A stretch of 58,277 nt of DNA from a virus. Of this stretch, positions 1 through 58,277 are shown in pieces. A program made the position numbers and the translations under genes. The stretch covers positions 1 to 58,277 of IMG/VR virus record IMGVR_UViG_3300037493_003821. One strand, 5' to 3'. The notes beneath the pieces are model-generated. The model did not search any database, was not told where the DNA came from, and saw nothing but the letters and a program-made list of their open reading frames with translations. Every line of letters starts with the position of its first letter. The first letter of the stretch is position 1.

Positions 1-127
1 AGGCTGGTATTGCGAGCTATCGAAACTCCCGTATCGAGTATTCGCAGCGATGGAATCAGACGCCCGTTAGCCGTGAAGTGAATTACTGGCTCAAGCCGGA
101 TCGGAAAGACTATTTGGAGTTTGCGCC
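1..127. repeat. Terminal direct repeat, copy 1 (circular junction)
   Basis: These 127 bases are identical to 58151-58277. A reading frame passes through the repeat without a break, so the sequence is a circular or circularly permuted molecule cut inside a gene. An exact 127-base overlap matches a common assembler k-mer length, so it is more likely an assembly overlap than a physical terminal repeat of the virion DNA. Confidence 0.95.
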
Positions 128-1487
128 GATGGTCAGTTGGCAGAACATGGTGTTGTGCGGAACGTCGCCGCTAATTGCTTCACCCAACAACCCTGCATTC
201 GGGAAGCACCGATACTGTCGCGGCATGGTAGTGTTTGATGCTGATGCAATGTCCACGGCTGGACGAGACGGTTCTCCCGTGTGGCATGGGATGTGGAGCG
301 GGGTAAGACCTTGGGCGTTTTCGCAAGGCTACATCGGCAACGCCAACCGATGCTTTGCGTTCTCGTATGACAGGGATGGCAAGAATCGGCTTTACGAGTT
401 CACGCTTGCTGATGGGGATGATTTCTTTGAAGGGCAACCCAAGAAGATCGAAGGCAATTACACAACTTCCATGTTTGGGAATGTTGAAGGAGTCACCAAC
501 GCATTTGCGCCAAAGATTATCAACGGTGGCGTGATTGAGATGTCTGCCATTCGCAATGCGTCCAACTTTACCGTAGAGTATCGCCCTGATGGTTCGCCAT
601 GTTGGGTTTTTGTGGATCAAGGAAGTCCGGGATGCGATTGCCCGACAAGAGAAACCTGCGAAGAAAATCCAGAGCGTCCAATGACGGCTGCACCGCAATG
701 GGCGCGAAAGTATTTGCAGCAGGTTCCTTCAAACAAGTGCGTGCCGGGATCAATCCAACCAGCGAACAACTTTCATCATTGTCAGGTAAAAGTGAATACA
801 ATCGGCAGCTTCACGGTGGATCGAATGAACATCCGTTTCGAGATTCGTCCTGATGGTCAGATTGCGGAGTGCATGGGCAACAACTGTGCCCCGATTGATT
901 GCTGCCCGAACATTAACGATTACTCCTACTCGATTGCTCCTATTGGCGTGAACAACGAGATACCGAATCCACCTGAGTTGCCGGAAACGCTATACACAGC
1001 CACTAGGACGGTGCGTGTTTGCTGTTCAGACTTCCCGCTGATTTGCTACACGGCACAAGGGCAGGGCAGTTCGCTTATCAGCCAGATTGAGGCCGACAAG
1101 ATGGCGCAAGCAGCAGCGCAGCAGAACGCAAATGCTGGTCTGCAATGTCCAGAGTGCAGCACGGCAACACTGTCTGACACTTACGTTGTTTCCGGCGATG
1201 TGGTGGATTACAGCGAGTTCTTTGTGGCAGGAGAATACCTTGGATCAGTCGGTCAACCGATACGCCTTATTAACGTGCTTACCGATGCGCTGATAGTTGG
1301 AGGGATAGTGGATGAAACCGGAACGCTGGTAATTACTCAGCCATACGATTATCCCGATGGAACCTACAACACCACAACCAACATTTACACGGATGCCGGA
1401 GCAGGTAGCGCAAGGATTCAGCTTCAAATCGGATGCAGCTTTTTCGGTGATCCTACATGGCCGGAAGTCTTTCCATACGGAAGCTAG
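1..1487 (+). CDS. Tail nozzle/beta-propeller-like structural protein, C-terminal part
   Basis: This is the 3' part of a gene that begins at 57274 and crosses the circular junction; joined, it encodes about 787 residues. The visible part is rich in beta-strand-like, aromatic and glycine motifs and carries 19 cysteines from residue 78 onward, including CC and CPEC pairs. Near the C-terminus a stretch with LISQIEADKMAQAAA followed by a Cys resembles the small DUF5977-type repeat found in large surface proteins. The next gene downstream but one looks like a head-tail adaptor, so by podovirus gene order this is best read as the tail nozzle. That role is inferred from position and size, not from a diagnostic motif. 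Confidence 0.7.
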   Translation, partial: AGIASYRNSRIEYSQRWNQTPVSREVNYWLKPDRKDYLEFAPMVSWQNMVLCGTSPLIASPNNPAFGKHRYCRGMVVFDADAMSTAGRDGSPVWHGMWSGVRPWAFSQGYIGNANRCFAFSYDRDGKNRLYEFTLADGDDFFEGQPKKIEGNYTTSMFGNVEGVTNAFAPKIINGGVIEMSAIRNASNFTVEYRPDGSPCWVFVDQGSPGCDCPTRETCEENPERPMTAAPQWARKYLQQVPSNKCVPGSIQPANNFHHCQVKVNTIGSFTVDRMNIRFEIRPDGQIAECMGNNCAPIDCCPNINDYSYSIAPIGVNNEIPNPPELPETLYTATRTVRVCCSDFPLICYTAQGQGSSLISQIEADKMAQAAAQQNANAGLQCPECSTATLSDTYVVSGDVVDYSEFFVAGEYLGSVGQPIRLINVLTDALIVGGIVDETGTLVITQPYDYPDGTYNTTTNIYTDAGAGSARIQLQIGCSFFGDPTWPEVFPYGS

Positions 1488-1519
1488 ACATTAATTAAAA
1501 ATCAACGTATAAAGAATAT

Positions 1520-2020
1520 ATGCCCACCAACACACAGATTGTAGCGACTCTTGGATGGACTGATGCGCCACCTGATCTCTCTTGTATTCCCGGCGATCTG
1601 AATGAACTCGGCAGGGTGATGGCGCAGTTCTTTAACGTCAATTCTACTACCAGCGAAATTGACACGGGTTCACAAAACTCGATTGCGCAGCAGGCACTTG
1701 AACAATCCGCTATTGCACTAGCTACGGCGCAAGAGGCGATTTCGGTTCAGCCGCAACTTAGAAGCAGCGGAGAACCGATACCACTAGCGACAGGAACATT
1801 TAACGAACTTCCGATTTCATGGACGCAACCAATGCCGGATACGAACTACATGGTGATCGGGACGTTCTACGGAGACACAGGAAATCTTGGAGCTCACAAA
1901 CCAACATTCCGTGTCATTACTGGAACGAGAACCACGACATCTTGCAGACTTGGAATGGAGGATATTCCGGTTGGTAAAAACTTTGCCTTCGCCTACCTGA
2001 TTCGCTCTCTGACACAGTGA
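1520..2020 (+). CDS. Hypothetical tail-associated protein, 166 aa
   Basis: I do not recognise a family. The N-terminal half is helical (Ala/Gln-rich, AQEAISVQPQ region) and the C-terminal 80 residues look like a small beta domain with alternating polar and aromatic residues (DTNYMVIGTFYGDTG), as in small receptor-binding or fibre-tip domains. It lies between the nozzle gene and the adaptor and its stop overlaps the start of the next gene by four bases. The leader is A/T-rich with no Shine-Dalgarno site. A minor tail component is the likely role. Confidence 0.6.
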   Translation: MPTNTQIVATLGWTDAPPDLSCIPGDLNELGRVMAQFFNVNSTTSEIDTGSQNSIAQQALEQSAIALATAQEAISVQPQLRSSGEPIPLATGTFNELPISWTQPMPDTNYMVIGTFYGDTGNLGAHKPTFRVITGTRTTTSCRLGMEDIPVGKNFAFAYLIRSLTQ

Positions 2021-2988
2021 AAACTCAACGCACCATAGTCAAAGACATTATAGAGGACATTGCGCCAATGGTGCTCGACAGCGGCGTATGCCCGACGACA
2101 CCGGAAGGGATTGAAGTCGTTCTATCGTTCTTGAACAAAGCCTGTTTTGAACTGCATACGCGCATTGATTCAGAGGGAACACTTTTTGAGTGGTATGTGC
2201 CAGTAGAGGAAAACTGCTTTGCGCTTCCGCAGGATTGCCGTGAAGCTCGTCAAATCGGCATTAACGGATTACCATTGCGCCAGCGGAGCGAGTTCTTCAT
2301 CGGCAAGGTTGCGACAGGCGGAAGCTACGGCGGTTGCGCCCCATACGAGTGCCGCGATCTCGGTGACTTCTATATCCCGAAATATCTACCCAAGACACGG
2401 GGTATCAGGATTGCGCTGGTAGCTACGGAAGATGCCGATGCAGGGAAAGAGGTTATAATTGAAATTACCAACGAACACGGGGTTCCCGTGCGTCAGACGT
2501 TGACGTTGCTAAAGGATGCGCTTCCCGTGGTAATGGATTCCGTTGCATTCGATGTCACGTTCTTCAAGAAGCCAAAGACAACTGGGCCTGTCTTGCTTCA
2601 ACTGCACTACGACGACGGGCAACGGTTCAACTTCTGCTCGTATCTACCGGATACAGAGGAAGGGCTATTCCGCAGGAAACAGCTTCCAGCGATGTGGTAT
2701 GGTTGCAACCTTGTCCGCATTCTCGGCAAAACGAGATTTGTGAAGATTGATTCCGTGGATCAGATTCTTCCGTTTAATCATCCAGTGGCAATCGGGTGGG
2801 CGTGTTCAGCGATTGCGGCATGGCGCAGGCGGGATGACGAGACGAACATAAAGCACATGAACCTTGCGCTGGAATCTTTAAAATCGCAGATGCGGGATGC
2901 CGACAGCGCAAGCAACGAGAAGCAGGTCAAGGTTCGCAGCAACTTCAACAACCCGTCTCTGGCAGGTAACTACAAACGCTGGTCATGA
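2017..2988 (+). CDS. Putative head-tail adaptor/connector protein, 323 aa
   Basis: It starts ATG or GTG-like at the four-base overlap with the preceding gene (GTGA). The N-terminus has a helical segment (IEVVLSFLNKACFELHTRI) followed by a long beta-rich middle (LFEWYVPVEENCFALPQDCREARQIGING) and a C-terminal helical segment (AIGWACSAIAAWRRRDDETNI). This helix-beta-helix layout and the place beside the nozzle gene fit the podovirus adaptor (gp11/gp4-like), which bridges portal and nozzle. The assignment rests on architecture and context only. Confidence 0.55.
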   Translation: MKTQRTIVKDIIEDIAPMVLDSGVCPTTPEGIEVVLSFLNKACFELHTRIDSEGTLFEWYVPVEENCFALPQDCREARQIGINGLPLRQRSEFFIGKVATGGSYGGCAPYECRDLGDFYIPKYLPKTRGIRIALVATEDADAGKEVIIEITNEHGVPVRQTLTLLKDALPVVMDSVAFDVTFFKKPKTTGPVLLQLHYDDGQRFNFCSYLPDTEEGLFRRKQLPAMWYGCNLVRILGKTRFVKIDSVDQILPFNHPVAIGWACSAIAAWRRRDDETNIKHMNLALESLKSQMRDADSASNEKQVKVRSNFNNPSLAGNYKRWS

Positions 2989-3518
2989 AGAAGCCTTTCA
3001 TCATTCTCGCCATGCCTCGCTCAATGACAGCGTGGACTTCCTGCTTCCTGACAATCGGCAACGTGTTTTGTCAGCATGAGATTCTGCGTAAAGACAGGCG
3101 CACGGATGTTGCGGTTCAGTCTATCCTCGGTCAGCCTTACAAGTATAGCGGGGCAGCGTGTCCAGGGTCGCTGATGGTGTGGCAGGAGTTGGTTCATCGG
3201 ATGCCCGATGCCAACTACATCTACATTCGCCGCTCTCCGGCACAATCATTGAAGTCATTGGCGAAAGTTGCGCAAGTGACAGAGGATATGATGGAAGTAG
3301 GGTATGAGCAACTGAATCAGAAGGCGCGGGAGTTCATGCAGGTTGCGGAGCCGAAGGTGATAGACTTTACAGAGCTTACCACGATGAAGGGGATGCGGAA
3401 GTTGTGGAATTGGGTTTGCCCCGAAGAACATTTGCCGGATCAACATTTAGTCAAGATGCACTCGCTGCACATCGAACAACGAAGGGAAATCATTCATGCA
3501 CAAGTATTGGGAAAATAA
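2985..3518 (+). CDS. Sulfotransferase-like P-loop protein, 177 aa
   Basis: Residues 11-19, PRSMTAWTS, match the 5'-phosphosulfate-binding loop of sulfotransferases (usual form PRSGTTWL). Residues 80-92, YIRRSPAQSLKSL, match the 3'-phosphate-binding segment (arginine and serine before a helix). These enzymes transfer sulfate from PAPS to sugars or other hydroxyl or amine groups. At 177 residues it is short for the family and may be a minimal core. It overlaps the adaptor gene by four bases and the citrate-synthase-like gene by 23, so it is translated with the virion genes. The glycine normally in the loop is replaced by methionine, so activity is uncertain. Confidence 0.65.
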   Translation: MKKPFIILAMPRSMTAWTSCFLTIGNVFCQHEILRKDRRTDVAVQSILGQPYKYSGAACPGSLMVWQELVHRMPDANYIYIRRSPAQSLKSLAKVAQVTEDMMEVGYEQLNQKAREFMQVAEPKVIDFTELTTMKGMRKLWNWVCPEEHLPDQHLVKMHSLHIEQRREIIHAQVLGK

Positions 3519-4047
3519 CGAATCACTCACTGAACCCGAAATGCGCCTGCTCGGTGCGCTTTATCATGCTCACGCGCAATGCGTGTTCCGTGAAAATTGC
3601 TCCACGATGGCACTTCAACAGGCGGCATTCGGAAGCCGTGATGTGGTCAATAGCTACATCGCCGCACTCGCAACGCTTGGCGAGGTTCACGGGCCGATTG
3701 TTGATGCTTACAAGGTCTTGGCGGGTGAGCGAACCAACGGCGACAGGGTTGCAGGATTCGGTAACAGCTTTATCAAGGGTGAGCCGGATGCCGCATTTGC
3801 GAAGGTGCATGAGTTGCTGAAAGAGCAAGCACCGCATCTCGTTGATCGGATTGAAAAGATTCAAGAAAACTTACTGCTTTCGGGCAAAAACCTGTTCCCG
3901 AATCCAGCGTGTTACACAGCGGCGGTTGCGCTGGCACTTGGGATGCCCGCTATCGTCGCTCCCTCTTTATTCGTGCAGGCGCGGATCGAGCCTTGGACGG
4001 TTCTCTTTTATCAAGTCGTTAAACCAAACGTGAAGGAGGAAAAATAA
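3496..4047 (+). CDS. Citrate-synthase-like protein lacking two of three catalytic residues
   Basis: The 183-residue protein lines up with the C-terminal core of citrate synthases. HAHAQ..STMALQQAAFGS..YIAAL and EVHGPIVDAYKVL match the family's HADH..ST and HGGANEAALKML; GFGNSFIKGEPD matches GFGHRVYK..DPR; LFPNPACYTAAVALALGMP matches LYPNVDFYSG..LKAMGIP; and ARIEPW matches ARTVGW. The first catalytic His is kept (H65), but the second is Asn (N90) and the catalytic Asp is Ala (A138). A normal enzyme has about 370-430 residues. It overlaps the sulfotransferase-like gene and is followed directly by virion genes. It is probably not an active citrate synthase; a structural, binding or citryl-CoA-lyase-like role is possible. 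Confidence 0.72.
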   Translation: MHKYWENNESLTEPEMRLLGALYHAHAQCVFRENCSTMALQQAAFGSRDVVNSYIAALATLGEVHGPIVDAYKVLAGERTNGDRVAGFGNSFIKGEPDAAFAKVHELLKEQAPHLVDRIEKIQENLLLSGKNLFPNPACYTAAVALALGMPAIVAPSLFVQARIEPWTVLFYQVVKPNVKEEK

Positions 4048-4048
4048 T

Positions 4049-4939
4049 ATGGGCGCAATCATCGCCGGAGCCGTAATCGCAGCAGGAGGCGCAGCCTATG
4101 CTGCCAACGAATCATCCAAGGCATCCAAAGAAGCGCAATCCAGCATGGAGGCACTAGCTAAAAAAGGCCAGCTAGGCGATCCCGAATTGGTGGATTGGAT
4201 GAACGCTGGCAGGTATGCGACGGATCAGAATCAACAGAATTGGGGAAGAACCATGCGGCTCGCTGGCGGGGTGAACCGATTCCAGCAGAATCAGGCGTTG
4301 AAGGGCTACGAGAAGTTTCAGCCTTACTTCCGCCAGAATCAGGAACTCATCGGGCGCAACGCTGCATCATTTGCCCGTGGCGAGCTACCAAGCGATGTAG
4401 TTAGCAGCATTGGCAGGGCATCAGCGCAACGAGGCATCCAAGGCGGATTTGGCATGAGTCAAGGCGCAGGTGGTGGCGGCACGGCATTGGGTTCGCTGAA
4501 TCTGCGCAACCTTGGACTTTCATCGCTCGACCTGAGCAAATGGGGAACGCAATTCGCGCAGGAGGCGAACAAGGCGGGCGCATCCATGATGCCGGGACTC
4601 TTTGATCCAAGTAGCCAGTTCATCAACCCTGCTCTCGCGCTGAACGGGATGCAGTTCAACGCCAACGCAATCAATCAAACGAACCAACTGAATGCCGGAT
4701 ACGAGAACGCGATGGGCATGGGCATGATCGCCAATCAACAGCAATCGGCGTTGCAGCAGGGGCAGATGATACAAGGCGCAAGCAACACGGTTGCGGGGAT
4801 GATGGGGCAATATGCGCAGATGCAGCAGGCGCAGAAGATGCAGAACGGTTACAACCCGAACACAAGCAACATCCCAAATGCCGGAAACGTCCCAGGATAT
4901 ACCTACGGCGCGAACGGTTATTCACCGATCACCTCATAA
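4049..4939 (+). CDS. Putative internal virion/ejection protein, 296 aa
   Basis: It opens with a hydrophobic, Gly/Ala-rich segment (GAIIAGAVIAAGGAAYAA) and continues with Ala/Gln/Gly/Met-rich helical sequence and an Asn/Tyr/Gly-rich tail, the composition typical of podovirus internal virion proteins that cross the host envelope. A strong Shine-Dalgarno site, AAGGAGG at 4033-4039, lies nine bases before the ATG. It sits directly before two more virion proteins. No enzymatic motif is visible. Confidence 0.6.
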   Translation: MGAIIAGAVIAAGGAAYAANESSKASKEAQSSMEALAKKGQLGDPELVDWMNAGRYATDQNQQNWGRTMRLAGGVNRFQQNQALKGYEKFQPYFRQNQELIGRNAASFARGELPSDVVSSIGRASAQRGIQGGFGMSQGAGGGGTALGSLNLRNLGLSSLDLSKWGTQFAQEANKAGASMMPGLFDPSSQFINPALALNGMQFNANAINQTNQLNAGYENAMGMGMIANQQQSALQQGQMIQGASNTVAGMMGQYAQMQQAQKMQNGYNPNTSNIPNAGNVPGYTYGANGYSPITS

Positions 4940-4940
4940 T

Positions 4941-6263
4941 ATGCCACTAGGAATATCAGAAGGAAACCCGATGGCGATTGCCGCGATGAGCGAGCGATAC
5001 GGGGATCGCCTTGTCGGTCAACTCGCACAGGCTGGCGGCATGATCGAGAACGGGCTGAAAGCTGTAACCACGATGAAGGAGTTGCAGAGTCTTGGTCAGA
5101 ACCTTTCGCAGATTTCGCCGGAGTCACCGGACTACCAGCAGCAGTTGATGCAGTTGGGTGCAGCGCATCCGTTCGCCATGCAAGACCCGCGAGGGCAGGC
5201 GTTGGTCAGTATGGGCAATCAGCAGCATCTGCAATGGAAGAACCAGCAATTTGCGATGCAGCAAGCGGACAGACAGGAAGCACGGGCGGATCGGCGTGAT
5301 GAGGCATCATTTACAAGGCTCGGAAAGCGGGATGCTTCAATGCACGACTATCGTATGAAAGAAATTGATCAGCGATGGGGAGGAAACGGTGAAGGCGGGA
5401 TTGATTTTAGCGGAGGATTACCAACAAAAAATACGCCCGCATCCGGTTTTTCTGATGACACTTTAGGTGGAGCTTCGGCGGCGAATATGGGCGATCCATC
5501 TATGGTTCAAGCCGAACCGTCTCTTTTTATTGATGCAACATTAGAGGAACCCACTAGCCCGCCAGCCGGGTTTTCTGCCAGAGGTCAAGCGATGGGCGAT
5601 CCGAACGACAAGGAGCTTCAAGCCGCATACAGGGAGCGCGGAAGGATTGTTCAGCAAGCGTACGGGAATAGACCGCTTTCAAGGAAGGAGGTTGAACGAC
5701 TTGTAATTGCGCCAGTAAATAAGGAGCGTGCAGCGGGAGCTTCGGCTGATGATAAAGTGATCGCACAAGACAAGAGCTTGGCCGCTAGGAAGCAATCTGA
5801 AATTGATAAGCGCGAGTATGATACTCAGAAGCTCGAAAAGCTACAGAAAGCCAGCGTGGAAGCAGCAAAAACATTGGCAGATGCAAAAATAGAAGCGGCA
5901 AGCATTCTTGCTGCTGGCACGTTCACCGACATTCAGAAAGGGGAGTTGAAGCCCATGCAAGAAGAAATGATTCGTTCAATTAAATATGCCGATCTATTAT
6001 TGTTGAAGTTACGGGAAGCCGAACAAAGCGGCGAAGATTACCCGCAAATCCAGGCGCAGGCGACGGCGGCTAGAATTGCGGCAAATGAGTCCACAGAGCG
6101 TTACAAGAATTGGATGAAAGAAAATAATCGCGGGCGCACGACCAGCACGGGCAAGGTATTTAAAGATGAAGCAGATGCCCGCGCATCCGGTGCAAAGGCT
6201 GGCGACATAATTACTGCCATCAATCCTCAAACTGGAAAGCCAGCCCAATTTAGGATTAAATAG
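4941..6263 (+). CDS. Putative internal virion protein, 440 aa
   Basis: I place the start at the ATG at 4941, right after the stop of the previous gene; an in-frame start at 4812 would only add out-of-frame shadow sequence. The protein is hydrophilic and mostly helical, with Gln-, Met- and Arg-rich stretches in the first third and a Lys/Glu/Ala coiled-coil-like segment around residues 280-370. Its position between the ejection-type protein and the giant protein suggests an internal core component. No family is recognised. Confidence 0.6.
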
Positions 6264-6267
6264 CCCT

Positions 6268-9200
6268 ATGGCACTTGAACTTCTGGACGAATCGCCCGCC
6301 TTGGCCGGAATGGAACTTCTGGATGAATCTTCCGCTATGGGCGGAATGGAGCTTGTTGACGAATCACCCAAGGAATCCATAACCCCGTCACAGGATTACG
6401 GCGGCGCAGGGACAGCAGGCAATGACGGACTTATTGAACCCGGAAACATAAATCTCAACAATCGCCCAAAGGTAAAAAATAAGGACGGGTCAATCAGCAC
6501 GGTTCGCTCAATCGGAATACAGGTTGATGGTAAGGAGTTTCTGATACCAACCGTCAGTGATGATGGGCGGATAATGAGCAACGAGGAAGCGGTTAATCAA
6601 TTCCGAACAACGAAAAAGCATTTAGGCGCATTCAAGACATCTGCCGATGCGGATAATTACGCTCGCAAGCTACATGATAGCCAAGCCGCGCAATACGTAG
6701 ATAGCGCAGGGACAGCAAACGATCCGTATCCTGTTACAGATTACGAGGCTCTACATCCGAATGTTCAGAAGTATCTAAAGGACAATCCAACGGTTGCTGG
6801 CATGGCGATGGGCGGAGGCGAAAATGGAACGGATGCGAATGAACCCCGCACCATTATTGTGAATCCTCACAATAAATATATGTCCGATCCGGTAAAGCGC
6901 GACGGACTGATAAAGATAGAGGCCGTAAGGCATCTTATGGGCGAGTCAGGATACAAGGCCAACTTCGCTGTCACGCCAAAGCAAAAGGAGTGGCAAAAGA
7001 CCCTTGGCGCATACGCCAATAATGATGAGGCGTTCAAGCACTCGATCATATCAAGATTAGTGGCGCATGATGATGTCCCTGATGCCACGCCAGAACAGAT
7101 CGCAGAGGCAAGAAGATTTGAGCTAGAGTTAAAAAAGAGAAAGCAGTCACCCGCACCAGCAACCGATCCATATCCCGCACCTCCTGCATGGATGGCTACG
7201 CCCGATCTGCCGGAAGCACCGCCAGAAGTCGCGCAGCAGGCACGGTATGCGCATGAATTGATGGGGCATGGCATAGACTCAATTACGCTCTCGTCAAAGC
7301 TGGATTGGAGTGGCGAGCTATCGCCGGAACAGAAGTGGACGGAACAGAACAGGCGCAGTGCCGAGGCTATGATTGAGCGGGATGAACTCAAGGCAAAGAT
7401 CAAAACCCCAAGCCGATTATCGCAGGAACCCTACAACCCCACATCTGCGCTCACGCCGGAGTATCGCGCTACGGCACAGGCAGAGGATCGTGTGAAGCAG
7501 TTGGATGCACAGATTGCCTCTCTCGAAGAATCCACAAAAAGCCAGACTGTCCTAGACTACGAGAAACGCGCCCGCGACAAGGAGAAGGAGCAGATGGATT
7601 TAGAGCAAATGCGAGAGCGCATTAAAAAAGAGATTTATGGCGAAGGCCCGAATCCTTTATGGGGAGGAATACTTTCACTCGGCGGAGCTTTAGCGGGTCA
7701 AGTGGGTGGCGCGGCTGCGTTCGTTACTAGAAACCATGAACAGGGATCGCTCGCCTACAATATGTCGAGTGTTGAGAATGAGATTAAACAGTATGTAGGC
7801 GTCAACGACAGCACAGCCAGCAGGATCGCCATGACTATCGGCCAAACGCTCGGATTGATTGTTGGGCCAACAGGGAAAAGCGGACTTGCCAGAAAAGCAT
7901 TTGGATTATCCACGGTGGCGAGGGCTGGTGTTCACGCCTACGGTTCTGCCCTTGCATCCGGTGCAGACGAAGGACAGGCGCAGAAATCAATGGTCATGTC
8001 GGTTGTGGAGATGGCTGCATTCCTCGGACTTGCACATAAGGGGAAAGGGGTGATCGAGGGTATTGTCGGCAAGCTATCCAAAGGTGCATCTCCGGCTGCG
8101 CTGGCAGCAGAGGAAATGCTGAAATCGGGTGTAGCGAATATGGGTGCAAGCGGTGCATTGCGATTCGCGCATGGCGAAGGATTCGCGCCTACGCTGGAAT
8201 CAACTGTAACGGATTGGACGTTTGCAGCGCATGGAGGGATGAACGCATTCGGTCAACGTCGGGCAGGTATGGCGGCTGTTGCGAAAGCTGACGCTATGCG
8301 GGGAACGCTATTTCCAGAGGGAGCTACCGAAGTTAAAACAGGTTACGATGCCGTTGTTCATACCGCTACAACCAGCGAATTGTTTTCAGCTTTAGTTAAT
8401 AGACAAAAAGAACTTGCACAAAAGCCAACCCGCACAAAAGCAGAGGAAAAAGAACTGAAAGAGCTTGATGCGGTTGATGGAGATCACCTTTCAATCAAGA
8501 AGATACTTGATGCCAAAGCGAAAGAGGCAGGGATACAGCGCGTCAGGGATACGGACAGAACGGAGTTTGAGCAGGCGATAAAAGAGAAAATCGCAGAACT
8601 GAAATCCCGCGAACTTGACGGACAGGAAGAAAGGCTATTGGAGACGCTGGAATCACAGCCAATAGAAGCTATCGCTACGATGTATGGCAAGAGGTTGTCG
8701 GAACCCGTATCCAGCCAAGCAGGGATGCAGCAGCAGCCGATCAACGTGAATGTTGTGCCGGAACCCGCACCTACTGCTAAAAAACCAGCAGCACCAGCCG
8801 CGACAGCCGCAAATCCGCTCCATGAGGCGGGAGCAGACAAGAACACCACGGCTATCAATGTTACCACGAAAACAGGAGATGCTGGAAATAGCAGAAGCAA
8901 TTCCATAGGTTTTTCATCCGAAGCGGAAGCAGCAAAATACATAGCAGAGGAACGCGCCAAGAATCCAGATGCAGTTATCACGGCATCAGGAGTGGATCAG
9001 TATGGGTTGAGCAAAGCGGAAGTAGCTAAAGCGGTAGATCGACTGAACGCTGAACCCGCGCCAACTGCTAAGAAACCAGCAGAACAAGACATAGACGCGA
9101 ACCGAGTTCCGCTGGCGTATAATGACAGGAGAGCATTACGCGATAGGGCGCAAGCAGCCGTAGATGCTTTGCCGCGAATGCAGCGAGTTCATGCTCAAAA

Positions 9201-12200
9201 GAGATTGGATTCGGCGGAACAAAATCATCGAGAACTACGCAGGGAATTGGAAGATGCAAAAACCGTAGGACAGAAACTTTCCGCAGAAATGGAGCTTGTG
9301 GAGCAAGAGAACAGGATGCGCAGAATTGCGGGAGAGCCAGAACTAGAAACTTCTCGCCCTGTAACCGAAGCAGACCAGAAAGCCAGTAGGGACTATCTTG
9401 CGAAGCGAATTACCGAAGTTGAAGCTAAGATTAAGGCCGGAGAACCGCTGACTAAGCAGGACAGGGGTGATTGGGTGACTGGCGGTAGAAAGGCATCGGA
9501 ATTACCCAAAGAATCAGAACCCGTAGCTACCCCAACTGCTGAAAAACCAGCAGAACCAGCACCCGAAAACCTTCCGCCAAAAGTTGAAACCGCAATCCGA
9601 GAAGGCACAGCAACCCCGGATCAGCTTCAAATCGCAACCGAGCAACCCTTGTTATTCGACACCCCAAAGCAGAAGCGGGATGCGTTTGTGCTGCGCGATG
9701 CTTTGCGGCAGAAGATTGACGAGGTTGAAGCTGGCGATTACAGCGATAGTCAGGCGAGGAAGCACGCGAGACTCACGGAAATGTTGGGTAAAGTGGAAAA
9801 GCAGATCGCGGATAATGCTAAGTCAGCGGATAAGCCGGAACCCGTGGTTGAGCCAGCACCCGTTGCGAAGGATGAGCCAGCGCGGGATGCTAGTAAGATG
9901 GAGGAAGCGGTTGATCCCGCTGCCGAAGTTATGGGTTCTGTTTTTGAAACTACCGTAAGGACGCATGAGGGAGAGGCGAAAAAGATGTTTGCCGTTCAGC
10001 GCGGCGTAAATCGAGGTATGGGCGATAGGGTTTTCAATACACGGGAGCAGGCAGAGGCGTTTTCCAAAGAGCAAGAAGCCGATATAAAGCGTGCCGCCGA
10101 CAAGAAGTTGGCTATCGAAAAAGAAGCAGCCGATAAAGCGAAGGCAGAGGCGGAAAGACCTAGAACTGATGTAGAGATTTACACCGATGGCATGACGCCG
10201 ATGCAGCGCGGAAAGATTTCTGCAACGCTGTCCGAATACGGAGGAAAGCGGGCTGGCGGAAAAATGTATGACGGGACAAGGGCGCAAGTAACCAAGCAGT
10301 TATTAGAGGCTGGCTATGTCCCGAAATCGGTTGAGGTTTCTGCTGTTAAGGAGTTGTCGGGTAATCGCATGAACAAGATGGATCAGCGCGAGCAGGATGC
10401 GTATGAAGCCAAGAGGAAAAAGGCAGGAACTAAAACCGAGTATAGGCTTGAAAAGGGCGATGGAGATAGCGTTTTTACCGTCACGAAAGCAGAGCATGAT
10501 TATGCGGTTCACCTAAAAAGCAAGGAACCAACTGCTGAAAAACCAGCAGAACCCGCAAAGGCAGAACCCGCACCCGTCCTACGCAAAGGCGAAAATCAGG
10601 GTGACTTGCTCAAGGGAAGATCGGATGACGCTTTCAACCTAGTGGGCGAAAAGCAGGCTGCACCTAAACCAGCGGAGCCGCCCGGCCCGTCAAAAGAGAA
10701 AATGGCTGATGCCGCGATGCGGGCATACGGCAGCTACGAGAGAGCCATTGAATCGCTCAATGTGCAGATGGAAGGCAAAATATCGGCAGAAGCGAAACAA
10801 CGGGTCAAGATAACCATCAACGAGCTAGAGCGCAGACGCGATAACGAATTGCGTGCCGAAATGGAGAAGGAGCAGATGGACGCTGTTCGTGAACACGAAG
10901 ATAGCGGCGGCGATGAACTGCTGACTGTCCTCAAGAGGCTAGGCGGGTTGCCGTTGATCGGGAAGGAGACGGTTCTTAGTGGCGAGTTCAAACGGGTATT
11001 TGAGATGGAGCGCGGGAAGCATCTGCGCATGAAGTGGACGAGCAAGCTGCAAGGCAAGTCGCTGGATGCCATTCGTCAGGAGCTAGAGGGGCATGGGTTT
11101 TACTTTGAAACGCCAGTAGAGATGCTGGATGCAATCGGTAGAGCGATGCGCGGTGAACTGATTGTCGGTAGCGAGAAGCCGATGGAGGGTGGGCGGGAGG
11201 ACTTGTTCAACCGTCAATCCATATCCGAAAAAGCTCCCGAAAACTCGATGCACGTTAATGCGGTGCAGAAGGCAACCGATGCGCTACGAGCAAGGTTCAA
11301 GGGTGCTGCTGAGACTACGGTTGTAGCCGATGGAGAGCAGTTGCCGGAAGCCGTGAAAGCCAAGGCGAGAGCACAGGGCGTTGCTCTGAATCGCATTGGC
11401 GGGGCTGTGCACGACGGCAAGGTGTATCTGAACGCTGCCGGACTTAGCTCTCCTGCGCGTGCTGCCGAAGTATTCTTTCACGAACAAGCGGGTCACGTTG
11501 GCGTGGATGCGCTGTTGGACGGGTTATCGCCCAAGTCGTCGTCGCGGCTGATGGATGCGCTGAGAAGGGAGTTTCCCGAAGAATCGAAGTATGCGGAGAA
11601 ATGGTATGAGCCAGATGAGCATTTGTCGGAATCCTTGGCGCGTATCATGGAGAAGTTCGGCCCTAAATCCGATGCCACCCCAAGGGAGCAATCGCGCTAT
11701 CGCAGGGTAGTAGATTTCATTCGCACGATTCTCGCCAAATCCGGCATCAAGAATTGGAGCAAGAACGACATCGAAGCTCTGTTGCGCCGTGGCATTGATA
11801 AGGTTCGCAGGGGTGACGGGAAGGCGGATACTGGGGATACGAGACTTAGCATCAACGATGAACCTGGTGGTCGTTCTGAGCGGAAATCCAAGTGGGATGC
11901 TTATAAGAAGGACACAGCGGGCATGAGTCGCGCAGAGATTGATCGTTTTATTGAGTCAAAGCGAAAGGCAGAAGAAGAAAAGGATGATATGTTTGCCGCT
12001 GCGCCAAAAGCGGAACCGATCCTCATGTCGAGCAAGAACGCTTTCCAAGCGGAAGAAGCGCGGAAGCGCGGCGAATCCCCGATTGAATCGGATTTCTACC
12101 GCTCAAATCCAGAGGTAGCCGAAGCAGCGCGGGTAGCGATGGACAAGAACCCCGAAGCCGTGGATTCGGTGATTAGGCATTTGCTAGAGGAAGGACGGGA

Positions 12201-15200
12201 CACCCGCAAAATCTCTATACAGGAAGAAGCGATGTTGGTTCATCGTGGGTTTGATCTGAAACGTCAGATCATGTCGGCTGAACGGATTCTTGAAAACGAA
12301 AACAGCACACCCGCGCAAAAAGCAATGGCGCAGGATAACATTACAGATGCACAGACGAAACTGATTGAGCTTGCAAATGCCATGCACGCATCCGGCGAGG
12401 TATGGGGCGCGTTCGGTTCATTCCGTCAGCGGATATTCCAGGATGACTTTTCGCCAGCTTCAATGGCGAGAACGCTGGAAAAGGCGAAGAACGATAAATT
12501 GACCGATGCAGAAATTGCAGAAATCGAGATTGAAGCCAAAAACATTGAAAGGCTACGCGCCGAAAAGGAAAAGGCGGAAGAAGCTGCCGTGGATATTCAG
12601 CGCGACGATGCTGCACAGGATGCCTTCGACAAAGCTGCACGGTATCATCCGAAGGTGCTGGAATATGCGGAGGGTATCGTTTCCAAGTGGGAAGCGGAAG
12701 CGATCAAAGCGCGGAAGGATTTACGCGAGGCTATGGGCATGGCATCGGCCAACCCGCTTTCCCTCAAGGTTGCTGCTGCTTTGTTCAAGATTGCACGGGC
12801 TAAGATTGCTCGCGGATCGTTAAACGCTGCTGAGTTCACAACGGAAATGGTTGAAGAGTTTGGCGACTCGATAAAAACGGCAATCCAACCTGCGTGGAAT
12901 CTGGCGATGAAGGCTATCGGCAAGCTGGACGCTAACAAGGAGCGCAAGAAAACGCCCAAGCAGAAGAAAGCCGAAAAGACCGCAATGGACGAAGCGGAAT
13001 CCATCGAGGACGGGATCAAGGCTGTGGCGAAAGACCCGAAGGCGTTGAATGACGGATTTGATTCATACGTGAAGAAGCTGGCGAATGAGTATGTCCGTAT
13101 GGGCGAAACCACTGTTGCCGGGGTAATCGCCAAGCTGCACAAGTTCTTTGACCCGATGATGCCGGATTTGACCGACAATGCGTTGAAAGATGCTTGGACG
13201 GATTACGGCAAGGGCAAAGAGGCGACAACCGATCCAACGAAAATGCTGCAAAGCCAGCTACGCTACGAGGCGTTGTTGGAGCGCAAGATTTCAGAACTTG
13301 AAAAGCTGAAAAGCCCTGCGGCTACTGCCAGCAAGCGCGTGAAACAGACTGAGCGAGCCGGGCGATTGCTAAAGGAGATCGCGGAACTCAAGAAGAAGCT
13401 GCCGCCCGATGAGGGCAATGCCGCTGGACGGCTGCAATCCTCGCTGGATGCGATGGAGACTCGCGCCCGCAATCGCATTGCGGAACTGCGCTACGAGATT
13501 GCCAAGGGTGAACGCACGCTGAAACAAAAAGGACTGCCGCCGACAAGCCCTAAACTGGAAGCACTTCGCGCAGAGCTAGAGGAAGTTAAGGCGGAACATT
13601 TGGAAAGATTCGGCAAGCGTCAGATGACGGAAGAACAGAAGCTAAAGGCTGCAATCCGTTCGGCTGAGAACTCGGAGAAAAAGGCAGTCGCGGAACTAGT
13701 CAACGCGAGGAAAGGTATCTTCGCGCAACCAGCCACAAAAGGCGTCAGTCGGTTCATAGAGGTTGAGGCGATACGCGCACGGGCGGAAGCTGCGCGGGCT
13801 GAGACGAAGGCGTTGAAGGACATGGATACGGCGATACAGGAGGCGAAGAAAGTAGCTGCGCTGGAATCGCAAATCGAGAAGCTGGAATCCACCATTGCCG
13901 AAGGTAAGTTTGCGCCGAAAGAGCAAGAATCCGATCCTACCGTGGAGACGGAAGCTGTCACACAGTTACAAGCCAAGCGGGATGCGCTCGCTGCTGAGTT
14001 GGCTGAGAAGCGCAAGGCTGCGCGTCCTGTGCCGGATGCAGAGTTACGCGAGTTGAAGCGGCTGGAAAGCGAACTGGCATCACTCATGGTCGGTAGGGCG
14101 AAACCGCAGAAGAAGATGACGGTGGACACGGAACAACAGGCGTTTGCACGGGAGCAGCTTGCGGCAAAACGCGCTGAATTGGCTGAGATTCGGGCGAACG
14201 ATGACAACCTAAAGATTTCCAACAGAAAAGCGGCAATCCTTCGCCAGATGGCAGACCTAGCGGATCGCACGGCTCGCGGAGATTTTGCCCCTCGCAAGAA
14301 AAAGCCCGCACTCGATATATCCAAAGACCCGGACGCGATGAGGCTCTCGGTGAAGCTGGCAAAGCAGAAAGCGGATTTCGCAAAGCGCGTAGAGGAATAC
14401 AGGCTGGCGCATCTGACACCCGTGCAGCGCGGGTTGATCAATCTCGGCAAGACTTGGGATGCTACCCGTAATCTTTTCCTCTCATTCGATTTAAGCGCAT
14501 TTCTGCAAACGGCAGCAGCGGCAGCAGCGCACCCGTTGGAAGCAGGAAAGGCACTCGGCAAAGGGGCTAAGGCGTTTGCCTTCACCCTGTTCTCGGATCG
14601 TTACGCGCATGAGCTTCAAGAGCGGGCACGGCAGGAACCGCTATACAAGAACGGCACGTTCAAGAAGATGGGGCTGGAAATCAGCGAGACGATGGGTGAG
14701 GCGCGTGAGGAAAACATGGTGAACGTGTTGGAGCGATTAGCTGATGTTCAGACGCGCTGGAAGGATATGCCGGAAGCCGTGAAAAAGCTGATCGGGATGC
14801 GCGGTGTCAGGAATATAATCAGCGGGCCTATGGATATGTTGAAGTATGCTGGTTACAGAAGCGGCATCGGGCGCGGACTCAAGGGGAGCAACGTGGCGTT
14901 TGGAGCTATCGCGGGGCATATGCGCATTGTCATGGCGAAATCACTTCTTCGCCGTTGGTTTCAAGACGGCAACGCGACAGACGCACAGCTTAAACTTTTA
15001 GGCAAGCTGGCGAACACATTCACGGGCAAGGGCGGAATCAAAAACGGCGGTGCGCTGAATCGGCTTTTCTTTGCGCCTAACTACTACCTCTCGATTATGA
15101 AGGGGCTTTTTGGATTGGATATGTTTATTCACGCTGCTCCTGCTTTCGAGGGAAAAGCTATGGCAGCTATGGCAGAGGAATACGTGCGAGCAATCGCTAC

Positions 15201-15738
15201 TATCGTTACCGTTGGCAGTATCGCGTATTTGCTTGGAGATAGGGACAAGCAGGACATTAATCCGCTCAGTAGCAACTTTGGAAAACTTGTTCTAAAAAGC
15301 GGCACAACCATAGATTTATCAATGGGGCGCGGGGCTTACGTCACACAGCTTGCAAGATACCTTTATGGGATGACGAAAGAGAACGGCAAGTATGTAAAAC
15401 GCGATAGGAATACAGGGCTTGCGCTTTTCCTCGCTGGCAGGTTCTCGCGTGAAATCAAAATGGCTACCGCGATTCTGGACGGGAAATCATACGACAAGAA
15501 ACTGGAAGGGCCGTTGGATTACTTCAAAGAGTCGTCGGTTCCGCTCGCATGGCGCGATCTGGATAAGGTGCTGGAAAAAGAGGGCATCACCCGTGGCGCA
15601 TTCCTGCAAATGCTCAACCTTCTCGGCATCACTTCGCGCATCCCCGATGAGAAAAAAAGCAGCGGAAGTTCAGTAAAAAGCATGGAGAGTCAAATCAAGC
15701 GCGAGATAAGAGATGACGTAGGTAAAATCGGTCTTTGA
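6268..15738 (+). CDS. Giant polyvalent internal virion protein, 3,156 aa (LPD38-type C-terminus)
   Basis: A giant mosaic protein. The N-terminus has three copies of a short (A/E)LLDES-like motif. Residues of about 50-150 contain the phage-typical block [11 protein letters not shown]...[18 protein letters not shown] Gly/Ala-rich hydrophobic region follows (about 465-670). The middle has four linkers with PTAKKPAE or [14 protein letters not shown] at residues 1738-1743 resembles HExxGH metallopeptidase sites, with E1784 or E1788 as possible third zinc ligand. Residues of about 2200-2720 form long Lys/Glu coiled coils. The last 380 residues resemble the large polyvalent protein-associated domain LPD38 ([12 protein letters not shown]...[20 protein letters not shown]). 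Such proteins are ejected with the DNA. It ends the late operon. Confidence 0.8.
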
Positions 15739-15796
15739 TATGCCCGACTATCAAGGTATCATAATAAAGTATTTAAGTCTTTTTGCATTTTAGTTA

Positions 15797-15825
15797 TTGA
15801 CGGGATTTCGGGCATCTGCTTTAAG
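15797..15825 (+). promoter_or_regulatory. Promoter of the rightward early/replication operon
   Basis: TTGACG at 15797-15802 is followed by a 17-base spacer and TTTAAG at 15820-15825. The expected start of transcription, about 36 bases after the first T of the -35 box, is 15833, one base before the GTG start of the next gene, so the mRNA would be leaderless. The 12-mer AGTTATTGACGG recurs before the operon at 39740. Confidence 0.6.
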
Positions 15826-15833
15826 TGGAATCC

Positions 15834-15989
15834 GTGAAAACAACCGACAAGAAACCGAAAGAAAAAGAGGTCGTAAAAACCCTCAACATTGATGCCTCGC
15901 TGCATCAGCGCATTCGCATTGCGGCTGCGCAGGAAGGCGTATCAATAAAGCAATGGATCAAGTTCGCTCTTGAAGCGATGCTGCCATGA
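15834..15989 (+). CDS. Ribbon-helix-helix DNA-binding protein, 51 aa
   Basis: It starts at GTG 15834. After a Lys-rich N-terminal arm comes a classic ribbon-helix-helix pattern: VVKTLNIDASLHQRIRIAAA as strand and first helix, then EGVSIKQWIKFALEAML as second helix. Such proteins bind DNA as dimers (CopG/Arc/ParD type) and often repress their own promoter. As the first gene after the operon promoter it is a good candidate for an early regulator. The start is leaderless, given the promoter at 15797. Its stop overlaps the next start by four bases. Confidence 0.75.
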   Translation: MKTTDKKPKEKEVVKTLNIDASLHQRIRIAAAQEGVSIKQWIKFALEAMLP

Positions 15990-16126
15990 AGAAGTCCATC
16001 GAACAACTCAACCGCGAAGCCAACCGCGCACTAGCGCAATACCGGAAGGCTCGCAACGTCACAACCCTGCTCCTGATCGCTATTATCCTTAGCGGCATCA
16101 TGGTGGCAATTATCTACTCGCTATGA
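15986..16126 (+). CDS. Small single-span membrane protein, 46 aa
   Basis: A charged N-terminal helix (KKSIEQLNREANRALAQYRKARN) is followed by one hydrophobic span (TTLLLIAIILSGIMVAIIYS). It overlaps the ribbon-helix-helix gene and the following gene by four bases each (ATGA), so it is translationally coupled to both. No family is recognised. Confidence 0.65.
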   Translation: MKKSIEQLNREANRALAQYRKARNVTTLLLIAIILSGIMVAIIYSL

Positions 16127-16326
16127 ACGATCCACATCAAGCTGCTGCAATCGAAGTATGGGATGCGATTCCGCACATGAACCGAACCACGACAACCCGC
16201 GCCGACTTCATCACGGCATTCACTTTAGGCAGAGTCTCCATGAAAGCCTGCTACGACAAATCGGAACTCCTGCGAGTGGGCGATGAGCCAAAACACTTTA
16301 GTCAAACAACAACAACAACCAAATAA
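16123..16326 (+). CDS. Hypothetical protein, 67 aa
   Basis: A short soluble protein (DPHQAAAIEVWDAIPHMN at the N-terminus) that resembles no family I can name. It is coupled to the membrane protein by an ATGA overlap. The DNA at its 3' end, with repeated CAA triplets, also serves as the G-poor leader of the ssDNA-binding protein gene. Confidence 0.55.
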   Translation: MNDPHQAAAIEVWDAIPHMNRTTTTRADFITAFTLGRVSMKACYDKSELLRVGDEPKHFSQTTTTTK

Positions 16327-16332
16327 ACAACA

Positions 16333-16914
16333 ATGAGTAACATCGTATTACGTAACGTCCGTCTATCCTTCCCTGCGCTCTGGAAGCCCAAAGCTGCCCA
16401 AGGTGGCGGCACACCCAAGTTCAGCGCATCCCTGCTGCTGGACAAAGCAACCAACGCCAAGGACATTGCCGCTGTCAAAGCCGCAATGTCGGAAGTGGGC
16501 AAAGCTAAATGGCCTACCGGAATCCCGAAAGGCTGCACCCCTTGCCTCAAGGAAGGCAACAGCAAAGATTACGACGGCTACGACGATAGCAATATGTTCG
16601 TCAGTGCGTCGTCCGATAAACGCCCGGTGATCGTGGACACCGATCCAACGGTTGCGCTGGTGGAAGAAGATGGGAAGCCTTATGCGGGCTGCATCATCAA
16701 CGCCAGCATCCGGCTATGGGCGCAAGATAACCAATTCGGCAAGCGCATCAACGCCCAACTCACGGGCATCCAGTTTGTCGAGGACGGTGAAGCGTTTGGC
16801 GATGCACCCTTGAATGCGGTGGATGTGTTTGGAGCGGTTGCAGGGAAGCCCGCTGCCAAGTCCACCACGAAACCCGAAGCAACGGAAGTCGTTGCCGACG
16901 ACATCCCTTGGTAG
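16333..16914 (+). CDS. DUF2815-type single-stranded DNA-binding protein, 193 aa
   Basis: The start (MSNIVLRNVRLSFPALWKP) and core (KFSASLLLDK, ASSDKRPVIVD, YAGCIINASIRLWAQDNQFGKRINAQLTGIQFV) match DUF2815, a phage ssDNA-binding OB-fold family. The C-terminus ends in an acidic tail, ADDIPW, much like the DDDIPF tail of bacterial SSB that recruits replication and repair partners. The leader carries tandem CAA triplets with no Shine-Dalgarno site. It is followed by a RecE-like nuclease, fitting a recombination pair. Confidence 0.85.
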   Translation: MSNIVLRNVRLSFPALWKPKAAQGGGTPKFSASLLLDKATNAKDIAAVKAAMSEVGKAKWPTGIPKGCTPCLKEGNSKDYDGYDDSNMFVSASSDKRPVIVDTDPTVALVEEDGKPYAGCIINASIRLWAQDNQFGKRINAQLTGIQFVEDGEAFGDAPLNAVDVFGAVAGKPAAKSTTKPEATEVVADDIPW

Positions 16915-17021
16915 TCGAAACAACACTTTAGCGGAGTTGTTACCGCTGAACGGATAAACGCAATTCGTGTGTTCACAACAGCGTGACAGGTCGGAGAGAC
17001 GGCCACTTACTTTTACTTTTT

Positions 17022-17816
17022 ATGCACATCACCAACGGAATCCACAAAGGTCTAGCTGACCCAACTTACCGCGCAATCGAAGGACTCTCGCAAAGCGCGA
17101 TGAAGTCTTTAATGAGAAGCCCCGGTCACTTCAAACATCAACAGGAGAACCCGCGCACCGGAACCCCTGCTATGATTATGGGACGCTTGTTCCATCATCT
17201 CGCTCTCACCCCCGACGTTGCCCCGTGGTGGGCTATCAAGCCGGATGGGATGTCGTTTGCCACAAAGGAGGGCAAGGCATGGCGTGCAGAGCAGACAGGG
17301 GAAATCGTGAGTCAGGATCAATGGGAGCAGAGCAAGGGCATGGCTATGGCTGTGCGCCAGCATCCATCACTCCCGACTTTCGAGGCAACCGAAGTGTCGG
17401 TGTTCGGGGAGATGGACGGGGTGACGGTCAAGGCTAGGCTGGATGCGCTGGCTGGAGATATATGGGACTTGAAATCAACCGATGACGCGAGGCCGGAAGG
17501 ATTCGGCAAATCCATCTTCACCTACGGCTACTACATCCAAGCAGCGTTCTACCTTGATCTCTACAACGAGTTTGCGACGAAAAAGGCTGAGTCGTTTTAC
17601 TTCGTCGCGGTTGAATCTGAGCCACCGCACGGTTGCCGGATTTACCGCCTATCCGATGCTGCCGTGGAGCAGGGGCGCAACGAATACAGGAAGCTCCTTC
17701 AAGTGTTCAAGTTCTGCGCGGCTCACAATAGCTGGCCTATCTATGCCGATGAAGTATCGGAAATCGGGTTGCCGGGGTGGGCGATTAAAGAGGTTCCAGC
17801 CAATTTATTCCTATGA
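17022..17816 (+). CDS. RecE/ExoVIII-like PD-(D/E)XK exonuclease, 264 aa
   Basis: The start at ATG 17022 is chosen because the family begins with a segment like GLSQSAMKSLMRSPGHFK. Motifs visible: GRLFHHL (family GxxxH), RLDAL with D141, DIWDLKST with D149 and K151 as the nuclease core, and YYIQAAFYLDLY as the QxxxY motif. It would degrade one strand of double-stranded ends during recombination-dependent replication, next to the ssDNA-binding protein. No RecT-like annealase is recognised. Confidence 0.85.
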   Translation: MHITNGIHKGLADPTYRAIEGLSQSAMKSLMRSPGHFKHQQENPRTGTPAMIMGRLFHHLALTPDVAPWWAIKPDGMSFATKEGKAWRAEQTGEIVSQDQWEQSKGMAMAVRQHPSLPTFEATEVSVFGEMDGVTVKARLDALAGDIWDLKSTDDARPEGFGKSIFTYGYYIQAAFYLDLYNEFATKKAESFYFVAVESEPPHGCRIYRLSDAAVEQGRNEYRKLLQVFKFCAAHNSWPIYADEVSEIGLPGWAIKEVPANLFL

Positions 17817-18052
17817 ACGCTACACCAATAGATGACGGCGGGGACGCTTTCCCGCATCCAGATGGCAGCTTCGGTATGTCCCTGCGCGACTACTTCGCGG
17901 CGGCGTTAATGCCTTCAATTATGTTAAGGCGGTTTCAAATTATTGATGAAAACGAGGAAGAAAGAGGCATAGGAATTGAAACCAAAGAATTAGCCGAAGC
18001 TGCATACATAGCAGCCGATGCCATGCTCAAGGCACGAAATGAGCAGCTATGA
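17813..18052 (+). CDS. Hypothetical phage protein, 79 aa
   Basis: It has the pattern DGGDAFPHPDGSFGMSLRDYFAAALMPS then a C-terminal helix ending AYIAADAMLKARNEQL. Proteins of this pattern are common in phage early regions, with no known function. It overlaps both neighbours by four bases. Confidence 0.7.
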   Translation: MNATPIDDGGDAFPHPDGSFGMSLRDYFAAALMPSIMLRRFQIIDENEEERGIGIETKELAEAAYIAADAMLKARNEQL

Positions 18053-18189
18053 ACAACCCCGACACCGATTGCCGCAAATGCGGTGCGCCGATGAACCTTG
18101 TCGCCACATCCAATTTCACGATTACAGGGTATCGCTGCGAAAAGTGCGACCACTGGTTGGAGCGCAGGAAACCGAGGAAAAAGAAATAG
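18049..18189 (+). CDS. Small zinc-ribbon protein, 46 aa
   Basis: Two CxxC pairs (CRKCG near the N-terminus and CEKCD 22 residues later) form a zinc ribbon, followed by a strongly basic tail (RRKPRKKK). This composition suggests nucleic-acid binding. The start overlaps the previous stop (ATGA). Confidence 0.7.
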   Translation: MNNPDTDCRKCGAPMNLVATSNFTITGYRCEKCDHWLERRKPRKKK

Positions 18190-18190
18190 C

Positions 18191-18430
18191 ATGAAACACT
18201 CCTTTCGCAATTCAACCGGATCGGAAGTCCTCATTGACAGCAAGATGACGCTGCGCCAACTGATTGAAGCGGGCGTTGTTTCTATCCGACTATGCAAAGA
18301 CTCGGAGCCGCTTGAACTGAATTGGTGGCGCGAATCAGGAGCGGTGGATTGCGAGTATTGCAGGGGCCGAAGCAAACGAGACAAGGCGCATTGCGCTCTT
18401 TGCAGCGGAACCGGAAAAGTAATGACGTAA
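18191..18430 (+). CDS. DnaJ-type zinc-finger protein, 79 aa
   Basis: The C-terminal third carries CEYCRG and CALCSGTGK, two CxxCxG-like knuckles as in the DnaJ central zinc domain. The N-terminal part (TLRQLIEAGVVSIRL) is unassigned. The start at 18191 follows the previous stop by one base. Function unknown. Confidence 0.65.
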   Translation: MKHSFRNSTGSEVLIDSKMTLRQLIEAGVVSIRLCKDSEPLELNWWRESGAVDCEYCRGRSKRDKAHCALCSGTGKVMT

Positions 18431-18544
18431 ACACGTAAATAAATGCAATCGCAACTGTCTATCCCTGATTCAGTTAAAAACAATGTTCAACTTTGTTCAA
18501 CAATCCACTTGAACCCACGCCGAATCTCACATACAAGACGCTCT

Positions 18545-19444
18545 ATGTTCGCTAAAGTTTTCTCTCAAATCTTCGATTCCTCCATAGCCGAAAGCCATAC
18601 GGTCAGGCATATCTTCATGGACTTGCTGGTTCTGGCCGATGCAACGGGAGTCGTGGATATGACGATTCACGCCATATCCCGGCGCATCAATGTTCCGCTG
18701 GAAGATGTTCGTGCGGCAATCGAGAAGCTGGCAAGCCCTGATCCACTGTCGCGCTCAGAGAACGAGGAAGGGCGCAGGATTGTCTTGATTGACTCGCATC
18801 GGGATTGGGGCTGGCAGATTGTGAACTACGAGCATTACCGCAAGACTCAGGATGAAGATGCTCGCCGCTCTTATTTCCGAGATTACCGAAAGCAGGAAAG
18901 AGAGAAGAAGCGTGCAACTCTGTTCAATGATGTTCAAGTCGGTTCAACCGAGTTCAATAATGTCACACATGGAGAGGGAGATGCAGAGGAAAAAGAAAAA
19001 CAATACAGCGAAAAAGGCGGGAGATTTGCGGAATGGTTCAAAACCCTCTTACCGAAGAACACGAATACCCCATCTGGCTTTAAGGAGAAATGGGCGAATT
19101 GCTATGACGCCATGATTCGGTTGGACAAGAGAACCGATGAACAAATCATGTCAGTCTGCAAATGGGCTAGGAGCGATAGCTTTTGGAGTTCAAACTTTCA
19201 AAGCCCGTTGAAGCTAAGGAATCGAAACAAGGAAGGCGTTCAATACTTTGATGTGTTAATGGGAAAGATGAATCCCGCTCCTGCCCGTCCCGTTAAATCC
19301 CGTGGTCAATGTATTGGTGAAGCCGGACAACGCTATGCGATGCTAACGGATTACAACGATTGGCCGAAACGTCCTGACGGGACTAACCAGACACCCGATG
19401 AAGTCGGGGATGCGGATTGGCGGAAACAACTACCAGCACTATGA
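18545..19444 (+). CDS. Phage replication initiator/helicase-loader-like protein, 299 aa
   Basis: The family opens with a segment like MFAKVFSQIFDSSIAE followed by LLVLADATGVVDMTIHAISRRINVPLEDVRAAIEKL, a winged-helix unit. The motifs DPLSRSENEEGRRIVLID and WGWQIVNYEHYRK are characteristic of this group of phage replication proteins. I choose ATG 18545 because homologous proteins begin at this motif; an upstream in-frame start at 18443 exists. A C-terminal domain (KEKWANCYDAMIRLD...) may contact the DnaB helicase encoded two genes later. The stop overlaps the next start. Confidence 0.75.
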   Translation: MFAKVFSQIFDSSIAESHTVRHIFMDLLVLADATGVVDMTIHAISRRINVPLEDVRAAIEKLASPDPLSRSENEEGRRIVLIDSHRDWGWQIVNYEHYRKTQDEDARRSYFRDYRKQEREKKRATLFNDVQVGSTEFNNVTHGEGDAEEKEKQYSEKGGRFAEWFKTLLPKNTNTPSGFKEKWANCYDAMIRLDKRTDEQIMSVCKWARSDSFWSSNFQSPLKLRNRNKEGVQYFDVLMGKMNPAPARPVKSRGQCIGEAGQRYAMLTDYNDWPKRPDGTNQTPDEVGDADWRKQLPAL

Positions 19445-19656
19445 ATCAGATACAGCTTATCAAGGCAATACTGCGTGACCTAAAGGTTGTTGCCGATAAA
19501 TACGTCAACGATCCGCATACACCGTATGCACTAAGCTACGCTCTGACTACCGCGCTTGTCGGCTTGCAGCTAGGGCTTCAAGGTGGAAGCAAGGACAGGG
19601 CACTAGAAGCGATTTCCAGCTACATCAATTCAGTCGTAAAGACTCAAATCCCATGA
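19441..19656 (+). CDS. Hypothetical protein, 71 aa
   Basis: The start at 19441 overlaps the previous stop (ATGA); the longer frame from 19417 is less likely. The protein is helical (IKAILRDLKVVADKYVND, YALTTALVGLQLGLQGG). Unknown function, inside the replication operon. Confidence 0.6.
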   Translation: MNQIQLIKAILRDLKVVADKYVNDPHTPYALSYALTTALVGLQLGLQGGSKDRALEAISSYINSVVKTQIP

Positions 19657-20090
19657 ACGCACAACCCGAACTCGACTTCTCCGCCCCTGATCCCCGGCGC
19701 AGAACCCGCACGGATCAGATACTTGACGCATTTGCCAAGTTTCATTCAGATAACCCCGAAGTATGGGCATTATTCCAGCGGTTCGCGCTCAATGTCATAT
19801 CAAGCGGACGCGCCAACTATTCAGCAAACGCAATCTTTGAGCGGATCAGGTGGCACACCGAAATCGAAACCAACACCGCCGAAGTAAAACTAAGCAACAA
19901 CTTCCGCGCTTACTATGCGAGAATGTTCCACTTAGCGCATCCTTTGCATGATGGGTTTTTCCGCAACAGGAAGCTGCGTAGCGAGGAATCGGACGCAAGC
20001 GATACCGATGTGCAGGTATTCAACACCGAGCCTCCATCAGAGGAAGAAGCAATCAATAATAGACTCAAGGACATTTTAGAAAAGCTATGA
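19653..20090 (+). CDS. Hypothetical replication-region protein, 145 aa
   Basis: A soluble protein with a basic N-terminus (PRRRTRTDQILDAFAKFH) and the central motif ANAIFERIRWHTEIE followed by NNFRAYYARMFH; the C-terminus is acidic. Proteins of this shape recur in phage replication operons but I know no function. It overlaps both neighbours by four bases. Confidence 0.65.
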   Translation: MNAQPELDFSAPDPRRRTRTDQILDAFAKFHSDNPEVWALFQRFALNVISSGRANYSANAIFERIRWHTEIETNTAEVKLSNNFRAYYARMFHLAHPLHDGFFRNRKLRSEESDASDTDVQVFNTEPPSEEEAINNRLKDILEKL

Positions 20091-21388
20091 GCGACAAGAC
20101 CTACCTTCCCGACATCCACCGGATGCTCCCGCAATCCGAGGAAGCCGAAAAAGGGGTGCTATCGTGCTTGGTTCTATCGCCAAACGAGGTAGGCGCGATA
20201 TGCAGCAAAATGGGCATTGACGCGAAGCATTTCCTGATTCCCTCTCACTCCCTGCTGTTCAGAGCGGCAACTGCGCTATGGAAAGCTGGAAAACCACTAG
20301 ACTTCATCACCCTAACTCAATTCCTCCGCGACAAGGGTAAGCTGGATCAAGCGGGTGGGGCTGCTGCCGTATCTTCCCTGTTCACGTTCCTGCCGACTGC
20401 CGCTAACGCTGAATACTATCTCGGATTACTCACAGAAAAGGCGATTGCCCGCGCTTTGATTCATCTCGGCACAAAGTATGCCTCTAAAGCGTATGACGAG
20501 CAGGGTGGGGTTAATGCGCTCGCCGCTGAACTGCACAGGGAAGTCTGTGAACTGCTAGGACAGGGCAGGATCAAGGATCAGCCGATAAAGGAAGTGCTGA
20601 AAGAGATTTTGCAGGAGATAGCCAGCGGAAAGGAGGACGAATCGAATCTACCAACCTACATCCCGGCACTCGATCAGAACCTAAAGCTCTATCGCTCTGA
20701 CTTTGTAGCTATCAAGGGTGGAACGGGATCGGGTAAATCCTCTCTAGGGTCACAGATTATCGTTGAGACGGCTATCAGGGGTAGCAATAACCTGTTTTTC
20801 CCGTTGGAGATGAGCGCGAAGCAATGCCTTAAACGGGCGATCGCGGGCATCAGCGGTCACAACATGGAGGCTGCGCGGTTTCAGATGAAGGTTGCGCTTA
20901 GGACAGGCGATATGTCAGGGACGCAGGAGATGCAGAGGGATGTAGCTAATGCCGTGCAACAGCTTATATCGAGCAACCTGCGTATGCCGAAGTCGTGCCG
21001 CACACTCAACTCGATTATCGGGGAGTGCCGTAGCGCGAATGCAGAGAAGCAGCTTGATTTTGTCCTGATAGACTACATCCAGTTGCTTCATATCGAGGGC
21101 ACATTCTCATCCCGCCAACTCTCCATCGGTCACGCGACTCAGACGTTGAAGCGGCTGGCCGATGAACTCAAGTGCATCATCATCACCCCGTCTCAGGTGA
21201 ACAAGGATGGAGTCAGCAGGGAAGCAGCGGACATCGAGAACGACGCAAACAGTGTAATCGCCATTGACTACAACAAGGATGACGGGGAGCGCAAGATACG
21301 CATAGACAAGCAGCGCGAGGGTGCATCGGGTATCGAGATACCGCTGGAATGGAATGGGCCTTTAACCAAGTTTGAGCCTATAAAATAA
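20087..21388 (+). CDS. dnaB: Replicative DNA helicase, DnaB family, 433 aa
   Basis: The N-terminal helical domain (PQSEEAEKGVLSCLVLSPNEV) and the RecA-like domain are both present. Walker A is GGTGSGKSS at residues 211-219; Walker B lies in FVLIDYIQLL near residue 330; the region FPLEMSAKQCLKR matches the conserved FSLEM motif. It would unwind the replication fork. No primase or polymerase was recognised in the genome, so the host replisome is presumably recruited to it. Confidence 0.92.
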   Translation: MSDKTYLPDIHRMLPQSEEAEKGVLSCLVLSPNEVGAICSKMGIDAKHFLIPSHSLLFRAATALWKAGKPLDFITLTQFLRDKGKLDQAGGAAAVSSLFTFLPTAANAEYYLGLLTEKAIARALIHLGTKYASKAYDEQGGVNALAAELHREVCELLGQGRIKDQPIKEVLKEILQEIASGKEDESNLPTYIPALDQNLKLYRSDFVAIKGGTGSGKSSLGSQIIVETAIRGSNNLFFPLEMSAKQCLKRAIAGISGHNMEAARFQMKVALRTGDMSGTQEMQRDVANAVQQLISSNLRMPKSCRTLNSIIGECRSANAEKQLDFVLIDYIQLLHIEGTFSSRQLSIGHATQTLKRLADELKCIIITPSQVNKDGVSREAADIENDANSVIAIDYNKDDGERKIRIDKQREGASGIEIPLEWNGPLTKFEPIK

Positions 21389-21651
21389 TGAACACATACA
21401 TCATAGATTGGGGCGCGGGAGCCGATGGCGGAAGATACGCGCTGATCCAAGCAAAAACGATAAAACAGGCAATAGTGGATGCCGATCAAGTCGGCTGGCC
21501 TTTCACGATTGCGGAACTCAAGATTCCGGTGGGCTTAGGAATCCGCTACATGGAAATAGATAAACCCCGTGATCGCTATTCTGGTGCGAAGCTGTCAGAC
21601 ATCAAAATGCAGGATGCCGACTCTTGGATCAAAGACAAGCCGACAGCATGA
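21388..21651 (+). CDS. Hypothetical protein, 87 aa
   Basis: A small mixed alpha/beta protein (YIIDWGAGADGGRYALIQAKTIKQAIVDAD). Its start overlaps the helicase stop by one base, and its stop overlaps the next start. No family is recognised. Confidence 0.6.
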   Translation: MNTYIIDWGAGADGGRYALIQAKTIKQAIVDADQVGWPFTIAELKIPVGLGIRYMEIDKPRDRYSGAKLSDIKMQDADSWIKDKPTA

Positions 21652-21809
21652 AAAGGAATTGGACGGAAATAATCTGCGATGGATGCGGTTGCGCTGAACA
21701 CTTTTCGCCTTCATGCTGGAAGCAATGCGCCCGCGAAATCGGATGGATAATAACCGCAAAAGGAAACCACTACTGCTCTAAGAAGTGTAAGAAACTTCCC
21801 CAAAAATGA
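21648..21809 (+). CDS. Small cysteine-rich zinc-finger protein, 53 aa
   Basis: It starts at the ATGA overlap at 21648. Cysteines are arranged CDGCGC, CWKQC and CSKKCKK, which looks like one treble-clef or ribbon zinc site. Function unknown; it precedes a DNA methylase gene with a four-base overlap. Confidence 0.6.
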   Translation: MKRNWTEIICDGCGCAEHFSPSCWKQCAREIGWIITAKGNHYCSKKCKKLPQK

Positions 21810-22345
21810 ACATCAAGTTTTCAAGAGAATGGGAAATGCCGTCGCATGATACACTGAGTATTCATCCGATTACGTGCTTTGCGATGCGCTACTTGCACGG
21901 TAGCGGGGTTTCCGTTGATCCGTTTGCTCGCAACTCTAGGCTGGCGACATACAGAAACGACTTGAACCCTGATACTGCGGCTGAGTATCACATGGATGCT
22001 TTAGAGTTTCTGTCCATGTTGGATGGGCGCGGCGTTAAGGCTGATGTAGTTATTTTTGATCCGCCTTATAGCTCAAGGCAAGTCGCGGAATGCTACGCGC
22101 AGGTTGGCAGGAAAACCACGCAAGAGGATACACAAGGCAAAAGCTGGAAGGATTGGAAGGCGGCTATCGTTCCTATCTGTGCAGATGGTGCGGTTGTGCT
22201 TTCATTCGGTTGGAACACTAACGGGATGGGCAAGAAGCTGGGCTTTGAGATAATCGAGATAATGAATGTTGCACATGGCGGGGTGCATAACGACACTATC
22301 TGCGTTGCGGAACGGATGCTGCCGAAAGAACAGATACTTCTATGA
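21806..22345 (+). CDS. Adenine-type DNA methyltransferase-like protein, 179 aa
   Basis: DPPY at residues 85-88 (VVIFDPPYSS) is the catalytic motif IV of N6-adenine/N4-cytosine methyltransferases. SVDPFARNS near residue 37 resembles the SAM-binding motif of the class in which DPF replaces the Gly-rich loop. At 179 residues there is no target-recognition domain, so specificity is not predictable. It may protect phage DNA from host nucleases, alongside the 7-deazaguanine genes downstream. Confidence 0.75.
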   Translation: MNIKFSREWEMPSHDTLSIHPITCFAMRYLHGSGVSVDPFARNSRLATYRNDLNPDTAAEYHMDALEFLSMLDGRGVKADVVIFDPPYSSRQVAECYAQVGRKTTQEDTQGKSWKDWKAAIVPICADGAVVLSFGWNTNGMGKKLGFEIIEIMNVAHGGVHNDTICVAERMLPKEQILL

Positions 22346-22719
22346 ACCCGCACACGATTAAACGCTTATTCCCAAACGCCTCTGCATCACTGATACAAGC
22401 CAACCTACAAGACTATGGACAAGCTCACACTGAAAATCCCCGGACGACTGCCAAGCCTAAATGCTCTATTGGGAATGAATCACTGGAGAAGGGCAAAGGA
22501 GAAAAAGCGGTATCTGGAAGAGTTCATTTCTGCATTATTTCTGTCAGAAAACGCCTTATCGATCCCGATAATCTTGTGCCGAAGTTCTACATTGACGCTT
22601 GCCGACGCTTGCGCCTTGTTGCGGGAGATGAGCACGACAAAATCACGCTCGAAACCGCGCAAAGGAAAGCGGCGAAAGGCGAAGCGGAATACACTGAAAT
22701 AACCATAACATATCCATGA
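22342..22719 (+). CDS. RusA-like protein (C-terminal half motif), 125 aa
   Basis: The second half reads RKRLIDPDNLVPKFYIDACRRLRLVAGDEHDKI, matching the catalytic RusA Holliday-junction resolvase motif DxDNL..K...DA..GL..DD. The N-terminus (TIKRLFPNASASLIQANL) is not RusA-like, but I have seen similar short openings in other phage proteins of this kind. It overlaps the upstream methylase and downstream QueD genes by four bases, which supports it as the real gene. A second frame nested in it carries the N-terminal RusA motif (see 22415). Confidence 0.65.
   Translation: MNPHTIKRLFPNASASLIQANLQDYGQAHTENPRTTAKPKCSIGNESLEKGKGEKAVSGRVHFCIISVRKRLIDPDNLVPKFYIDACRRLRLVAGDEHDKITLETAQRKAAKGEAEYTEITITYP
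22415..22702 (+). CDS. Overlapping ORF with RusA N-terminal motif, 95 aa
   Basis: This frame lies wholly inside the previous gene in another phase. Its first 40 residues (LKIPGRLPSLNALLG then NHWRRAKEKKRYLEEF) match the N-terminal strand-turn-helix of RusA resolvases; the rest is low-complexity basic sequence that looks like a shadow of the other frame. The two frames together would make one RusA. A run AAAAAG at 22502-22507 could allow a -1 shift from this frame into the other. It may be overprinted, frameshifted or a decayed remnant. Confidence 0.45.
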   Translation: MDKLTLKIPGRLPSLNALLGMNHWRRAKEKKRYLEEFISALFLSENALSIPIILCRSSTLTLADACALLREMSTTKSRSKPRKGKRRKAKRNTLK

Positions 22720-23069
22720 AATACACTATAACCAAATCATTCCGCTTTGAAGCGGCTCACTCACTCCCGCATCTGCCGGAAACTCATCAATGTCACCGAT
22801 GCCACGGGCACAGCTACGAAGTCATTATCGGAGTAACCGGGGCGATTGTGAATGAGTGGGTGCAGGATTATGCCGATATATCTGGCATGGTTAAGCCTCT
22901 GATTGACTCGCTCGACCATCGCAACATCAACGACATCCTGCCGTGCGCTACGACGGCGGAAAATCTCGCTTTGTGGCTATGGGAAAAGCTCAAGCCCGTT
23001 CTGCCTCTGTTATCGCTCATCGAAGTAAGGGAAACGCCAACATCCAATGTCATTCTGACCAATGAATAA
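22716..23069 (+). CDS. queD: 6-carboxy-tetrahydropterin synthase, 117 aa
   Basis: H15 (FEAAH), H30 and H32 (CHGHSY) form the zinc site and C26 (HQC) is in the place of the catalytic cysteine. LDHRNIND and TAENLALWLWEKL are further family motifs. It converts dihydroneopterin triphosphate to 6-carboxytetrahydropterin, an early step to preQ0. It sits in a queD-queC-dpdA-like run with overlapping ends. No QueE or GTP cyclohydrolase was seen, so those steps must come from the host. Confidence 0.9.
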   Translation: MKYTITKSFRFEAAHSLPHLPETHQCHRCHGHSYEVIIGVTGAIVNEWVQDYADISGMVKPLIDSLDHRNINDILPCATTAENLALWLWEKLKPVLPLLSLIEVRETPTSNVILTNE

Positions 23070-23688
23070 TCATCAACCGAGAACGCCAGATAGATACATT
23101 CACCTGTTCAGTGGTGGGTTGGATTCCACCGTTTTGCTCTACGACATCATTGCTCGCGGAGATACGGTGGAGTGCCTGCTATTCAACTACAACCAGCGGC
23201 ACGCCAAGGAACTCGACTTCGCACAGGCTACTTGCGTTAAGCTAGGCGTGAAATACAGCGTGCTTAGACTTCCGCATCAGCTATTCACGCGATCCGCGCT
23301 TGCCGGACGCGCATTGAAGGTGGATGAACTCAGCGGAAGCTCAACGGTTGTCCCTAACCGCAATATGGTCTTTATCAGCATGGCGACAAGCTATGCGCTA
23401 TCCACTGGCGCGAATATGGTATCGTGGGCCGTCAATTCAGACGATTCCAAGGTTTATCCAGACTGCCGCCTTGCGTTCTATAATCAGATACGGTTCGCAA
23501 TCGAGAAGTGCGATAATACCTTAGTCCTGCTACGCGCACCATTTTTGTCGAAAACTAAAGCGGAAGTTGTCGCTTTAGGTAAAACCCTTGGCGTGCCATT
23601 CGATGAAACGTGGTCGTGCTACGCCGGAAACGACACGCCTTGCGGTGAGTGCGGGGCGTGTAAGGTAAGAGAAACCGCAATGCTATGA
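23062..23688 (+). CDS. queC: 7-cyano-7-deazaguanine (preQ0) synthase, 208 aa
   Basis: The ATP-binding loop SGGLDS is at residues 17-22. The C-terminus has the zinc-binding cysteines CYAGNDTPCGECGAC. The enzyme makes preQ0 from 7-carboxy-7-deazaguanine, ammonia and ATP. It overlaps QueD by eight bases and the next gene by four. The product is the base that a DpdA-type transglycosylase would place in phage DNA. Confidence 0.92.
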   Translation: MNNHQPRTPDRYIHLFSGGLDSTVLLYDIIARGDTVECLLFNYNQRHAKELDFAQATCVKLGVKYSVLRLPHQLFTRSALAGRALKVDELSGSSTVVPNRNMVFISMATSYALSTGANMVSWAVNSDDSKVYPDCRLAFYNQIRFAIEKCDNTLVLLRAPFLSKTKAEVVALGKTLGVPFDETWSCYAGNDTPCGECGACKVRETAML

Positions 23689-24320
23689 TCGTGATGCCTG
23701 CGGACAACAACAATATGTATTGTGGATTTCTCGCCGGGAAATACGAGGGGCGTATTGCGTGGTTGATGACCGCTCATCGCAAGTGGAAAAATCCTAAGTG
23801 GTGGATGGATTGGGCGTTAGATAACGGGGCGTTTCCGGCATGGGAAAACAAGACGCCTTTTGATTTCGATAAGTTCTATTCGACACTTGAAGAATCCCGA
23901 AGGGTTAAGCGTCCGCGATGGGTTGTCGTGCCTGACTGCGTAGCGAATAGAGCGGAAACGCTAAGGCTATGGGGCGAACACGCATCAAGGGTCGCCGAGT
24001 ATGGATACCCGTTGGCTTTCGTAGCGCAAGACGGCATGACTCCTGACGATATACCGAGCAATGCCGATGTCGTGTTTATTGGCGGGACAACGCATTGGAA
24101 GTGGACTAACTTAAAAGCCTTCACATCCTCATTTCCGAGAATCCACGTTGGCAGGGTTGGCAGCGAAAGGATGCTCTGGATGGCGCATGAAGCTGGCGCG
24201 GAGTCCTGCGATTCTAGCGGCTGGTTCCGAGAAGGCGATAATCTCAACAGGGTTGGCGGGCTGGTCAATTATCTGGAAGAATCTACAAATGGAAAAAGGC
24301 AGCAACTACTACAACTATGA
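23685..24320 (+). CDS. DpdA-like DNA-guanine transglycosylase, 211 aa
   Basis: The protein resembles the short phage DpdA-type relatives of tRNA-guanine transglycosylase: an early WALDNGAF motif with candidate catalytic Asp, RWVVVPDCVANRAETLRLW, LAFVAQDGMTPDDIP, FIGGTTHWKW and HVGRVGSERMLWMAHEAGAESCDSSGW, following the strand order of a TIM barrel. Such enzymes exchange guanine in DNA for a 7-deazaguanine. Its place directly after queD and queC supports this. It is shorter than bacterial DpdA. Confidence 0.78.
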   Translation: MIVMPADNNNMYCGFLAGKYEGRIAWLMTAHRKWKNPKWWMDWALDNGAFPAWENKTPFDFDKFYSTLEESRRVKRPRWVVVPDCVANRAETLRLWGEHASRVAEYGYPLAFVAQDGMTPDDIPSNADVVFIGGTTHWKWTNLKAFTSSFPRIHVGRVGSERMLWMAHEAGAESCDSSGWFREGDNLNRVGGLVNYLEESTNGKRQQLLQL

Positions 24321-24541
24321 ACGAACTATTCACCCTACCCCCGTCACAGCCTTCACCCCTGCAATCCGCTCGACGCGCATTAGCTGATGCTGAACGCGAT
24401 TACGCTGCCGAGCGCGAACGCTGGAAAGAAAACTCGGTTGAACTTGAGCCGTATCGTCGCGCTGTGAACCGATACTCAGAACTCGTTAAAGCCGAAGAAC
24501 TTAAAGAACTTAATAACCGCGCTGTGCATTCAGCACTTTGA
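24317..24541 (+). CDS. Hypothetical protein, 74 aa
   Basis: A hydrophilic, probably coiled-coil protein (SARRALADAERDYAAERERWKEN). It overlaps the DpdA-like gene by four bases. No family is recognised. Confidence 0.55.
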   Translation: MNELFTLPPSQPSPLQSARRALADAERDYAAERERWKENSVELEPYRRAVNRYSELVKAEELKELNNRAVHSAL

Positions 24542-24619
24542 TTGAATTGAGTCTGGGTAAAGAAACAAATCGATCAAACACTTGCATCCTAACGGGTGGG
24601 TGGCGCGACCTCTTTTTAC

Positions 24620-24922
24620 ATGAAAAAGCCAAAGCAGGAGGGTGATTTCGTAGCACAGTTCAACGCCTCAAAGCCTAAGCTCTCCGATTTCCTTAGAAAG
24701 CATGACGTATGCACCTACTACTCGAAAAACTGGACAATCGGTAACCCGTGGATCGCGTGGTTCAATCACCCCGCATCCGATCCAGAGCATCGCAGCTTCG
24801 TGCAACTTGTGGACAGATACAGCATGGAAGCGTGCGCCCGGCGCAACCTGTGCGCCACTGGCAGGGATAAGGAGGATGCTTGCAGGAATCTAGCGAGGAT
24901 CAACGGGCTGACATTCCCGTAA
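24620..24922 (+). CDS. Hypothetical protein, 100 aa
   Basis: I place the start at ATG 24620 (KKPKQEGDFVAQFNASKPK). The protein contains WIAWFNHPASDPEHRSF and a Cys-containing helix (CARRNLCATGRDKEDACRNLARING). No family is recognised. It overlaps the following TTG-started gene. Confidence 0.55.
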   Translation: MKKPKQEGDFVAQFNASKPKLSDFLRKHDVCTYYSKNWTIGNPWIAWFNHPASDPEHRSFVQLVDRYSMEACARRNLCATGRDKEDACRNLARINGLTFP

Positions 24923-25143
24923 TCCGCATCTACGGCAACGGGCTGTTCTTCGTCCACTCGACTAACAGCGGGAAGGACTATCTCGTTGATCTGTCTGATC
25001 CAGAGTGGCCGGACGGTCAGTGCGATTGCGCCCATTTCCGCTATGTGCTGTATCCGCTGATCGTGCGCGGGCTGCCCCCGGCGAACAAGGCTTGCAAGCA
25101 TATTGAAGCTGTGATTGAATCGGGTCTATGGAAAAAGACATAA
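24880..25143 (+). CDS. SWIM zinc-finger-like protein, 87 aa
   Basis: CDCAHFR followed by ACKHI gives the CxCx(n)CxH pattern of SWIM zinc fingers, which bind DNA or proteins. The middle (YLVDLSDPEWPDGQCDC) fits the usual SWIM lead-in. The start is TTG at 24880, preceded by the strong Shine-Dalgarno site AAGGAGG at 24869-24875. It overlaps the gene before and the gene after. Confidence 0.65.
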   Translation: MQESSEDQRADIPVIRIYGNGLFFVHSTNSGKDYLVDLSDPEWPDGQCDCAHFRYVLYPLIVRGLPPANKACKHIEAVIESGLWKKT

Positions 25144-25652
25144 CTCCTTCGCCTGTCCCCGCCAGATCGGAATACTCGGATGAGCAGAAAGACGCGCTCA
25201 AGGTCTTGGTGATTGAGATCGGAGTTACGGCTACCAGCAACCGTCTCAAGATTCCCCGCACTACCCTGCAATCGTGGGTGGATCGTTACGGCTGGCTCAA
25301 GGACATCCCGAAGCACCTGTTGCCGAAGCGTCGGCGGAACAAGATGCCGATGAAGCCGAGTGACGCGCTGGTGCAGGAGTTCAAGGAACTGGATGGAGAT
25401 TCGCGGATCAACTTGGCGCGAGGACTGAACAAGGGTGCGCGAGCAATCGGGAAAATGAATGGAACGGAAGTCGTGGAAAAAGCAACCGAAGTTAAATCCG
25501 TGGTGCAGAGCATCGCCCTTACCCATGCTTGGGATTCCACTCGTCCAGTGAATAAGGTGTCGCTCTCGATCACGGGTAACGGCAAGGCGATTGAGGGTGC
25601 GATAGATGCGGAGTGGAGCGAGATCGGAGAGTCGAATCTGTTGGAGGATTAA
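25128..25652 (+). CDS. HTH protein, candidate terminase small subunit, 174 aa
   Basis: Residues of about 30-58 (LVIEIGVTATSNRLKIPRTTLQSWVDRYGW) form a helix-turn-helix like those of phage terminase small subunits and transposase-type DNA-binding domains. A basic stretch (PKRRRNK) and helical middle follow. It is the last gene of the rightward early operon. The large terminase is far away at 36918-38792, so packaging is only one option; a regulator is another. Confidence 0.5.
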   Translation: MEKDITPSPVPARSEYSDEQKDALKVLVIEIGVTATSNRLKIPRTTLQSWVDRYGWLKDIPKHLLPKRRRNKMPMKPSDALVQEFKELDGDSRINLARGLNKGARAIGKMNGTEVVEKATEVKSVVQSIALTHAWDSTRPVNKVSLSITGNGKAIEGAIDAEWSEIGESNLLED

Positions 25653-25659
25653 ACGGGAA

Positions 25660-25693
25660 TCGCCCCGCCCATGTCGAGACACAGACGGGGCGA
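25660..25693. terminator. Hairpin between convergent operons
   Basis: TCGCCCCG at 25660-25667 pairs with CGGGGCGA at 25686-25693 (8 bp, 18-base loop) between the end of the rightward operon and the end of the leftward array. There is no clear T-run on either side, so it may block transcription from both directions only weakly or act with Rho. Confidence 0.45.
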
Positions 25694-25716
25694 CTATCCA
25701 TCACCACAATGAAAGG

Positions 25717-25941
25717 TTAAGGTCTGTAAGGAATCATCTCTTTCGGGACATATCCGCCAGCACTTCTAAAGGCTCGCAATGCGCCGTCAATCCACAAACT
25801 ATTTCTTTTCCACTTCCTCCCCGCCAGTTGATAGGTTCGCCAGTTGCTTAATGCCCGATCCCAAGGGATTCCAAGCTCGTATGCGCGAACTCCGGCAACA
25901 CGGTATCCACTGTCGGCATATACGCGCCCGATTATCTTCAT
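25717..25941 (-). CDS. Hypothetical protein, 74 aa
   Basis: The last gene of the leftward array. Small basic protein (VYADSGYRVAGVRAYELGIPWDRALSNW; AGRKWKRNSLWID). Its start overlaps the stop of the upstream gene. Unknown function. Confidence 0.55.
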   Translation of the reverse strand: MKIIGRVYADSGYRVAGVRAYELGIPWDRALSNWRTYQLAGRKWKRNSLWIDGALRAFRSAGGYVPKEMIPYRP

Positions 25942-26087
25942 AGCTCAACCTCCTGCTCTGCTGGTTGCGCGGGTTTTGGCTGCTCGGTTGTCGGGTTGTC
26001 GTTCTCCCCGCCACGCTGTTCAAGTTCTCGTCGGATAGCCTCGGCACGGGCGCGGTTGGTGTCGAGAATGAAGTGTAGCAGGTTCAT
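25938..26087 (-). CDS. Hypothetical protein, 49 aa
   Basis: Start at 26087 because it overlaps the previous stop by four bases. The N-terminus is an amphipathic helix (LLHFILDTNRARAEAIRREL), the C-terminus is Pro/Gln/Glu-rich. Unknown function. Confidence 0.5.
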   Translation of the reverse strand: MNLLHFILDTNRARAEAIRRELEQRGGENDNPTTEQPKPAQPAEQEVEL

Positions 26088-26299
26088 GGCTTCACCTCCC
26101 CACCTATGCCTCGCGCTATTGTTGCGGCTGCGATGTCTCGGTTTGTTACCGTCTGCCCCATAAAGGTATGGGTTGCAACATATCGGATTGAAACGATCTC
26201 CCCTGCCAGATTCCGGGTTGTCAGCATATCGGTCACGGTGCATTCGGTTGCGTGCTTGCCTATCGGCGTGAACTTTGTGCCTATTGGATAATGGTTCAT
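26084..26299 (-). CDS. Hypothetical beta-rich protein, 71 aa
   Basis: The sequence (YPIGTKFTPIGKHATECTVTDML then IRYVATHTFMGQTVTNRD) looks like a small beta barrel. It overlaps both neighbours by four bases. I know similar short phage proteins but no function. Confidence 0.6.
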   Translation of the reverse strand: MNHYPIGTKFTPIGKHATECTVTDMLTTRNLAGEIVSIRYVATHTFMGQTVTNRDIAAATIARGIGGEVKP

Positions 26300-26997
26300 G
26301 CCGCTACCTCCTGTAAAGCTGCTACGGTGTTCTGCAATTCCTCGACTAACGCGCCAATCGGGGCTGCAACTCTTACCCTGCGCCCCATTTCCACGGCTAC
26401 GCTGTAAGGGTGGATAGCAACGCCTACGGGATGCCCGATTGCGCGCTTCCTGCTCCCCGCCTTAGGCTTTTTACGGGTAATCGGTGGTGGTAGTGCCTGT
26501 CCCCGCCTTTCGTCTCCTAGCATCCCGTCTGTGAGTCCCGCAATGAATTGCCGTTTCACGTTTGCTTCTACTCCCGGTGTCTTGGCGAACTCCTGCCATA
26601 GTCGGGCGAAACTTTTGCCGATGGATTCCGCGAGTCGGCGCAAGCCGGGCATCGCGGATCGGGGTGAGGCTATGCGGACTTCCAACTTTACCCCTGCATA
26701 ACGGAAGCTCCCCGCCAATCCTAGTTGGCTTTCAAACGCCCACTTGATTGCTGAGGCTATATCCCCATCAGCATCGGGTAACTCGATCAGCGGGTGCGCT
26801 TCTCCAAGATTGCACCGGGGAAAGGTGAAGCCGGAAAAGATGTCGCCGGATGCTTCGGGTTCCGTTGTGAAGTCGTAACGGGTGCAAAGCTTGGCGAGTT
26901 TCACCTTTGCGCTTTCTCGCTCTCCATCGGTTCCGCGCTCGGCTAGTGCCGTTAGCTTCGCGTGGAGTGTCCAGGCTTTTGGGGTTGCGGGGTTCAT
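26296..26997 (-). CDS. DUF2786-like phage protein, 233 aa
   Basis: The N-terminal segment LHAKLTALAERGTDGERESAKVKLAKLCTRYD matches the DUF2786 pattern (repeated short helices with Glu and Ala before a short linker). The middle and the C-terminal basic part (RKKPKAGSRKRAIG) follow the order seen in phage members. Function is unknown. It overlaps both neighbours by four bases. Confidence 0.6.
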   Translation of the reverse strand: MNPATPKAWTLHAKLTALAERGTDGERESAKVKLAKLCTRYDFTTEPEASGDIFSGFTFPRCNLGEAHPLIELPDADGDIASAIKWAFESQLGLAGSFRYAGVKLEVRIASPRSAMPGLRRLAESIGKSFARLWQEFAKTPGVEANVKRQFIAGLTDGMLGDERRGQALPPPITRKKPKAGSRKRAIGHPVGVAIHPYSVAVEMGRRVRVAAPIGALVEELQNTVAALQEVAA

Positions 26998-27407
26998 GGT
27001 CTTGCCTCCTGTATCGTCTGAGCATCATCCGGGAATAGCCGCGCAAGGGTTACGGGTTCCCAGCGTCCGCCCCTGCTTTCGTGTAGCCTGTCGTGCAACC
27101 ATTGGTGACGCTCCTTGATCGTTAGCGTTCGCCCTTCGCGGAAGTCATTCACGAATGCCCCCGCCGCTTCTTTGACGTATAAGCCGATGTCGCATTTCTG
27201 CGCTTCCGGGCTGAGTCGTTCAAGTAAATCGGTGAAGTGCTGGCGCGGTGTGGTTTTCGGTCTGTCCCTCACGTCCTGAGCGTGTCGGCGGGCCTTGTCT
27301 GCTAGGTCCTGCGCTGCGGTTTCCCTGTTACGCTGATCTGTGTATCGTATGCCGTCGCGTATTTCGCGGGCTAGGGTGTCGGCTTGTCGGGTTTGTGCGG
27401 TGATCAT
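26994..27407 (-). CDS. Hypothetical helical protein, 137 aa
   Basis: Start at 27407 (ITAQTRQADTLAREIRDG), which overlaps the upstream stop; a longer frame to 27446 is less likely. Mostly charged helix (DLADKARRHAQDVRDRPK). Unknown function. Confidence 0.55.
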   Translation of the reverse strand: MITAQTRQADTLAREIRDGIRYTDQRNRETAAQDLADKARRHAQDVRDRPKTTPRQHFTDLLERLSPEAQKCDIGLYVKEAAGAFVNDFREGRTLTIKERHQWLHDRLHESRGGRWEPVTLARLFPDDAQTIQEARP

Positions 27408-27982
27408 TTGGTCGCTCCTTTCAAAGCTGTGCGGGCTGCTTCCCAAGCTACGTGGATCGCGCTTCCCTTGTGCTCCGGTAGTATTTCGGGCGGGAAATCG
27501 TATTTGGTGAACTCAACTTGACGGCAAAAATTTTCGAGCGCATCCCGCAACGCCTTGATCTCTGCTTCCGGATCGGTCATCCCGGCGCAAGCGTTCACGC
27601 ACGCGCAGATGCGGGCGGCGTTTGCGTATTCGCTCTCCCCGCCTGGCATCTGCTCAAGTTTCGCAACGCATAGGCTGCGCTTGTCGAGTATCCGCCAACT
27701 CTTAAAAGTGCGCGGGCCATCGGAATTATAGCAACGCCACGGTTCCGGTGAATGCTCCGGCGTGTGCGAAGGTGAAGCGGGCGCGGTGTCCCCGCCAACG
27801 GCGCGATCTGTTGTGGCGTCTCCCGTGATCTGCTGATAGCTTTTCTGTGTTGGCTCCTCGATGATCTCGCCGTCGAGACCTAGCTGCCGCGCTTCCCTGC
27901 TGTCTGCTTCGGCGGCGGCGCGTGTTGTCGCGGTGCTATATGGCGGCATTCCCGCCTTGCTGGTTATGGTGTAGGTTGTCAT
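27404..27982 (-). CDS. Hypothetical protein, 192 aa
   Basis: The N-terminal part (TTYTITSKAGMPPYSTATTRAAA) is Thr-rich. The middle has HSPEPWRCYNS and YANAARICACVNACAGM, a pattern I know from uncharacterised phage proteins with a Cys-containing helix, then an acidic helix (AEIKALRDALENFCRQ). It is preceded by a 107-base leader that is A/C-rich near the start. Confidence 0.6.
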   Translation of the reverse strand: MTTYTITSKAGMPPYSTATTRAAAEADSREARQLGLDGEIIEEPTQKSYQQITGDATTDRAVGGDTAPASPSHTPEHSPEPWRCYNSDGPRTFKSWRILDKRSLCVAKLEQMPGGESEYANAARICACVNACAGMTDPEAEIKALRDALENFCRQVEFTKYDFPPEILPEHKGSAIHVAWEAARTALKGATK

Positions 27983-28089
27983 TTTGTGGTGATGTGGTGT
28001 TGTTGGTTGTTTAGTGCTGGGGTGAAAGGGTTTTGTGGTAGGTGTTCGGTGCTAGTTGTGCGGTCGGTGCGTCGGTGCTGGGTGCGCGT

Positions 28090-28308
28090 TCATCGTGTAG
28101 CCTCTTGTGCCTTTTTCTCTAGTGCGTCGGCAATCCTGTTGCGCATCTCGCGGCGTTTGCGGGTGTAGCGTTCGGGGGTTCCGCGCATTACTCCGTAGCT
28201 GTAAGCAAGCCCCGCCTGCGTTATCAGCTCAAAGGTGGAAACGTGGTTCACGTCGTCGTAATTGCATCGGAAAATTACGGCAAGGTTGTGCAGGTCGTGT
28301 GATTTCAT
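28090..28308 (-). CDS. Hypothetical protein, 72 aa
   Basis: A mixed N-terminal part (NLAVIFRCNYDDVNH) and a basic C-terminal helix (YTRKRREMRNRIADALEKKAQ). The 26-base leader 28309-28334 contains no G in the mRNA sense and no Shine-Dalgarno site. Confidence 0.55.
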   Translation of the reverse strand: MKSHDLHNLAVIFRCNYDDVNHVSTFELITQAGLAYSYGVMRGTPERYTRKRREMRNRIADALEKKAQEATR

Positions 28309-28334
28309 GGTTGTGATGTGGTGATGATGTTGGT

Positions 28335-28595
28335 CTATGGGTTCAGTTTTTGGATCGAGTGAAAGCCCCAGCGGTGGAATCCGTTCCTTCCAATTAAGAT
28401 TTCAACACTGTCGCCGCTGCGCTTTACGTGGGCCCCGCATTTGTAGCGGGCGCGAATTGCTCTCTTGGCATCCCTGATCATGAGGTTGAGTTCGTCGCGG
28501 GCTTCGCGGAGTGTGGCGAAGGTCGGGCAGCTTTCGTATCCTTGGGATAAAAGAATAAACTGCGATTTAGTTCTGATCGGCGTTGTCGTGTGCAT
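28335..28595 (-). CDS. Hypothetical protein with HTTTPIRT start, 86 aa
   Basis: It begins with the N-terminal cassette HTTTPIRT that recurs in nearby unrelated genes. The rest (FATLREARDELNLMIRDAKRAIRARYKC then VEILIGRNGFHRWGFHS) looks like a small alpha/beta domain. Unknown function. Confidence 0.55.
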   Translation of the reverse strand: MHTTTPIRTKSQFILLSQGYESCPTFATLREARDELNLMIRDAKRAIRARYKCGAHVKRSGDSVEILIGRNGFHRWGFHSIQKLNP

Positions 28596-28689
28596 GGTGT
28601 GGCGATGTGGTGTTGGTTCGGTTGCGGGTTCATCCCGCCCCGCTGCCGCCCTGCTCTCCCTGTCACAGAGAGAAAAGCGGTGTGCGGGG

Positions 28690-29145
28690 CTAGTTGGTGC
28701 CCGTGATCTCCGGTGAGAGGATGCCGTAACCGCCCCAATCCGTGTGCATCTTCACGGCTTCGATTAGTGCGCGGCCTTCGGGTTTCTCGTTGTCAATTTT
28801 CAGCGCGTAGCCTCGCGGATCGCCGTTCACGAAAAAGGCGGGCGGGATAGTGCCGAAAAAGTCCTTGATCCGGTTCTCGATGTAGTCGTGGAAGCGGTCA
28901 AAGGCGTTTTCGTCTGCGCGGAAGTCAAAGCGCAAAGAGTAGCAGGTGAACGCCTCGCCGTTGCACCATGCCGTTGATCCGGCGTGTGCATCGCGTTCAA
29001 GTTGTAGTAGAAAAACACTGATCCGCTTTCCGTCAATCTTCGCGGCGGGCATACCAAGCGCGAACGCGAGGCGTTCACAGGTTGCATAGTGTGCTAGAAG
29101 TTGCGCGGCTCGGCGTTCGCGTTTGTTCGGTGTTTTGGTTTTCAT
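28690..29145 (-). CDS. Hypothetical protein, 151 aa
   Basis: A basic N-terminus (KTKTPNKRERRAAQLLAHY) is followed by a folded domain with FDFRADENAFDRFHDYIENRIKDFF and a GYALKIDNEKP segment. No family is recognised. Only three bases separate it from the upstream stop. Confidence 0.55.
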   Translation of the reverse strand: MKTKTPNKRERRAAQLLAHYATCERLAFALGMPAAKIDGKRISVFLLQLERDAHAGSTAWCNGEAFTCYSLRFDFRADENAFDRFHDYIENRIKDFFGTIPPAFFVNGDPRGYALKIDNEKPEGRALIEAVKMHTDWGGYGILSPEITGTN

Positions 29146-29148
29146 GGT

Positions 29149-29643
29149 TTAAAGGTTAAAAAGTTCTGTCTTGGTTAATGTTTCGATAGTGTCTCGAAGC
29201 ACGGAAAGATCGGTTTTGTCGTTGTCGAGCATGGCAAAAACCTGCGCGGCGTCTGCGGTTTCGCCGTCTGCGTGCAATGCTTCGGCGCGTTCTTCTTCCT
29301 CGGTGATCTCTTCCTCCAAGGTTTCCGCCTCACTCTCTAAGTCGCTGACGAATTGATCCCGTGCTGCTTCGGCCTCGCGGGTGTCGTATGTCTCGCCGTC
29401 GATCTCTGTCCAGTCCATCGCATCGGCGTGATCGTTCACTCCGCAGCGGAAAGCCGTCGGGTCAAGCTCCTGCCAGATGCGCGAGGGCATAAAGGTCAAT
29501 CCGGCAACATTAACTCCGCCGGATTCGTCGAGCGATTCCGCGAAAGCGGTTTCTCGGTCTATCGTTTTGCACTCGTCGGCGATGTGCTGGATGAGTGCCT
29601 TTGTGGTTTCTTCTATGGTTCTGATCGGTGTCGTTGTTTGCAT
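29149..29643 (-). CDS. Hypothetical acidic protein with QTTTPIRT start, 164 aa
   Basis: The start at 29643 matches the QTTTPIRT cassette shared with the gene at 28595. The C-terminal half is a very acidic coiled coil (LESEAETLEEEITEEEERAEAL). The acidic character could make it a DNA mimic, but nothing specific shows that. Its 41-base leader is A/C-rich with almost no G. Confidence 0.55.
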   Translation of the reverse strand: MQTTTPIRTIEETTKALIQHIADECKTIDRETAFAESLDESGGVNVAGLTFMPSRIWQELDPTAFRCGVNDHADAMDWTEIDGETYDTREAEAARDQFVSDLESEAETLEEEITEEEERAEALHADGETADAAQVFAMLDNDKTDLSVLRDTIETLTKTELFNL

Positions 29644-29684
29644 TGTGTTTTTGTGGTGTTTGGTTTGTTGTTGTTGTGCTGGGG

Positions 29685-29816
29685 TTAAAGGGACGCGGCG
29701 AATATGGCGGCCATGGTCAAGAGGGTGATCGTGATGATCGCCCGGTGGATCGCCTGTGCGCGGCGATACTGGGCGAGGTTGTGACGGATGCGGGGCGCGG
29801 TGGTGATGGGTCTCAT
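29685..29816 (-). CDS. Small single-span membrane protein, 43 aa
   Basis: Start at 29816 from the overlap with the upstream stop. A basic N-terminal part (TTAPRIRHNLAQYRRAQAIHR) is followed by one hydrophobic span (AIITITLLTMAAIFAASL). Unknown function. Confidence 0.5.
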   Translation of the reverse strand: MRPITTAPRIRHNLAQYRRAQAIHRAIITITLLTMAAIFAASL

Positions 29817-30148
29817 GCTTCCGATCCTTCCTCGGTTGCGTTCCAGCCTGTTTCCCATTGTGCCGGGGCTGCGCAGCATTGCTGTGCCGCATCTTGTCCT
29901 AGATACGACTGGCCGCATTCCCGGCATTCCCACGCTTCGAGGGCGTGGTGGTGTCGTCCGGTGCTTGCGCTGTAAACGTCGGAAACTACGGAGACCGGGT
30001 CGTTGGTGCTTCCCATACGCTCGGCGCGCTTGGCAAGGGTCAATGCGGACGCGCCTCCGTGGATCGTGTTTGCGCGTGCAAGTGCTGCGAAGTGGGCGCG
30101 TGTGCGCTCGTCGCGGTTGGTTAATGTGTTGTAGTGTGCTGCTTTCAT
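29813..30148 (-). CDS. Zinc-ribbon-like hypothetical protein, 111 aa
   Basis: The C-terminal half has WECRECGQSYLGQDAAQQCC, a likely zinc ribbon. The N-terminal part is helical and basic. It overlaps the downstream membrane protein gene. The short leader is A/C-rich. Confidence 0.55.
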   Translation of the reverse strand: MKAAHYNTLTNRDERTRAHFAALARANTIHGGASALTLAKRAERMGSTNDPVSVVSDVYSASTGRHHHALEAWECRECGQSYLGQDAAQQCCAAPAQWETGWNATEEGSEA

Positions 30149-30161
30149 GTGGTGCGGTGGT

Positions 30162-30518
30162 TTAGTTGTTGAGAATTGCGCGGGCCGTGGCGCGGAGTGC
30201 CTCGGTGTCGCGGTTTAACTTGCGACGTTGATCTTCGGTTGCTGCGGTTGCTGCTGCTGTGATCTGTTTCGCTTCGCGCATCGCTTGCGCCTTGATCTGT
30301 TCGGCGTCGGCTTTCGCTCCTTCGCGGATTTGCTTCGCGTGCGCTGCTGCGTGTGCTGGAAGTGCATCGGGAAAGATGTCGCTGGTGATGCTTCGGATGA
30401 TGGAAGGGATCGCGTATTGTAGCCACTCGGCAAGATAACTGTTATCTGGCAGGGATTTCGAGAAAGCCAGCAATGCGCTGATCTCCTGGTCTTTTGTGGG
30501 TGCGGTTGTTGTGTGCAT
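30162..30518 (-). CDS. Hypothetical coiled-coil protein with HTTT start, 118 aa
   Basis: Start at 30518 within the HTTTAPT cassette. A folded N-terminal part (NSYLAEWLQYAIPSIIRSI) is followed by a long Ala/Lys/Glu helix (AKQIREGAKADAEQIKAQAM). The leader 30519-30543 has no G. Unknown function. Confidence 0.55.
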   Translation of the reverse strand: MHTTTAPTKDQEISALLAFSKSLPDNSYLAEWLQYAIPSIIRSITSDIFPDALPAHAAAHAKQIREGAKADAEQIKAQAMREAKQITAAATAATEDQRRKLNRDTEALRATARAILNN

Positions 30519-30543
30519 TTGTGGTGATGTGTTGGTTGTTGGT

Positions 30544-30753
30544 TTAGTCTTGAATGCCATTACTTCCGGCGTGCTCTTTGCGCGGTTCTCCCCAGTGCAT
30601 TAAAGTGACATCTTCACCGCCTGCGCGGCCATAGCCTGTTTTGGATTGCTTCACGTATTCGGAAAACTTGCAACTAGCCTGCATGAAGTTGTTGCCATCG
30701 TAAACTGTCCCGATGTTTCCGACGATAACTTGAAAAGCGGTTTCTTTTTTCAT
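30544..30753 (-). CDS. Hypothetical protein, 69 aa
   Basis: A small protein (ETAFQVIVGNIGTVYDGNNFMQA then FSEYVKQSKTGYGRAGGEDV) with a pattern I know only from uncharacterised phage and plasmid proteins. Its 20-base leader has a single G. Confidence 0.6.
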   Translation of the reverse strand: MKKETAFQVIVGNIGTVYDGNNFMQASCKFSEYVKQSKTGYGRAGGEDVTLMHWGEPRKEHAGSNGIQD

Positions 30754-30773
30754 TTGGTGCGGTTGGTTGTTGG

Positions 30774-30995
30774 TTAAACTGCGAAATAAAGCTGACCGGA
30801 TTGCGTGACGCGCTGCTGCGCGATTAAGAGGGCCATCAGTTGCTGGAACTGGTTAAGGGTGCATCCTTTTGCCATCAGCGCGGAGTAAAGCACGCCTCCC
30901 GGTGCGCCTTGTGTGCCGGATACGGCAATAGATTCCACGATTGCGTCGAGAATTAGGGTTAAGGGGTTTGCGGGTTGTGCGGTTGTTGTGTGCAT
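30774..30995 (-). CDS. Hypothetical protein with HTTT start, 73 aa
   Basis: It starts with the same ATGCACACAACAACC as the gene at 30518. The remainder (PGGVLYSALMAKGCTLNQFQQLMALLI then VTQSGQLYFAV) resembles a small winged-helix fold. The leader 30996-31025 has no G. Confidence 0.55.
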   Translation of the reverse strand: MHTTTAQPANPLTLILDAIVESIAVSGTQGAPGGVLYSALMAKGCTLNQFQQLMALLIAQQRVTQSGQLYFAV

Positions 30996-31025
30996 TGTGT
31001 GTGGTGTTGGTTTTGTGGTTATGGT

Positions 31026-31223
31026 TTAGAGTTCTGAGATGTCTGCGACTGCCGTGGAAACTGCGTGTGCCTTGGTTACGGCTTCGGCATAGCTGAAACA
31101 GGAAAAGCGGCGGGTCTTTCCGTTCATGTATTGCGCTACGTAGGTTTTGCGGGTGTCGGTTGCGCGGTAATCGAGTGAGCCGATTCCCGGCGTGGGTGCT
31201 GGTGCTGGTGCTGTGGTGGTCAT
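31026..31223 (-). CDS. Hypothetical protein, 65 aa
   Basis: Start at 31223 (TTTAPAPAPTPGIG), following the G-free leader 31224-31243. After the Thr/Pro-rich arm comes a small alpha/beta domain (YVAQYMNGKTRRFSCFSYAEAV). Unknown function. Confidence 0.55.
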   Translation of the reverse strand: MTTTAPAPAPTPGIGSLDYRATDTRKTYVAQYMNGKTRRFSCFSYAEAVTKAHAVSTAVADISEL

Positions 31224-31243
31224 TGGTTTTTGGTGGTGTTTGG

Positions 31244-31357
31244 TTAGCGGTTGGCGAGTGAGTAGATGACGAGCACGACGGGCAACAGCGGCACAAGGCA
31301 AGCTAGTATCGTCAATGCGTCTGCTATTTTCTCGGCGGTGGTAGATTTGGCGTTCAT
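31244..31357 (-). CDS. Small membrane protein, 37 aa
   Basis: A 37-codon frame begins at ATG 31357 after the G-free leader 31358-31377. A short polar start (NAKSTTAEKIAD) is followed by one hydrophobic span (ALTILACLVPLLPVVLVIYS). It fits exactly between its neighbours and uses the array's standard leader, which supports it as a real gene. Confidence 0.6.
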   Translation of the reverse strand: MNAKSTTAEKIADALTILACLVPLLPVVLVIYSLANR

Positions 31358-31377
31358 TGGTTTTTGGTGGTTATGGT

Positions 31378-31656
31378 TTAGTGTTTGCGGGCGCGGCTTC
31401 CGTCTGGAATCTCGCTGTAAATTGGATCGTGCTTGTAGTTGATCTGGGTCATTCGAAATTCGTCGCGCTCCTTATCTGCTGCGCTTGTTAGGGAATTATA
31501 TTCCGCGAGGTCGCAAGCGTCATCTTCTGCGATTTGCTCTTTTGTGCGATTGTCTGGGCGTGCGTAAAGCGCGGCAATGTCGGCAAGCGTATTGTCCCAA
31601 GTGTATGTGGGCTGCATCGCGCTCGCTGCGGTGGTGGTGGTGGATGTGGTAATCAC
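31378..31656 (-). CDS. First gene of the leftward array, hypothetical, 92 aa
   Basis: GTG at 31656 gives a Thr-rich start (ITTSTTTTAAS) like the TTT-rich starts of its neighbours, and lies one base from the transcription start predicted by the promoter at 31664. An alternative ATG is at 31617. The rest is acidic (NRTKEQIAEDDACDLAEYNSL). Unknown function. Confidence 0.5.
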   Translation of the reverse strand: MITTSTTTTAASAMQPTYTWDNTLADIAALYARPDNRTKEQIAEDDACDLAEYNSLTSAADKERDEFRMTQINYKHDPIYSEIPDGSRARKH

Positions 31657-31663
31657 GTTGGGG

Positions 31664-31691
31664 AAGCTACACGTTGCGCGGATTGCGTCAA
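31664..31691 (-). promoter_or_regulatory. Promoter of the leftward gene array
   Basis: On the minus strand TTGACG (31691-31686) is followed after 16 bases by TAGCTT (31669-31664). The predicted start of transcription is 31655, at the GTG start codon (31656) of the first gene. The box is within TATTGACG, shared with the promoters at 15797, 35835 and 39703. Confidence 0.5.
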
Positions 31692-31811
31692 TACTTATTT
31701 CGCTTTTATGTTAAAATAGTTTATAACGGAATAGCGGAAACCGTGCCAAGTCCGAAAAAGAGATATGCGGGAACACTGATTATTCGGGTGCGCGTAGCTT
31801 CGGCTTCTGTG

Positions 31812-31868
31812 GGTGCTGGTGCTGGTGCTGGTGCTGGTACTGCCGTTGTCGTTGTCGTTGTCGTTGTC
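31812..31868. repeat. Two hexanucleotide repeat tracts
   Basis: GGTGCT occurs four times in tandem at 31812-31835, with a fifth imperfect copy (GGTACT), followed by GTTGTC four times at 31845-31868. Both units are multiples of three, so they keep frames open without meaning. Confidence 0.9.
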
Positions 31869-32120
31869 GTGTCGAGCTTGTCCAGCATCTGCGCGTGCCG
31901 TGTTGTCGTGCTGCCGGGTGATCGTGGTTCGGTGGGTGCGGTGCTGGCCTTGTCCGGTGCTGCCGGGGTGCTGTGCTGCCGGGTGGCGCGGTTGTCCGGC
32001 GTTGTCGTGCTGATGTGCTGCCGCGCTGCCGGGTGGCGTGGATGCCGTTTTGGCGGGTGGCGTGTTGCGTCAAATGGCATTTCCGGCGATGCCCTGTTTC
32101 CGCCTTTGTCGGGCAAAGTG

Positions 32121-32140
32121 CTTCCGCTATTTCGTAAACC
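32121..32140. repeat. Inverted repeat partner of 31721-31740
   Basis: TTCCGCTATTTCGT here matches, in opposite orientation, TTCCGCTATTCCGT on the minus strand of 31721-31740 (13 of 14 bases). The pair brackets about 380 bases of repeat-rich sequence. Possible protein-binding site. Confidence 0.4.
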
Positions 32141-32213
32141 GTTCTGCTCCTCTGTTCCTGCTGGCCTGCTGCGGGTGCAGGTGCTGGTGCTGCGTCTTTT
32201 GGGTAATCCTGCT

Positions 32214-32276
32214 GCCGTGCTCCCGTGCTCCCGTGCTGCCGTGCTGCGCGGTGTCCGGTGTCCGGTGTCCGGTGTC
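32214..32276. repeat. Two four-copy minisatellite tracts
   Basis: An 8-base unit (G/C)CCGTGCT is repeated four times at 32214-32245. It is followed by a 7-base unit CGGTGTC repeated four times exactly at 32249-32276. The unit lengths are not multiples of three, which argues against a coding origin. Confidence 0.9.
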
Positions 32277-32306
32277 GAGAGTGCTCGGTGGATCGCTGGT
32301 CGCGTT

Positions 32307-32380
32307 CTGCTCTGCTCCTGCGCTGCCGTGTAGCTCGGTGGTCGAGTGCTGCTCTGCTCCTGCGCTGCCGTGTAGCTCGG
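32307..32380. repeat. 32-base direct repeat, two copies, 42-base period
   Basis: The segment 32307-32338 is repeated exactly at 32349-32380, separated by ten bases. The unit contains CTGCTC words and ends in TAGCTCGG. Two copies only, with no spacer pattern, so not CRISPR. Confidence 0.9.
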
Positions 32381-32653
32381 CCAAACAATCCCTTGCCCAG
32401 GAGCAACAGGCGATCCACGGTGGCAGGGGAGGGCGGTCGCTGGGGATGCGGTTCCGTTGGAACACCCGCGCAGATTTTACCTCTGAAACCGTTTTCAGCT
32501 GGATGCTGTTCACCCCTACATCCCTGCTGCTCGTTTGAACTGTGACTACTGTTCACTGTTCGGCTGCAACCCTGCAACCACGACAACCCTGCTACCCGAT
32601 ACCCCGACAACGCTGCACCCCCTGCTACCCGACAACCCTGCATCCGTTGTTAC

Positions 32654-32722
32654 GGCTTATATCGGGGTGAAGTGCAGAAGGTGATCCACGGCAACGCTGT
32701 ATCCCTATTCCCCGATATAGCC
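32654..32722. promoter_or_regulatory. Inverted repeat with CCCCGATATA core, possible operator
   Basis: GGCTTATATCGGGG at 32654-32667 and CCCCGATATAGCC at 32710-32722 are inverted copies. A related word, TTTCACCCCGATAAAT, occurs at 35815-35829 just before the promoter of the gene at 35877, matching the minus-strand reading of the first arm. This suggests a shared regulator site. Confidence 0.4.
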
Positions 32723-32838
32723 ATGATCCGCTTCGCGTTTATGATCTACACGCGAGGCAATCTGGAAACTTGAAACGTGTCAAGGATATATTTGGATTAC
32801 AGAGGAAAATAGATCAGGTGGTTAGGGTTCCTGATTAT

Positions 32839-33438
32839 TTAGGTGACTGTATTATTAACGGATGAGAGTAAGTCGTATTCCACCTGATTTCCCCATGCTG
32901 TCCAGTTGGGTCTTTGCAGTCGTGCGAATAGCTCTACTCGCTCCATGCCTGATGTGACTGATTCGATGATTTCGTGCATCTTGTCGGGTTTCGCGCTATG
33001 CCTGCCGACTTTGTTTCGGATGAGGTTTTTGACGGGAGAGCGAAAGGCTTTAACGTCACCCCTGATTCCGAGAAGGCAATGCTCGGTTACTCCGCGAAAC
33101 CAATAGCCCATGCCGCTGCCGTTTTCCTTTTCCCAAGTGAGAAGGGTTTTATACTTATACCCCCATGCCTTCATCACGGCAAACGCATCTGGAAGGAGTG
33201 GGTTTGTGGCCCAAAGGAATAACACGGCACTTTCTTCGCTGATTTCCTGCACAGGCATAGCCGCAATTTGCTCTGCCGTCATAGTGTTGTAGTAGTGGGT
33301 GACGCTACCCGGATGCTCGCCTCTGGATATACAGGGTCGCGGGGGTTCTGTCGGTTGCTTGCAGTCATACGCCCAAGGTGGATCAGCTAGGATGCAGTCG
33401 AACTTCCTGCCGTCTAGATCGTGGAATGGGCTATTCAA
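32839..33438 (-). CDS. MT-A70 family adenine methyltransferase, 199 aa
   Basis: DPPW occurs near the N-terminus (CILADPPWAYD), followed by the family motifs LFLWATNPLLPDAFAVMKAWGYKYKT, GVTEHCLLGIRG and KPDKMHEIIE. MT-A70 proteins in phages methylate adenine in DNA or RNA. I favour the TTG start at 33438, which overlaps the stop of the upstream gene; the longer frame from 33555 has an N-terminus that looks like an out-of-phase copy of that gene. It is the last gene of the 35035-32839 operon. Confidence 0.82.
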   Translation of the reverse strand: MNSPFHDLDGRKFDCILADPPWAYDCKQPTEPPRPCISRGEHPGSVTHYYNTMTAEQIAAMPVQEISEESAVLFLWATNPLLPDAFAVMKAWGYKYKTLLTWEKENGSGMGYWFRGVTEHCLLGIRGDVKAFRSPVKNLIRNKVGRHSAKPDKMHEIIESVTSGMERVELFARLQRPNWTAWGNQVEYDLLSSVNNTVT

Positions 33439-33634
33439 GGAAGTTGAGTAATGGGGTTTTGCCTTTTTCGAGTTCCCGGCAAGCTGCGCAGATTTTGCGG
33501 TGGTCGAGTAGCAGGGAGTCCCGTTCAAGGGATGCGGCGATGAGTTGGAGTTCAAGGGTCTTGGCGAACTGGATGAAGTCGGCCTTGGACTTGAGGGTGG
33601 ATATGGCGTTATTGGTTAGCGGGGTTGCGTTCAT
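33431..33634 (-). CDS. Hypothetical coiled-coil protein, 67 aa
   Basis: It opens NATPLTNNAIS and continues as a helix (FIQFAKTLELQLIAASLERDSLL), the pattern of the phage proteins that start with (S/N)xTPRTDA. The 20-residue frame at 33932 and the protein at 34291 share this opening. Contains a CAAC pair near the C-terminus. Confidence 0.55.
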   Translation of the reverse strand: MNATPLTNNAISTLKSKADFIQFAKTLELQLIAASLERDSLLLDHRKICAACRELEKGKTPLLNFLE

Positions 33635-33873
33635 ATCGTTTGTTGGATTTTAAGGCACAGGGCATCGAGCTTGCGCCGTAGGTCTTGGTTGATTTGAAAC
33701 TGCTCCTTGTCGTCCTCGTCTGCGATTTCAAGGAACAGGGAGTGGCAGGATTGCAGGAGATCGGATAACGTGGTGTCGGTTATCCGTTCGATTGCGGCTG
33801 CTACCTGATTGCAGTTGTCGGAACCAGCGGCTCCGAGTTTGGCGGCTTGGATGATGAGTTCTAGGTCAGTCAT
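33631..33873 (-). CDS. Hypothetical helical protein, 80 aa
   Basis: A largely helical acidic protein (LELIIQAAKLGAAGSDNCNQVAAAIERI; LFLEIADEDDKEQFQ). AAGGAGGG lies before its start, inside the preceding 20-codon frame. It overlaps both neighbours by four bases. Confidence 0.6.
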   Translation of the reverse strand: MTDLELIIQAAKLGAAGSDNCNQVAAAIERITDTTLSDLLQSCHSLFLEIADEDDKEQFQINQDLRRKLDALCLKIQQTI

Positions 33874-33932
33874 TTGCCCTCCTTTGCGAGTTCGGCGTCT
33901 ATGGCGTTATCGGTTAGCGGTGTTGCGCTCAT
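33870..33932 (-). CDS. 20-residue mini-ORF, truncated paralogue of the 33431 gene
   Basis: The frame SATPLTDNAIDAELAKEGK begins at ATG 33932 and ends at 33870. It overlaps the genes on either side by four bases each (ATGA), and its first eleven residues match NATPLTNNAIS of the gene at 33634. It fills the only gap in an otherwise gapless operon and contains the Shine-Dalgarno site of the next gene. It may be a remnant kept for translational coupling. Confidence 0.45.
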   Translation of the reverse strand: MSATPLTDNAIDAELAKEGK

Positions 33933-34291
33933 AAACCAGCCTCATCTTCTTTAATAATCAAACCTTGCTCTACGTAGTGGGCGAGTTCTGCTTTCAGCGC
34001 ATCCCTCTCTGCCATGAGTTGCGTTTCGCGCTCTATCCATGCTTCATCGGCTTTTTTTTCGCCGCGCTGCTCGGCATCCGTGATGAGCTTGTGCTGGTTG
34101 GCGATGGTGGCGGTTGCTAGGGATAGCTGCCGCTCCATTTCCACAGCAAAAGTGCAGAGGTCGGCTCTCAGAACATCCCGCTCGGCGGTGACGGCGGAAA
34201 GCTCGCGTTCAAGTTGGCGCGATAGCTCGAATAGGGCGTCACTCCTATATCGCAGGCTGTCCATTGCATCTGTTCGCGGTGTATCGCTCAC
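33929..34291 (-). CDS. Phage coiled-coil protein with SDTPRTDA start, 120 aa
   Basis: The start SDTPRTDAMDSLRYRSDALFELSRQLEREL is a common opening of short phage coiled-coil proteins. The rest is Glu/Ala/Leu/Arg-rich helix. Function unknown. It overlaps both neighbours by four bases. Confidence 0.65.
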   Translation of the reverse strand: MSDTPRTDAMDSLRYRSDALFELSRQLERELSAVTAERDVLRADLCTFAVEMERQLSLATATIANQHKLITDAEQRGEKKADEAWIERETQLMAERDALKAELAHYVEQGLIIKEDEAGL

Positions 34292-34620
34292 AGCTCAACT
34301 CCTTTCACTTCCGCGAGTGCGCGGGTTCTCGCCCGCCATGTGGCGGTGATTATGCCAAGCGTAAGCTCGCCTCGGTATCCAAACATCGGATCAACAATGC
34401 GAGCCAAGGCGTCGAGGTAATCATGGCTTTCTTCCACCGTCAGCCCCGCCTCCACATACGAGCAGATGTAGAGTAGTTCGGTGTCGAGGACGCGAACGAA
34501 TAGGTGTGAATCTTGGCTGTAATTATGTGACCAGCAAAGCTCTCCGCTGTGGGAGAAATGCACCGTCTCCGGCAGCATCTTGGCGAGGATGGATTTTAGT
34601 TGGTCGTCGGTGATGATCAT
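34288..34620 (-). CDS. Hypothetical protein, 110 aa
   Basis: N-terminal helix then beta strands (TVHFSHSGELCWSHNYSQDSHLFV) and a C-terminal helical part. No family is recognised. Overlaps both neighbours by four bases. Confidence 0.6.
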   Translation of the reverse strand: MIITDDQLKSILAKMLPETVHFSHSGELCWSHNYSQDSHLFVRVLDTELLYICSYVEAGLTVEESHDYLDALARIVDPMFGYRGELTLGIITATWRARTRALAEVKGVEL

Positions 34621-34847
34621 AGGTTTTTGTCGAGTAGTGCGAGAATTGCGAACCAGTTTTCCTTGGTCTTGAAGTAGATTTCCATCGTTGTATCAACGAG
34701 GTAGATGTCTATGCCGAACAAAAGGGTATCATCTTTGTAGGCGTAGTAGCCCTTGAAATCTATCTGGTTGAACGTGAACATTACGTAGCCGTCTACATAG
34801 ACCTTCACCCTGCCGTTGTAGATTTTGAAGTCGTAGGTGTGGCTCAC
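34617..34847 (-). CDS. Hypothetical beta-rich protein, 76 aa
   Basis: Tyr/Phe/Asp-rich strands (YDFKIYNGRVKVYVDGYVMF; TLLFGIDIYLVDTTMEIYF) and no Shine-Dalgarno site, but an ATGA overlap with the gene before. Unknown function. Confidence 0.6.
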   Translation of the reverse strand: MSHTYDFKIYNGRVKVYVDGYVMFTFNQIDFKGYYAYKDDTLLFGIDIYLVDTTMEIYFKTKENWFAILALLDKNL

Positions 34848-35035
34848 GGCTGTTGTGTTTTGGATTTTGCCTGCAACTTCGCCTCACGCATTTGCACCCG
34901 TTGCGCCCGGCGACCCTCCTGCATCTTGGCGACCCATACGAGCCGTTGTTCCTTGGTCATACCGCGCCAACGGATTTTCCCTCCATCGGAGTATGCTTTG
35001 ACTTTCCAGACGAGTTTGCAGCGAGGACATTTCAT
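34844..35035 (-). CDS. Small zinc-finger-like basic protein, 63 aa
   Basis: I place the start at ATG 35035 (KCPRCKLVWKVKAYSDGG); a CPRC pair suggests half of a zinc ribbon, followed by a basic helix (MTKEQRLVWVAKMQEGRRAQRVQ). The first gene of the leftward operon, it begins about five bases after the predicted transcription start of the promoter at 35048, so the leader is nearly absent. An upstream in-frame start at 35140 would lie before that promoter. Confidence 0.6.
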   Translation of the reverse strand: MKCPRCKLVWKVKAYSDGGKIRWRGMTKEQRLVWVAKMQEGRRAQRVQMREAKLQAKSKTQQP

Positions 35036-35047
35036 AAGTGGACGTAG

Positions 35048-35076
35048 GTAATATGATACTTTGCTAGTAAGGTCAA
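35048..35076 (-). promoter_or_regulatory. Promoter of the 35035-32839 operon
   Basis: On the minus strand TTGACC (35076-35071), a 17-base spacer and TATTAC (35053-35048) make the best sigma-70-like promoter in the window. The predicted start, about 35040, leaves about five bases before ATG 35035. Confidence 0.7.
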
Positions 35077-35097
35077 GAAGATTTATTGAAAAAAGAT

Positions 35098-35126
35098 TTG
35101 ACGGATGAAACGGGCATGGCAGTATC
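35098..35126 (+). promoter_or_regulatory. Candidate promoter for the non-coding RNA region
   Basis: TTGACG (35098-35103) with a 17-base spacer and AGTATC (35121-35126), divergent from the operon promoter at 35048. The -10 box is weak. The -35 box matches that of the operon heads at 15797 and 39703. Predicted RNA start is about 35134. Confidence 0.4.
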
Positions 35127-35133
35127 CGTGCAG

Positions 35134-35241
35134 ATCGCAAGCCGGAATCAGCGGAGCGAGCAAAGAACTGATGCCTTGGGTAACTAAGGCTAAATACAGT
35201 TGAAACCCAAACCGCTGATTCCGGTTTGGGTTTCGTTTTTT
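35134..35241 (+). ncRNA. Short RNA with intrinsic terminator and loop-pairing upstream arm
   Basis: From a predicted start near 35134 the RNA would carry a small hairpin (GCCTT 35173-35177 with AAGGC 35186-35190) and end at the terminator 35202-35241. The 13-mer CCGGAATCAGCGG at 35142-35154 is exactly complementary to 35212-35224, which spans the terminator loop. That allows a pseudoknot or an alternative antiterminator fold. No credible frame lies here. Confidence 0.55.
35202..35241 (+). terminator. Rho-independent terminator
   Basis: GAAACCCAAACC (35202-35213) and GGTTTGGGTTTC (35223-35234) form a perfect 12-bp stem with a nine-base loop, followed by G and six Ts (35236-35241). It points rightward, although no gene lies just upstream on the plus strand. 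Confidence 0.85.
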
Positions 35242-35277
35242 ACGGGACTCATCTGCAATCCCGTGAACCTCTGTCAC

Positions 35278-35721
35278 GTTAGCGCAGGGGCGTGAAAAAG
35301 CGTTACCCGCAGCCCTGCAACATGGTGAAGGCGGCAATTCGCTAACAGGCCCGATATGCAGCAAGCTCTATCGGTTAAAGAGTCACGAAGGCTCTGAGTC
35401 CTGTATTGTGCGGCAAACCAAGAGCCGCGCCGTCCGTAACAACGAGTTGGCGCAGGGTAGCGATTGACCGCTGGCCTACCTACGGGTTGTCACAAACGGC
35501 CTTGCGTCTTACCACCGAGACGCCCGCACAATACAGCATTTGGAGTTGTCGCGTGAGAGTCTGTCAGTTGCCGACGCACGGCAAGGAGGGCGAAGCCAAA
35601 AGAATACCTGCTCCTGATACTGACTATCCCGAAAGGGATGATGACGGAAACTGCTGGTGATACCATTATACGGATTATCCTGCTACCGACATAGCCTGCC
35701 CCGTAACAGGGCTTGCTATGT
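35278..35721 (+). ncRNA. Large structured RNA candidate, about 440 nt
   Basis: No convincing gene lies here, but helices are dense. Outer stem GTTAGCG/CGCTAAC (35278-35284 with 35340-35346). CCGATA/TATCGG (35351-35356, 35369-35374). A perfect 13-bp helix, 35401-35413 with 35524-35536, encloses a branch with GCCGT/ACGGC (35429-35433, 35496-35500), ACAAC/GTTGT (35439-35443, 35486-35490) and GGTAG/CTACC (35456-35460, 35476-35480), and abuts GCGTCT/AGACGC (35504-35509, 35518-35523). TTGCCG/CGGCAA (35568-35573, 35579-35584). ATCCC-GAAA-GGGAT (35626-35639), a GNRA tetraloop that favours plus-strand sense. ACATAGC/GCTATGT (35689-35695, 35715-35721). I cannot assign a class. Confidence 0.6.
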
Positions 35722-35834
35722 CCGTGTGCTGCGGTTCCTCCATTACCGGATCACCCTTCTACATCGGATACACCTGCTGCCCTGCAACCCTATAACCCTA
35801 CAACCCCTGATCCATTTCACCCCGATAAATGCTA

Positions 35835-35863
35835 TTGACGTAATCGTTAAACCCCGTAAAAGG
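35835..35863 (+). promoter_or_regulatory. Candidate promoter before the gene at 35877
   Basis: TTGACG (35835-35840) within TATTGACG; the -10 region (35858-35863) is poor. The predicted start, about 35871, would give a six-base leader. The CCCCGATA word lies just upstream. Confidence 0.35.
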
Positions 35864-35876
35864 TTAACTCACGTAT

Positions 35877-36035
35877 ATGGGATTACCGTTTGACATCTTG
35901 ACCGGGGAATTGACTGATGAGCAGTTGAATGAACTGGCTGACGAGCAGATTCGGCGTGAGCGCGAGGATCGGTTTCTTGCTGCATTGGAGCAGGAGCGTG
36001 AAGCGCAATCTGCTGAACCTGTGTTCTCGATTTAA
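35877..36035 (+). CDS. Small acidic helical protein, 52 aa
   Basis: GLPFDILTGELTDEQLNEL followed by a charged helix (ADEQIRREREDRFLAALEQEREAQ). The frame starts shortly after a TATTGACG box and is followed within four bases by the glycosyltransferase gene. No family is recognised. Confidence 0.55.
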   Translation: MGLPFDILTGELTDEQLNELADEQIRREREDRFLAALEQEREAQSAEPVFSI

Positions 36036-36038
36036 CGT

Positions 36039-36917
36039 ATGCCGTCACTTGCTGAAACGCAGGCGAAGGACAGCATCGGGCTTCCCCGATTCGAGGAACA
36101 GCGATGCGGGGCAATGGTGAATCATGTCAGAAAGAATCGGCTGCTGGAATCGGAACCGCCCGACTGCACGGGATGCGGTATCGTGATAGCTGGTGGAGGG
36201 AAGTATCTGTCATGGAGTTGGGTGTTATGCCGGAGACTACGGGAATTGGGGTGCGAGTTGCCGATACAGGTGTGGCACATAGGCGAGAAGGAGATGCCAG
36301 CATGGGCCGCAAAAAGTTTTGCAGAGATGGGGGTAGAAACGGTCAATGTGTTTCACGTTTTAAAGAAGCATCCGGTTCGGCAGATGAGCGGGTGGGTGTT
36401 GAAGAATTACGCTGTCACGCATAGCCCTTGGCGTCATGTCATGTTCATAGATGCTGACTGCTTTCCTGTGGTAAAGCCGGAAACGATATTCAAGTTGTGC
36501 GAGGGCAAGACGTTATTCTTCAATGATGTGAAGCCGTGTCATCCGAGTCGCTGGGGATACACCTATTGCGGGTTAGCTCCGGAAATCGAGTGGGAAACCG
36601 GGCAATACGTGGTGGACAAGGTTGAAGGGTGGATGGGGTTGCGGTGGACGGGCTGGTTGAACGAGCATACGGATTGCTGGTTTAACATGGTGCATGGCGA
36701 CAAAGGAACTTTCGAGTTGGGGTTTCGGATGAGCGGGGTTCCGTTGCTAATGGGGGATGCGCCGAAGTGGGGTGGATTCGGCATCGCGCATAGCTACAAA
36801 GGGGTTGCTGTTTTCGAGCATTGCATGGCTACGAAGCGTGGCGAGTTTCCGATGTTCCCGTGGTTGAAGAATCTGTTTAAGGAATGGGATGCGGTGAGTC
36901 TAGGGAAGCAGAAATAG
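36039..36917 (+). CDS. GT-A-type glycosyltransferase, MNN1-like, 292 aa
   Basis: GIVIAGGGKYLSWSWVLCRRLRELGCELPIQVWH matches the nucleotide-sugar-binding start of MNN1/GT71-like transferases, and FIDADCFPV contains the metal-binding DxD motif (D138-D140). It likely adds a sugar to a surface or virion glycan. The first 40 residues look unrelated, so a later start, M26, is possible. Its stop abuts the stop of the convergent terminase gene. Confidence 0.75.
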   Translation: MPSLAETQAKDSIGLPRFEEQRCGAMVNHVRKNRLLESEPPDCTGCGIVIAGGGKYLSWSWVLCRRLRELGCELPIQVWHIGEKEMPAWAAKSFAEMGVETVNVFHVLKKHPVRQMSGWVLKNYAVTHSPWRHVMFIDADCFPVVKPETIFKLCEGKTLFFNDVKPCHPSRWGYTYCGLAPEIEWETGQYVVDKVEGWMGLRWTGWLNEHTDCWFNMVHGDKGTFELGFRMSGVPLLMGDAPKWGGFGIAHSYKGVAVFEHCMATKRGEFPMFPWLKNLFKEWDAVSLGKQK

Positions 36918-38792
36918 CTACCGCCCGCTATACACACTCCGCTGCTGTGTCCCGTATTTCCCTGCCGGATTGACCTTTTTCAAGTAGTCCTCCGGGTTGA
37001 ACGGCTTTGCTTCCCGCTTCTGCTCATATCCTGCAAGCCCGTTACGCATTGCCAGATGAATCAACAGACAGGCGGCATCAGCGTGATCCGGCGAACGGCG
37101 AATCCGTTCCTTCATGTCCTTCTTGCGCTCAATCGTCATGCGCTTCTTCTCGTCTGTCCCCATTTTACGGGCGCAGAGTTGCTTGGTGACGTTCGACTGA
37201 CTATTCATCCCGCCGACCGCCCTATTCATCACCGCAAGACGGGTAGTGCCCCAAATCTGGCATACCATGTTGGCAAACATCTCACGGGCCTTGCGCTTCT
37301 CGCCGGGAATCACAACCCGATTCTCTGCGATGCCGGAGAACGAGATAGCGTGAACGGTGAGGCTGTAAGACTGCTCGCGGGCTTCGCGCTCGATGTGCTG
37401 CAAAAGGATACCGCCGTCTCCGGTTACGTCCAAGGCGAGTTCATGGCAGCTTCGGCTGCGGCATTGCTCGATTACTAGCTTGGCGATCTGCACTTCAAAG
37501 GCTTCTTTCGATTGCTTCGGGGCAAGCGGCATCGCGTCCCGCTCCAAGGAAATCATGCGCTTGTAGCGTGCATCAATGTCGTCCTCATGCCTGCCGGAAC
37601 CCATTTTCCCGAATTGAATGACACAGGGATCGCCTCCTGCGCGGAAGCCAAGGTCGAGTCCTGCAATGGTGGATAGGTTGTTGTCCTGCCACACGATTTT
37701 CTGGAATGCACCGCAAGACTCCATCAGCTTTCCCGAAAGAACCTTGTCCGACACATCTACGGAAGGCGGGAATCCGTAGAACTGCTTCCAATACATCGGC
37801 GCGTCCTCGCCTCCTGCATCCGAAAGAATCTCTTTGCGGAAGTTCTCGTTCATCAGTCGCGGGAACGGTATCTTGCCTTCCTCTTTGAAGTTTGGTGACT
37901 TTGCGCCGTTGAAGTAAAGGCATAGACCTGATGAAGTGGGCCAGCTATCCACTGTGTCCTTGTCCAGCGATTTCCAGCCATCGGGATACTTGTCACCGAA
38001 AGGTGCGGCATCAATATACATCGGGTCGCCTTCTTCGGGTGCATTGCCTAGTCCGATGAATTGGGAAAACGGATTCGTGTTCAAGTTCACGCGAGCCGTC
38101 AATACGCCAACGTCCATAAACGGCATTTCGTCGCAAATCCACACCACGTTCGCGTTTTTACGTCCTACAATGGATGCGACTACGTTCTTACCCTCCTGCC
38201 CCGGCTTGATGTTGATGCACTTGATAACGTCACGGAAATCCCGCTCTTTCACGCCTTCCTCATCCCGCACTTCTTCATCTAGGGTAATCAGGTGGAGGGA
38301 ATCAATGCGCTTGCCGATTTTGAACTTGTCAGCCTTGTGCAAGTCCTTCACCGCGCCCCACGTTCTCGATTCGCCTGCTTCCGCTGATGTGGTGGATAGG
38401 AATACGGATGTGTTGAAAGGTCGCGCCTTCCAGATGGTGTAGGCGTAGGCGGCTGATGCTTGGGTTTTGCCCGATGAACCACAACCCATCAACAGCAGAC
38501 GGCGGGAGAAGCAGAACCCCTTCGCCATGCGGAACAGCCAATGGTTGAGGATGCCGTCATTCTCAAACTGAATCGTCTCCGGCCATTGCTGCATCCAGCA
38601 AAGGATCAGGAACTCGTATTTGAGCGGGTGCTTGTGCGGGAGTGCGCCGAATGTCGCCAGCAGGATTTCGTATTCCGTAGCATCCCGCCCCTCCTGCCGC
38701 CGAATATCCGGCGACAGGAGTTCCATTTGCTGCTCGTAGAGCGTTTCAGCGGCGGCAGAAGGTCGCCAGAGCTTTGTGATGCACGGTATCAA
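36918..38792 (-). CDS. terL: Terminase large subunit, 624 aa
   Basis: Walker A is GCGSSGKT at residues 103-110, Walker B is VVWICDE with D221 and E222, and the motor is followed by an RNase-H-type nuclease domain with GLDLGF (D380), DVTGDGG (D455, D459) and SPDHADAACLL near residue 570. It pumps and cuts DNA during head filling. Unusually it is on the minus strand, opposite to the portal and capsid genes. It overlaps the upstream gene by four bases. Confidence 0.92.
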   Translation of the reverse strand: MIPCITKLWRPSAAAETLYEQQMELLSPDIRRQEGRDATEYEILLATFGALPHKHPLKYEFLILCWMQQWPETIQFENDGILNHWLFRMAKGFCFSRRLLLMGCGSSGKTQASAAYAYTIWKARPFNTSVFLSTTSAEAGESRTWGAVKDLHKADKFKIGKRIDSLHLITLDEEVRDEEGVKERDFRDVIKCINIKPGQEGKNVVASIVGRKNANVVWICDEMPFMDVGVLTARVNLNTNPFSQFIGLGNAPEEGDPMYIDAAPFGDKYPDGWKSLDKDTVDSWPTSSGLCLYFNGAKSPNFKEEGKIPFPRLMNENFRKEILSDAGGEDAPMYWKQFYGFPPSVDVSDKVLSGKLMESCGAFQKIVWQDNNLSTIAGLDLGFRAGGDPCVIQFGKMGSGRHEDDIDARYKRMISLERDAMPLAPKQSKEAFEVQIAKLVIEQCRSRSCHELALDVTGDGGILLQHIEREAREQSYSLTVHAISFSGIAENRVVIPGEKRKAREMFANMVCQIWGTTRLAVMNRAVGGMNSQSNVTKQLCARKMGTDEKKRMTIERKKDMKERIRRSPDHADAACLLIHLAMRNGLAGYEQKREAKPFNPEDYLKKVNPAGKYGTQQRSVYSGR

Positions 38793-39655
38793 GAGAGTTT
38801 TGGATACTTGGCATCATAGACCATGTGAACGAGTTTGCGCAGGGATTTTCCGTTGGGGTTGATGCCGATCTTGAACGCTTCGGCTGCAACACCGTCCAGC
38901 CCCATAGCCATGATCTGCTTGAACTCCGGCGTCATCTGCGGGGCAATGCCCTTTGGACGAACACCAGGGGCAGGGAGCGCGGGATGAGTCGGTGGCGGGG
39001 TTGGTGCGGCTGCGGGTGCTAAGGCAGCGGGCGCGGGTGCTTCGTAGAACACGGGTGCAGGAGCAGCAGCGACAACTGGCGCAGGAGCAGGGTCTAATTT
39101 TGTCGGGACAACCGCCTTCTCCGCTTTCGGAACCACGGTTCCACTTTTCGTCTCCGGCAGCGAAGTTGGCCAAAGGATTGAGAAGGTTCCCGGCGTGAAT
39201 GGAGCAAACCATGCACCCTTCAAGCTGTTCAAGAACTCAATCCAGCTTTCGGGTTCGTAGTGATCGCTGTGCTGCGTCACCTTCATGTTCGCGGCTGGCG
39301 GATTCTTCACGAAGTCACCGAACACACGCTGAAAAGCGGATTCCTGCTCGGCGGCAGTCATCTTCTTGTAAGCGTTCTTCACGGATTCCGCTTTGTCGAG
39401 GATCGCGGCATCGAGCTTGAGCTTGTAGTTCTTTGCCCCTTCAAAGTCGAGACGGTCAGCACAGGCTTTCATCGCTTCGTTGATGTCGCGGATAGCAACG
39501 TCATGCTCCTTGGCGGCAGCAGCAGTATCTACGAGGACGGCAGGGCTGAACACCAGCCACACGCCTTCCGTGTTTAGTTTCTTGATTTCCCGTGATGCCG
39601 TGGCGAGCGCGGCGATGTCCTGTTGGGTTTGAGCGAGTAATATGATATTTTTCAT
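38789..39655 (-). CDS. Putative terminase-partner protein, 288 aa
   Basis: Start at 39655 (KNIILLAQTQQDIAALATASREIKK). The N-terminal half is helical with a coiled-coil-like AKNYKLKLDAAILDKAESVKNAY; the middle is an Ala/Pro linker (PAPAPVVAAAPAPV); the C-terminus is a small helical domain (MTPEFKQIMAMGLDGVAAEAFKIG). It is coupled to the large terminase by a four-base overlap, so a small-subunit-like role is plausible. No HTH is obvious. Confidence 0.5.
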   Translation of the reverse strand: MKNIILLAQTQQDIAALATASREIKKLNTEGVWLVFSPAVLVDTAAAAKEHDVAIRDINEAMKACADRLDFEGAKNYKLKLDAAILDKAESVKNAYKKMTAAEQESAFQRVFGDFVKNPPAANMKVTQHSDHYEPESWIEFLNSLKGAWFAPFTPGTFSILWPTSLPETKSGTVVPKAEKAVVPTKLDPAPAPVVAAAPAPVFYEAPAPAALAPAAAPTPPPTHPALPAPGVRPKGIAPQMTPEFKQIMAMGLDGVAAEAFKIGINPNGKSLRKLVHMVYDAKYPKLS

Positions 39656-39702
39656 GTGAGGCGGGAAAAGTGACAAAAATGAATATATAGTTCAATCAGT
39701 TA

Positions 39703-39731
39703 TTGACGGATACGAAGTAAAAGGGTAATTG
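39703..39731 (+). promoter_or_regulatory. Promoter of the glycan/thiamine-enzyme operon
   Basis: TTGACG at 39703-39708 sits in AGTTATTGACGG, identical over 12 bases to the box at 15792. The -10 region (TAATTG, 39726-39731) is poor. From the first T of the -35 box to the GTG start is 37 bases, exactly as at 15834, so the RNA would begin one base before the start codon. Confidence 0.5.
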
Positions 39732-39739
39732 CGTAACAA

Positions 39740-39973
39740 GTGAGCAAGCTACCCACATACGAAGAAAAGCCGATCCCGACAAGGGTTCCGATTACCAGCT
39801 TCGGTGAGATCATTGATCCGCGCCTTGCGCTGACACAGTGTAAAAGCGGATTCTCGTTTGTGGTGGATACGCACAAGTTTCGGCAGCGGGTTATTGGGTA
39901 TGCTCGCAGACTTGGCATTGAAGTGAGAACCGCGAAGAACGGCACGGGAAGATTCGACATCTGGCGTATATGA
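39740..39973 (+). CDS. Hypothetical protein, 77 aa
   Basis: GTG start at 39740. Small basic protein (FGEIIDPRLALTQCKSGFSFVVDTHKFRQRVIGYARRLGIEVRTAKNG) with a DNA-binding look but no clear family. First gene of the glycan operon, overlapping the next by four bases. Confidence 0.55.
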   Translation: MSKLPTYEEKPIPTRVPITSFGEIIDPRLALTQCKSGFSFVVDTHKFRQRVIGYARRLGIEVRTAKNGTGRFDIWRI

Positions 39974-40794
39974 AAACTATCTGGACGCACAACCATTTCA
40001 ACCTTGGCGACAATCTGCTGTTCCTGCATCTGCTTCGCTCGATTGCAAAGTCGCATCCCGATCATTGGTTCGTCCACTTCTGCGCAGGTTGTCATGCAGA
40101 TGCGCTGCGAGACATGACACGCGACATTCCTAACATCCTCATTGATACCTTCGACATGAGAAGCCTATGGGATAACGTGAAGGACGTTTCGATTGATACG
40201 TGGAAGAACGCAGGCGCGGGAAACGGCAAGTTGGGGTTTTGGGAGCGCAGTCAATTCCGTTGGGACTTCTCCAACTTCTACCTTGAGCATCACGCATGGA
40301 CGGCAAGACGGATGGGCTTTAAGTCGCCATTCGTGATCAAGGAGCATCTGCTTTTTGATTATCCGGGGCTGGAGAATAAAGGCGATTACGTGTTCGATTT
40401 CCTAATCATCAATTCGGAGCCGTGCAGCGGTCAATTCGGCCCCATGAAGCAGCACGGAAGCGGCTATCTGGATGAACTGATACTCGACTTGGCGAAAAGG
40501 CATCGCGTGATTACGACAAACAAAGTCGGCAATCTGCCATGCACCCGCGCACCATTTGTCGCTGATCTGAGCATCACGGAGATCGGTCAAATGTCCTCGC
40601 GCTGCAAACATCATCTTATGGTCGCATCCGGCCCTATGTGGCCCACCATCAACACGCACAACAACCACGACAGAAGCGGCAGGATGCGAATCGCGCTACT
40701 GGATAACGGGGAACAACTGAATCTGCCAGAAATCCATCAATGCGCGACAGTGGATGAAGCGCGACAACTCTTATGCAGGGAAGGACTGTTATGA
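39970..40794 (+). CDS. Glycosyltransferase-like (GT-B/GT9-like) protein, 274 aa
   Basis: The opening NHFNLGDNLLFLHLLRSIAKSHPDHWFVHF resembles the N-terminal domain of GT9-type heptosyltransferases (GDNL..P.lr.LK...P). The C-terminal part has DLSITEIGQMSSRCKHHLMVASGPMWPT, as in the donor-site domain where a Ser/Gly loop follows a helix. It may transfer a sugar; other nucleotide-binding functions are possible. Confidence 0.55.
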   Translation: MKTIWTHNHFNLGDNLLFLHLLRSIAKSHPDHWFVHFCAGCHADALRDMTRDIPNILIDTFDMRSLWDNVKDVSIDTWKNAGAGNGKLGFWERSQFRWDFSNFYLEHHAWTARRMGFKSPFVIKEHLLFDYPGLENKGDYVFDFLIINSEPCSGQFGPMKQHGSGYLDELILDLAKRHRVITTNKVGNLPCTRAPFVADLSITEIGQMSSRCKHHLMVASGPMWPTINTHNNHDRSGRMRIALLDNGEQLNLPEIHQCATVDEARQLLCREGLL

Positions 40795-41318
40795 CATACA
40801 AGGAATCTTTGACAAATCAGATGAACTCGTTCGCCCGCGATCCGCTTGCCCGCTTTGTCGGCTACGGACTGCTCAACGGCAAGGGCGGCAATGGAACGAT
40901 GAAGGAAATCACGAATGACAAAATCTACGAAGTCACGGTTGCCGAGAACCTGATGATGGGCATGGCAATGGGACTGGCGTTAAAGGGACTTCGGCCAATG
41001 GTGATACTTGAGCGATTCGACTTCATCGGCAACTGCTTCGATGCGCTGGTGAACCACATTGATAAAGCGGCAATCATCAGCCGTGGTCAATGGACTCCCG
41101 GAGTAATCGTTCGCGTGGTTGTCGGGAATAGCCGGAAGCCGCTATTCACTGGCGCAACTCATACACAGGATTTTACGGAAGCGTTTCGCAAGATACTTCG
41201 GATGCCCGTGTATCGGGTGACAACGCCTGACGAGGTTGCCGCTGGATACGAGGCAGCAATCGCAGATCAGAAGCAGAATCGCAGCACGATGATTGTAGAA
41301 CTGAAAGACAACCTATGA
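40791..41318 (+). CDS. Thiamine-diphosphate enzyme, pyrimidine-binding (E1-beta/transketolase-like) half, 175 aa
   Basis: EVTVAENLMMGMAMGLALKGLRPMVILERFDFIGNCFDALVN matches the pyrimidine-binding domain of E1-beta subunits and transketolases (family form ...AEq.mvg.A.GlA..G.rP......DF...a.D.i.N); E52 is the cofactor-activating Glu. The usual C-terminal domain of E1-beta is missing. Start at 40791 overlaps the upstream stop. With the protein at 42352 it would form one split enzyme, with a zinc dehydrogenase gene between the halves. Confidence 0.78.
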   Translation: MTYKESLTNQMNSFARDPLARFVGYGLLNGKGGNGTMKEITNDKIYEVTVAENLMMGMAMGLALKGLRPMVILERFDFIGNCFDALVNHIDKAAIISRGQWTPGVIVRVVVGNSRKPLFTGATHTQDFTEAFRKILRMPVYRVTTPDEVAAGYEAAIADQKQNRSTMIVELKDNL

Positions 41319-42355
41319 AGGCGGCAATCCTCACACAACTGAACTCGCCCTTAGAGATATGGGACATCGAACACGCATCAACTTCATTCGGCAAAACCTG
41401 CGCCACTGGACAGGTGCGCGTGGAAATGCTGATGAGCGGCATCTGCGGTAGCCAGCTACAAGAGATTGCAGGCAACAAGGGCAACGCTGGATTTATGCCG
41501 CACCTTTTAGGTCATGAGGGATGCGGGATAATCCGCGAAGTCGGGGCTGGCGTGAATGTGCAGATGCTTGGGAAGAAGGTTGTCTGCCACTGGCGCAAAG
41601 GCGAAGGCAGCGATGCCTATCTTACTGCCCGTTACGAGACGAGCGGCGGCAAAACCCTTGGAGGCGGTCACGTAACCACGCTCTGCGAATCAGCCGTGGT
41701 CAGCCGCAACCGTGTTACCGTTGTTGACGACGATGTTCCGATGGAGCTATGCGCGTTGCTCGGATGCGGACTCAGCACGGCACTAGGAACCGTGGAGCAG
41801 GAAGCCAAGTTGAAGTTTGGCGAGAGCATCCTGATCATCGGGTGCGGTGGTGTGGGGATGAATCTTATACAGGCAGCTAAACTATCTTGCGCATACCCGA
41901 TTGTCGCCTGTGACGTTAATGAGGATAAAAGGTCAGCGGCAATGTATAATCAAGCCACCCATTATATCAACATAAGCGAACCATTTGAGCATCCAGTGGA
42001 GAAGTATGACGTAATCGTGGATACTACGGGCAACATCGAAGCGATTGAAGGCGCGATACAGCGGCTCGCCAGTGGCGGCAGATTTATCATGGTCGGGCAA
42101 CCGAAGCCGGGGCAGTCCTATCGCGTGTTGTCTGCTCTCGATATGTTCTTTGGCGAGGGAAAGACGATTATCGCTACGCAGGGTGGCGGGTTTCGCCCTC
42201 ATCTTGATATTCCGCGCTACGTGAATCTGTGGCGTGCGGGGTTGCTGGATTTGACGGGAACGATTTCGCACAAGTTGCCGCTGGAAAAGATTAACGATGG
42301 AATAGACCTAGTTCGCAACGGATTGGCTGGCCGAGTAATGATTTCACTGAAATGA
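41315..42355 (+). CDS. Zinc-dependent medium-chain alcohol dehydrogenase, 346 aa
   Basis: SGICGSQ (C44) and LGHEG (H67, E68) are catalytic-zinc residues, LLGCGLSTALG (C151) adds the third ligand, and IIGCGGVGMNLIQAAK (about 175-190) is the NAD(P)-binding Rossmann loop. The structural-zinc cysteine lobe is absent at residues 90-115. It reduces or oxidises an unknown substrate, perhaps the product of the thiamine enzyme whose genes flank it with four-base overlaps. Sorbitol- or ribulose-phosphate-type dehydrogenases are the nearest idea. Confidence 0.85.
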   Translation: MKAAILTQLNSPLEIWDIEHASTSFGKTCATGQVRVEMLMSGICGSQLQEIAGNKGNAGFMPHLLGHEGCGIIREVGAGVNVQMLGKKVVCHWRKGEGSDAYLTARYETSGGKTLGGGHVTTLCESAVVSRNRVTVVDDDVPMELCALLGCGLSTALGTVEQEAKLKFGESILIIGCGGVGMNLIQAAKLSCAYPIVACDVNEDKRSAAMYNQATHYINISEPFEHPVEKYDVIVDTTGNIEAIEGAIQRLASGGRFIMVGQPKPGQSYRVLSALDMFFGEGKTIIATQGGGFRPHLDIPRYVNLWRAGLLDLTGTISHKLPLEKINDGIDLVRNGLAGRVMISLK

Positions 42356-42984
42356 ACCTGCATACCAAAGAATCACTGATCGCCTTTGAAAACCGAATCA
42401 AGGGCTTATGGGAAGAAGGAGAACTGCCTTCCTTGTTGCACTTATGCGGCGGCAACGAGGACGAGCTGATCGAGATTTTCAAGCGCATCAATCACGACGA
42501 TTGGGTGTTCACCAGCCACCGAGCGCATTATCACTGTCTCCTAAAAGGGATGAGCGAGGAACAGCTTGAAAAGGAGATACGCGAGGATCGCTCCATGTTC
42601 GTGTTCAGCAAAGAACTGAAAATCTATCAGTCGGCAATCCTTGGCGGCACTTGCGGCATCGCGGCTGGCGTTGCTGCCGGAATCAAGCGGGCAGGCGGGA
42701 ATGAACGGGTGTGGTGCTTCCTCGGTGATGGTGCATACGAGAACGGGCATTTGTTTGAGGCCGCGCTATACGTTACAGGACATGAACTGCCATGCACGTT
42801 CATCATTGAGAACAATAACAGACAGGTGGATACCAGCATCAAGGACAGGCGCGGGGATAACTCGCTTTCCTTCTCCATGAACGCGCCATGTGTCGAGGAA
42901 TACTACTACGATCCAACGTATCCTCATGCGGGGAGCGGCTGTAAATCCATCATCACTTTCAATCGAACCACGCCTTTACTATGA
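42352..42984 (+). CDS. Thiamine-diphosphate enzyme, diphosphate-binding (E1-alpha-like) half, 210 aa
   Basis: LHLCGGNEDELIEIFKRINHDDWVFTSHRAHYHCLLKG matches the E1-alpha opening (substrate gate and active-site histidine region). LGDGAYENG then CTFIIENNN gives the diphosphate/metal motif GDG-x26-NN (G125 to N154). The C-terminal ordering loop (VDTSIKDRRGDNS) is present, but the protein is about 140 residues shorter than E1-alpha and appears minimal. It overlaps both neighbours by four bases. Confidence 0.82.
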   Translation: MNLHTKESLIAFENRIKGLWEEGELPSLLHLCGGNEDELIEIFKRINHDDWVFTSHRAHYHCLLKGMSEEQLEKEIREDRSMFVFSKELKIYQSAILGGTCGIAAGVAAGIKRAGGNERVWCFLGDGAYENGHLFEAALYVTGHELPCTFIIENNNRQVDTSIKDRRGDNSLSFSMNAPCVEEYYYDPTYPHAGSGCKSIITFNRTTPLL

Positions 42985-43880
42985 AAACGCTCATCGGAAT
43001 AGTCTCATACGGTAACTTGCCCTTCCTGCAACTCGCTATTCGCGGCATCAAGGAAACACTGACAAAGGATGCCGATATTCTAGTGGTGATAGCCGATCCG
43101 AAGGACTTCAATATGGAGCATTGGTTGTCGGCTGGCATGATCAACTACATCAAAGATACCGAGAACATCGGGTTTGCTGGAAGTATCAACGACATCTTTG
43201 AGTATGCGTGGGTGAAGGGCGATTACGACAACGTGATCATAATGGGGAATGACGTTATCCCGTATCCCGGCGCACTCGATGCCATGATCAACTGCGCGGA
43301 AACAACCGATTGGGAATGGATATGCGCGTCACAGTTTGACTCGAAATCCCTTGTCGCTCGTTACCCCGAAGCCGCGCAATACTTCAAAGGCGAAACGCTT
43401 GAGTTCACAGACTTCGACGCAAGACCGTGGGAACTGCACAAGGAAATCCATGCACCGAACATTGAGCCGGATGCGCTGAAAGACGTTCGCAATCTCGCGC
43501 TATTCAAGCGTAGTGTATTCGACAAGACGGGATATACCGATGTGAACTTCTGGCCGAATGGTTATTTTGAGGATAACGATGCCGCGAGACGGGCAAACCT
43601 ATGCGGGGTGAAGGCGTGCGGACTCAGCGAGGCTGCATACTTTCACTTTTGGAGTCGCACTATCCATCAGGGCAGCGAGAGGAATCACGGCAAGTTCTTT
43701 GCCCGTAACAGTGGTCACTATGTCCATAAATGGGGCGGGCCTGTTGGCGGGGAGCGGTATTCACAGCCCTACGATGGTCGGGGATTCCTGTTGTCGCCTG
43801 ACATATTCCTTGATCCAGCGATGCGGATTGCAGACCGCAACGACGAGAGGACGATTATCCGGTATTGGTCAACGCTATGA
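42981..43880 (+). CDS. Family 2-like glycosyltransferase, 299 aa
   Basis: A GT-A fold: IGIVSYGNLPFLQLAIRGIKETL, then NIGFAGSINDIFEYAW and IIMGNDVIPYPGAL, in which N90-D91 lies at the metal-binding site of the rhamnosyltransferase-like GT2 group. NFWPNGYFEDNDAARRANLCG is the acceptor-side ED motif. It overlaps the E1-alpha-like gene before and the next glycosyltransferase after. Confidence 0.8.
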   Translation: MKTLIGIVSYGNLPFLQLAIRGIKETLTKDADILVVIADPKDFNMEHWLSAGMINYIKDTENIGFAGSINDIFEYAWVKGDYDNVIIMGNDVIPYPGALDAMINCAETTDWEWICASQFDSKSLVARYPEAAQYFKGETLEFTDFDARPWELHKEIHAPNIEPDALKDVRNLALFKRSVFDKTGYTDVNFWPNGYFEDNDAARRANLCGVKACGLSEAAYFHFWSRTIHQGSERNHGKFFARNSGHYVHKWGGPVGGERYSQPYDGRGFLLSPDIFLDPAMRIADRNDERTIIRYWSTL

Positions 43881-44500
43881 TACCGAAAATCATTCATCAG
43901 ATTTGGATCGGGGATAAGATGATTCCTTCTAGGGAATTGAAGTGGTCGTCTGATATGGAGGAAATGAATCGCGGGTGGAAGCATCGGCTACACGGCAACG
44001 AGCTATTACAGCGATACAAGGACGATCCGTTCGTGAGATACATGGTCGCAAAGGGTGAGCGCATTGCCTTCATCACGGATCGCCTGCGCGTGCTACTGCT
44101 GCAAGAGGAAGGCGGAATCTACGTGGATGTGGACAGCCAGCCGATACGCCCATTTGACTCGATTGACGTATGGAATCGGTTCGACTTTGTAGCTGGATTG
44201 CGCTCGCCATTCCGAAAAGACGTAGCCCTTCATCGCGCTGTCCCGATTGTGGACAACACGTTAATGGCATCTGTTCCGAACGGCAGAATGATCGGGATTA
44301 TCGCTGCACTCTGGACACCCGCGCAAATTACTTCCGCCAACCACGCGATTAACGGTCATAGGACAGGGCTTGCAATTATCGAGAACTGCGATTACACGAC
44401 TTGTTTGCTTAACCATCGTTACATATATTGTGAGCAGAAATATCCAGAAACCTTGATATTACACGACACTCATAACCTTGGAACTTGGACTAAGAACTGA
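43877..44500 (+). CDS. GT32-type glycosyltransferase, 207 aa
   Basis: IPKIIHQIWIG at the N-terminus, FITDRLRVLLLQEEGGIYVDVDSQPIRPFD in the middle with the DVD metal site at residues 84-86, and NTLMASVPNGRM are all hallmarks of the GT32 (OCH1/capsular mannosyltransferase) group. ATG 43877 overlaps the previous stop. It is the last sugar gene before the portal block. Confidence 0.85.
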   Translation: MIPKIIHQIWIGDKMIPSRELKWSSDMEEMNRGWKHRLHGNELLQRYKDDPFVRYMVAKGERIAFITDRLRVLLLQEEGGIYVDVDSQPIRPFDSIDVWNRFDFVAGLRSPFRKDVALHRAVPIVDNTLMASVPNGRMIGIIAALWTPAQITSANHAINGHRTGLAIIENCDYTTCLLNHRYIYCEQKYPETLILHDTHNLGTWTKN

Positions 44501-44501
44501 T

Positions 44502-44786
44502 ATGCCACGCATCAAAAACAGATCAATGGTTCCGTCAATCCCGATTATATGGAGGAACGGGAAGCACCTTGTAGAATGGCGAACCGTCCATGAGACGTTT
44601 AATCAGTGGGTCGGCAAGGTGAACAACTACTGCGCGGCAAACGGCATCACCGCACCGACAGAGGATGAGTTGGACGAACTCGCCTGCACTCAATTTCCGC
44701 ATCACGTATGCACGGGAAACAGGAACTACCACGCGCCAGTAATGCACCGGAGCGGTGGTTGCTCAAGCTGTGGAGGAAAGCGATGA
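44502..44786 (+). CDS. Hypothetical protein, 94 aa
   Basis: Start at 44502, one base after the previous stop. The protein has IIWRNGKHLVEWRTVHETFNQWV and a C-terminal Cys cluster (GGCSSCGGKR). No family is recognised. Confidence 0.55.
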   Translation: MPRIKNRSMVPSIPIIWRNGKHLVEWRTVHETFNQWVGKVNNYCAANGITAPTEDELDELACTQFPHHVCTGNRNYHAPVMHRSGGCSSCGGKR

Positions 44787-45076
44787 TCGAGTTCCTGCTA
44801 CGCATCGTAATCGGGTGTCTCGTTATCACGGGCGCATGGGCGGCGTGTGGCAAGGATATGATTCTTGAGCCGATTGCCGATGCGCTGGAAGTGGTTCTGC
44901 CGAAGTGGTTCTGCAAGCCCCTGTTTCTCTGCCCTGCTTGTATGTCGAGCGTATGGGGCACGACTGTCTATTTTTACACGGGAGGAAATGGTTATCATTA
45001 CCCTCTCTACCTTTTCGCCCTATGTGGGGCAATGCACCTGATCTCCATCCATCTACTCTCCAATGAGCGACAATAA
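44783..45076 (+). CDS. DUF1360-like small membrane protein, 97 aa
   Basis: Start at ATG 44783, with GGAGG at 44772. Two or three hydrophobic spans surround LFLCPACMSSVWGTTVYFY, the Cys-Trp core of the DUF1360-like membrane proteins often found next to phage portal genes. Role unknown. It overlaps the portal gene by 14 bases. Confidence 0.65.
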   Translation: MIEFLLRIVIGCLVITGAWAACGKDMILEPIADALEVVLPKWFCKPLFLCPACMSSVWGTTVYFYTGGNGYHYPLYLFALCGAMHLISIHLLSNERQ

Positions 45077-47594
45077 TTCACCCGCAGACACGACAATACT
45101 CAGCGTTCAAACAGTTGACTCCAAGGGCAAAGCTCCGAAACGCAGGGTAGCCACTACTACCGCTGCATGGTCGGCATACGTGAAGGCGCGTAACGCCAAC
45201 ATGAAACGGGATCAGCGGTTTGCGGACATTGCAGGCATCTATGCCGGATTCCCGCCAACGCCACCAGCGACACAGGAGGCAAACGGGCAGGCGGATATGC
45301 CCAACATCAACACCAAGCAGTTTCAAGCTAAGGTGGACACCTACCGCTCAACGTGGATGGCTATGGCGGCACAGGGAGACGGGTATGCGGAGGTAATGGC
45401 TGAACACGACGACTCGATGGAAGCGGAACGGCGCGGCAAAGTTATCACGGAAGAAATGAACTCGGCAATCCGCCGATGGGACAACCCTGATTTCGAGCAG
45501 GGCAATCAGTATATCCTAGAATCGGCAGCGCGAGATACTCAGATGGGACTTTTCGGTATCGGCATCGCGTTCTTCCCTGATTCCATAGACTTCCGGTTCA
45601 AGGTGATTCCGACGCGCAGGGTGTTACTCCCGGAAGGAACCCGCCTTTCAATGGACAACTGTTCAGCAATGTGGATCGAGGATCAGATTTCAGTGACAGA
45701 CCTTTACGGCAGATGCGGCATGGCTGGATGGAACGAGAAATCAATCCTCCGTAATCTCTATGAACACGTAGAGCTAACGTCGCAAACCAGCCAGCGCAGG
45801 TTCACATACAGCGAATGGGTCAATCAGATTCGCAACAATGACGCATGGCTTTTAAGCGAGTTTCTTCCGATTCGACTGATTCATATGTTCACCAAGGAGT
45901 TTGACGGGAGCATCACGCAAGTCACATTTACTGACCTATTCGGCACAGGACGCGCCGACGAGACAACAAAGGACGAGGATGCCAACTCGTTCATCTACGA
46001 AAGAACCAAAATAGCGAAACGCTGGCAGCAGATTATCGTTCCGTTTGCGGACAATGCAGGGCCGGAAAACGATTGGCACGGAGTAAAGGGATTTGGCGAT
46101 CTCATCTTTGACGGATGCCACTTGAACAACCTGATGTTCAACAGGGGTGCTACGGGAGCCGTGCTGACGAATATGCTGATGTTCAAGGGAATGTCGGAGT
46201 CAGACACGCAAAAGCTGGATCAGATCACCCTATCAAACCTTGGAATTATGGCTCCGGGATTGGAAATGGAACAGCAACGGTTTCAAGCGGACATCGAAGG
46301 TGCGCTGTCTATTGTCGGCATGGGTAGTCAGTTGATTGCAGAGAATACCCGCATCAGCCCGCAGAACGACAAAACGACAACAGGGGAGCAGCCAACAGCA
46401 ACACAGGTAACAGCGGACAGGGCAGACAGGGCGCAGTTCTCCACGTTGCAGATTATGGTGTATCGGTCAGTCGGACTCGATGTGCTTTTCAGCGAGATGT
46501 ATCGCAGGCTGGCGCAACCAGCGAGCAAGTATCCCGAATCATGGGGCGGCGGCGAAGTCGCAAAACGGTTCCGCGACAGATGCAAGAAGCGCGGGATTCC
46601 AGAGGGCGAATTGATGGATGTGAAGTGCGTTCGCGCCAACCGCAACATTGGCAGCGGCGACTTGTCGCTCGACCTGATGAAAGGCAAAGAACTTATGGGC
46701 GTAGCAACTCCAGGCAGAGGGCAGCTAAACGCCAGAAAGGAAATCGTAGCCGCGCTCAAGGGAGTGGAAATGGTATCGGCATTCGTGGAGGAAGAAGAAC
46801 CGCAGCCCGGACAGGATGCAGTTCAGATTGATAACGAGAACAACCTGATTCATCTTGGTCAGGTTCCGATTGCCTACGGATTCCAAGATCAGGAGCGTCA
46901 CGTATCAAAGCACATGGAATTGCTCTCGCAAGCATCGCAGGTGGTTCCGCAAATCATGGAGCAAGGTGTCAACCCGCAGAACCTAGAAGGCGCGAAAAAG
47001 CTGAACATTCTCATGGACGCAGGAGTGCAACACGTAGGACAGCACGTTCAACTCATGGCTTCAATTCCACGCGCAGGCAATCAACCCGCGCTCTACGAGC
47101 AAATGGTTGCCGCAATCACCAAGCAACTGCACAACCTGCAACAGTTGAGCACATCGCTGGCAGAGGACATTCAGAAAGCCGACGTTCAGCAGCAGCCGCA
47201 GGCATCGCCGGAGATGATGAAGGCGCAGCAGGAGATGCAGATTAAACAGGCGCAAGCTCAACAGGAAATGGCACTCAAGGATCAGGCGCACAAAGCCAAG
47301 CTCGGCAATCTTGCGGTGACAACACAAGCGCGGACTCAAATGAAGTTGTCGGATCATCAAATGACTCAGGCGCAGAAGGACGAACAGAAGCGGCAAGACT
47401 TGCTTCACCAACAGGCACAGGGAGCGCAAGACCTGACTTTTGGAGCGGCAAAAGCGCAACAGGATATTTTGGTAAAGCAAAAGTCCGATGAGATGAAACT
47501 CGCGGCAGAAGCCATTTCGACACGGCAAAACATCGCCAGAAAAGAAGCAATGAGCAAGCCAAAGAAAACCAAGAAACCAAAGAAAACCGAATAA
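45063..47594 (+). CDS. Portal protein, 843 aa
   Basis: The long protein has a portal-like order: helical wing (FEQGNQYILESAARDTQMGLFGIGIAFF), crown-side beta parts, and the switch region RISPQNDKTTTGEQPTATQVTADRADRAQF near residue 450. The C-terminal 150 residues are Gln/Ala/Lys-rich coiled coil (AQQEMALKDQAHKAK), as in podovirus portals whose helices form the barrel, and end in a Lys-rich tail (KKTKKPKKTE). It forms the twelve-fold packaging ring at the head vertex. The scaffold and capsid follow. Confidence 0.85.
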   Translation: MSDNNSPADTTILSVQTVDSKGKAPKRRVATTTAAWSAYVKARNANMKRDQRFADIAGIYAGFPPTPPATQEANGQADMPNINTKQFQAKVDTYRSTWMAMAAQGDGYAEVMAEHDDSMEAERRGKVITEEMNSAIRRWDNPDFEQGNQYILESAARDTQMGLFGIGIAFFPDSIDFRFKVIPTRRVLLPEGTRLSMDNCSAMWIEDQISVTDLYGRCGMAGWNEKSILRNLYEHVELTSQTSQRRFTYSEWVNQIRNNDAWLLSEFLPIRLIHMFTKEFDGSITQVTFTDLFGTGRADETTKDEDANSFIYERTKIAKRWQQIIVPFADNAGPENDWHGVKGFGDLIFDGCHLNNLMFNRGATGAVLTNMLMFKGMSESDTQKLDQITLSNLGIMAPGLEMEQQRFQADIEGALSIVGMGSQLIAENTRISPQNDKTTTGEQPTATQVTADRADRAQFSTLQIMVYRSVGLDVLFSEMYRRLAQPASKYPESWGGGEVAKRFRDRCKKRGIPEGELMDVKCVRANRNIGSGDLSLDLMKGKELMGVATPGRGQLNARKEIVAALKGVEMVSAFVEEEEPQPGQDAVQIDNENNLIHLGQVPIAYGFQDQERHVSKHMELLSQASQVVPQIMEQGVNPQNLEGAKKLNILMDAGVQHVGQHVQLMASIPRAGNQPALYEQMVAAITKQLHNLQQLSTSLAEDIQKADVQQQPQASPEMMKAQQEMQIKQAQAQQEMALKDQAHKAKLGNLAVTTQARTQMKLSDHQMTQAQKDEQKRQDLLHQQAQGAQDLTFGAAKAQQDILVKQKSDEMKLAAEAISTRQNIARKEAMSKPKKTKKPKKTE

Positions 47595-48008
47595 ATGCTA
47601 CAAGAAATTGCAGTCCAACTAAGATTCCTCCAACTCCTTACGCACAACGCGCACAACCTAATCTCAGGAGTCACGTTTCTTGCGGATCATAAGTTTTTCG
47701 GAAAACTATATCCTATTTACGAAGCTGCTTACGATAAAATCGTAGAACGCGCTATCGGGACAGATAAGGAAATCGATCTATCAACCGTAGCCATGAATGC
47801 AGCAGAAATGGTTGAGAAGATGGAAGAAGATAATACGTCCGAAGATTGGTTCTACGCAATTCTCGCAGGTGAGCAAGGGCTGTGCGGCATGGTTGAGAAA
47901 TGCTTCAAAGAATCAAAGAAATACAGTCAAGGAACTTTGAACCTCCTAGCTCAAACTTGCGACGACTCCGAAGCACGCCAATACAAAATGCAACAACGCC
48001 TAAAATGA
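47595..48008 (+). CDS. Dps-like or hypothetical helical protein, 137 aa
   Basis: A mostly helical protein. The segment LLTHNAHNLISGVTFLADHKFFGKLYPIYEAAYDKIVERAIG recalls the ferroxidase helix pattern of Dps/ferritin-like proteins (H..H, then D..E), but spacing is not convincing enough for a firm call. It starts right after the portal stop and overlaps the next gene by four bases. Confidence 0.5.
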   Translation: MLQEIAVQLRFLQLLTHNAHNLISGVTFLADHKFFGKLYPIYEAAYDKIVERAIGTDKEIDLSTVAMNAAEMVEKMEEDNTSEDWFYAILAGEQGLCGMVEKCFKESKKYSQGTLNLLAQTCDDSEARQYKMQQRLK

Positions 48009-48286
48009 CAAAGAAAGAACTCCACTCTCACATCGGCCCGCAGGTTGCCACGATGATTTCCGACACCACGTTTGCGCATCTGCTTGAGTGCGCCCGTGAA
48101 GAAATGACAAACGTAGGCGCAATCACGGATGCCACCAGCATTATAAGAAACGAAGGATATATGCGTGGATGGATTGGCTGCATTGCATTCCTTAAAAACA
48201 TCGGGAAACTGAAAGTTGAAGAAGCCCCGAAACCACAAGTGCAGCTTTATTCCGATCCAATTTCAGACAACAGACCTAAACTTTAA
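48005..48286 (+). CDS. Hypothetical protein, 93 aa
   Basis: Start at 48005 from the ATGA overlap. Helical protein (VATMISDTTFAHLLECAREEMTN; GYMRGWIGCIAFLKNIGKL). Position between portal and scaffold suggests a small head protein. No family recognised. Confidence 0.55.
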   Translation: MTKKELHSHIGPQVATMISDTTFAHLLECAREEMTNVGAITDATSIIRNEGYMRGWIGCIAFLKNIGKLKVEEAPKPQVQLYSDPISDNRPKL

Positions 48287-48289
48287 TCT

Positions 48290-49417
48290 ATGGAAACTAC
48301 AACCGAAACAACGACACCAGCAACCACACCCGTAATCCCTGCCGCACCACCAGCGGAGGAAAACAAAGGCCCGCTTACGCCGGAACAGGTGGATGCCGTA
48401 GTTGGTAATCTGCTCAAGCCAAAGGTCACAAACCTGCCGGAAATCCAGAAGCAAAAACCAAAGCAGGAAAAAGCTAAAGAGCCAGAAACTAAGGTCGAGG
48501 GTGATGCTGACAAAAACTTTGCCGCGCTCCGTAAGAAAGCAGAAGAAGCAGAGAAGCGTGCAACTGAACGCGAAGCAGAATTGACAAAGGTGCGCGAGGA
48601 ATACAACACCTTCAAAAAGAATCCCGTGCCGAAGGAATACGAGGAAAAGCTGACAGCAGCAGAAAAGCGGGCGCAGGAGTTGCAGGCGAATCTTCGCATC
48701 GCTGACCTTGCTCGCGATCCAGAGTTCCAAGGCAAATACAATAAGCCCATTGAGGCATCCGTGCGCGTGATGAGCAATCTTTTCGTAGAAGCCGGGGCTG
48801 ATGCCGCAGAGATTAAAACTGCAATCGCCACATGGAACGAAGAACAGTTTTCGGATTGGGCAGATATGCTGCCTGCATCTAAGCGTCTCCGATTCAATGC
48901 TGCATACCAAAAGGCAATCGAACTCGATATGCAGCGGAATCAGGAGTTGGCGGATTCCGAAACCACTTGGATCAATCTCCAAAAGCAGCGGCAAACAGAT
49001 GCAGAAAATAATCAGAAGCAGTATCTTGCATCGTTAAAATCTGAACGTAATTCCGTGTTTGCCGAAATTGAAGCAACACACAAAGAACTTCTAGCTGACC
49101 CTGACATCCGTAGGCAAACGGAGGAAATGCTGGATCGCGCAATCGGCGCAGACGGCAAAGGACTATCAACCCGTGATATGCTTTCAAGTCTCGCGCATAC
49201 GCACACCCTAGCGCATCACTTCAAACGTGTAGAAGGAGAACGCGCAAAACTTGCAGAGGAAAATACAGCACTCAAAGCGAAGTTGGAGGAACGTGATTCT
49301 TTCATCAAAGGCGTCAATGGTAGCATCCCTGTTCCAAGCGGCTCTACACCTTCGCACAGCGCGGCTGATTTAGATTCGATTGTCGGGAAACTTCTGCGCC
49401 CAACTGTTAGGGTTTAG
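48290..49417 (+). CDS. Putative scaffolding protein, 375 aa
   Basis: After a Thr/Pro-rich start the protein is a long Lys/Glu coiled coil (RKKAEEAEKRATEREAELTKVREEY), a helical middle and a C-terminal helix-plus-linker (DSIVGKLLRPTVRV), which repeats words of the N-terminal DAVVGNLLKPKV. Coiled-coil, highly charged proteins directly before the capsid gene are typically scaffolds. Its end overlaps the convergent endonuclease gene by 11 bases. Confidence 0.65.
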   Translation: METTTETTTPATTPVIPAAPPAEENKGPLTPEQVDAVVGNLLKPKVTNLPEIQKQKPKQEKAKEPETKVEGDADKNFAALRKKAEEAEKRATEREAELTKVREEYNTFKKNPVPKEYEEKLTAAEKRAQELQANLRIADLARDPEFQGKYNKPIEASVRVMSNLFVEAGADAAEIKTAIATWNEEQFSDWADMLPASKRLRFNAAYQKAIELDMQRNQELADSETTWINLQKQRQTDAENNQKQYLASLKSERNSVFAEIEATHKELLADPDIRRQTEEMLDRAIGADGKGLSTRDMLSSLAHTHTLAHHFKRVEGERAKLAEENTALKAKLEERDSFIKGVNGSIPVPSGSTPSHSAADLDSIVGKLLRPTVRV

Positions 49418-50156
49418 CTGCAAGGCGTTCGCGCCTGATAGCCCATGCCGCCCGCATTTTTGCGCGTATCTCAGGCGTTGTTCTCCATAGCTTCTTTTTA
49501 GCAATAGTCTCAGGAGAGTGCTTCCTGCCCATTCCGGCTGCGCTTAATTTAGCCCGATGATCGTCGGTTAATGGTTTGCATTTTCGTCCTTTCATGGCCG
49601 CGCTAAGATTCTTCCTATGATCCTCGGTAAAGACCCTTGCTTTCATTTTCTCAATGCTGTCCTGCCTGTGTTTCTTACCCTTCCTTGCCTTGCTCATTTT
49701 AGCTCTCACTTCGTCGGATGCTTTCTTCCCACGGCGGAACTCGCTCATTTTCTTTCGGGACTCTTTCGTGTGTTTTCTTGCCCTCATTTTCACTAAAGTT
49801 TCCTCGCTTCTTTTTACTCCAAGTTGCGAAAAAGCCGTTGGAGAAATGTTTAATCCAAAGTTCCTGTCGGCTGATTTAAGGAAATCAATATAATACTGCT
49901 CTCTTTCAATGCACTTATTTGGTTCACACAATTCCACAATAGAAAAAACGAAAGCATCTTCCCCGTATTTATTCCAAGCGTTCTGCAATAGTGCGCTATG
50001 ATGATTTCCATGCCTTAACTGATGACGATGCATATTCCATCTATGAAGAAAGCATCTCGATGCACTTCCGATGTAATTCCTTAAGGTGATAGTGCAATGG
50101 ATTCGATAAACTCCAGTGAGGAACCGTTCAATTTTAGATGGTGGTAACATATACAA
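49407..50156 (-). CDS. GIY-YIG homing endonuclease with NUMOD repeats, 249 aa
   Basis: TGVYRI then RNYIGSA gives the GIY-YIG core, and HRHQLRHGNHHSALLQNAWNKYGEDAFVFSIVE carries the catalytic Arg/His and Glu region. The C-terminal half consists of repeats such as HTKESRKKMSEFRRGKK, the NUMOD3-like DNA-binding modules. It is inserted on the opposite strand between scaffold and capsid genes and is the only gene against the local direction, as expected for a mobile freestanding endonuclease. No intron is evident. Confidence 0.88.
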   Translation of the reverse strand: MYMLPPSKIERFLTGVYRIHCTITLRNYIGSASRCFLHRWNMHRHQLRHGNHHSALLQNAWNKYGEDAFVFSIVELCEPNKCIEREQYYIDFLKSADRNFGLNISPTAFSQLGVKRSEETLVKMRARKHTKESRKKMSEFRRGKKASDEVRAKMSKARKGKKHRQDSIEKMKARVFTEDHRKNLSAAMKGRKCKPLTDDHRAKLSAAGMGRKHSPETIAKKKLWRTTPEIRAKMRAAWAIRRERLAAKP

Positions 50157-50499
50157 AAAGGCCTTCGTAGCGTTCTACCCGCACTCGAATAAGCGCGGCA
50201 CTACGAAGGCAAAGTTGGTTTTTTATATCGGTAGAAACGACAGCCCGCGCATTGCGGATATGCGAACCATAAACAGCGGCATGAAAATAACAACAAAAAA
50301 GATGTTGACCCGTCTTTATTATTCGATTAAACGGACATTCAGCGTAGCACAAATAGTGCAACCAGCGGAGTTTCTAATTCAGCCGTAACAGTAGGTAGTT
50401 TCCGGCGAACTACCAAGAGACAGAAGTTGGAGTGAGGATGAAGTCGCGGTCATCCAAGGTAATCAACTCACTCAACTCAACAACTAACTCTCTAATTAT
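50157..50499 (+). promoter_or_regulatory. Intergenic region and structured leader of the capsid gene
   Basis: This 343-base gap holds the endonuclease hairpin, a possible promoter (TTGACC 50305-50310, 17 bases, TAAACG 50328-50333, weak), and a leader stem: 50425-50436 pairs with 50467-50477 (11 bp with one bulge) and encloses GGATGA/TCATCC (50436-50441 with 50450-50455). The last 20 bases before ATG 50500 lack any Shine-Dalgarno site and are A/C/T-rich. An open frame at 50116-50388 is not convincing. Confidence 0.5.
50161..50210 (-). promoter_or_regulatory. Hairpin just before the endonuclease start
   Basis: GCCTTCGTAG and CTACGAAGGC form a perfect 10-bp stem. In the minus sense the stem is followed by CTTTTTGTAT and the ATG at 50156. 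It can hide the only Shine-Dalgarno-like word (GAAGG) and also resembles a terminator, so it may keep endonuclease expression low, as stem-loops do for T4 homing endonucleases. Confidence 0.5.
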
Positions 50500-51933
50500 A
50501 TGTCTGAAAGTATCATAGGAAGCATCGGCTGCTCTGCCGACATCTCAAATCATTTCTCGTTGGCCCAACATTATTTGGATCCGATATTCAAACGTCTTAA
50601 CGGACGTAATGGCGTGTGGGATGGGATGATTCCTGACGGCGGGCGTTTCCCCGTTGGATCGGGCTTTTCGTCCCGTGTCACTACACTCGCTCAACAGCGT
50701 CTCGGCTATGAGGACTTGAACCTCTGGCAGGACATGGTGGGCTTGCAATCCGATTGCGCTGTTACCTGCGACCCTCCTAACAAGGTGGTTGATCCCGGCA
50801 ACGCGAATCATCAATGGTATCGCTTGATGAACATCTCCTACAATACTACCCCGTATTGCTTGGAATCCATGTTCGCAGCATCGCTTTCGCTCGATCAGCA
50901 GATTGAGCAAATCTATAAAGACCTCATGTATATCCGCTCGGATGTCATGGATGAGTTCTACCGCAACAATCAGGTTGGACTTTCCGCCTTCCGCTGGATG
51001 GGCTACGACCCTGCCAGCACTCAGGCTGGTTCTCCGGCCCTGCTTAATGATCAATGGCGTTTTGCCACGGATGCAAATGGCATGGTGAACACAAAATACA
51101 TCATCCTCGATCCGACGGTGAACCCGAACAGCATTGCGCTGCTCTCGACTGATATTCTCAATCGCGTCCGTAACTACGGCATCCCGATGGGAACTTTCAA
51201 TCCAGAAGGCGAAATCAAGCTCATTACCGATTACGAAACATTCAGCGCATTGCCGCTGTATGACACCAATCGCCGCGAGGACAATCGCTTCCGTCAGCCC
51301 GTTTCGCTCAATCCCGAATACGTCGCAACCACGCATTATGCTGGTTACGCGCTCAAGAATGACTACTTCGCGCTGCGCTACAACTGGACGCTGACTGATC
51401 CACTCTATCCAGCGGGTGTTCTCAAGCGCGTCTATCAGTGGAGCAACCGAGCAATCAGCGAAGGCTGCTTCTCGCAAACCAATCAGGAATACATTGATGC
51501 AGATTTCAGCCTGCACATTCCTTGGAGCGACATGGATTCAGTCTTTGAAACGCAGAATGGCGAACAGCCGCTCTCCGCTGGTTCTGGCGCAAACTTCGCC
51601 GCTACTGCCTCTCCTTGGGATGGCACATGGCGTTGGATTAACGAAGTGAACGAAGTCACCCCATGCAACCAAGACCGCAACAAGGGTTACTGGCGCATGG
51701 TGTTGAAGAAAGCCGCAAAGCCCCTGATGTTTGGTCAGCGTGGTCATGTGGTTCTCTCACGCCGCTTCCCGCTTCGTGGTGTCACCCGCGCTTGTGCAAC
51801 GCTGCAAGTCAGCACAACCGGATCGGTGGATTGCACGAACAACTGTCCCGCACAGGACTTCTACCCACCAGCCCTTGTTACACGCTACACCTGTGGCGGT
51901 TGGAACAGCGGTGGTTCCTGCGCCTCGGCCTAA
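50500..51933 (+). CDS. Major capsid protein (by position), 477 aa
   Basis: A 477-residue protein directly after the scaffold, with no signal peptide and a mixed alpha/beta composition (LDQQIEQIYKDLMYIRSDVMDEFYRNN; GYALKNDYFALRYNWTLTDPLYP). It is rich in Cys pairs, notably DCAVTCDPP near residue 88 and CATLQVS...CTNNCPAQD near the C-terminus. The G-poor leader and strong downstream hairpin fit a highly expressed gene. I cannot identify the HK97 fold from motifs alone. Confidence 0.72.
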   Translation: MSESIIGSIGCSADISNHFSLAQHYLDPIFKRLNGRNGVWDGMIPDGGRFPVGSGFSSRVTTLAQQRLGYEDLNLWQDMVGLQSDCAVTCDPPNKVVDPGNANHQWYRLMNISYNTTPYCLESMFAASLSLDQQIEQIYKDLMYIRSDVMDEFYRNNQVGLSAFRWMGYDPASTQAGSPALLNDQWRFATDANGMVNTKYIILDPTVNPNSIALLSTDILNRVRNYGIPMGTFNPEGEIKLITDYETFSALPLYDTNRREDNRFRQPVSLNPEYVATTHYAGYALKNDYFALRYNWTLTDPLYPAGVLKRVYQWSNRAISEGCFSQTNQEYIDADFSLHIPWSDMDSVFETQNGEQPLSAGSGANFAATASPWDGTWRWINEVNEVTPCNQDRNKGYWRMVLKKAAKPLMFGQRGHVVLSRRFPLRGVTRACATLQVSTTGSVDCTNNCPAQDFYPPALVTRYTCGGWNSGGSCASA

Positions 51934-51948
51934 CTGTAATCGTCCAAA

Positions 51949-51976
51949 CCCCTCTGCCGTCATAGCGGCAGAGGGG
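51949..51976 (+). terminator. Stable hairpin after the capsid gene
   Basis: An 11-bp perfect stem (CCCCTCTGCCG 51949-51959 with CGGCAGAGGGG 51966-51976) and six-base loop. No T-run follows, so it may stabilise the capsid mRNA end or attenuate readthrough instead of terminating strongly. Confidence 0.6.
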
Positions 51977-51998
51977 GATGGGCCAACTCTAAAACTAT

Positions 51999-52337
51999 AT
52001 GGCACTACCTACCTGCAATCCTTGGACAAGCAATACGGTGCGCGACAGTCAGCAAGTCGCCGCCTGCAAAGAAAAGAGCGCACGCGCTGGCGGACAGGAA
52101 CTTCAAGATGTCACGTTCCTACTCACGGTTCTCGATTCGCTTCAACGCCTTGCAGTCATTGGCGCGGAAGGCTTTCAGAACTTGTCCGGTTACAACCAAT
52201 GCGACGGAGAGGCTAACGCCCACAACGCATACGTCCAACTCAACGAACTCAGCCCACCGATACAGGCGAACTCCGCAGAATTGAAACAGTTGATTCTGTG
52301 GCAGCTTGCCAATCCGATGTGCTCACTAGGAGCATAA
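51999..52337 (+). CDS. Small structural protein with ALPTC start, 112 aa
   Basis: ALPTCNPWTSNTVRDSQQ at the N-terminus, then a helical middle (LLTVLDSLQRLAVIGAEGFQN) and four Cys in all. The next gene begins with the same five residues. Located after the capsid gene, it is likely a minor head or tail component. Confidence 0.55.
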   Translation: MALPTCNPWTSNTVRDSQQVAACKEKSARAGGQELQDVTFLLTVLDSLQRLAVIGAEGFQNLSGYNQCDGEANAHNAYVQLNELSPPIQANSAELKQLILWQLANPMCSLGA

Positions 52338-52338
52338 C

Positions 52339-52686
52339 ATGGCACTTCCTACTTGCGATTGCGTCAAGACACAGACACCGAATGAGGTTCAGCAGAGCAT
52401 CTACTGTGCGCTGCTATCCCTCATAGCCGCTTCTGGCGGGGATGTTGGTTCTGACGAATACACTTCTGCTCCCGCTCTCGTAACGTCCAGCGGATCAATT
52501 CCAGCCGGGGTTCTCGGTTGGAGTGTTACCGCGATCTCCGGCACAGTCACCGTCAACGGAACAGCCCTCGCCGTAGGTAATTCCGTCAATGGTGGTGGAT
52601 ATGGCGGGCGCACGCTTAAAACAGCAATCGCTTACACTGTTGCCGCTGCATCCAGCGCACTTGTAACCTACGACACACCAAGCTAA
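52339..52686 (+). CDS. Small beta-rich structural protein, 115 aa
   Basis: ALPTCDCVKTQTPNEVQQSIYCALLSLI, then a beta domain (PAGVLGWSVTAISGTVTVNGTALAVGNSVNGGGYGG) typical of decoration or fibre-base proteins. Start and end nearly abut both neighbours. Probably virion. Confidence 0.55.
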   Translation: MALPTCDCVKTQTPNEVQQSIYCALLSLIAASGGDVGSDEYTSAPALVTSSGSIPAGVLGWSVTAISGTVTVNGTALAVGNSVNGGGYGGRTLKTAIAYTVAAASSALVTYDTPS

Positions 52687-53663
52687 TGTCCGCTGGAACT
52701 AATCGCAGTATCCCGACTCCCGTAAGCGTCCCGAACGGGGGCACGGGATTAGCGGCTGGCACAAGCGGGGGTATCCCTGCTTACACCGGAGCTACAACCA
52801 TAGCCTCATCCGGGGTTCTTGCTGCTTACGAGCTTGTCATCGGCGGCGGTGCGGGCGTTGCGCCGTCCACGACTACCACGGGTGCGGGTGTTCTTGTAGC
52901 GAACATCAACCGCCCTGTATTCGCCACGACTGTCACGGCAGGAGCTTCAACACTAACTCTCACGGTCACAAGCGCGGCCACGCAGGAGTTCACCGGAACC
53001 AATTACCATTTAGTAAGGATGCCAAGTGTTGATACGCTAGTGGCAGGGTGGGCGACCCTGTTCATCAACAAGAGCACCGACACAATAACGATTCGGGCCA
53101 GCGATGATTCAAGTATTATTACAATTCTCTCCGCAGGGCAGTCGGTGTCATTGGTCTGCAACGACATAGCAGGCGGCACCACGGCAGCGGCTTGGGATGT
53201 GGTGGGGCTTTCGCCGCGACTCTGGCTCGCCGCGAAGAAAAGCGGCACACAGACATTGACGGATGGCTCATCCGATGTAGCCACACCATTCCAAACGATT
53301 CTTGGCGGCACCATGCAAAGCGCATGGAACACCGCAACAGGTGAGTTCACCGCGCCGATAAACGGACTTCTTAAAATCAGCGGTTTGGCACAGGGAGAAT
53401 CAGCGGCTTCTGGCGGCGGCTATCAAGAGGGATACTACGAGCTAAGAATCAAGCGCAGCGGCAGTGTGATTGCCTATCTGGTGGCCTGCGTCCCTGCTTA
53501 TAACGATAATTCATCTTACTACTCCTTGAATGAGAATCCCAATAGCTGCGTCGCCGTCACCGCTGGCGACGTTCTCTCCGTCGTTAGCTCATGGAGCGAA
53601 AGCAGCGGAATATCATTAAACCTCAACGTTGAGTCTCAAATTCAACTCGAATACCTACAATGA
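52686..53663 (+). CDS. Tail-fibre-like protein with C1q-type end, 325 aa
   Basis: PVSVPNGGTGLAAGTSGGIPAYTGATTIASSG contains the GGTGL fibre-shaft motif seen in phage fibres. The C-terminal 140 residues (SGTQTLTDGSSDVATPFQTIL ... ISGLAQGESAASGGGYQEGYYELRI) resemble a C1q/TNF-type jelly roll used by receptor-binding tips. A related tip occurs in the gene at 56217. Confidence 0.65.
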   Translation: MSAGTNRSIPTPVSVPNGGTGLAAGTSGGIPAYTGATTIASSGVLAAYELVIGGGAGVAPSTTTTGAGVLVANINRPVFATTVTAGASTLTLTVTSAATQEFTGTNYHLVRMPSVDTLVAGWATLFINKSTDTITIRASDDSSIITILSAGQSVSLVCNDIAGGTTAAAWDVVGLSPRLWLAAKKSGTQTLTDGSSDVATPFQTILGGTMQSAWNTATGEFTAPINGLLKISGLAQGESAASGGGYQEGYYELRIKRSGSVIAYLVACVPAYNDNSSYYSLNENPNSCVAVTAGDVLSVVSSWSESSGISLNLNVESQIQLEYLQ

Positions 53664-53932
53664 CACACGCCGAACGAATAGCAGAACTTGCGCCCCGCAA
53701 CAATCTACTCAAAGCATTGCGTGACGCCTACACCAATTTCTCTGACGGGGGAAAATGGGCGTTTGGCGCGGCTTACGATACCGTCGTCAATCACATCCGC
53801 CGTGGAGACATCGCCGCTGCCAAGCTCACCGTCCAGATAATTGCCATTCCTGCCGAAGTGCCCGGCGTTGCAGCGAAGGAGCTGGCAACGTGGAGCGCGA
53901 AGAAAACCGAAATCCTTGCTCTGTTTCCATGA
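53660..53932 (+). CDS. Hypothetical protein, 90 aa
   Basis: A helical protein (RIAELAPRNNLLKALRDAYTNFSDGGKW; AAAKLTVQIIAIP). Overlaps both neighbours by four bases. It lies just before the lysis genes. No family recognised. Confidence 0.5.
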   Translation: MTHAERIAELAPRNNLLKALRDAYTNFSDGGKWAFGAAYDTVVNHIRRGDIAAAKLTVQIIAIPAEVPGVAAKELATWSAKKTEILALFP

Positions 53933-54159
53933 CACTCGAAAACGCTCTGCTCATCGCCGTTAGTTCCGTGACAGGCGCGTTATGTTTTTTGGCGAAAATC
54001 CTCTGGCATCGCAGCGAGCAATGCGAGGCTGACCGCAAGGAGCTGCGAAGCGCAATCGAGTCCGTAAAAACTCAAGCTGGCGAAAATCACGGTATGCTAA
54101 TGGCTTACAGGATGTGTCCCGGAAAGCCTTGCCCCTTTAAGGAATCCATAAACCCATGA
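53929..54159 (+). CDS. Single-span membrane protein, spanin-like, 76 aa
   Basis: The N-terminal span (ALLIAVSSVTGALCFLAKILW) is followed by a charged helix (SEQCEADRKELRSAIESVKTQ). This topology fits an inner-membrane spanin or a lysis accessory. It is the first gene of a four-gene lysis-like run with four-base overlaps. Confidence 0.5.
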   Translation: MTLENALLIAVSSVTGALCFLAKILWHRSEQCEADRKELRSAIESVKTQAGENHGMLMAYRMCPGKPCPFKESINP

Positions 54160-54341
54160 ACAAAACAAAACTCATTTCGCTCGTCCTTGCGTTTGCCGCA
54201 ATCCCGCTTTCCGTGGATGCTACCATTATCAAACTTCCAATCATTCCTGCGTCCGTATCTATGTATTGGCCGTTAATCATTGCAGTTGCCTCCGCCCTTC
54301 ACAAGTGGGCATCAACAATACAGGAAAAACCAAAGCCATGA
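54156..54341 (+). CDS. Holin-like small membrane protein, 61 aa
   Basis: Two hydrophobic stretches (KLISLVLAFAAIPLSV and YWPLIIAVASAL) and a Lys-rich C-terminus (HKWASTIQEKPKP) fit a small holin. Immediately upstream of a lipoprotein and an endolysin gene. Holins have no diagnostic motif, so this is inferred from topology and neighbours. Confidence 0.55.
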   Translation: MNKTKLISLVLAFAAIPLSVDATIIKLPIIPASVSMYWPLIIAVASALHKWASTIQEKPKP

Positions 54342-54541
54342 AGCCGAAGTATTCTGCTTCATTTATCCTGCTCGCGATTTTCGCTGTTCTAGCCGCGCTC
54401 CACCTTACGGGCTGCTCCGCTATCCCGTATCGCGTATCTCTCCACTACGGGGTTGCTACGGCTTCTTATGACGGGAAGCGGGTGCTGTTAGATGTTAATG
54501 GGGATGCAATCGGAGAATCATTAAAAGGATATGCCAAGTGA
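54338..54541 (+). CDS. Small lipoprotein, possible outer spanin, 67 aa
   Basis: A basic start and hydrophobic signal sequence (ASFILLAIFAVLAALH) lead to the lipobox LTGC with C26 as the lipidated residue. The mature part is short (about 42 residues). Start at 54338 overlaps the holin stop. A lipoprotein in a lysis cassette would fit an outer-membrane spanin and suggests a two-membrane host. Confidence 0.65.
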   Translation: MKPKYSASFILLAIFAVLAALHLTGCSAIPYRVSLHYGVATASYDGKRVLLDVNGDAIGESLKGYAK

Positions 54542-55055
54542 TGAAATACGCTTGGCGATTCTTTCGCCAGAACAAGCGCGGGATGCCTTGGCTAGGATAG
54601 CCGAGAAGGAAATTGGCGTGCGCGAAATAGGCGGAAACAATCGCGGGCCAAGGGTGCGCGAGTATCAGTTGGCGACTTGGACTGAGCCTGGCGTTTGGCC
54701 TTGGTGCGCTGCGTTCATCTGTTGGATTATCCGCGAGTGGCTAACGTCACCAAGCGTTAAGGAGATTGCGCAATTCCACCGCCCAAAAACCACAGGCGCG
54801 TTTGACTTTATTCGTTGGGCTAAGGACGCAAAATTACAAGTAATGGGCGAGAATGATGCGTGCAGGCGTGGAGACATTGTAGTTTTTGATTTTTCGCATA
54901 TTGGGCTTGTGACAGCAGACAGCGAGCGCGGAGAAATTGAAAGCGTAGATGGAAATACTAACGGCAAGGGCGAACGCGACAGTGAATCTGGCGATGGTGT
55001 TTGGAGGAAGTATCGCCCGCGATCCGATGCTAAGGCTTTTATCCGTCTCGTATGA
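54531..55055 (+). CDS. Endolysin, CHAP-type amidase/peptidase, 174 aa
   Basis: WPWCAAFICW contains the catalytic Cys (C59), FDFSHIGLV the catalytic His (H123), and SVDGNTNG the third polar residue (N142), the CHAP order. The lead-in EIGVREIGGNNRGPRVREYQ is also typical. It cuts peptidoglycan at the end of infection. It has no signal peptide, so it needs the neighbouring holin. Confidence 0.8.
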   Translation: MPSDEIRLAILSPEQARDALARIAEKEIGVREIGGNNRGPRVREYQLATWTEPGVWPWCAAFICWIIREWLTSPSVKEIAQFHRPKTTGAFDFIRWAKDAKLQVMGENDACRRGDIVVFDFSHIGLVTADSERGEIESVDGNTNGKGERDSESGDGVWRKYRPRSDAKAFIRLV

Positions 55056-55115
55056 ATCTTATGTCCATTGATATTCCGTGATTGCTTTATTCTAAAAAAC
55101 AACTAAAACACGCTC

Positions 55116-56213
55116 ATGTCCTGTAACACCGGCGGATCAACACAAGGCTGCAACTACATCGTAGAGCTACCAAACAACCCCGTAGTTGCATACACCTGCG
55201 CCAACATCAATCTCACCGGGATCGGCGTATATGATTCGCAGAACGGCAACGAGTTCGACTTTCGAGGAATCACCAGCGGCAACAACTCTTTGTTAGTGAC
55301 GCTGGATGCGGGCAACAACTCAATCCTGCTAACGTTCAACATTCAGCAGATCATTGACGACCTTCCTGATGCTACGACAACCCAGCGAGGGGTGCTGGAA
55401 ACAGCAACGGACGCAGAAGCAATCGGCAAAGCTCTTAACAACAAGATTCTTACTCCAAGCAATCTTGCAGCAATCGGTGCAACAACTACCTTTTCTGGAC
55501 TAATCGAGATTGCCACAAACGCAGAAGCATTAACGGGAGCATCAACCAGCCTTGCAATTACTCCTGCGAATCTGGCATACGTCAATGCCGCTCAACTCAC
55601 GACACGGGTATTCGCTGATGCGGTTGCGCGTGGAGCAGCGGTTGCTGATTTCATCGGGCAGTTCGGGTGTCAATCGGATAACACACAGCCGTATTATGCG
55701 TGGGGCCTTGGGGCTGGCGAATGGGGGGAAATGCTTTCAGAGACAGGACTAAATACGGCTACCTTCACAATGATGGGAGGACAAATAGGCCTGACCAGCA
55801 ATAGCATACTATCCGTTGGCAATGGGGTGGATACCTCTTATATTACGGTTCTTAGTGGCGCGAAGATAGCACTAGCAACAGGCGCAATTCTCGACCTCAC
55901 AACTGACTCCTTGCTGAAAATATCAAGCGTATCCATCCCCGCGAACAGCGTTGTCATAACGGGCGGTGTGGCCGGAAACCCATCAAGCAAGCTCATCAAC
56001 ACCTTCATCAGCACCAGCAACACGCAAACGGGATGGGGAATCCCAACTGGAAGCCTAGAGAGAACCACATTCACAACTTACGCTGGACAGACGATAAGTA
56101 ATCCTCCCACGCAGGCGGAAGTGCAAGTGATTGACAATAATCTAAGAGATGTATCCAAACGCCTTGGTGCTCTCATAACCGACATTTTAGCGGTCAAACT
56201 ACCAGCCACGTAA
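55116..56213 (+). CDS. Tail fibre protein with collar-type repeats, 365 aa
   Basis: DATTTQRGVLETATDAEAIGKALNNKILTPSNLA and FSGLIEIATNAEALTGASTSLAITPANLA are two copies of the repeat found in phage tail collar and fibre proteins. The rest is Gly/Thr/Ser-rich beta sequence. An A/C-rich leader (CAACTAAAACACGCTC) without Shine-Dalgarno site precedes the ATG. Confidence 0.78.
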   Translation: MSCNTGGSTQGCNYIVELPNNPVVAYTCANINLTGIGVYDSQNGNEFDFRGITSGNNSLLVTLDAGNNSILLTFNIQQIIDDLPDATTTQRGVLETATDAEAIGKALNNKILTPSNLAAIGATTTFSGLIEIATNAEALTGASTSLAITPANLAYVNAAQLTTRVFADAVARGAAVADFIGQFGCQSDNTQPYYAWGLGAGEWGEMLSETGLNTATFTMMGGQIGLTSNSILSVGNGVDTSYITVLSGAKIALATGAILDLTTDSLLKISSVSIPANSVVITGGVAGNPSSKLINTFISTSNTQTGWGIPTGSLERTTFTTYAGQTISNPPTQAEVQVIDNNLRDVSKRLGALITDILAVKLPAT

Positions 56214-56216
56214 CCT

Positions 56217-57269
56217 ATGTCCTGCTCCTGCTCTAACTCTCCTTGCTCCTGCTCACCCTGTCAGCCTGCCAACACCGTATATCAGGGAACTTGCACCGAT
56301 CCCGGTTCCGCTACAACCCTGCGACACATTCAAGGACTCGACAGTAGCTTCTGCGAACGTCGCCTACTTCCCGGCGACGGGGGCTATCTCGTAGCACGGG
56401 CTACGGGCAGCGGCGGTTGGCTGATCAACTTCACCACGGAGCCAGTGATTCCGCTTTCCAACATTACAGCCGTCCAGAGTCAGACATTTGGGCAGTTCAT
56501 TGTGCAGGGCAGCGACAACATCATGCGGACGTTGACAGGGCCAGCGACTGCCAACCTGTATCCTCGCACCAATGCGGCAGGGCAGATTACGTTTGAAACG
56601 CTTCCTAACGCTACGGTTCCTGATCCGCTGGTAGTGAATGACCTTACGGTTGTTACGAATGCACAAATTGCAGATTTACAGATTACAGGGACAGCAACGG
56701 CAACGGGGCTGGCAACTGGCACGCTCACGCAGTTTCTTGGCCTCAATGCTTCCGACGAGATCATCAAGGGCACGATTGCCGACACGGGTTCTCAGTGTGC
56801 CTCGTTTTACGAAACCGCATCATCTCCGGCTGGTGTCAATGTAACTCCAAACTTAGCTGCCACATCAGGGAATCCGCTGATTATAGGCAGCTGCTTGTTT
56901 GATAGTTCCACGGCTGGCGGCATAACCCCGACGCTAATTACCGTTGATAACCAAACTACGCTACGATGCGCGGTAGCAGGGGTGTATGTGATAGACTTTG
57001 GAGGCATGATAGCAAACTCATCTGGCGCGGCGGCTAATAACGGCAAGCCGAACATTTCTCTTTCAATCAACGGGGTTATCGTTAATTCCGGCAATGCGTC
57101 CAACAACAACTGCCAGAGGGGAGCTTGGCAAAACGTAGTAAGCCTATGGGGTCAGGAAATGCGCAGGCTCGCGGCGAACAGCACGATTCAGCTTATTCTC
57201 GGATCGAACACTAAGGCTGCATCCAAGGTGTATGAAGTCCGCTGCAACTTCACCCGACTAGGGGCGTGA
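56217..57269 (+). CDS. Cysteine-rich tail fibre/tip protein with C1q-type end, 350 aa
   Basis: The N-terminus has nine Cys in the first 36 residues (SCSCSNSPCSCSPC...). After a beta shaft, the C-terminal domain (SSPAGVNVTPNLAATSGNPLIIGSCLFDS ... PNISLSINGVIV) resembles a C1q/TNF-type jelly roll, like the gene at 52686. Likely a receptor-binding tail component joined to the nozzle encoded next. Confidence 0.65.
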   Translation: MSCSCSNSPCSCSPCQPANTVYQGTCTDPGSATTLRHIQGLDSSFCERRLLPGDGGYLVARATGSGGWLINFTTEPVIPLSNITAVQSQTFGQFIVQGSDNIMRTLTGPATANLYPRTNAAGQITFETLPNATVPDPLVVNDLTVVTNAQIADLQITGTATATGLATGTLTQFLGLNASDEIIKGTIADTGSQCASFYETASSPAGVNVTPNLAATSGNPLIIGSCLFDSSTAGGITPTLITVDNQTTLRCAVAGVYVIDFGGMIANSSGAAANNGKPNISLSINGVIVNSGNASNNNCQRGAWQNVVSLWGQEMRRLAANSTIQLILGSNTKAASKVYEVRCNFTRLGA

Positions 57270-57273
57270 ACCG

Positions 57274-58277
57274 ATGCCCGCAACATATCACTATGACGGG
57301 CATCAGCAGCTAAAGGGCGTATTCGGCGGATCGCCGGACTCGGTTCCCGCCAACTATGCTCATCAAGCCGTTAATCGGTTTTTCCGCGAGGACTACAACC
57401 GCGCAAGACCGTCAATCCAGAACATCGAGTTGGAGTTTGAAAACGATGAAGAACGGATTTGGTTTCAAGGCGCGAATGGGCAGGGCGCAACATTCTACAA
57501 CGGCTATCCGTCCTACCTGACAAGTAAACTGATTGCGAGTGTTGGCGGCAGGATTTACACGATTGAAGTGAACGGCAGGCGCGGTGTAGTGACGAAGCTG
57601 TTTGACGGCAACTCGCGGCAGTTCATGCACACTTGGTTTGCGCAAGGGTTTCAATGGCTCGTCATTCAAGACGGGATTCATCCTCCGCTGTTTTGGGATG
57701 GGACAAATGCACCAAGACGATCTGATCTCGCCAAGAACGAGATGCCGATTGGCAGCGTCATGTCATTCATCCACGGCAGATTCGTGGTTGCCAGTTCAGA
57801 CGGCAAGAACAGCATCTACGTTGGCGACATAGCTTACGGCGGCACGCTGACAAGGCCTGACGATATACTGAGCTTCACCGAACAAACGTATTGGGCGGAA
57901 GGCGGCAGCTTCGGCACTCCTGTATTTGTTGGCGACATCATGGGGATGTATGCAATGCCGTTTCTTGATACAGGGACAGGGCAGAATGAATTGGTGATCG
58001 GCTGCACCAACGGATTTACGTCACTTGATTTATCGCAACCACGGAATCAGTGGATCAATACTTCTGTTCAACGTGTTGCGCTTATCGGCTCCGGCCTTGT
58101 CTCGTCTCACGGATTTGCAGGATTGAACGGGGATATGTTCTACCGTTCGCAGGCTGGTATTGCGAGCTATCGAAACTCCCGTATCGAGTATTCGCAGCGA
58201 TGGAATCAGACGCCCGTTAGCCGTGAAGTGAATTACTGGCTCAAGCCGGATCGGAAAGACTATTTGGAGTTTGCGCC
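57274..58277 (+). CDS. Tail nozzle/beta-propeller-like protein, N-terminal part
   Basis: ATG 57274 opens the frame that passes the circular junction and ends at 1487. The start reads PATYHYDGHQQLKGVFGGSPD, followed by repeating Gly/Asp/aromatic strands (QGATFYNGYPSYLTS; GGRIYTIEVNGRRG; GRFVVASSDGKNSIYVGDIAYGG) that look like propeller blades, as in podovirus nozzle proteins. The whole protein is about 787 residues. Confidence 0.7.
   Translation, partial: MPATYHYDGHQQLKGVFGGSPDSVPANYAHQAVNRFFREDYNRARPSIQNIELEFENDEERIWFQGANGQGATFYNGYPSYLTSKLIASVGGRIYTIEVNGRRGVVTKLFDGNSRQFMHTWFAQGFQWLVIQDGIHPPLFWDGTNAPRRSDLAKNEMPIGSVMSFIHGRFVVASSDGKNSIYVGDIAYGGTLTRPDDILSFTEQTYWAEGGSFGTPVFVGDIMGMYAMPFLDTGTGQNELVIGCTNGFTSLDLSQPRNQWINTSVQRVALIGSGLVSSHGFAGLNGDMFYRSQAGIASYRNSRIEYSQRWNQTPVSREVNYWLKPDRKDYLEFA
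58151..58277. repeat. Terminal direct repeat, copy 2
   Basis: Identical to 1-127 (see there). Confidence 0.95.

Follow-up and report, generated by a model that had tools for sequence, protein, structure and literature searches.

Alternating oxidoreductase partners of a minimal thiamine-diphosphate enzyme in phages: a candidate two-step sugar module

The locus described here raises the question of what a virus might do with two proteins that resemble the parts of a thiamine-diphosphate (ThDP) enzyme and are encoded on either side of a dehydrogenase gene. The stretch of DNA that was analysed, called the window below, is a 58,277-base IMG/VR virus record, and its phage nature is borne out by matches to a DnaB-like helicase and to tail fibres. 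Genes were called as the longest open reading frames and not with a gene finder. The genes of the locus (Table 1) form a coupled string, in which starts and stops share four-base ATGA overlaps at 40791, 41315, 42352 and 42981; the ATG at 43877 is the better start for the last gene and creates a fifth overlap of this kind. The original prediction, made from the sequence alone, had described a pyrimidine-domain (Pyr) protein of 175 residues with Glu52, a zinc dehydrogenase and a diphosphate-domain (PP) protein of 210 residues with a GDG-x26-NN motif, joined by four-base overlaps. The coordinates, motifs and Pfam families of all three proteins were confirmed, and the overlaps proved to be ATGA throughout.

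Table 1. Genes of the phage locus, with their positions in the window and the matches behind the assignments
Predicted feature	Position	Strand	Length (aa)	Residues and matches (E-values)
Upstream protein	39970..40794	+	274	Family not recognised; homologues precede the module in about 70 loci
Pyr half of minimal ThDP enzyme	40791..41318	+	175	Glu52; PF02779 (9e-10); PHROG 34187 (3e-35)
Zinc-dependent MDR dehydrogenase	41315..42355	+	346	Zinc ligands C44, H67, C151; ADH_N PF08240 (7e-12), ADH_zinc_N PF00107 (3e-13); PHROG 2640 (2e-69)
PP half of minimal ThDP enzyme	42352..42984	+	210	GDG 125-127, Asn155; PF00676 (5e-18); PHROG 34187 (2e-61)
GT2-like glycosyltransferase, weak match	42981..43880	+	299	PF00535 (3e-4, below cut-off); PHROG galactosyl transferase (2e-10)
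GT32-like glycosyltransferase	43877..44500	+		DXD-type sugar-binding region; PF04488 Gly_transf_sug (5e-6, above cut-off)

Both ThDP-type proteins score above the Pfam cut-offs, Pyr for Transket_pyr, which is its sole Pfam match, and PP for E1_dh; an NCBIfam E1 equivalog cut-off is reached by neither. Their best sequence matches are the alpha and beta E1 subunits of 2-oxoacid dehydrogenases, with which they have the catalytic residues in common. Conservation of Glu52 and of the GDG motif had been proposed as a check on the prediction. The catalytic Glu52, which lies within AENL, is kept in all 159 distinct Pyr sequences, as is His124, and the GDG aspartate (Asp126) is kept in all 175 PP sequences. 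The second asparagine of the PP motif, Asn155, is Asn in 163 of the 175 and Asp in 12, and Pro191-His192 is invariant (175/175). The halves are truncated on both sides and, as originally noted, are much shorter than E1 subunits, which measure 324-400 residues among the solved-structure matches. The Pyr half is without the C-terminal domain of E1-beta. PP is shorter than E1-alpha beyond the second ThDP motif and retains the final strand and the invariant Pro-His, which, when equated by eye, would be the counterpart of the YRYHGH region of E1-alpha.

The PP protein aligns with positions 7-197 and the Pyr protein with positions 237-403 of PHROG 34187 (405 aa), a family annotated as of unknown function. 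One family covers both proteins because cyanophages S-SM2 and P-TIM68 have a single fused protein, named "transketolase central region-containing protein", which adjoins a dehydrogenase of PHROG 2640. This fused form, about 400 residues long, is found in these two cyanophages and in about 90 other loci. For one fused homologue of viral origin, AF2 gave a confident model from 48 sequences (pLDDT 89.8, pTM 0.92). The model has the Pyr and PP domains in the arrangement of the ThDP fold, and its best PDB matches are transketolases (E=3.6e-13). The fused homologues, the invariant catalytic residues and the transketolase-like fold of the model support the predicted reading of Pyr and PP as two halves of one minimal E1-type ThDP enzyme. 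The two-chain organisation is shared with split transketolase (PDB 6yak/6yaj). In contrast to transketolase, the Pyr and PP proteins match the E1 families much better and the third, C-terminal domain is absent.

The dehydrogenase retains its zinc ligands nearly throughout (C44 in 115, H67 in 116 and C151 in all of 117 sequences, the remainder being gaps). The glycines of the cofactor motif, G176, G178 and G181, are each present in 117/117 and D200 in 112/117, with Glu in the other five. As the glycine-rich motif is followed by an acidic residue, the enzyme is probably NAD-linked. An MDR enzyme of this kind can run in either direction.

Across hundreds of related viral sequences the ThDP enzyme is almost always paired with exactly one of two unrelated oxidoreductases. 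The Pyr-dehydrogenase-PP order of the window recurs in related phages, which together with the fused homologues takes it beyond a chance arrangement. In many contigs, that of the uncultured phage LR756501 (735 kb) among them, a radical SAM/SPASM protein is encoded between Pyr and PP in place of the dehydrogenase; it is absent from the window. Among 102 distinct well-covered loci, 58 have only the dehydrogenase and 44 only the radical SAM protein; none has both and none has neither. These loci were found with ThDP-side queries only, had a minimum of 2.5 kb of sequence to either side and were scored for a partner within four genes, and the partner families were defined from profiles built in this analysis. 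Each scan took the best 80 loci, and the counts describe those branches and are no census. A search of the literature found no published description of this pairing.

A grid was also made of all distinct oxidoreductase sequences, including those fetched through the oxidoreductases themselves. The dehydrogenase occurs with a fused minimal E1 (92 sequences), a split minimal E1 (12), a full-length E1 (7), a minimal transketolase (4) or no ThDP gene (2), and the radical SAM protein with a split minimal E1 (84), a minimal transketolase (5), a fused minimal E1 (2) or none (2). The four loci without a ThDP gene lie on short contigs, at the end of a contig or outside the set that was examined further. 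At one locus, L083, a different and unrelated radical SAM gene adjoins the dehydrogenase and was not counted as the same family.

The partner appears to have changed repeatedly. On a tree of concatenated PP and Pyr sequences, with 52 representatives chosen at 88% identity from sequences many of which are close relatives, at least three partner changes are needed, one of them inside the same Pyr-X-PP slot. A single radical SAM clade is rejected (p-AU 0.0002), and the window phage clusters, together with three other phages of Pyr-dehydrogenase-PP order, with the Pyr-radical SAM-PP phages (support 100/98). Three loci initially classed with the split minimal E1 proved to carry full-length E1 alpha and beta, and were excluded from this tree.

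The cysteines of the radical SAM CxxxCxxC motif (C41, C45 and C48) are present in 86-87 of 87 sequences and those of the auxiliary cluster (C280, C298, C339 and C343) in 83-84 of 87. The match to SPASM PF13186 is 7.5e-8 in LR756501 but only 0.02 in another locus, L035. Against the PDB the radical SAM model finds DesII best (2e-16), then SuiB, BlsE, SkfB, PqqE and viperin, with BtrN at rank 24. This places the protein among SPASM/MoaA-like enzymes only, and it could catalyse chemistry other than oxidation. DesII and BtrN, both distant fold neighbours of the viral protein, can oxidise ring hydroxyls: DesII is able to dehydrogenate TDP-quinovose (PMC11434129), and BtrN oxidises 2-deoxy-scyllo-inosamine (PMC9012708). 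Both types of partner can therefore form ketones on sugar-like rings, and by analogy alcohol oxidation is a plausible reaction common to the two. The original prediction had the dehydrogenase reduce the product of the ThDP enzyme. It need not do so: that a radical SAM/SPASM protein, unrelated to it, has repeatedly taken its place suggests that a sugar is oxidised before the ThDP step.

The ThDP slot can be refilled as well. The same dehydrogenase accompanies full-length E1-alpha and E1-beta in seven cases, and in those of these loci that were read closely a heptose-kinase-like gene comes next. In nine loci a short transketolase-type pair replaces the E1-type pair and adjoins the dehydrogenase (4) or the radical SAM gene (5). 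Examples of these pairs have proteins of 213-257 and 151-160 residues, PP being most similar to the split transketolase 6yak and Pyr to DXS. It is therefore the two steps, and not particular proteins, that are conserved. The suggestion that the shortness of the halves marks a new minimal class is not borne out: size alone is insufficient, and full-length E1 and minimal split transketolases fill the same slot. Nor are the minimal halves unique to the window phage, because PHROG 34187 already includes the family and hundreds of viral contigs carry them.

A viral scan with the PP alignment gave 560 IMG/VR stretches that encode relatives. In a scan of 84,980 species genomes at least 5 loci were confirmed; those listed are on a Prochlorococcus single-cell contig, two deltaproteobacterial MAGs, a Parcubacteria MAG and a Nanoarchaeota MAG, and some of them could be phage-derived or mis-binned. 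The 389 genomes scanned from the Prochlorococcus family and from the class Parcubacteria contained no further loci of the minimal form. With so few cellular loci, the minimal form looks mainly viral at this thin sampling. A fold search of viral structures returned no match below E=0.001. The "putative transketolase" of Campylobacter phage CP21, which came up as a fold hit and was considered as a cultured relative, was rejected: it diverges strongly, with SDA in place of GDG and a score of 9 bits against the PP profile, and the DUF285 protein encoded next to it, CP21_043, also counts against membership.

The neighbouring genes bear on what the two steps may serve. The flanking transferases of the window are weakly assigned. 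Of the two predicted downstream, the GT32-like one stands and the GT2-like one is weak. The identification of the upstream gene as GT9-like was abandoned, as 23 aligned homologues gave no meaningful Pfam match and a profile search of the PDB gave no glycosyltransferase. In the relatives, gene content ties the module strongly to sugar biosynthesis. Of 62 well-covered loci that combine the fused form with the dehydrogenase, all but one (61) have an HldE-kinase-like gene; 48 have an HldD-like epimerase, 35 an HldE-nucleotidyltransferase-like gene and 21 an SDR gene. NCBIfam concurs with the heptose-type assignments at scores that mostly miss its curated cut-offs, and the precise sugar may therefore be a different one. 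Of the predicted phage pathway to an unusual sugar or acyl precursor, it is the link to sugar biosynthesis that the relatives support. In the window no heptose-pathway genes were recognised, and in the split radical SAM loci they are almost absent; 34 of 46 of the latter have the upstream protein of unrecognised family and 34 of 46 a GT2-TPR protein. The heptose link therefore rests mainly on the fused branch.

A related chromosomal dehydrogenase (38-45% identity) is present in seven sampled cyanobacterial genomes. At five of these seven loci it is accompanied by a split transketolase or a fused E1 alpha/beta, and scans of loci from this set confirmed GmhA-, GmhB- and HldE-like genes. A 112-residue gene of P-TIM68 annotated as phosphoheptose isomerase matches a capsule phosphatase family and was not counted as heptose evidence. 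Most described cyanobacterial LPS is without heptose (PMC4515613); this might be the reason that cyanophages bring a heptose set of their own, while the window phage would use a precursor of its host.

From these data it is possible to outline a pathway. The oxidoreductase, here the zinc dehydrogenase and in relatives the radical SAM/SPASM protein, would oxidise one of the hydroxyl groups on a precursor sugar, giving a ketone. Pyr and PP would assemble as the minimal ThDP enzyme, which would make, or possibly break, a C-C bond at this ketone by moving a two-carbon unit. The glycosyltransferase-like proteins encoded in the same string would then take over the sugar and attach it to a glycan of the virion or the host surface. 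The sugar is probably heptose-related, since genes for a heptose kinase, a nucleotidyltransferase and an epimerase accompany the enzyme in fused-type relatives; in the window phage the activated sugar would come from the host. These substrates, the direction of both steps and the target glycan are what we infer for the cassette.

The two-carbon chemistry is suggested by that of E1 enzymes and transketolases and by the analogy with AviB1/AviB2 of avilamycin and Pau11/Pau12 of paulomycin, E1-like pairs for which excerpts of PMC4425429 and PMC4753412 propose a role in placing a C2 branch on a ketosugar. Like the window halves these are described as E1 alpha/beta-like ThDP proteins, and they belong to sugar pathways. 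They differ from the window halves in that Pau11 and Pau12 are of full length (325 and 345 aa) and that the pairs belong to antibiotic clusters, and an alternation of dehydrogenase and radical SAM protein is not described in those excerpts. The oxidations by DesII and BtrN and the proposed C2 branching of the AviB and Pau systems together suggest the order of oxidation to a ketosugar, C2 addition or removal, and transfer. We put at about 0.55 the probability of this reading, by which the cassette represents one form of a mobile sugar module with two steps, oxidation and a ThDP-dependent C-C step, followed by transfer. A fuller picture is tentative and, taken whole, somewhat likelier to be wrong than right: a mobile, mainly viral sugar pathway, both steps of which can be replaced by unrelated enzymes, would turn a ketosugar into a branched or higher-carbon heptose-derived sugar decorating phage particles or the infected cell, with an unusually small E1-type enzyme as its commonest ThDP component.

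The main competitor, rather unlikely in our estimate, is a dedicated minimal transketolase that provides heptose synthesis with a ketose phosphate of seven carbons, for instance sedoheptulose 7-phosphate; the oxidoreductase would act on another step, perhaps by making the ketose donor or completing the sugar. The heptose kinase, epimerase and nucleotidyltransferase neighbours would suit it, as would the transketolase-type pairs in the same slot and the split transketolase that adjoins GmhA- and HldE-like genes in cyanobacterial genomes. The fused model most resembles transketolase, but the sequence of the common form is E1-type and full-length E1 alpha/beta also fills the slot. The lack of heptose genes in the window, and almost complete lack in the radical SAM loci, does not fit such an enzyme, which moreover leaves the constant pairing with an oxidoreductase unexplained.

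Enzymes of the E1 and MDR families often take part in the metabolism of acetoin and alcohols, and an Acinetobacter record carries an acoA-type gene. It is nevertheless improbable that the pair serves the small-molecule or central carbon metabolism of the host, in an acetoin/diol-type or aldehyde reaction, with the glycosyltransferases nearby by chance: no E2 lipoyl acyltransferase gene was recognised among the neighbouring genes examined, sugar-nucleotide and transferase neighbours are consistent in two independent branches, and the radical SAM replacement would be hard to account for. That the two halves are relics or non-catalytic, as their truncation relative to E1 subunits might suggest, is most improbable, as the catalytic residues of the ThDP enzyme and the dehydrogenase are essentially invariant over hundreds of divergent sequences and the halves stay together, split or fused.

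The two-step sugar module also touches an older question. The LPS gene cluster of S-SM2 contains the fused form and heptose-type genes. That marine cyanophages have large clusters of this type has been known since 2010, and according to excerpts of the study of that year (PMC3037559) it could not be said whether they are functional or filler DNA; the ThDP/oxidoreductase pair is not singled out there. S-SM2 and P-TIM68 have the fused PP-Pyr protein with heptose-type genes, whereas the window has the split Pyr-dehydrogenase-PP order without them. The pairing makes the question testable in these two cultured phages. The E1-type ThDP enzyme, being very compact, is on offer for biocatalysis, and the module offers a natural example of radical enzymes and hydride-transfer enzymes that seem to have taken each other's place several times. 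The strict pairing with one of two partners and the repeated swaps argue strongly that a specific chemistry of two steps has been selected for. Together with the sugar-gene neighbours, the pairing suggests an uncharacterised and widespread viral pathway to an unusual sugar.

The 'putative transketolase' of Campylobacter phage CP21 is a divergent protein similar to PP, one of the two halves (Pyr and PP) of the minimal E1-type ThDP enzyme; in the CP21 protein, GDG is replaced by SDA. Several radical SAM genes are present in the CP21 genome. The P-TIM68 gene annotated as a phosphoheptose isomerase encodes 112 residues, and the family it matches is not that isomerase but the EcbF-BcbF capsule phosphatases.

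L007, L011 and L005, which are closely related to the window phage, have additional ORFs separating the module genes; by eye, one of these resembles a DNA methyltransferase and another an HNH endonuclease. In L016, the CxxxCxxC motif of the radical SAM gene (a frame of 696 aa) is interrupted by an apparent intein, which begins with CLVAGTMIATPDGD and ends with VVHNC. The split-type locus L083 encodes a further radical SAM protein of another kind, 263 aa long, immediately before the dehydrogenase, and the MAG contigs L102 and L104 carry two radical SAM genes, not one, alongside the PP-Pyr pair.

The window itself encodes a separate protein matching Mannosyl_trans3 (PF11051, 1e-19), by its sequence likely a further glycosyltransferase of this phage. 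An ORF resembling a GIY-YIG homing endonuclease (by eye) and one uninterrupted frame of 3,156 aa are also present.

Coordinates of the features in the window and in compared loci
Feature	Positions
P-TIM68 phosphatase-family gene	L003:15474-15812
CP21 PP-like gene	L352:25189-25767
Extra ORFs among Pyr, dehydrogenase, PP and GT2-like genes	L007:6051-6485; L007:7525-8004; L011:7750-8004; L005:8630-9439
Radical SAM genes	L016:5897-7987; L083:3237-4028
PP-Pyr pair accompanied by two radical SAM genes	L102:7547-10935; L104:8696-10880
Mannosyl_trans3 match	window:36039-36917
GIY-YIG-like ORF	window:49407-50156 (- strand)
3,156-aa frame	window:6268-15738
Minimal transketolase-type pairs	L276:3203-4293; L251:6141-7390; L202:6838-8054

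The phage-encoded transketolase-type split pairs of L276, L251 and L202 are without the third domain, and possibly represent another compact ThDP enzyme, undescribed so far.
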